From a virus, in the IMG/VR virus record IMGVR_UViG_3300046370_000620, positions 1 through 20,881 of that record: 20,881 nt of DNA, one strand, 5' to 3'. Position numbers and translations under genes: made by a program. Within the stretch, counting starts at the first letter, position 1. Each line of letters opens with the position of its first letter. The notes under the pieces are model-generated. The model did not search any database, was not told the DNA's origin, and worked only from the letters and a program-made list of their open reading frames with translations. Positions 1-20,881 of this stretch are shown one piece after another.

Positions 1-87
1 GAAAAACTGTTTCTTTGCCAACCAGTTGAAGAATAGCACATTCTCCGATTGCCATTTCTAAATCTTTTTTCTATTTTCACATTATTG

Positions 88-127
<40 letters not shown>

Positions 128-255
128 TCACTTAATTACTGATTATCAAGCACTTACGAAGCCTTTTATGGACTCTTGGGATACCGGATGGACACAATTT
201 AGTCACAACTTAGACACACTTTTTTGAGACCTGAATTTCTCGTGTCATAGAGGGC
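128..255. other. att-flanking non-coding region
   Basis: No gene is visible between the broken tRNA and the end of the first leftward gene. The stretch is AT-rich and contains the tandem repeats at 190-222. By position it would hold the attachment-site arm and any integrase or excisionase binding sites. No integrase gene lies beside it. Confidence 0.5.
190..222 (+). repeat. three tandem 11-bp imperfect repeats
   Basis: Three units abut exactly: GGACACAATTT (190-200), AGTCACAACTT (201-211) and AGACACACTTT (212-222). Each has a CACA core followed by T-rich bases. Tandem spacing of about one helical turn next to an att site suggests arm-type integrase or excisionase binding sites; this is inference. 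Confidence 0.6.
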
Positions 256-792
256 TCAATCGTATTTCTTTTCGTAGTAATCTCGCAGCTCAGTCAGCTG
301 CTTTAGATCCGTTTCTGGTCGGTAATAGTTTTCGTGAAATTGATTGGTCATGTATGTATCCATTCTGATGATATACTCCTTACCATCATAATCGTAAGTC
401 GACCTAGTAGTGCCAAACCTCAGCGCGTAATCCGGTTCTAGAAACACTTGCTTCTCTTTACCGCTTTCTGACCTAAAAATAATTTCATAAGGCTCAACAT
501 CTTTTGATGATGCAAAATTAATGCCTTTGGCAATTAAAAGACCTTTTTTCAGGTCTTTTTCAGATGCTAATTTGTATTGTACTTGTGCAGCAATTACTAA
601 GTTTTTTCTCACGAAAAGAGAGTTAGGATCTCTTGAACCGAATTGCTGAATTAGTATTACTACGACTAAGAGTCCTAAATAAATGTAAACTAATGTTCCA
701 CAGCCAACCTTTACAATCCCTCGTTCACCTAACACTTGAAAGATAATTGCCGAGGCAACTGTGAACCAGAAGAACAATGTCAATAGATCCAT
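256..792 (-). CDS. hypothetical membrane protein, two N-terminal TM segments
   Basis: 178 aa. Two hydrophobic segments lie near the N-terminus (about residues 3-20 and 31-49), followed by a soluble domain of about 125 residues rich in charged and aromatic residues. I recognise no family. It lies three bases from the next leftward membrane-protein gene (796-1068), so the two are probably cotranscribed. Its AT-rich composition and place beside the att site suggest a cargo (moron) gene expressed in the lysogen. A role at the cell envelope is inferred only from the membrane segments. Confidence 0.6.
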   Translation of the reverse strand: MDLLTLFFWFTVASAIIFQVLGERGIVKVGCGTLVYIYLGLLVVVILIQQFGSRDPNSLFVRKNLVIAAQVQYKLASEKDLKKGLLIAKGINFASSKDVEPYEIIFRSESGKEKQVFLEPDYALRFGTTRSTYDYDGKEYIIRMDTYMTNQFHENYYRPETDLKQLTELRDYYEKKYD

Positions 793-795
793 TGG

Positions 796-1068
796 CTATT
801 CTTTTAGCATGGCTTTCAAATTAGCCCATACAATGATTGCTCCTAAAATTGAAACTGGAATACTGATAACAGTTTCGGCAGTACCTTTACCAAAACCTTC
901 CGTTATCGAATAGTAAATAAAACTTCCACCAACCCAAAGCATGAAAATATTGCCAACAATCATAACTTTAAAACAAAGGAAGTCATTGCCCCATGTGTGC
1001 TTGAATAGCATTGATGGCATGAGCATCGGCGGGGCTGCAAAGATTAAGTGAGCAAGTCCACTTACCAT
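796..1068 (-). CDS. hypothetical small membrane protein
   Basis: 90 aa, very hydrophobic, with two to three probable membrane segments (about residues 5-22, 34-54 and 65-84). The first ATG (1068) overlaps the 3' end of the lipoprotein gene 983-1207 in another frame by 86 bp. In-frame ATGs at 1026, 1020 and 1011 would shorten that overlap but not remove it, and none has a convincing Shine-Dalgarno site. No family recognised. Three bases separate it from the membrane protein downstream (256-792). Confidence 0.5.
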   Translation of the reverse strand: MVSGLAHLIFAAPPMLMPSMLFKHTWGNDFLCFKVMIVGNIFMLWVGGSFIYYSITEGFGKGTAETVISIPVSILGAIIVWANLKAMLKE

Positions 1069-1207
1069 TTTCTTTGAACCAGTCCCCTTCCTTCACCCCC
1101 ATTTGCCAAGTCACTCCGCTATCATCAACAACATTGATTGTAGTGCCTTTGTCGGAATTACAGGAGGCGAAAGTTAAAGCGAAGGCGGCTAAGAAACATC
1201 TAAACAT
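983..1207 (-). CDS. putative small lipoprotein
   Basis: 74 aa. A short signal peptide with hydrophobic core ends in TFASC, a plausible lipobox with Cys16, so the mature protein would be about 59 residues on the membrane surface. The rest has no recognised domain. Its last 86 bp overlap the start of the 796-1068 gene in a different frame; both frames look protein-like, so the start of the neighbour may be wrong or the overlap real. Probably cargo. Confidence 0.5.
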   Translation of the reverse strand: MFRCFLAAFALTFASCNSDKGTTINVVDDSGVTWQMGVKEGDWFKENGKWTCSLNLCSPADAHAINAIQAHMGQ

Positions 1208-1258
1208 GATTGTTATTTAGATTTTGTTGTTAGCCGAAACAACATTAAACCTAAGCTA

Positions 1259-1459
1259 TTACCAAGCTGCTTGCTTAACCACAGACTTGTCGATCAACCT
1301 CAGAATATCCTTTTTGCGGTAGCGGATAAATCTCTGGGTCAATTGGACTCTCGGCAGCTTACCGCTGACCTCGAGTCTTCTGATCGTTCTCTTGCAGCAG
1401 TTAAGCATCTTCATGACTTCAGCACGGGTAAGTAACTTATTGGAATCTTCTTCGGACAT
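1259..1459 (-). CDS. MerR/excisionase-type HTH DNA-binding protein
   Basis: 66 aa. Residues about 9-58 match the winged-helix HTH_17/AlpA-excisionase pattern: LLTRAEVMKMLNCCKRTIRR is the helix-turn-helix and the following GKLPRVQL...IRYRKKDI is the wing with a basic end. Known members are excisionases (bending DNA at attL/attR) or small activators. It is the last gene of the replication operon, 11 bases after the helicase gene, and the DNA-binding gene nearest the att site, which favours an excisionase; a transcription regulator is the alternative. Confidence 0.75.
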   Translation of the reverse strand: MSEEDSNKLLTRAEVMKMLNCCKRTIRRLEVSGKLPRVQLTQRFIRYRKKDILRLIDKSVVKQAAW

Positions 1460-1470
1460 ATTCTCAGGGG

Positions 1471-2640
1471 TTAACGATAATAATAAACTGTTTCGCTGGG
1501 GTCATCGCCTTCCTCGGTAAAACAGAGGTCCTTCTCAAGGAGTACATTTACACCCTCATTGAAGTGCTGCTCGTCTACGCCGTCCTTTGAGCATAGGAAG
1601 AAGAGCCTATTTCGCCCGATCTTACCTTTTTCAGGCACATGACCCATAATGACCGAGGAAGGGTCAAATCGGGGCTTTCCTCGCGATCCATACCTACGGA
1701 ACTTACTAGGATCTAAATCAGGTCTAGAAAGTATTAAGGGAGCCTCAAGCTGCACGACAAATGGATCAGGTGATTTCTGATTTCTAGCAGTTGATTCGAT
1801 TATCAAGCAGTCTTCCTCTTCATGTCTTGTGGCACTCAACAATAGGCTTGGGTATCTAGCGAAAGCGCCGCTACCACTTGATCTATCTTGGGCATCTGAA
1901 GAGTTAGGGTTTCCTTTTCGAAAGTGATGGCAAACGCCTAAGGCTGCATCGGACTCACAAACAAGGTTCTCAAGCTCTTGAAACAAAGAGGTGACATGAC
2001 GGCTGGAATTTTCATCAAAACTCGAATCCTTTGTGTCTATGCAATATAGCGGATCCACTACTATTAAATCGTATGGGTCTTTGTCTAAGAGCTCCACCTT
2101 CAAGCTTTCAATGATAAGCTCAAGATCGTAGGTCACTCTAGATAGAGACCACAAATGAAGGTCGTCTGGCACGCCATCTAAACCTCGAGCAAGTGCGATA
2201 TCAATGAGACGCTCCTGTATTCTATCTTTTCTGAGCTCAAAATCTATAAGTAGAACTTTAGATTTTCGAGTTTCACGATTGAAGATAGGGATCCCAGCAG
2301 CACAAGCCATTGCGATATTATTCCATATCCAGCTCTTACCCGTTTTGCTTGGTGCAGACAAAAGAGCGAGGTCGTTCTTTTGAATAAAGCCATCAACAAG
2401 ATACTCTGCTGGCTTGATATCGTATTTCGGAGGGAATTCGTTGCCGGGAATTATTGGCGGCAAGATTGTCATTCGGTCTTCGCGCTCCTCTTTCATTTGC
2501 TTTACATCTTCTGGGTTTGGACCTGGTAAATCTACCTTGGGTTTCTTGGACTCTTTCGAGTCCTTTGATTCCTTTGAGATATTTTGCAATTCTGATGCTT
2601 TATCGACGAAATGTTTAATGAAGTTTACTGAGTCATCCAT
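1471..2640 (-). CDS. RepA/DnaB-like replicative helicase ATPase (AAA_25)
   Basis: 389 aa RecA-fold ATPase. Walker A is APSKTGKS (about 96-103), the following acidic strand is LLIDFE (about 130-135), Walker B is DLIVVD (191-196), and a sensor-like CHHFRKG sits at about 237-243. Residues 320-389 look like a winged-helix tail. This order is that of plasmid and phage RepA-type hexameric helicases that open DNA at the origin. Residues 20-36 are a Ser/Lys-rich linker with repeated SKESKDSKE units. Its ATG overlaps the primase stop by 8 bases (ATGGATGA), so the two are translationally coupled; helicase and primase probably work at one fork. A recombination-mediator role is a less likely alternative. 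Confidence 0.88.
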   Translation of the reverse strand: MDDSVNFIKHFVDKASELQNISKESKDSKESKKPKVDLPGPNPEDVKQMKEEREDRMTILPPIIPGNEFPPKYDIKPAEYLVDGFIQKNDLALLSAPSKTGKSWIWNNIAMACAAGIPIFNRETRKSKVLLIDFELRKDRIQERLIDIALARGLDGVPDDLHLWSLSRVTYDLELIIESLKVELLDKDPYDLIVVDPLYCIDTKDSSFDENSSRHVTSLFQELENLVCESDAALGVCHHFRKGNPNSSDAQDRSSGSGAFARYPSLLLSATRHEEEDCLIIESTARNQKSPDPFVVQLEAPLILSRPDLDPSKFRRYGSRGKPRFDPSSVIMGHVPEKGKIGRNRLFFLCSKDGVDEQHFNEGVNVLLEKDLCFTEEGDDPSETVYYYR

Positions 2641-3502
2641 GGGTTGGCTTTCTGTAGAAGATTACTTTTTGTTTTTGTTTGGTCTTGGAATTGAAACCAA
2701 GAGGAAACCTGACAAGCTGGCATCGCTTATCCAAAACCTGGCTGTCTCCGCCTAGAGTCTTGGCTACCTCAAACCATCGCTTGACCTTATCCTTACGATT
2801 TACGCCGCCATCAAAGTAGGCATGAAGTGACTTGTTCCCTGAATAAACAACCAGTCTTAGCGGAAGCTCTTGAGAAAGCCTGACAATGAGACCAGCTTGC
2901 TCGTCCCACATTTTGGGAAGTTCATCGCTTTCAAAAACATAATATCTTTGCTTTTCAACATTGGCATTATTGCGACCAGCTTGTGGGTCACGAAGGACGG
3001 ACTGACAGATATATTGCATATTATCCAAGTCTCTTTCGTAAACCCAATCGCCAGCAGATAGAATCTCGCCGCGACAAACATCGTCTGTGATAAAAAGATA
3101 ATCATGCTCGTAGAAGAAATCTTCGATAATCTTCTTTGGATTGTCAGGAATTTCATCCGATGAAGAAATCAAATCGCCTATATTCCCTCTACTTGTCCAA
3201 GTATCTATCGCTTGTTGATTTCTGGTAACATCAGGATCTGCCTTCTCATATGGGCGACCCGATGGTCGCCCATTAGATTTCCAAGTTATGCAATCCATTA
3301 GCTCTTTGTCGGAGGCATGACGGCGAGTAACCTTATCTCGAGCGGCTTGAAACTCTTTCCACACCACATCCTTTGGAATGCCCCACTCTTCTAAAATCTT
3401 TGAGATAATAAGTTGCTGACTATGGTAAGTCATGTGACCATCCTCGACTTTTCTTTGGATATCCAACAAGCAATCTTGTAATTGTTTTACCTTAACCTTC
3501 AT
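2633..3502 (-). CDS. archaeo-eukaryotic primase (AEP/PrimPol-type)
   Basis: 289 aa. The C-terminal half carries the three AEP-fold signatures in order: an acidic motif I in YYVFESDE (about 187-194), motif II SGNKSLH (221-227, the sxH pattern) and a basic motif III QLVRFPLG (262-269). These residues bind metal and nucleotide in AEP primases and primase-polymerases. The N-terminal 120 residues are helical and unassigned. It overlaps the preceding gene by ATGA and the helicase gene by 8 bases. Function inferred: priming of phage DNA replication. Motif I reads E-x-D rather than D-x-D. Confidence 0.8.
   Translation of the reverse strand: MKVKVKQLQDCLLDIQRKVEDGHMTYHSQQLIISKILEEWGIPKDVVWKEFQAARDKVTRRHASDKELMDCITWKSNGRPSGRPYEKADPDVTRNQQAIDTWTSRGNIGDLISSSDEIPDNPKKIIEDFFYEHDYLFITDDVCRGEILSAGDWVYERDLDNMQYICQSVLRDPQAGRNNANVEKQRYYVFESDELPKMWDEQAGLIVRLSQELPLRLVVYSGNKSLHAYFDGGVNRKDKVKRWFEVAKTLGGDSQVLDKRCQLVRFPLGFNSKTKQKQKVIFYRKPTHG
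3250..3273. repeat. perfect 10-bp hairpin inside primase gene
   Basis: ATGGGCGACC (3250-3259), loop CGAT, GGTCGCCCAT (3264-3273): ten perfect pairs in coding sequence (encoding a GRPSGRP stretch on the minus strand). One of several such hairpins in the window. Confidence 0.7.
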
Positions 3503-3999
3503 TCGGAATCCTTGATGGTTGATGGAGTCAACGAATCGTGCTCTTCGGTAAGCCCTTTTCTTTTCGCAACAACGCCAAGTTTACGCTTACAACGCTTGGT
3601 CTCTTGAACCACACGACCTCTACTTAGACCAGTAATGCTCGCCATCTCTATGTCACCCATTGGTGGGTAGCAGCAAATTTTACTGTCATCGAATTTACCG
3701 CCAAAGAACTCTGCATTTAAGTCTCGAAGGCTGATGGCGAAATCGAGTGCTGCCCAGCCGGGTTTATCCATGAGATCTTCAGCTCTATCGAGTCGCTCCT
3801 CTAATTCCATGACAACGCTCTCAATGAGCTTCTTGTCCTTTTTACACTCGGCACTAATTTCGTCCAAGTACTCGAGATATTCATCTCTATGCTCCAAGTA
3901 GTTTTGGTACAATTCGTCATCGTCCATTAACTTACGGACGGCAGCGTCTTGCTCCTCTCTATCTGGGAATTTTCTGATAATTTTAACTAATAGGTTCAT
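3499..3999 (-). CDS. helical protein with sigma-region-4-like HTH at C-terminus
   Basis: 166 aa. Residues 1-85 are highly charged and helical, probably coiled coil. Residues about 113-143 (IEMASITGLSRGRVVQETKR with the following basic stretch) resemble the helix-turn-helix of sigma-70 region 4. It overlaps the primase start by ATGA and is preceded by a good Shine-Dalgarno (CAGGAG, 6-7 bases before the ATG). It may bind the origin or load the helicase/primase, or regulate the operon; no exact family recognised. Confidence 0.65.
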   Translation of the reverse strand: MNLLVKIIRKFPDREEQDAAVRKLMDDDELYQNYLEHRDEYLEYLDEISAECKKDKKLIESVVMELEERLDRAEDLMDKPGWAALDFAISLRDLNAEFFGGKFDDSKICCYPPMGDIEMASITGLSRGRVVQETKRCKRKLGVVAKRKGLTEEHDSLTPSTIKDSE

Positions 4000-4001
4000 A
4001 T

Positions 4002-4175
4002 CTATTTCTCCTGTTCTATATTTGGGTTATTATGATTTAAATTGATGTCGTGGGACTGGTGAGGATTGTCGTATGACTGTGCGAGCCAGAGGTAGTAGTC
4101 ATACTCGAGCTCTCCTGCCGGATGAATTCGAGTGCATCCGTCAGGCTCTGGAAGCTCCTCTCCTTTATTACCCAC
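4002..4175 (-). CDS. possible small protein overlapping 4037-4288 in another frame
   Basis: A GTG at 4175, with GAGG five bases upstream, opens a 57-aa frame whose C-terminal half (ELEYDYYLWLAQSY...) looks like a real protein. It ends two bases before the next gene's ATG and supplies that gene's Shine-Dalgarno. The frame stays open upstream to an ATG at 4265. It overlaps the 4037-4288 frame, whose own composition becomes poor (Ser/Thr/His-rich) exactly where this frame looks good. The two may be separate overlapping genes, or one gene split by a frameshift near 4110-4150. Confidence 0.4.
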   Translation of the reverse strand: MGNKGEELPEPDGCTRIHPAGELEYDYYLWLAQSYDNPHQSHDINLNHNNPNIEQEK

Positions 4176-4288
4176 TTCGCCTCGTCTAGCTCCGGCGAAA
4201 AAAGTAGTTGGATTATGTGACGATCCCCTGTCGGGGTCGTCACTTCTGTTTTGAATTGGTTGCATTTGAAAGTGTAAGAACCGCTCAT
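4037..4288 (-). CDS. small hypothetical protein, first gene of replication operon
   Basis: 83 aa from the ATG at 4288, or 89 aa from a TTG at 4306. Residues 1-60 look like a folded alpha/beta domain ending in a helix (SFQSLTDALEFIRQ). The last 24 residues are low-complexity and probably not selected as protein. The ATG lies inside one strand of a 14-bp inverted repeat (4278-4291 with 4348-4361), so its translation may be structure-controlled. No family recognised. Confidence 0.5.
   Translation of the reverse strand: MSGSYTFKCNQFKTEVTTPTGDRHIIQLLFSPELDEAKWVIKERSFQSLTDALEFIRQESSSMTTTSGSHSHTTILTSPTTSI
4217..4243. repeat. strong GC hairpin inside 4037-4288 frame
   Basis: GTGACGA plus CCCC on the left (4217-4228, one bulged T at 4224) pairs with GGGGTCGTCAC (4233-4243) around loop TGTC, giving 11 pairs. 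It is the first of a cluster of hairpins ending at 4435. Confidence 0.65.
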
Positions 4289-4435
4289 AGGTGTTTCATA
4301 GGGCAAATTATGAAAAAACCCGTTGCAGGATCTCCCTGCACACCATGCCTATGGGCGGTTCGTGTCTTCGTAACGAGCTGTGTTTCATAGAGGTAGACTA
4401 GTAACCCCGTTCTGGGTTCTCCCCAGACACCATGC
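4278..4435. ncRNA. two tandem covarying structured elements (candidate cis-RNA or origin)
   Basis: Unit 1: outer stem 4278-4291 with 4348-4361 (14 pairs, one U-G wobble if read on the plus strand) encloses hairpin TTTCATA/TATGAAA (4294-4300, 4309-4315) and hairpin TGCAGG-ATCTC-CCTGCA (4324-4340), forming a three-way junction. Unit 2 repeats the core: CCCGT (4406-4410), hairpin TCTGGG-TTCTC-CCCAGA (4411-4427), CACCATGC (4428-4435), preceded by TGTTTCATAG (4381-4390). The flanks CCCGT and CACCATGC and the TCTC of the loop are identical in both units, while three of six stem pairs differ with compensatory changes. This argues for selected structure in the leader of the replication operon. I match it to no known riboswitch or ribozyme. 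Candidate roles are attenuator/riboswitch-like leader or hairpin replication origin. Confidence 0.6.
4308..4388 (-). CDS. possible 26-aa leader peptide
   Basis: An ATG at 4388 inside the repeated CTATGAAACAC motif opens a 26-codon frame (begins MKHSSLRRHEPP, ends REILQRVFS) that runs through the unit-1 hairpin and stops at 4308, 20 bases before the ATG at 4288. No good Shine-Dalgarno is visible. If translated, ribosome position would decide which stems form. It may equally be a chance frame. Confidence 0.25.
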   Translation of the reverse strand: MKHSSLRRHEPPIGMVCREILQRVFS

Positions 4436-4469
4436 AGTTTGTTTTGAAGACTAGTCATTGGTTATTAAA

Positions 4470-4745
4470 TCAGTTCCAAGCCCAGCAGTACGGAAGCTCA
4501 TTCAAACTCTCTACGAGTTCATGATCAGATTCATCCGCAGTAATAGGGAATGTAGGAAAAAGTCTTACTGGTTGAGGGTTACCGCCATCGTCAGCCATGA
4601 GTGGCACTTGAGCTTCAGTTGTAATCACTTGGTCGAGTAACTCGTCAAATGAGGCATCTACATCACTCTCGTTTCCGGTGAAAACATCAGACCAAAAGTC
4701 TTCTGGATGCTGATCGAAATCTAATTTTTGCTTCTGTATTTTCAT
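4470..4745 (-). CDS. small acidic hypothetical protein
   Basis: 91 aa from the ATG at 4745 (a GTG at 4757 would add four residues and overlap the upstream gene). The protein is acidic, with Asp/Glu-rich helical stretches and a tryptophan-rich C-terminus (YCWAWN). No domain recognised. The ATG is two bases after the upstream gene's stop (TGAGAATG), which favours this start and translational coupling. The region downstream holds the tandem hairpin elements. Confidence 0.6.
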   Translation of the reverse strand: MKIQKQKLDFDQHPEDFWSDVFTGNESDVDASFDELLDQVITTEAQVPLMADDGGNPQPVRLFPTFPITADESDHELVESLNELPYCWAWN

Positions 4746-4747
4746 TC

Positions 4748-4942
4748 TCAGCCCCACTTTCTGTTGGTCTTTAAGTAAGCTCTAAAATTGATGGGCCAAA
4801 TCTGAGGGTCTCTCTTGAGCCAAAAGTGTACCCACCCTCTTCCGACTTCATTATAAAGCTCCATTGTGTAACCCTTTTCGCCCGGCTTTTTGCCTTTCGA
4901 TTTTAGTGCGGTCATTAGTGATTTTAAAAATTTTATAAACAT
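4748..4942 (-). CDS. small basic hypothetical protein
   Basis: 64 aa, basic, with a Lys-rich N-terminus (KSLMTALKSKGKK) and an aromatic C-terminal half (WVHFWLKRD). An internal ATG at 4915 is a second possible start. No family recognised. It heads the short operon with 4470-4745 and lies downstream of the 11-bp-phased array at 5096-5146. A basic protein here might bind nucleic acid, but that is speculative. Confidence 0.5.
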   Translation of the reverse strand: MFIKFLKSLMTALKSKGKKPGEKGYTMELYNEVGRGWVHFWLKRDPQIWPINFRAYLKTNRKWG

Positions 4943-5095
4943 GATTCTTGATTTTGCTGCTGCGACTAACAGGAGCCTGATCGGTGGTTAATTTAAGAGG
5001 CTCAATCGATCAGTCCTGAGCGCTCCTGATATAACTTAATAGTACGAAACAAGGTGAATTAACTCCAGCGTAAGTCGTTGATTTTGAGTTTATTA

Positions 5096-5146
5096 GGGCA
5101 TTGATAGCCCATTTTTAGCCCATTCACGACCCATTGCTTGCCCATT
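5096..5146. repeat. five-copy 11-bp-phased CCCATT array
   Basis: GGGCATT (5096), GCCCATT (5107), GCCCATT (5118), ACCCATT (5129) and GCCCATT (5140) begin exactly 11 bases apart, putting each copy on the same face of the helix. The segment AGCCCATTCACGACCCATT (5117-5135) recurs with one change at 7710-7728. Both arrays lie upstream of leftward early operons, so a shared regulator's operator or an origin iteron is likely. Confidence 0.7.
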
Positions 5147-5178
5147 GTAGGGGTATCTATCACTTGGGTATGTCTTTG

Positions 5179-5216
5179 ATTAGTGTTACAGATTTCATAG
5201 CCTTGCAAATACTAAT
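5179..5216 (+). other. 9-bp hairpin enclosing TTTCATAG
   Basis: ATTAGTGTT (5179-5187) pairs with AATACTAAT (5208-5216); the single non-Watson-Crick pair is a G-U wobble only if the plus strand is transcribed. The loop includes TTTCATAG (5193-5200), the octamer found in the elements at 4294, 4383 and 18135. Confidence 0.35.
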
Positions 5217-5223
5217 TTCAGAT

Positions 5224-5490
5224 TCATGACCTAGACCCTTTTCTTCGGGTTATAATATTGGTCTGATCTACCCATGCTTGCCACTTCTCCCTGAGCTGTT
5301 CAGCTCCGGATCTTGTGGGTGATTTTGTTGGCAAATCTGGAATACCTTCTCCCCTACCCAACCTCGCTCCAATTTTGGAGCAGCCCATGAGGCGGTTGAA
5401 GTAGAGAAGCTCGTATCCTCGATTGTCATTCTTAACGATGACAATCGAATGATCGTACGGCATCGCGTCTGGCTTTACTGTTGCGGGCAT
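5224..5490 (-). CDS. hypothetical protein, last gene of recombination operon
   Basis: 88 aa, or 79 aa from a second in-frame ATG at 5463. Basic, with a central Gly-rich stretch (IGARLGRGEGIPDLP) and a helical Lys/Arg-rich C-terminus. No family recognised. Its start overlaps the lipoprotein stop by 16 bases, with AAAGGA just upstream, so it is probably translated from the same message as the exonuclease and resolvase. The N-terminal coding sequence contains an 11-bp perfect hairpin. Confidence 0.55.
   Translation of the reverse strand: MPATVKPDAMPYDHSIVIVKNDNRGYELLYFNRLMGCSKIGARLGRGEGIPDLPTKSPTRSGAEQLREKWQAWVDQTNIITRRKGSRS
5419..5448. repeat. perfect 11-bp hairpin inside coding sequence
   Basis: TCGATTGTCAT (5419-5429), 8-base loop, ATGACAATCGA (5438-5448). 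Eleven perfect pairs inside the 5224-5490 gene, where they encode a HSIVIVKNDNR segment. Confidence 0.7.
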
Positions 5491-5639
5491 CCTTTAAAAC
5501 AGGGTCCATGCCCGGGCTCAGGGCAGCTATGACCATCCTTCCAGATTTTGGCTCCAGTATCGGCACACACAAAATACTTGGGCTGTGTTGAACAAGAGCT
5601 CACCATCAAGGCAATTGTGGTTAGAACGAAGAATCTCAT
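5475..5639 (-). CDS. small cysteine-rich lipoprotein
   Basis: 54 aa from the ATG at 5639, chosen because it shares one base with the exonuclease stop (TAATG coupling) and gives a proper signal peptide; a longer frame upstream would have none. MRFFVLTTIALMVSSC is a lipoprotein signal with lipobox VSSC. The mature part of about 39 residues has four more cysteines (FVCADT, HSCPEP, GPCFKGC), suggesting disulfides or metal binding. Possible roles are superinfection exclusion or envelope modification, but neither can be shown. Its position within a DNA-recombination operon is odd. Confidence 0.65.
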   Translation of the reverse strand: MRFFVLTTIALMVSSCSTQPKYFVCADTGAKIWKDGHSCPEPGHGPCFKGCPQQ

Positions 5640-6421
5640 TACTTGGTGGGGTCGTACTTCTCGCGTTTTTTCCACAAGTCCAAAACCAACTTGAAGGTTT
5701 CCCAATGCCCAGCGAGTTCAGTTGGATCATAGCTGACCACTTTGGATACTGCATGACCTTCATCGTCTATCTCGTCGGTACTAATGTAGAAATTAGCACC
5801 CCAGATTTCCGTGGCTGATTCTACCCTACCTTGACCGAAATACGCAGAGGCGTAAGCGGATACTTGTTCGGGTTGACCTTGGTACGGAAGCCCGCTCCTG
5901 CCCTTTGTTTTGGTCGATTTCCAATCCAAAACGAAAAGCTGACCGCCAGGCGCTTTCGCAATGCAATCCGCTGTGCCGCCATAGCCAAGCGGAGAGACAA
6001 CAGTCTCTTCCAATTTGATTATTTCGAACCCCTTGGAGTCGAAATACCTTTTGCATGGAATCACATATTTCCTGATTTCGCTGTCGAGATCATCAATTGT
6101 CTTTTCACCCTTAAGCACAGATTCAGTACCTTCGTGAATCGAAGTTCCAAGTGCGGCTGCACCGCCAGAACCTTTCCACATATTGGCACGGACTCGCTTA
6201 ATGTAATTAGCCTCCTCTTCACCTTCGATGATAGGAGTACGCATCGCAGCTTTTATGTGCTCATTGATTTTCCAATATTCAAGTGCTGGCTTTGCTTCGA
6301 CTGACTGAATCTCAGTTACCGATAAGTAAAGACCAGCTTTCTTGGCTTCTGATTTTGACAGATTGAAAATAGGTTCACCCGTTGAAGGTTCGTAAGCATG
6401 AACTGTCTTTTTGAAAGGCAT
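5639..6421 (-). CDS. PD-(D/E)XK exonuclease (RecB/Cas4-like)
   Basis: 260 aa. Motifs of the RecB-type PD-(D/E)XK nuclease fold appear in order: GTSIHEG with His96, an acidic pair at about 138-139, GGTADCI with Asp152, VLDWKST with Asp166 and Lys168 (the D-x-K core), and QPEQVSAYA with Gln186 and Tyr190. These residues bind metal and DNA in phage recombination exonucleases. With the DNA-binding protein and RuvC-like resolvase upstream it would form a phage homologous-recombination module; no separate annealase is seen. Start supported by AGGAGG eight bases upstream, inside the end of the 55-aa gene. Confidence 0.85.
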   Translation of the reverse strand: MPFKKTVHAYEPSTGEPIFNLSKSEAKKAGLYLSVTEIQSVEAKPALEYWKINEHIKAAMRTPIIEGEEEANYIKRVRANMWKGSGGAAALGTSIHEGTESVLKGEKTIDDLDSEIRKYVIPCKRYFDSKGFEIIKLEETVVSPLGYGGTADCIAKAPGGQLFVLDWKSTKTKGRSGLPYQGQPEQVSAYASAYFGQGRVESATEIWGANFYISTDEIDDEGHAVSKVVSYDPTELAGHWETFKLVLDLWKKREKYDPTK

Positions 6422-6589
6422 CTACTTACCCTCCTTTCCCCAATACAATTGTTTAAGAAGTTTCGCGTGTTCGCTTTTCTGATTAGAGAGATCCTTGGTC
6501 GAGCCATCGACCTCGGCAATGCCGAGGCGATGACCCAACGCACGGATGCGACTCTCTAAGGGACGAACCTTTTTAGCCGCAGACCTCAT
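6422..6589 (-). CDS. 55-aa hypothetical protein
   Basis: An ATG at 6589 shares one base with the upstream stop (TGATG), and the frame ends with a TAG directly touching the exonuclease ATG. The product is 55 aa, basic at the N-terminus (MRSAAKKVRPLESRIR) and helical with KDLSNQKSEHAKLLKQLYWG at the C-terminus; its last codons contain the exonuclease's Shine-Dalgarno. Perfect packing between coupled genes makes it very likely real. A small helical partner of the exonuclease or DNA-binding protein is a guess. It contains a 7-bp hairpin (6511-6527). Confidence 0.75.
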   Translation of the reverse strand: MRSAAKKVRPLESRIRALGHRLGIAEVDGSTKDLSNQKSEHAKLLKQLYWGKEGK

Positions 6590-7107
6590 CAGAATGGGTT
6601 TTTATCGGTTCCTGCCTTTTCAGGAATTGGGCATAATCTGCCACCGGGAACTTCAATGTCTTCAATCTTTGGGCATCGAGCACGGGACTCCTCCAAGATT
6701 GGGCCCACGGAATCAACGAAGACATAAGATTTACCCTTACGACTCACTTTACTTGCAACTGTGATTTGGCAATGAGTGCCAATGAGGTCGCAATAATCGA
6801 AGTCCTCATCCTCAAAAGGAGGAGGACTTCCCATGAGATCCTTGAGGTGATTATAGAGTTTCGCTTTCGGCGAGGAGCTCACAGTCATCTCCCAAGTTTG
6901 GCAAAGATAATTCGAACCATTTGCTTGGTATGCATACAGGATTCGAGTGACATCTTTCTTCACTAACTCGGCTGGATTATCGTAAGAAGGTACAAGCTTT
7001 TGAGGCTCGTCCATTACATCTACTACAATTGCTGGATGGGTTCCAACGGGACCAGGTGTGGGGATATCAAATCCACCGCCGCTTCCGGCTACTTTAGCTA
7101 TTTTCAT
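6589..7107 (-). CDS. phage ssDNA-binding-like protein (OB-fold type)
   Basis: 172 aa. The N-terminal pattern FDIPTPGPVGTHPAIVVDV followed by a beta-rich domain with aromatic residues (YLCQTWEMTV) and a Pro-rich C-terminus resembles phage DUF669-like/OB-fold single-stranded-DNA-binding proteins. Such proteins protect ssDNA made by an exonuclease and help the annealase or recombinase. Position, directly upstream of the 55-aa gene and exonuclease and downstream of the resolvase, fits. Family assignment is by resemblance only. Confidence 0.6.
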   Translation of the reverse strand: MKIAKVAGSGGGFDIPTPGPVGTHPAIVVDVMDEPQKLVPSYDNPAELVKKDVTRILYAYQANGSNYLCQTWEMTVSSSPKAKLYNHLKDLMGSPPPFEDEDFDYCDLIGTHCQITVASKVSRKGKSYVFVDSVGPILEESRARCPKIEDIEVPGGRLCPIPEKAGTDKNPF

Positions 7108-7126
7108 AACTTCCTTTGGTTTATGG

Positions 7127-7594
7127 TTAACGATTAAAGTGATGGTGAGCGATCATCAGGGAATCGGCTTGCCTGATGGTCGGCTTCAAAACTGGGTAGA
7201 GCGTTGATGCGAACTCGCGTATGGCTCTCTTGCGGGGCTGACCTGTTAGCCCTTTGAGTCCGGGTATTTGTTTCTGCCACTTTTGTGGCGAGTAATATTC
7301 AATAGGAACCATCAGCGCTCGGAAGGTTCCCTCAAGGAAACCAAAGTTTCTGGCTAATTTGAAAATCGTGTAAGATGGAGTATTCTTGCCGCAGAAAACT
7401 GGAACATCTTCCAAAACGGCTCTTACTAAACCTTTATGAGCTGATGCATATTCTTGGACATGATCGATAAAGTCTGTGAGCGAATCTAGGTTGTATAATT
7501 CTATGTGCTCGAGTCCGTCTGCACATACGCAATAAGAACCTGATTTGAAGCCGGGATCGGCGATGAAAGTATAAGTCGTGTAGTCATTTGCCAT
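7127..7594 (-). CDS. RuvC-like Holliday-junction resolvase
   Basis: 155 aa with an RNase H-fold layout: first strand TFIADPGFKSG with Asp13, second acidic site AVLEDVPVF with Glu62/Asp63, the LEGTFRALMVPIEYYSPQKW strand pair (about 87-106) typical of RuvC relatives, and a final acidic helix QADSLMIAHH with Asp144. These residues would hold the two catalytic metals. Length is close to that of RuvC. It heads the leftward recombination operon, after the phased array at 7658-7728, and would resolve replication or recombination branches before packaging. Confidence 0.85.
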   Translation of the reverse strand: MANDYTTYTFIADPGFKSGSYCVCADGLEHIELYNLDSLTDFIDHVQEYASAHKGLVRAVLEDVPVFCGKNTPSYTIFKLARNFGFLEGTFRALMVPIEYYSPQKWQKQIPGLKGLTGQPRKRAIREFASTLYPVLKPTIRQADSLMIAHHHFNR

Positions 7595-7657
7595 AATTTC
7601 ATTTTCTCAAATATCAGAAAATTTAGACGAAAATTCGGTTGACCAAATGAACTTTCA

Positions 7658-7728
7658 GGGCATTTATAGGGCATTATGAGGGCTTTTCCGCCCTTTTGGG
7701 CTTGACATCAGCCCATTCACCACCCATT
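7658..7728. repeat. second CCCATT-type phased array and inverted repeats
   Basis: GGGCATT at 7658 and 7669, GGGCTTT at 7680, GCCCTTT at 7690, then GCCCATT at 7711 and ACCCATT at 7722 are spaced 10-11 bases or a multiple. The last pair, AGCCCATTCACCACCCATT, matches 5117-5135 except for one base. GGGC/GCCC arms also form short inverted repeats (for example GGGCT at 7698-7702 with AGCCC at 7710-7714). It lies between the divergent starts at 7594 and 7753, so it could control either or both. Confidence 0.65.
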
Positions 7729-7752
7729 TGACCCCAAGAATTTCTAAGAACC

Positions 7753-9819
7753 ATGCACCTTATAGATTACCTAGATAACATAACAAATATGGCACACAGC
7801 TTTCGCTCGAATGATATAAAAGTTGCCGCCAAAGTAGCCGACATAGCCCATCCTAAGGATGATATTGGAGCAATCGCTTATGTAATAGAATCTATCGTTA
7901 AGTCTTGTCTAAATTACGAGCACTCATTCGACAATGATGAGGATCTAACAAAATGGCGTGGTGGTTTACTTGCAATGCCAAGTCCCCTAATGGATGACTT
8001 TTGGATGAGAAGAAATGATGTACAGCACCATTTGCACAATTTGGTATGGACATGGGCAACACAACATAGAGCAACTTTACAAATGAGAGTGGCGGTTGAG
8101 TATTTTCGATTGGAAGGAATAGCTATTTGGCTATCTGATAAACAACTTGGATTTGATCGTTTCTTTCAAGAACTCACTCAACACCTTTTTCATAAAATGC
8201 ATTACTGGGTTTTTGAGGCTGATGAAAAAACTGCTTTAGAGTTAGCTGGGCGTGATTACTTTACACACCCGAAAATTTGTTATTACATCAGTTTACCGGA
8301 AGATCAGAGACTTGAAGAGTTAAAGAATATACCAAAAAGAGAGGCTCTTCACTTTGCTCCATTTGATAAGTTTTGCGAGGAAACCGGAGTTGGTAACGCA
8401 TTTCATGACTATTTAGAAACTAGTCATGCAACTATGCTACCCTTTAGTAGAGAGGCTGACTTACTTATTAAGGCAGCATTTGTGATTCGTGATCAGGAAT
8501 TGCAAGTCGCTGAACACCTATCGAAAGCGGTTCAGCAAGAATCAAAAAAAACCGCGTTAGCTGAGATCTGGGGTTTGTCTGATAAAGGTGGGCAAGGGAC
8601 ACAGACAAGTACCAAAAAACTAGTTTCTGAATATATCAAGTCGGTCATGAAAAAAGGGTCGGTTAAGATTACGAGCAATCATTTAAAGGTTAGCGAGTTG
8701 AGGTTTCCAGAGTTCACAAAGGAAGATGTAAAAGAATTTTCTCTTAGAGAGATGCAAGTCATTTGTGATTGGATTACTACTCAGAGAGAAATAAGACCTA
8801 TTGATGCTGAGCCAGTATTGGTCCCTCGTCTTATAACAAAAAAAGAATATCAACAGCTCGAATGGGTAGAAGAAGAAATCTTAAATAGAAAAGATAAGTT
8901 TCCAAAAGATACTGAAGCATACGAAAAGCTTGCTAGTCAAATTATCATGTTTGAATGCAAAACTCGCCCTTTTGGTCTAATAGAGGACAATGCTGCATTG
9001 ACTGGTAAAACATTAACTCCAGAAGAGATACATGAGTTAACAAAGGAAAAAGAAACAGATGAAGTAGAGATCGAAGAAGGGTCTTTTGCTAACATAAAAA
9101 TAACCAAAGAACTTGTTAAAGTTGCCGGAACACCGAAAGCTAATCAGTCGAAGACTTTAAAGTCTTCGAATGACATTGTATCAAAGGTGACTAATTGCCT
9201 AGATCAGATAAGAGATTATCACGCTAAGAGAAAAGGAGCCACAGAACCGCTCAGAGCTTCACACATAGCCCAGTTTATTAAATGCAACATGACAGCGGAA
9301 GCCCCTACTCTTTGGACTAGAATTGCCAGAGAGAATAAAGAAACTGACAATCCTGAGGCTTCAAAGCTCAAGCACAAGGAGGCTGTTTACAACAGGGAGT
9401 TAAAGAAACCAGAAGATTATTTGAAGGGTAAAACTGTTCCACTTTCAGAAGCTAAAAGAAAAGCAGATGAATGGAACTCGAAGCGCGAAATTAAAGAAGA
9501 AGAGTGCTGGGTAGAGGGTCCTTATAAAGCTCACGATATTTTACACCCTGATGTACAGGCATTCATTCGAGCTCATTTTGAATTAGGGGATTCTCAAAAA
9601 GCTAAGTATAAAAATGGAGACGAATTCGAATACTACTTTCCGCATGGTCACTCTTCAGCACAAGTAAAAGTAAAGCCCCTAGTCGAGGATCTCTGTAGAT
9701 TAGTAGATCTTGGGAAGGAAGTAGATGACTGGGAGCGATACTACAAAAAGACTTGGGAAGGTAAGGAAATTAAGAGCAAAAAGCAGGAGAAGAAAGATGC
9801 TGCTGCTAAGCCTGAATAA
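7753..9819 (+). CDS. large protein of unknown function (688 aa), cassette gene 1
   Basis: No recognised domain, signal peptide or membrane segment. The N-terminal 250 residues are helical and rich in His, Trp and acidic residues (MRRNDVQHHLHNLVWTWATQ region). Residues about 260-450 are charged and helical. Residues about 490-580 contain a Lys/Arg-rich segment, and the last 25 residues are a Lys/Glu tail (KSKKQEKKDAAAKPE). It is transcribed opposite to its leftward neighbours, is AT-richer than the structural genes, and is followed after four bases by the second cassette gene. This is the usual setting of a phage accessory or defence cassette, but that is inference. A 22-bp perfect palindrome lies in it. 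Confidence 0.75.
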   Translation: MHLIDYLDNITNMAHSFRSNDIKVAAKVADIAHPKDDIGAIAYVIESIVKSCLNYEHSFDNDEDLTKWRGGLLAMPSPLMDDFWMRRNDVQHHLHNLVWTWATQHRATLQMRVAVEYFRLEGIAIWLSDKQLGFDRFFQELTQHLFHKMHYWVFEADEKTALELAGRDYFTHPKICYYISLPEDQRLEELKNIPKREALHFAPFDKFCEETGVGNAFHDYLETSHATMLPFSREADLLIKAAFVIRDQELQVAEHLSKAVQQESKKTALAEIWGLSDKGGQGTQTSTKKLVSEYIKSVMKKGSVKITSNHLKVSELRFPEFTKEDVKEFSLREMQVICDWITTQREIRPIDAEPVLVPRLITKKEYQQLEWVEEEILNRKDKFPKDTEAYEKLASQIIMFECKTRPFGLIEDNAALTGKTLTPEEIHELTKEKETDEVEIEEGSFANIKITKELVKVAGTPKANQSKTLKSSNDIVSKVTNCLDQIRDYHAKRKGATEPLRASHIAQFIKCNMTAEAPTLWTRIARENKETDNPEASKLKHKEAVYNRELKKPEDYLKGKTVPLSEAKRKADEWNSKREIKEEECWVEGPYKAHDILHPDVQAFIRAHFELGDSQKAKYKNGDEFEYYFPHGHSSAQVKVKPLVEDLCRLVDLGKEVDDWERYYKKTWEGKEIKSKKQEKKDAAAKPE
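9148..9169. repeat. 22-bp perfect palindrome
   Basis: TCGAAGACTTT (9148-9158) is followed with no spacer by its exact complement AAAGTCTTCGA (9159-9169), within the 688-aa gene (encoding SKTLKSS). Could be a dimeric-protein operator, a structural RNA element, or a mark of a foreign insertion. Confidence 0.75.
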
Positions 9820-9823
9820 TTAG

Positions 9824-10348
9824 ATGAAGAACTTTAGTAATAATAAAACAATATTTTACACCTACCAAGTAACAGAAGATTTCAATAGAGTTGACTCAGA
9901 AGGAACACCAGAAATAAGCTCAGTAAGCTTTAGATTTAAAATTATTCCTCATTTACCTAAGGGAGATGATACTTTTAATGATCAGTATATACCACCAATT
10001 GACAAAGACTTTAGCTTTTACCGGCGTCGTACTCGTCTTTGTCTGAGGTCGCATAATAAGGAATTACAGGCATTAGAACACTTTATCGAATCGACTATAA
10101 ATTCGTATTCATGGTTTCTGAAAAAATTCTGTGACCGATGGGTTGAGGTAAATAAAGATTCAAATACTGATTCAAATGAATGGAATTTTGTTACTTGTGG
10201 AGAATGGTGGGATTTAGATAAGGCGATACTAGATTCATTTGTTCAAGCTAGGTTTATTTTCAAAAATGATCACTATGTAGACGAAAATAAAAATAAATAC
10301 TTTAACACAAAAACTCATACGAATAACTATATATTGTATCCCATCTAA
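9824..10348 (+). CDS. hypothetical protein (174 aa), cassette gene 2
   Basis: AT-rich gene four bases after the 688-aa gene, clearly in the same operon, though no Shine-Dalgarno precedes its ATG. The product is rich in aromatic residues, Asn and Asp (for example WNFVTCGEWWDLDKAILDSF) and ends in a Asn/Thr/Lys-rich tail. No domain, signal or membrane segment recognised. With its partner it probably forms a two-component function; I cannot say what. Confidence 0.6.
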   Translation: MKNFSNNKTIFYTYQVTEDFNRVDSEGTPEISSVSFRFKIIPHLPKGDDTFNDQYIPPIDKDFSFYRRRTRLCLRSHNKELQALEHFIESTINSYSWFLKKFCDRWVEVNKDSNTDSNEWNFVTCGEWWDLDKAILDSFVQARFIFKNDHYVDENKNKYFNTKTHTNNYILYPI

Positions 10349-10445
10349 AAGCCCTAATTTGTCGTTGGCGACACAAACTTGGATCCGAGCCGCGATCCCC
10401 CCTAATAACCCCCCTACTCTTTAGCTCTTATACTCTATAGAGTTT

Positions 10446-10472
10446 AAGATTCGCTCCTTAAGAGCGAATCTT
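10446..10472. terminator. bidirectional terminator-like hairpin between convergent genes
   Basis: AAGATTCGCTC (10446-10456), loop CTTAA, GAGCGAATCTT (10462-10472): 11 perfect pairs, with short T/A runs on both sides. It sits in the 232-bp gap between the rightward cassette and the leftward small-terminase gene, where a shared terminator is expected. Nothing else coding is visible in 10349-10580. Confidence 0.65.
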
Positions 10473-10580
10473 TAACGCTCTTAAGCTCTAACACTTATTA
10501 GCTCCTTCGCTTAAACGCTCAGTCGCTATTATAACAAGGTTTCTGGATTTGGCGCGCAAAAAATGAAAAATGTGTAAAAT

Positions 10581-11084
10581 TTATTCACCCGGCTCGACAT
10601 CGATTGCTTCGTTCTTGATCGACTCGAGCTCCTTCTGAACTTCGTCGATGGTCACTACTTTACGATGCTCGATGATGGTCGTGGCTTCGCCTTGATACTG
10701 TCTCTCCTTATCGGCGAGGATCCCGAAAGCGATTGGCAGCACTCCGACTGGAACTTTATCCTCATCGAGTGCTTGGATTATCTTCATGACACAAGCTTGA
10801 GCGGCATACGAGGTCAAGCCAGCGGTCAATTCTCGAACTGAATCGATGCTGCCCTTCTCTCTTTTCGCGATGGCACTCACAGTCTCTGGTGAGATCTTGA
10901 GCGACTTTGCTATTCTGGTCATTGGCTTACCTTCGCCTAAGAGCTGTACCGCGAGGGCATACTTTTTCGGATCCTTCTCGAATAAGGACTGACCCGTGTA
11001 AAGAGCGGGACAAGTCTCCTCAGGCGTTTGGAGCGGTGGAAGATTGTCTGGGATGATATTGATTCTCTTCTTTTTAGTTGGCAT
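10581..11084 (-). CDS. HTH protein, candidate small terminase subunit
   Basis: 167 aa. Basic start (MPTKKKRINI), then a helix-turn-helix at about 55-76 (MTRIAKSLKISPETVSAIAK), a helical middle (about 85-125) and an acidic C-terminal tail (VDEVQKELESIKNEAIDVEP type). N-terminal HTH, central oligomerisation helices and acidic tail is the plan of many small terminase subunits, which recognise the packaging site and activate the large subunit. It is adjacent to the large terminase but divergent from it, which is uncommon; a late-gene regulator is the alternative. Confidence 0.6.
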   Translation of the reverse strand: MPTKKKRINIIPDNLPPLQTPEETCPALYTGQSLFEKDPKKYALAVQLLGEGKPMTRIAKSLKISPETVSAIAKREKGSIDSVRELTAGLTSYAAQACVMKIIQALDEDKVPVGVLPIAFGILADKERQYQGEATTIIEHRKVVTIDEVQKELESIKNEAIDVEPGE

Positions 11085-11236
11085 AGCGATAATGGGTGAA
11101 AGGTTCCAAAAGACTTTTCCAATATTAGAGCACTACCTGAATTTTAGACGGAAAAAGTGCTGTGAGTTCACTATAGATCAATTACTCTATAACCCTTAAC
11201 ATCAGTAAACAAAGGCTCCTGGTCCCGACCTAGACG

Positions 11237-11260
11237 CTTTTGTGACCACTTTTGTGACCG
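11237..11260. repeat. tandem 12-bp repeat
   Basis: CTTTTGTGACCA (11237-11248) is directly followed by CTTTTGTGACCG (11249-11260). On the minus strand each carries GGTCACAAAAG, sharing GTCACAA with the middle repeat at the left end (201-211). Possible binding site for a phage DNA-binding protein, such as the small terminase. Confidence 0.6.
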
Positions 11261-11324
11261 CAAACAGGGGGGGCGGGGGGTCGATGAAGCCGGAGCGGTT
11301 CAAACTGAAACCATTAGCTCAAAT

Positions 11325-11355
11325 GAAAAAATTTTGCCAAAGGGCAAATTTTTTC
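11325..11355. other. long hairpin with A/T flanks upstream of terminase
   Basis: Left arm 11325-11338 (GAAAAAATTTTGCC) pairs with right arm 11343-11355 (starting GGCAA) with one T-T mismatch and a 4-base loop. Its A-run and T-run make it look like a bidirectional intrinsic terminator, but it lies only about 40 bases before the terminase start, so an attenuator or protein-binding role is possible. Confidence 0.5.
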
Positions 11356-11392
11356 CGTCTAAATCTCACAGCGTCCCTCAGCATAAGGTCAA

Positions 11393-13021
11393 ATGGCGCT
11401 AACATGGTCACATCACCCGCTCTTGGATATACCCTCGAAAGAGGACCAGGTGAAAATGGGTGCAGAGCGATTGCTCCAATACTGGGAGTCAAGAGAGGCT
11501 GCCATCGCTCGCGAGAAGGAGGATCCTTACAATTTCGGAGTAGAGCTCCCACATTGGAAGCTGGCAGACGAACAACTCAAAGATCACGGAGAGCTCCTCT
11601 TGCTCGGCGGTAATCGCAGTTCAAAAACAGAATTTTGCGCTCGGAGAGTTGTCGAGACAGCGGTCAAGAATCCGGGTGCGAATATCTGGTGTCTGACCGC
11701 AAACTCTCAAAACTCAATTGCTCACCAGCAAGCAGCCGTTTACCGCTACCTTCCAAACGAATTCAAAAAGCTTGGAAGAGGTCGAGTCTCATATGTGAGT
11801 TTCAGTTATAAGAATGGATTCACAAACAGCAGTTTCATTTTACCTAACCGCTCCACAGTAACATTTCGGGTTTGGGCTCAAGATATAAGCTCGCTCGAGG
11901 GCGGCGAGGTTGGACTATTAGATGATCCAGTCGATGGCAGTCATGCAATCGGGATATGGGCGGATGAGGAGATCCCGATGCCATGGATCACAACACTTCG
12001 ATACCGCTGCCTCACCCGGGCAGACTCAAAAGGTATCCCCGCCAGAATACTCTTAAGTTTCACAACTGTGAGCGGCTGGACAAATGTAGTAAGTAGCTAC
12101 CTTTCGGGAGCCCGAACCCTTATTTCTAAACCAGCTGAATTACTGGATAATGAGGAAGTACCCATCGTTCAGCAAAGCGTACGCAAAAACGCCAGAATCG
12201 TCTATTTCCATACTCAGGACAATCCCTTCAATTCGTGGAAAGCGACTAAGGCACAGCTTGCTGGAGCACCTCGAGATGAAATTAAATGCAGGGCGTATGG
12301 TTTGCCGACAAAACCGAGCACAACTGTATTCAGAAATCTTGACGACAAAGTAATCTACAGGCACGAAGAGATCCCGATCATAAAGGATCCTGAGAATAAC
12401 CCCTGTGTTTATGTCCTATCGATTGACCCCGCTGGAGCTAAACCTTGGTTCATGATTCTGGTCGGGATAACCGCCAACGGCTGCCATTATGTAATCGACG
12501 AATTTCCTTCCCCTGAATACGGCTCATGGGCTGACCTCGAGAAGGGTGAAGATAAACCCGGCGAGGCAGCCGCGCCAAACGGCTACGGAATCCGAGACTA
12601 TGCTGAGGTCATTAAAAATATGACCAAGGGTCTTGATAATCTTGAGATTGTGATCGACCCCAGACTTGGTGCGGCTTCCTATCAAGCGGCTGAGGGAACC
12701 AGTAATATAATTTCTGACCTTGCCGACGAAGAAATTTATGCGATTCCGGCAGAAGGTCTTGATATAGAAACTGGCTTACAGAGCATTCAGTCTTTACTCG
12801 CATATGATACATCAAAACCCATTGGTTTTGATAATCATCCGAAGTTGATCTTCTCAGATAAATGCGGAAACACGCTCCAGTCCTGCATGAATTACAAGGT
12901 AGAGCTGGGCCCAAAATCAATTTTTAAAGATCCGGTCGACTGCTTGCGATATATAGCGATTGGCAACCATCGCTACTATGACGACACGGAGTTCGAGGTA
13001 ACCGGAACAGGTGGATACTAA
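11393..13021 (+). CDS. terL: phage terminase large subunit
   Basis: 542 aa. The ATPase domain has Walker A GGNRSSKT (72-79) and Walker B IGIWADEE (186-193). The C-terminal RNase H-like nuclease has acidic residues in VLSIDPAG (Asp345), VIDPRL (Asp422) and KDPVDC (Asp513/Asp516). Length and order are normal for a full large terminase, which cuts concatemers and pumps DNA into the prohead. Start chosen for AAGG eight bases upstream. Its stop shares one base with the next gene (TAATG). Confidence 0.95.
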   Translation: MALTWSHHPLLDIPSKEDQVKMGAERLLQYWESREAAIAREKEDPYNFGVELPHWKLADEQLKDHGELLLLGGNRSSKTEFCARRVVETAVKNPGANIWCLTANSQNSIAHQQAAVYRYLPNEFKKLGRGRVSYVSFSYKNGFTNSSFILPNRSTVTFRVWAQDISSLEGGEVGLLDDPVDGSHAIGIWADEEIPMPWITTLRYRCLTRADSKGIPARILLSFTTVSGWTNVVSSYLSGARTLISKPAELLDNEEVPIVQQSVRKNARIVYFHTQDNPFNSWKATKAQLAGAPRDEIKCRAYGLPTKPSTTVFRNLDDKVIYRHEEIPIIKDPENNPCVYVLSIDPAGAKPWFMILVGITANGCHYVIDEFPSPEYGSWADLEKGEDKPGEAAAPNGYGIRDYAEVIKNMTKGLDNLEIVIDPRLGAASYQAAEGTSNIISDLADEEIYAIPAEGLDIETGLQSIQSLLAYDTSKPIGFDNHPKLIFSDKCGNTLQSCMNYKVELGPKSIFKDPVDCLRYIAIGNHRYYDDTEFEVTGTGGY

Positions 13022-13362
13022 TGTCTAAGTGGTCACATAGATGCGACAAGCGCGAAGGCGACATGGCACATGGAATAACTTTCCTCATGTGGGAGCGTCA
13101 AATGAAGGACTGCCGTGGAGAGGCTGCATTCGGAAAGGACAAATTTCATCTAGACGGCAAAGTGAGTTTGACCCTTGCATTAAATCAACACGCCTACGGC
13201 GACGAATTGATCGCACAGGTTTATGGTCAATCTGGGGTCATGAAACCAAGGCGAGCAAGCCGCTATTGCCGGGTACAAGTTTATTTAGGAAAGGCTGATC
13301 TAGAAACAGCTGAAACCCTAGAAGCGATTGCTAAGAAAATCAGAGAGAAGGAGGAGAAATAA
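13021..13362 (+). CDS. hypothetical protein after terminase
   Basis: 113 aa, no recognised family. N-terminal part rich in Trp, Cys, His and Lys (MSKWSHRCDKREGD), mixed alpha/beta middle, charged helix at the end (AIAKKIREKEEK). Coupled by one-base overlaps to the terminase before it and the MazG-like gene after it, so it is translated with the packaging operon. Confidence 0.65.
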   Translation: MSKWSHRCDKREGDMAHGITFLMWERQMKDCRGEAAFGKDKFHLDGKVSLTLALNQHAYGDELIAQVYGQSGVMKPRRASRYCRVQVYLGKADLETAETLEAIAKKIREKEEK

Positions 13363-13583
13363 TGAGAGATGAAGAACTAATGGAAGACGCACTCGAGCAA
13401 TTCCAACATCATGCTCGAGCAAAGTTTTTAAAGGGTATTCAGGAGCATAACCCTAATGGAGACAAAGGGCTCTCTAGAATGCATATGCTCCAGAAAATCG
13501 ATGCCTGTAAAGAGGAGGTCACCGATCTCTGGTTTTATTTGTACGCATTAGAGCAAGAACTTTTAGACGGACGGAGAAAATGA
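13362..13583 (+). CDS. small MazG-like/nucleotide pyrophosphohydrolase-type protein
   Basis: 73 aa. A helical protein with KFLKGIQEHNP followed by KIDACKEEVTDLWFYLYALE; the E-E-x-x-D-x-x-x-Y-L pattern resembles the metal-binding helix of small phage proteins annotated as dATP/dGTP or MazG-like pyrophosphohydrolases. Activity cannot be shown, and the protein is short. Good Shine-Dalgarno (AGGAGG) and TAATG coupling to the gene before; ATGA overlap with the gene after. Confidence 0.55.
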   Translation: MRDEELMEDALEQFQHHARAKFLKGIQEHNPNGDKGLSRMHMLQKIDACKEEVTDLWFYLYALEQELLDGRRK

Positions 13584-13954
13584 AAATTACTCCAGCCATT
13601 AAAAATAAGGTTCTTCAATTGAGAGGTGAAGGAACGAGTTATGGCAACATAGCAAAAGCGACAAAGATTAGTAAGGCTTCTGTAATTAATATTATTAAAG
13701 CCAGACAACAACAGTCTGAGGTCACAGAAGGAGCCATCCGTCAATCAAATGAAAACCCTCTTTTACCAAGAGGGACTGTCGAAGCGAAAGTTCTCAAGCC
13801 ATGCATCAATCCGAGACTGATCATGATTTATTTTGGAGAACCAGAGAATATCGCGAAGTGCGTAGTAAAACCGGGGATGAATTATCGAAGAGATAAAACC
13901 ATCAAGGTTCAACGAGTAGAATTTAGTGAAGATCCCATCTACAGACTTGTGTGA
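13580..13954 (+). CDS. HTH DNA-binding protein
   Basis: 124 aa. Residues 8-42 (VLQLRGEGTSYGNIAKATKI then SKASVINIIKARQ) form a clear helix-turn-helix of the Hin/resolvase or transposase-like type. The C-terminal 60 residues are basic with beta character and unassigned. Placed between terminase and portal, where phages often carry small regulators or the small terminase; either is possible. Confidence 0.65.
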   Translation: MKITPAIKNKVLQLRGEGTSYGNIAKATKISKASVINIIKARQQQSEVTEGAIRQSNENPLLPRGTVEAKVLKPCINPRLIMIYFGEPENIAKCVVKPGMNYRRDKTIKVQRVEFSEDPIYRLV

Positions 13955-14171
13955 GGAAACTCCTGAGGAGCAAAACAGACGCATCAATTCGATGCTTCGA
14001 GCTATGGTTGTAGAGGGTGCTGTAGACGCAATCAGCAAAGATGAAGACCCACCAGAATTTTCGAGGACAGAGATAAGCGACTTTGTCGGATGCAGTAAAG
14101 ACACCATTCGTAGGATTGAAAAAGAAGCCCTGCGCAAAGTCGAAAAACATTTGTTACAATCAAAGGAGTAA
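13926..14171 (+). CDS. sigma-70 region 4-like HTH protein
   Basis: 81 aa from a GTG at 13926 (a TTG at 13947, overlapping the upstream stop by 8 bases, is an alternative). Residues about 46-75 (FSRTEISDFVGCSKDTIRRI then EKEALRKVEKH) closely resemble sigma-70 region 4, which binds the -35 element. There is no region 2, so it is not a complete sigma factor; it may be a late-gene activator or an origin/packaging-site binder. Two bases before the portal gene, whose Shine-Dalgarno AAAGGAG lies in its end. Confidence 0.65.
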   Translation: MKIPSTDLCEETPEEQNRRINSMLRAMVVEGAVDAISKDEDPPEFSRTEISDFVGCSKDTIRRIEKEALRKVEKHLLQSKE

Positions 14172-14173
14172 AC

Positions 14174-16243
14174 ATGGCGGAACCAGAAAACGAGTTACAG
14201 GAATATGACATCGAGCCTGACATCGATGTGTTAAAAGCCGACTTTGAGAGATGTCGTACGAATCTATCGTATTATCTCGATTTGTCAGAAGAGAATCGGG
14301 ATGTCCGAAGAAACCTCTGGGCGGGTAAAAGCAAGACTTCGAGAAAGGAATCGGCTGATTCGTTTCCGTGGATGGGAGCCTCAGATTTGGAGGGAAATTT
14401 GGTGGGCCCGATTGTGGATGCAGATATTGCTATCCTCAAATCATCAGTAAAGAAAGCGAATATAGTCGCGTCACCAGTTGAGACATCAGACATAAGCTCT
14501 TCAGCAATAGTATCCAATTTCATGAAGTGGCGAGTAAGCACTATGGATGAGCTTCCAAGAGAAATATCCATCGGAGCGAACTACCTACAGGAAAACGGAA
14601 TATGTTTTTTCGGCGTAAGTTTTAAAAGAGAAGTCACAAGAGTTCTTCGTCCATTATCACTCGAGGAGATCGCCGCCATTTCTCCAGAATTGATAGCAGC
14701 TTTGCAAGACGATGAGATGAAGGATAGCGCCTTGGAATTACTCCAAGGCGCTTTTCCTGACATTTCTAAATCTCGCATTAGAAAGATGTACAAAGAACTG
14801 AGGAAAGATGGTGTAACCGAGGTTCCTACCACTAAGGTAATAACTAACCGCCCCACCCTTCGTTCTTACGAGCTCGGCAGAGATTTAATTGTAGATTCAA
14901 ATATTCAGGATCTACAGTCAGCAAGAGCAATCTATGTAGTATCCTACTTCACGCCGGAACAGTTGATGGGAAAAGTAAAAACTGACGGCTTCGATGAAGA
15001 TTTTGTAAAAGATGCGATAGAGAACACAACTGGATCCTTTTCGAATGAGCACGATGGATTCAGACAAAATGTCTTAGTCGGTCAACATGAGGCTCCTGAG
15101 CATTTTGATGGATTGATCAGACTTATAACCTGTTACCGCCGGGAAGTTGATGAGGATAATATCCCCATATGCTGCACTACCATTTTCTCTGAAAATGCAG
15201 AAGGTTATGCTAAGAAATATATAATGAATGTGGATGCAGGACGCTACCCATTCGTTTGTATTACTAGAGAACAAATAACCAGAAGGTTATTTGATTCACG
15301 CGGATTACCCGAGCTGCTTAGGTCGTATCAAACGGCGGTCAAAAGTGAAATGGATCAGCGTAGAGATATGGCATCACTAGCAACTTGTCCTCCATTGGAG
15401 TACCAAATTGGTAGGAAGCCAGAAATGATCGGCGCGGGCGCACGAATTCCGGTGCGTAGACGCGGAGAAGTAGGATTCATGGAGGTCCCGAAACCCCACC
15501 CTGCCAGCATGGAAGTAGAAATGCAGATAAGAACTTTAGCTGCGAAGATGACTGGCAGACCCACCTCTGAAGCGGATGCGGTTGAAGCTAATCTAATTCG
15601 TCAGGGTATGATCGATAATTGGCTACACGGAATCTCACAGGTACTTCGTAAAATGTGGATCTTAGATAGAAGTTATAATTCTGAAATCTTTTTCAGAGTT
15701 ACGAATAATGCCCAATTGATGAACATCGTGATGGATGAGACAGCTCATGAATACGACTTCTCATTGTCAATCAACTCTAACAACTTTGACGAAAAACAAG
15801 TTATCGAAAAGCTTCAGGCGGTCGGACAAATCATGGCTCAATACGATAGGCAAGGACAAGCAAGGTACGATGTTTTCCTTAGGACTTTCCTCGACGCCAT
15901 CGATCCAAATCTCGCAAGTCAACTTATCGCACCAGCAGAGGAAGCGACCACCAAAGAGATCGAGCAAGTGACACAAGACTTCTCCAAAATCTCTTCAGGC
16001 ATGGTAGTAAACGCTCCAGAGAATGCTAATGCTCAGTTAAGACTTCAGGTAATACAATCTATATTACAAGGAACTGAGACTATTCCCGCAGAGGATTTGC
16101 AGCAGAAATTACAGGAGGACGAAAAGTTTAAAGCCAGGCTCGACACATATGTTAACCAGCTAACTTTCCAGGTCCAGCAACAGCAAAATGCTCTTACTGG
16201 TAAATTAGGAACCGAACCCGGGAATGTTCCCGCAGCAGCTTAA
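14174..16243 (+). CDS. portal protein
   Basis: 689 aa. The N-terminal segment FPWMGASDLEGNLVGPIVDA (about 65-84), a phage-type core of mixed alpha/beta with long helices (about 330-560), and a C-terminal Gln-rich coiled tail match large phage portal proteins. The dodecameric portal is the channel for DNA packaging and connects head to tail. It follows the terminase genes and precedes the scaffold and capsid, the standard order. Good Shine-Dalgarno (AAAGGAG). The coding sequence contains two perfect hairpins (14726-14752, 15272-15293). Confidence 0.85.
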   Translation: MAEPENELQEYDIEPDIDVLKADFERCRTNLSYYLDLSEENRDVRRNLWAGKSKTSRKESADSFPWMGASDLEGNLVGPIVDADIAILKSSVKKANIVASPVETSDISSSAIVSNFMKWRVSTMDELPREISIGANYLQENGICFFGVSFKREVTRVLRPLSLEEIAAISPELIAALQDDEMKDSALELLQGAFPDISKSRIRKMYKELRKDGVTEVPTTKVITNRPTLRSYELGRDLIVDSNIQDLQSARAIYVVSYFTPEQLMGKVKTDGFDEDFVKDAIENTTGSFSNEHDGFRQNVLVGQHEAPEHFDGLIRLITCYRREVDEDNIPICCTTIFSENAEGYAKKYIMNVDAGRYPFVCITREQITRRLFDSRGLPELLRSYQTAVKSEMDQRRDMASLATCPPLEYQIGRKPEMIGAGARIPVRRRGEVGFMEVPKPHPASMEVEMQIRTLAAKMTGRPTSEADAVEANLIRQGMIDNWLHGISQVLRKMWILDRSYNSEIFFRVTNNAQLMNIVMDETAHEYDFSLSINSNNFDEKQVIEKLQAVGQIMAQYDRQGQARYDVFLRTFLDAIDPNLASQLIAPAEEATTKEIEQVTQDFSKISSGMVVNAPENANAQLRLQVIQSILQGTETIPAEDLQQKLQEDEKFKARLDTYVNQLTFQVQQQQNALTGKLGTEPGNVPAAA
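14726..14752 (+). terminator. terminator-like hairpin inside portal gene
   Basis: AGCGCCTTGGA (14726-14736), loop ATTAC, TCCAAGGCGCT (14742-14752), then TTT: eleven perfect GC-rich pairs followed by a short T-run. It would read as a weak intrinsic terminator on the plus strand in the middle of an essential gene. Confidence 0.5.
15272..15293. repeat. perfect 9-bp hairpin inside portal gene
   Basis: CAAATAACC (15272-15280), loop AGAA, GGTTATTTG (15285-15293). Confidence 0.6.
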
Positions 16244-16247
16244 TATT

Positions 16248-16463
16248 ATGACAATTGATCAAGCATTACGAAGTATCAAGGATACTACTGAGTGGAACAT
16301 CATTATGGAGTTTCTCGAAAAAGAGCGGGAAATGTTGATAAACGATTTTCACACTCCTGAGTTAATGGATGCACCACAAGCACTAGCTAGACTCGGAGGA
16401 GAGATATCAACTTTAGATCGAATTATTCGGACTTTCAACAATGGGCAAAGTCAAAGAGATTAA
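16248..16463 (+). CDS. small helical hypothetical protein
   Basis: 71 aa from the ATG four bases after the portal stop (an in-frame ATG at 16224 lies inside the portal gene and is less likely). Helical with heptad-like hydrophobics (TTEWNIIMEFLEKEREMLIN). No family recognised; small head-associated or assembly proteins are common in this slot. Its 3' end overlaps the next small gene by 23 bases. Confidence 0.6.
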   Translation: MTIDQALRSIKDTTEWNIIMEFLEKEREMLINDFHTPELMDAPQALARLGGEISTLDRIIRTFNNGQSQRD

Positions 16464-16608
16464 GCAGTTCAAATCGGTTATTGTATCCGATTTGAACAGA
16501 TGGTTTGAAGAGTCAGATCTAGATGTGCCAGATTTAGCTGCTGCCGCAGTTGACGCAATAGAAGACTGGCTTGATGAAGAAGTAGTCGACTTCGAGCCTG
16601 ACGAATAA
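16441..16608 (+). CDS. 55-aa acidic hypothetical protein
   Basis: An ATG at 16441, inside the end of the preceding gene, opens a frame to a TAA at 16608. The product starts basic (MGKVKEIKQFKS) and turns strongly acidic (AIEDWLDEEVVDFEPDE), with a plausible amphipathic helix. The composition looks selected, but no Shine-Dalgarno is obvious, and its first third contains a perfect 11-bp hairpin. It is the last plus-strand gene before the leftward cargo genes. Confidence 0.6.
   Translation: MGKVKEIKQFKSVIVSDLNRWFEESDLDVPDLAAAAVDAIEDWLDEEVVDFEPDE
16467..16497. other. perfect 11-bp hairpin just after a stop codon
   Basis: GTTCAAATCGG (16467-16477), 9-base loop, CCGATTTGAAC (16487-16497), four bases after the stop at 16463. 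It looks like a terminator stem without a T-run and overlaps the 55-aa gene. Confidence 0.65.
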
Positions 16609-16616
16609 TTTGTCAG

Positions 16617-17162
16617 TCAATCTTCACGATCAGTTGGACTGATATAAAAGTGCGATTTCTCATTATTTTCGTTGGTTGCTTCCACAATCAAGTACTCAAG
16701 ATTGTTAGCAAATAAAACATTATTGATTCTGTAAGACTGATTGCCATCTGTTTGCCCGTCTCCAAACACAAATTTATCTCCAATTTCAAATAACTGGGTA
16801 TCTAGAAAGCTTGCCCGATTCTTATCATCAGGGTTATGCATTACTTTCCCTACGAATCGGTTACTGGAAAGAACTTTATTTTTTAGGATTTTTGGACCAA
16901 AAGTGAAAAAAGACATAGTCTTGTTACCCTCATAATCCCCAGCAACTCTCACCCATCTGACAAAACTTCCATTATTTGCTGTTTCAAAATATAGGTAGTT
17001 ATCTACTTTTGAACTGTTTGATTCAAATTTGTAGCCCTCAGGTTCTTTTTTATCTTCGAACACATCGAAAACCCAAAGCAAAAAGATGGCAAATATTGAT
17101 AGAGGAATGTAATGACCATGTTTTTCCAAAAAACTTTTCTGATCTTCAGTAGACGACTTCAT
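16617..17162 (-). CDS. single-pass membrane protein, cargo gene
   Basis: 181 aa. One membrane segment at about 17-34 (YIPLSIFAIFLLWVF) after a short charged N-terminus, then a soluble beta-rich domain of about 140 residues. No family recognised. AT-rich, minus strand, only 8 bp from the convergent plus-strand gene, and 16 bases after the Sel1 lipoprotein gene in the same operon. Both interrupt the head operon, so a lysogenic-conversion or exclusion role is likely but unproven. Confidence 0.65.
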   Translation of the reverse strand: MKSSTEDQKSFLEKHGHYIPLSIFAIFLLWVFDVFEDKKEPEGYKFESNSSKVDNYLYFETANNGSFVRWVRVAGDYEGNKTMSFFTFGPKILKNKVLSSNRFVGKVMHNPDDKNRASFLDTQLFEIGDKFVFGDGQTDGNQSYRINNVLFANNLEYLIVEATNENNEKSHFYISPTDRED

Positions 17163-17178
17163 TGAAAATATGGTTTTG

Positions 17179-18030
17179 TTAATCGAATTTCACACTTTCG
17201 ATGATTTTCTCAGCTTCTTCAGTTGCTTCATCGATATCAGTCTGAGTAACCTTGTACAACCTCTTGTAACGGTCTAAATCTACATATTCTTCCTCTAAGG
17301 CACTATTGATTAAGTACCACATAAGTTTTCTTTTGTAATTTTTTGTTTCCCCCATTCCGTATCTTACAACCAAGGCAGACACTCCCCTTTTTTTCCCGGC
17401 AAATGCTCCTTCCTCGTATAACTCAACAGCTTTTGTTGCATTCTCTTCAACCCCTGTCCCTCGGTCATAACAATCTGCGAGAAAGCAAATTGCTTCTTTG
17501 TTACCACTTTCATATGCCTTACTGATCCATCTGAAAGCTTGTTTTTCATTCCTAATGACTCCTTTTCCGTATTGATATTGCATAGCTAAATAAAGGTACA
17601 AACGCTCATTACCATTTTCAGCAGATAGTTTGACATACTTCATTTCCTCTATCTTATTTTTTACGACACCCCTTTCATTTTGGTATGCCCAAAGGACATT
17701 GTGAATCGCACTTGTGTAATTTAAATCTGCTGCTTTTTTCCACCATTCAAAAGCTTTTTTATCATCTGCCTTTACTCCTTTTCCTTTCGAGTAAAAGTGT
17801 CCTAGATTGAACATTGCTGTTGCATTCCCTTCCCTTGCTAATCGAAGATTCCTGTCAAATGAAGATTCAAGGCTTTTTTCGTATTCATCAAAGTTTTTTT
17901 TGTATTCATTAAAACTTTTCTGGTAATTTTGAGCTTCCTCAGCTTTTTCCAACGAATCTTTTCTTTCACAGGAAGTCATAGCCCATGATATAAACATGAG
18001 CATAAAAAGAAGAAAATTTCGGCACTTCAT
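17179..18030 (-). CDS. Sel1-repeat lipoprotein
   Basis: 283 aa from the ATG at 18030 (a GTG at 18036 would add two residues). Signal peptide MKCRNFLLFMLMFISWAMTSC ends in a lipobox Cys21; the N-terminal part then has a short repeat of EYKKNF/EYEKSL type. Sel1-like helical repeats follow, with the usual A-x-x-x-G-x-x-x-A-x-x-x-L-G-x-x-Y pattern and G-x-G-V turns: KGKGVKAD, ERGVVKN, YGKGVIRN, RGTGVEEN. Such repeats are protein-interaction scaffolds, often at the cell envelope. AT-rich and on the minus strand between portal and scaffold, so almost certainly cargo. Confidence 0.85.
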   Translation of the reverse strand: MKCRNFLLFMLMFISWAMTSCERKDSLEKAEEAQNYQKSFNEYKKNFDEYEKSLESSFDRNLRLAREGNATAMFNLGHFYSKGKGVKADDKKAFEWWKKAADLNYTSAIHNVLWAYQNERGVVKNKIEEMKYVKLSAENGNERLYLYLAMQYQYGKGVIRNEKQAFRWISKAYESGNKEAICFLADCYDRGTGVEENATKAVELYEEGAFAGKKRGVSALVVRYGMGETKNYKRKLMWYLINSALEEEYVDLDRYKRLYKVTQTDIDEATEEAEKIIESVKFD

Positions 18031-18126
18031 AGGCACGAAAAAACACTACAGCAAAGCACCGGTCAATGCCTTTGATTTTTATTACTGTTTTTGCGGGTAA
18101 TTCTGCCAAACCCTGACCCCTGCGCC

Positions 18127-18199
18127 GTTTTAGGTTTCATAGCTCATAATAGTGTTTGGTGAGCTGTATCCAGCTCACAGAGGAGTGCGAACCTAAAAC
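18127..18199 (+). promoter_or_regulatory. structured leader of scaffold gene
   Basis: GTTTTAGGTT (18127-18136) pairs perfectly with AACCTAAAAC (18190-18199), enclosing hairpin GTGAGCTG-TATC-CAGCTCAC (18159-18178), the octamer TTTCATAG (18135-18142) and GAGGAG (18180-18185). The closing stem ends ten bases before the scaffold ATG at 18210. As the leftward cargo genes separate portal from scaffold, a promoter for the head genes should also lie in 18037-18209, though I cannot place it. Confidence 0.5.
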
Positions 18200-18209
18200 C
18201 AAACGCAGG

Positions 18210-19175
18210 ATGGAACAACCAACACAAACTGACGAGGCTCCGGTCGAAACGGGAGCAGAAAACACAAACGCCGATCTTTCGCTAAATGAATTAGCTAGTT
18301 CCTTTATGGAAAGAGTTGAAACAAAGGCAGAAGAAGAAACCGAACCTGAGGCAACTGAAGAAGTCACCGAATCAGAGGTTGCAGAAACAGAGGAGGAAGA
18401 TGACGGCAGCGATCTTTCACAGTCTGATGGAGAAGATGAGGATGAAGGTGCTGAAGATGATCAACCTAAATCAGTTCAAAAGCTTCTTAAACAGGTATCA
18501 CGCCTGACAGCCAGAAGTAAGGGAGCTGAGGAAGAGGTTGCTGAATTAAAGGCACAAATCGAATCTCTTAAAACACAGCCAACTCAAGAGCAGGATTCTA
18601 CTGATCTAGATCTGAATGATATGAATACTATTCAGGAACTGGAGAACCACCGCAAGAAGGCTCAAGCAGCAAAATCTTGGGCTCTTTCTCATGTCGGAAA
18701 GGATTATGTCGAGGAGGATGGTAAAGAGTATGATGGAGATGAGATCAGATCAATTCTGAGGGAAGCGGATAAGCATCTAACAGATTTGATTCCAAAAAGA
18801 GCTTCATATCTTTTCGAGAAACAGCAATGGGCAGAAGACACCCGAACTGTTTTCCCATATGTGGGAAAACAAGACGGAGCTAATTACGAGTCATTTGTTC
18901 AGATAAGAAATTCAGAGCAGTACAAGCCAATCTTAGACAGCTTACCAAATGGAGATTTTATCGCAGGAGTTATCGTAGAAGGTATGGCTTCAATTGAAGC
19001 AAGGCAGAAGGTAAAACCCAAAGCCAAAGTGAAGACCCCTCCGGTAACTGACATTGGTGATTCAATAGCACCACCAGTTCAGTCCAAAAAAGTCAGACAA
19101 CAAAAGAAGAAAGAAGCAATCGTCGGAAAATCAGGCGCTATATCGGTCGACCAACTTGCAGCATTCTTAACCTAA
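18210..19175 (+). CDS. head scaffolding protein
   Basis: 321 aa from the ATG at 18210; a TTG further upstream would start inside the leader hairpin and is rejected. Acidic low-complexity region (about 38-85), coiled coil (about 86-122, KSVQKLLKQVSRLTARSK then EEEVAELKAQIESL), helical middle, and a basic Lys-rich C-terminus (about 270-305), the part that contacts capsid protein in scaffolds. It lies immediately before the major capsid gene, the usual place. Assignment rests on composition and context. Confidence 0.8.
   Translation: MEQPTQTDEAPVETGAENTNADLSLNELASSFMERVETKAEEETEPEATEEVTESEVAETEEEDDGSDLSQSDGEDEDEGAEDDQPKSVQKLLKQVSRLTARSKGAEEEVAELKAQIESLKTQPTQEQDSTDLDLNDMNTIQELENHRKKAQAAKSWALSHVGKDYVEEDGKEYDGDEIRSILREADKHLTDLIPKRASYLFEKQQWAEDTRTVFPYVGKQDGANYESFVQIRNSEQYKPILDSLPNGDFIAGVIVEGMASIEARQKVKPKAKVKTPPVTDIGDSIAPPVQSKKVRQQKKKEAIVGKSGAISVDQLAAFLT
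18848..18871. repeat. perfect 10-bp hairpin inside scaffold gene
   Basis: TGTTTTCCCA (18848-18857), loop TATG, TGGGAAAACA (18862-18871). Confidence 0.65.
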
Positions 19176-19188
19176 CTTTTATTTTATC

Positions 19189-20241
19189 ATGGCAATCGCA
19201 TCAACAGTAACAGTCACCTCCCAGTCTGGAGCACGTGAAGATTTATCGAACCAATTGCGCAGAGTTGCGCCCCATCAATGTCCGATGTATTCTACGCTTC
19301 CGCAATCCGCAGCACCCAAAGCTCTTTTCACAGAATGGTTAGTAGATGATTTGGAAAACCCAAATTATGTACCGCGACCTGATGGCAAGGATTTGGTTCA
19401 CAACACCGATTATGAGGACTCTATTTCAAGTCGTGTAAGAATCGGAAATCGAATTCAAAGTTTTGATCGCTCTAGTACAGTTAGCCCTATCGCAGAGCTC
19501 ATAGATGTAGCCGGGCCCGAAACCAGTTTACTAGCAGCATCGAAGGCAAAACAGTTAATGACTTTGAAGACCGATGTAGAGGCAGCTATAGGATCCGGTC
19601 AGGTTCCTGCGGCTGGTACAACCACAGTTGGAGACAAGCTTGGTGGATTTTTTCACTTGAGCAATCCATCTGCTACGAATGGTGTTTTTGATACTGCCGC
19701 AAAGCAAGCATTCCGCAGTATTGGTGGCACAGCCGCTCAAAATGGTACTGCTGTAAACAGTCGCTTTGACTTCACTAACAACACAGTAACGGAAGCAAAA
19801 TTTCGGAAATTACTCCAGTCTGTATACGAAGCTGGCGGAAAAAGTCAGACCTACAGATTGTTCGCGGGAAGTGAGCTGATGAACGCGGTCACAGATTTTT
19901 CTCGAGCACTTAATGTTGTTGGAGATGCGTCTAGAGCCCAGTTCAATGCTAACATTTCTGGAACCACGATGACCCTTAGTGTGGTCGAGCTGGTCACAGA
20001 TTTTGGGATCGTGCAGGTCATTCCTAGCCTATTTTTAAATAGAGCATCAGGGACAGCACTCGCAGCAGCTGGAAGAAAGGCAGGAGCTCTGATTCCTACC
20101 GACGACACAGTTAGCCTGAAAGTACTCCAGCCCGTTACTGTGGAAGACCTTCCAAATAGCCTCGGAGGAGAGCGATTTAATGCTCGTACGATTCTAACTC
20201 TTTGCGTGACCAATCCAAGAGCTATCGGATCAATCGTCTAA
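19189..20241 (+). CDS. major capsid protein, SU10/DUF5309 type
   Basis: 350 aa. The N-terminal pattern LRRVAPHQCPMYSTLPQSAA followed by TEWLVDDLENPN, the central hydrophilic loop and the C-terminal beta-rich half ending ARTILTLCVTNPRAIGSIV match the SU10 major capsid family (HK97 fold). This is the main head shell protein, assembled on the scaffold encoded just upstream. The ATG is preceded by a U-rich leader (TTTTATTTTATC) with no Shine-Dalgarno, odd for a protein made in large amount. A hairpin terminator follows. Confidence 0.88.
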   Translation: MAIASTVTVTSQSGAREDLSNQLRRVAPHQCPMYSTLPQSAAPKALFTEWLVDDLENPNYVPRPDGKDLVHNTDYEDSISSRVRIGNRIQSFDRSSTVSPIAELIDVAGPETSLLAASKAKQLMTLKTDVEAAIGSGQVPAAGTTTVGDKLGGFFHLSNPSATNGVFDTAAKQAFRSIGGTAAQNGTAVNSRFDFTNNTVTEAKFRKLLQSVYEAGGKSQTYRLFAGSELMNAVTDFSRALNVVGDASRAQFNANISGTTMTLSVVELVTDFGIVQVIPSLFLNRASGTALAAAGRKAGALIPTDDTVSLKVLQPVTVEDLPNSLGGERFNARTILTLCVTNPRAIGSIV

Positions 20242-20260
20242 ACTTTAACAGTTAAACAGG

Positions 20261-20291
20261 AGGGCTGACCCTGATTTTCGGGGTCAGCCCT
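20261..20291 (+). terminator. hairpin terminator or attenuator after capsid gene
   Basis: GGGCTGACCC (20262-20271) pairs with GGGTCAGCCC (20281-20290), plus A20261-T20291; nine-base loop. It lies 20 bases after the capsid stop, with only TT then mixed bases after, so it may be a leaky terminator or an RNA-stabilising hairpin that sets capsid message above downstream genes. Confidence 0.7.
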
Positions 20292-20309
20292 TACCTACAT
20301 CTCAATATC

Positions 20310-20609
20310 ATGCCACTTAACATAATTGTAAAATCAGGAGGCGGTAAGGTCTCAAATTCTGAGCTATCTGAAACTTTAGCTAGAGCGAATGACGAAGCAG
20401 TCGCTAGGGATAATCATACTTATAAAGAGAGATCTCGGCGTATTCGTAAAGAAGCAGAGAAGATGAACTTCGGACCTGGTGTTAGACCAAGAGCGGTTTA
20501 CGACCTTAAAACCTACATGAACATCGAACAAGCTAACCCCGGTGCTATGACTGATGAGACCTTTTTGAAAGAGCTCAGACGCGACAACCCTGAGATGCGA
20601 CTCGATTGA
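20310..20609 (+). CDS. small basic/acidic hypothetical head-region protein
   Basis: 99 aa, highly charged and helical (KERSRRIRKEAEKMNFGPG), no recognised family. No Shine-Dalgarno before the ATG. Its stop overlaps the TTG start of the next gene (TTGA), so the two are coupled. By position it may be a decoration, adaptor or head-tail joining protein. Confidence 0.55.
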   Translation: MPLNIIVKSGGGKVSNSELSETLARANDEAVARDNHTYKERSRRIRKEAEKMNFGPGVRPRAVYDLKTYMNIEQANPGAMTDETFLKELRRDNPEMRLD

Positions 20610-20881
20610 GAACTGTAAGTTTTAATGACCTACTTTCGAAATACACTTCATTTAGAGGTGTAGATGAATTGCTTGATGCTGAGGTTGTAGACTTCAGTAA
20701 ATCATTAAACCATCGCATCAAGCAAATATGGACAAAAGCAAAGTGGCCCGACCTGATTGTTGTAGTTGAAAAGACTATTCAGGTTATTGATACTGAAACT
20801 CTCAAAGCTGAAAACGCTGTACGGATTGATAATGCAGACGATCTTTTTGATGTGTTCGGGGTTTATAACAAAAACCCTTAC
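20606..20881 (+). CDS. head-tail connector-like protein, partial (runs off window)
   Basis: A TTG at 20606 overlaps the preceding stop and opens a frame continuing to the window end (92 codons seen). The N-terminus VSFNDLLSKYTSFRGVDELL followed by NHRIKQIWTKAKWPDL has the R-x-x-x-x-W-x-x-x-x-WP pattern I know from small proteins encoded just after phage capsid genes, usually taken as connector or adaptor proteins. The 3' part is missing. Confidence 0.6.
   Translation, partial: MRTVSFNDLLSKYTSFRGVDELLDAEVVDFSKSLNHRIKQIWTKAKWPDLIVVVEKTIQVIDTETLKAENAVRIDNADDLFDVFGVYNKNPY

Follow-up and report, generated by a model that had tools for sequence, protein, structure and literature searches.

A phage RNA family built on a three-way junction and its possible role in transcript processing

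Tandem elements in an early phage operon

The window, i.e. the whole 20,881-nucleotide stretch of viral DNA analysed here, carries in its left part a minus-strand early operon with a Holliday-junction resolvase, an exonuclease, small genes, two copies of a structured element, a primase and a helicase, and has its head genes on the plus strand. The element lies upstream of the primase and helicase genes, i.e. ahead of the replication operon as claimed in an earlier note on this DNA. Both of its 30-base cores, at 4319–4348 and 4406–4435, match the pattern described in that note exactly, whereas only 0.02 chance matches would be expected in the window according to shuffled sequence, even with up to three mismatches allowed. 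Stem pairs 2, 3 and 4 are altered on both sides (TGCAGG/CCTGCA in copy 1 versus TCTGGG/CCCAGA in copy 2), so that the three proposed compensatory changes are real. A repeat finder recovered the cores as 33-mers with 76% identity, along with a second common block, GTGTTTCATAG, at 4291 and 4380; cmsearch found no model matches in the window besides these two copies.

Copy 1 is closed by the 14-pair outer stem that had been assigned to it (P1; table 1). The P1 of copy 2 is weak and contains A.C mismatches, given which this copy may be degenerate. From the sequence, the next gene could start at the ATG inside the P1' of copy 1, which is in frame with the minus-strand ORF 4306–4037 of the ORF list; a start codon inside P1' is not a general feature of the RNA family. 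On the minus strand, ORFs of 87 and 89 aa overlap in different frames at 4002–4306; both are partly protein-like, and they may represent a pair of overlapping genes or a frameshift. The non-coding stretch 5099–5146, located upstream of the early operon, contains four copies of a 15-nt CATTGATAGCCCATT-like unit with an exact spacing of 11 nt, i.e. one helical turn, as possible iterons or an operator. A search for relatives of the window phage by way of its helicase found none.

Table 1. Parts of the two elements and adjoining genes in the window (arms named in the RNA sense).
Feature	Position	Strand	Evidence or remark
Copy 1, full element including 14-pair P1	4278..4361	-	cmsearch 4281–4357, 77.3 bits, E 8e-19
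Copy 1 P1 5' arm, including closing G 4348	4348..4361	-	pairs with 4278–4291
Copy 1 J1/2 junction CAUGGUG	4341..4347	-	AUGGUG invariant in 65 aligned type I members
Copy 1 P2 5' arm	4335..4340	-	P2 99% paired, 6/6 pairs doubly changed (65 aligned type I members)
Copy 1 pentaloop GAGAU	4330..4334	-	GAGAN in 214/216 members
Copy 1 P2 3' arm	4324..4329	-	P2 99% paired, 6/6 pairs doubly changed (as for 5' arm)
Copy 1 J2/3 junction AC	4322..4323	-	AC in 211/216 members
Copy 1 P3 5' arm GGG	4319..4321	-	P3 pairing test
Copy 1 P3 3' arm CCC	4301..4303	-	P3 pairing test
Copy 1 linker UAU and conserved GAAACA (J3/1)	4292..4300	-	type I alignment
Copy 1 P1 3' arm, holds ATG 4288–4286	4278..4291	-	sequence
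Copy 2 (tandem), with intact core but weak P1	4370..4444	-	cmsearch 63.5 bits, E 4e-15
Copy 2 core GCAUGGUG-UCUGGG-GAGAA-CCCAGA-ACGGG	4406..4435	-	pattern scan and cmsearch
Upstream gene, 95 aa, without family match	4470..4757	-	stop ~26 nt before copy 2
Candidate downstream gene, start inside copy 1 P1'	4037..4288	-	ORF list; alternative ORF 4265–4002 in other frame

Strand, fold and covariation of the RNA

The strand of the functional molecule can be read from its imperfect base pairs and its gene setting. Read on the minus strand, 216 distinct elements contain 53 G.U versus 4 A.C pairs in P2 and 106 versus 26 in P1, and among members from the first pattern scan the non-Watson–Crick stem pairs are C-A on the plus strand and G.U on the minus strand. 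The upstream gene lies on the same strand as the element in 110 of 127 cases and on the opposite strand in 17. Together, the G.U bias and this orientation identify the functional molecule as RNA of the window minus strand and rule out a plus-strand RNA.

The type I consensus reads P1, NAUGGUG, a P2 of 6 bp, GAGAN, P2', AC, P3, a 3-nt linker, GAAACA and P1', with P1 being long and variable. In an alignment of 65 type I sequences, 92.4% of the paired cells are indeed paired and the covariation score is 0.849, dropping to 0.10–0.19 when the structure is slid by one to three columns; all 10 modelled P1 pairs and all 6 P2 pairs are doubly changed. The length of P2 is equally strict: at least 120 contigs match the pattern with 6 bp, none with 7 bp and a single one with 5 bp, so that chance adds very little to the matches. 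P3 is also variable, most members having GGG/CCY. Where GGG is lacking (65 type I members), the four inner positions of P3 pair in 69, 83, 91 and 86% of cases if the linker is 3 nt long, but mostly in 20–60% at other linker lengths. In tandem second copies, P3 reads AGG/CCU, AAC/GUU, GCC/GGU or UGGCC/GGCCA, and A-G takes the place of the flanking G17-A35. The three-way junction noticed earlier is thus correct, yet its third helix is P3 (in the window GGG 4319–4321 with 4301–4303) and not the hairpin TTTCATA/TATGAAA first assigned to it, which is outside the consensus and would occupy the conserved GAAACA strand. A variant of type I, found in loci L003, L063, L135 and others, has an extra AA between GAAACA and P1' and misses the closing G10-C72 pair.

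A second subtype (type II), with an AUAGAG-type core and GAACA, was reached by way of DNA similarity in two Microcystis phages, and its pattern matched 63 contigs. Its 36 aligned members form the same helices as type I with a covariation score of 0.911. A few elements are hybrids, e.g. L113, which combines AUAGUG with UAAACA. Homologues with additional compensatory changes are abundant, and selection on structure, proposed from just the two copies in the window, is upheld by covariation in both subfamilies. Nearly all conserved bases sit in the junctions and in one loop, with stem sequences being free; small ribozymes and aptamers show the same distribution, i.e. conserved bases in junctions or loops and free stems.

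Distribution and genomic placement

The first IMG/VR pattern scan matched at least 120 contigs, nearly all with a complementary 6-bp stem, and pattern and covariance searches of viral contigs together yielded at least 216 distinct members. These 216 are a sample of the matches, listed in file order, and give no estimate of frequency; members from related contigs were de-duplicated by sequence only, and since pattern searches preset the conserved bases, any assessment of conservation at free positions is limited to scans that had left them free. Most of 42 phage records (19–98 kb) hold one copy and a few have two or three; 26 more records examined for copy number again mostly have one, even at 95–187 kb. 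Tandem pairs like that of the window occur in L003, L051, L077, L113, L205 and L218. The related phages G044, G046 and G064 (the records of L203, L210 and L241) have two type II copies ~22–24 kb apart, not one.

Named matches come from Opitutaceae, Akkermansiaceae, Planctomycetaceae and Acidobacteria records, and the isolate Geminisphaera colitermitum TAV2 has two copies. Among sampled bacterial genomes, however, the element is rare: it was present in 3 of 289 from the phylum of G. colitermitum, in 2 of 246 from that of the Planctomycetaceae and in 2 of 247 from that of the Acidobacteriaceae, with strict filters and with each tally including the centre genome already known to hold it. A pattern match in a genome-collection record of Chryseolinea (L123) lacks a stem and is due to chance. 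A search for plasmid copies by DNA similarity found none. Overall, the element looks phage-borne.

Within phage genomes, it tends to follow closely upon a gene. P1 starts 2–10 nt past a same-strand stop codon in 81 of 105 cases with a nearby stop, and 96 of 216 elements, but only 83 of 1080 random places, are within 12 nt of such a codon. Terminators and tRNAs are both enriched directly behind it. Terminator-like hairpins are found downstream of 24 of 213 elements versus 37 of 1065 controls. A same-strand tRNA (Arg, Lys, Gln, Met or Asp) starts within 80 nt downstream of 11 of 213 elements, a minority stemming partly from related contigs; these tRNAs mostly begin 3–8 nt after P1', and tRNAs are sparse overall, with only 41 in 3.08 Mb of loci. 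L113 shows the order element, tRNA-like sequence, element. Its tRNA-like sequence, uncalled by ARAGORN, lies between a type I and a hybrid element (10829–11076, minus strand). An exception to the same-strand rule is L314 (9198–9351), in which two tRNA-Phe genes directly follow the element on the opposite strand.

Mechanical ORF calls for 120 cases place the next gene in the same direction as the element in 76 and convergent to it in 44. Adjacent genes are unrelated, encoding endolysins, RusA, single-strand binding protein, HU, capsid, Erf or nucleotide kinases. A common partner protein sought in the neighbouring genes was not found, the commonest family, by eye a PD-(D/E)XK-like nuclease, being present in 31 of 151 loci.

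Candidate functions and comparison with known RNAs

In its helices, strand, breadth and placement, this is a well-supported RNA family; its function we infer. Tentatively, we take it to be a self-acting, probably self-cleaving RNA which may process transcripts. The element would be a small phage RNA of ~70–110 nt, co-transcribed with phage genes and folding into a three-way junction, in which P2 with its GNRA-like pentaloop is predicted to pack onto the conserved core (AUGGUG, AC and GAAACA or, alternatively, AUAGAG, AC and GAACA). This compact core would act on the very RNA that contains it, self-cleavage being the likeliest mode, and would thereby process the transcript between the upstream gene and a tRNA, a terminator or the following gene. 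The place at which the window's tandem pair would do so is between the 95-aa gene and the genes toward primase and helicase. With still more reserve, we suggest that it may represent a new class of self-cleaving ribozymes with a three-way junction and two core variants, widespread among phages of several bacterial phyla and serving mRNA and tRNA-transcript processing.

Since no neighbour family is shared and adjacent genes are unrelated, an RNA that needs no partner is the economical assumption, and the lack of a partner nearby, hosts from several phyla and junction-packed conserved bases together favour an RNA acting alone or on a universal host machine. In favour of transcript processing are the intercistronic placement and the tRNA-like sequence sandwiched in L113. 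The element has no recognisable cleavage site. Moreover, the single copy in most records is at least as compatible with a trans-acting RNA as with self-cleavage, and a stable RNA or a bound 3'-UTR element would likewise be expected to sit at 3' ends and ahead of tRNAs.

A stable trans-acting sRNA derived from a 3' UTR, which would bind a host machine of the RNA polymerase or ribosome type or act as a decoy for defence, is somewhat unlikely but comes close behind self-cleavage, because for such a role one copy per genome suffices, as mostly seen even in the largest records. Its ends could be set by the RNase P cut before a tRNA or by a terminator, one or the other of which can be next downstream, and its core would be expected to stay invariant whatever the neighbours, as it does in very diverse phages. 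Tandem copies, however, are unneeded for a role in trans, and the conserved bases are packed into junctions, with no open seed region. Considerably less probable is a cis-acting element of the 3' UTR or intercistronic region that sets transcript ends or stability, either by binding a conserved host protein or by resisting exonucleases. The fixed position just past stop codons, the enrichment of terminators downstream and the convergent next gene in about one third of cases would all agree with it, but many copies precede same-strand genes or tRNAs, the element is usually single per genome and, for a protein site used across many host phyla, it is very strictly conserved.

The earlier suggestion of a cis-regulatory RNA thus keeps some plausibility, but not easily as a riboswitch or leader in control of the gene that follows. 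This would fit the window, where the ATG in P1' would be sequestered, as well as an aptamer-like core with two variants; yet downstream genes share no common function, the neighbourhood is diverse and has no protein in common, tRNAs and terminators adjoin the element, and the convergent genes (44 of 120 cases) do not fit, which makes such a switch very unlikely. Finally, a single-stranded DNA hairpin serving as replication origin, primase site or recombination site—the origin used by the primase having been the note's other suggestion—is most improbable and already largely refuted, since despite the window copy's place in the replication region and the usual single copy per genome, pairing shows a strong one-strand G.U bias (53 versus 4 in P2, 106 versus 26 in P1) instead of no strand preference, orientation follows upstream-gene transcription (110 versus 17) and many copies adjoin lysis (endolysin), head (capsid), RusA or tRNA genes or a terminator.

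Several narrower ideas were discarded. A leader peptide starting in AUGGUG fails as P2 can supply stop codons (e.g. AUG GUG CUG UAG in L001), and a stimulator of readthrough fails as the distance to the stop varies and leaky stops are not in excess (TAA 43, TGA 34, TAG 28). GAAAC ends many CRISPR repeats, but the core does not vary between phyla and lies within P1, which is at odds with a CRISPR-repeat mimic. An antitermination site, as the nutR-like layout might suggest, fits poorly with copies that stand at operon ends opposite a convergent gene.

What is new here is the RNA family and its fold. In line with the earlier note, which had matched the element to no known class, a comparison of the window with the 4227 families of Rfam 15 gave no match at the gathering threshold. 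At E values up to 10, the window element, L308 and L250 had only chance-level matches, for the window element a single unrelated one, and no description of the family was found in open-access literature. New natural classes of ribozymes or regulatory RNAs are rarely found. If cleavage were shown, the function itself would be of a known kind. The RNA being small, rigid, phage-borne, easy to synthesize and available in hundreds of members, any of the roles considered—catalysis, binding of a host machine or control of transcript ends—can be addressed at the bench with short RNAs.

Among known systems, theta ribozymes, i.e. HDV-like ribozymes adjoining phage tRNAs, are similar in being small structured phage RNAs, many by viral tRNAs and others isolated among genes, that were likewise found by motif searches of viral databases (PMC10879173). 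They form the HDV double pseudoknot and sit with their cleavage site at the tRNA 3' end, whereas the phage element forms a three-way junction 5' of tRNAs, has no HDV match in Rfam and shows covariation supporting other helices. The hammerhead ribozyme shares the three-way junction, conserved bases confined to junction strands and a GAAA stretch; its core of CUGAUGA ... GAAA ... NUH around three stems, however, is absent from the type I and type II alignments, which lack the CUGAUGA strand and have another order of conserved strands, and Rfam gives no match.

T4 stable RNAs C and D (species 1 and 2) are also small phage RNAs from a tRNA cluster, but are 119–139 nt long, lie on the 3' side of the tRNAs and match neither family covariance model (L356). 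The put antiterminator RNA of HK022 is likewise a hairpin-containing phage RNA present once or twice per genome; the phage element, in contrast, is often located at operon ends, and HK022 24000–40751 (L355), searched as a whole since put is unannotated there, had no match to the family models. In lambda, boxB/nutR is a hairpin that lies between a gene and a terminator and has a GNRA-like pentaloop; both this type of loop and the order of gene, hairpin and terminator recur here. To such a hairpin, however, the phage element adds a junction, P1, P3 and invariant junction strands, and beyond its terminator there is often a convergent gene.
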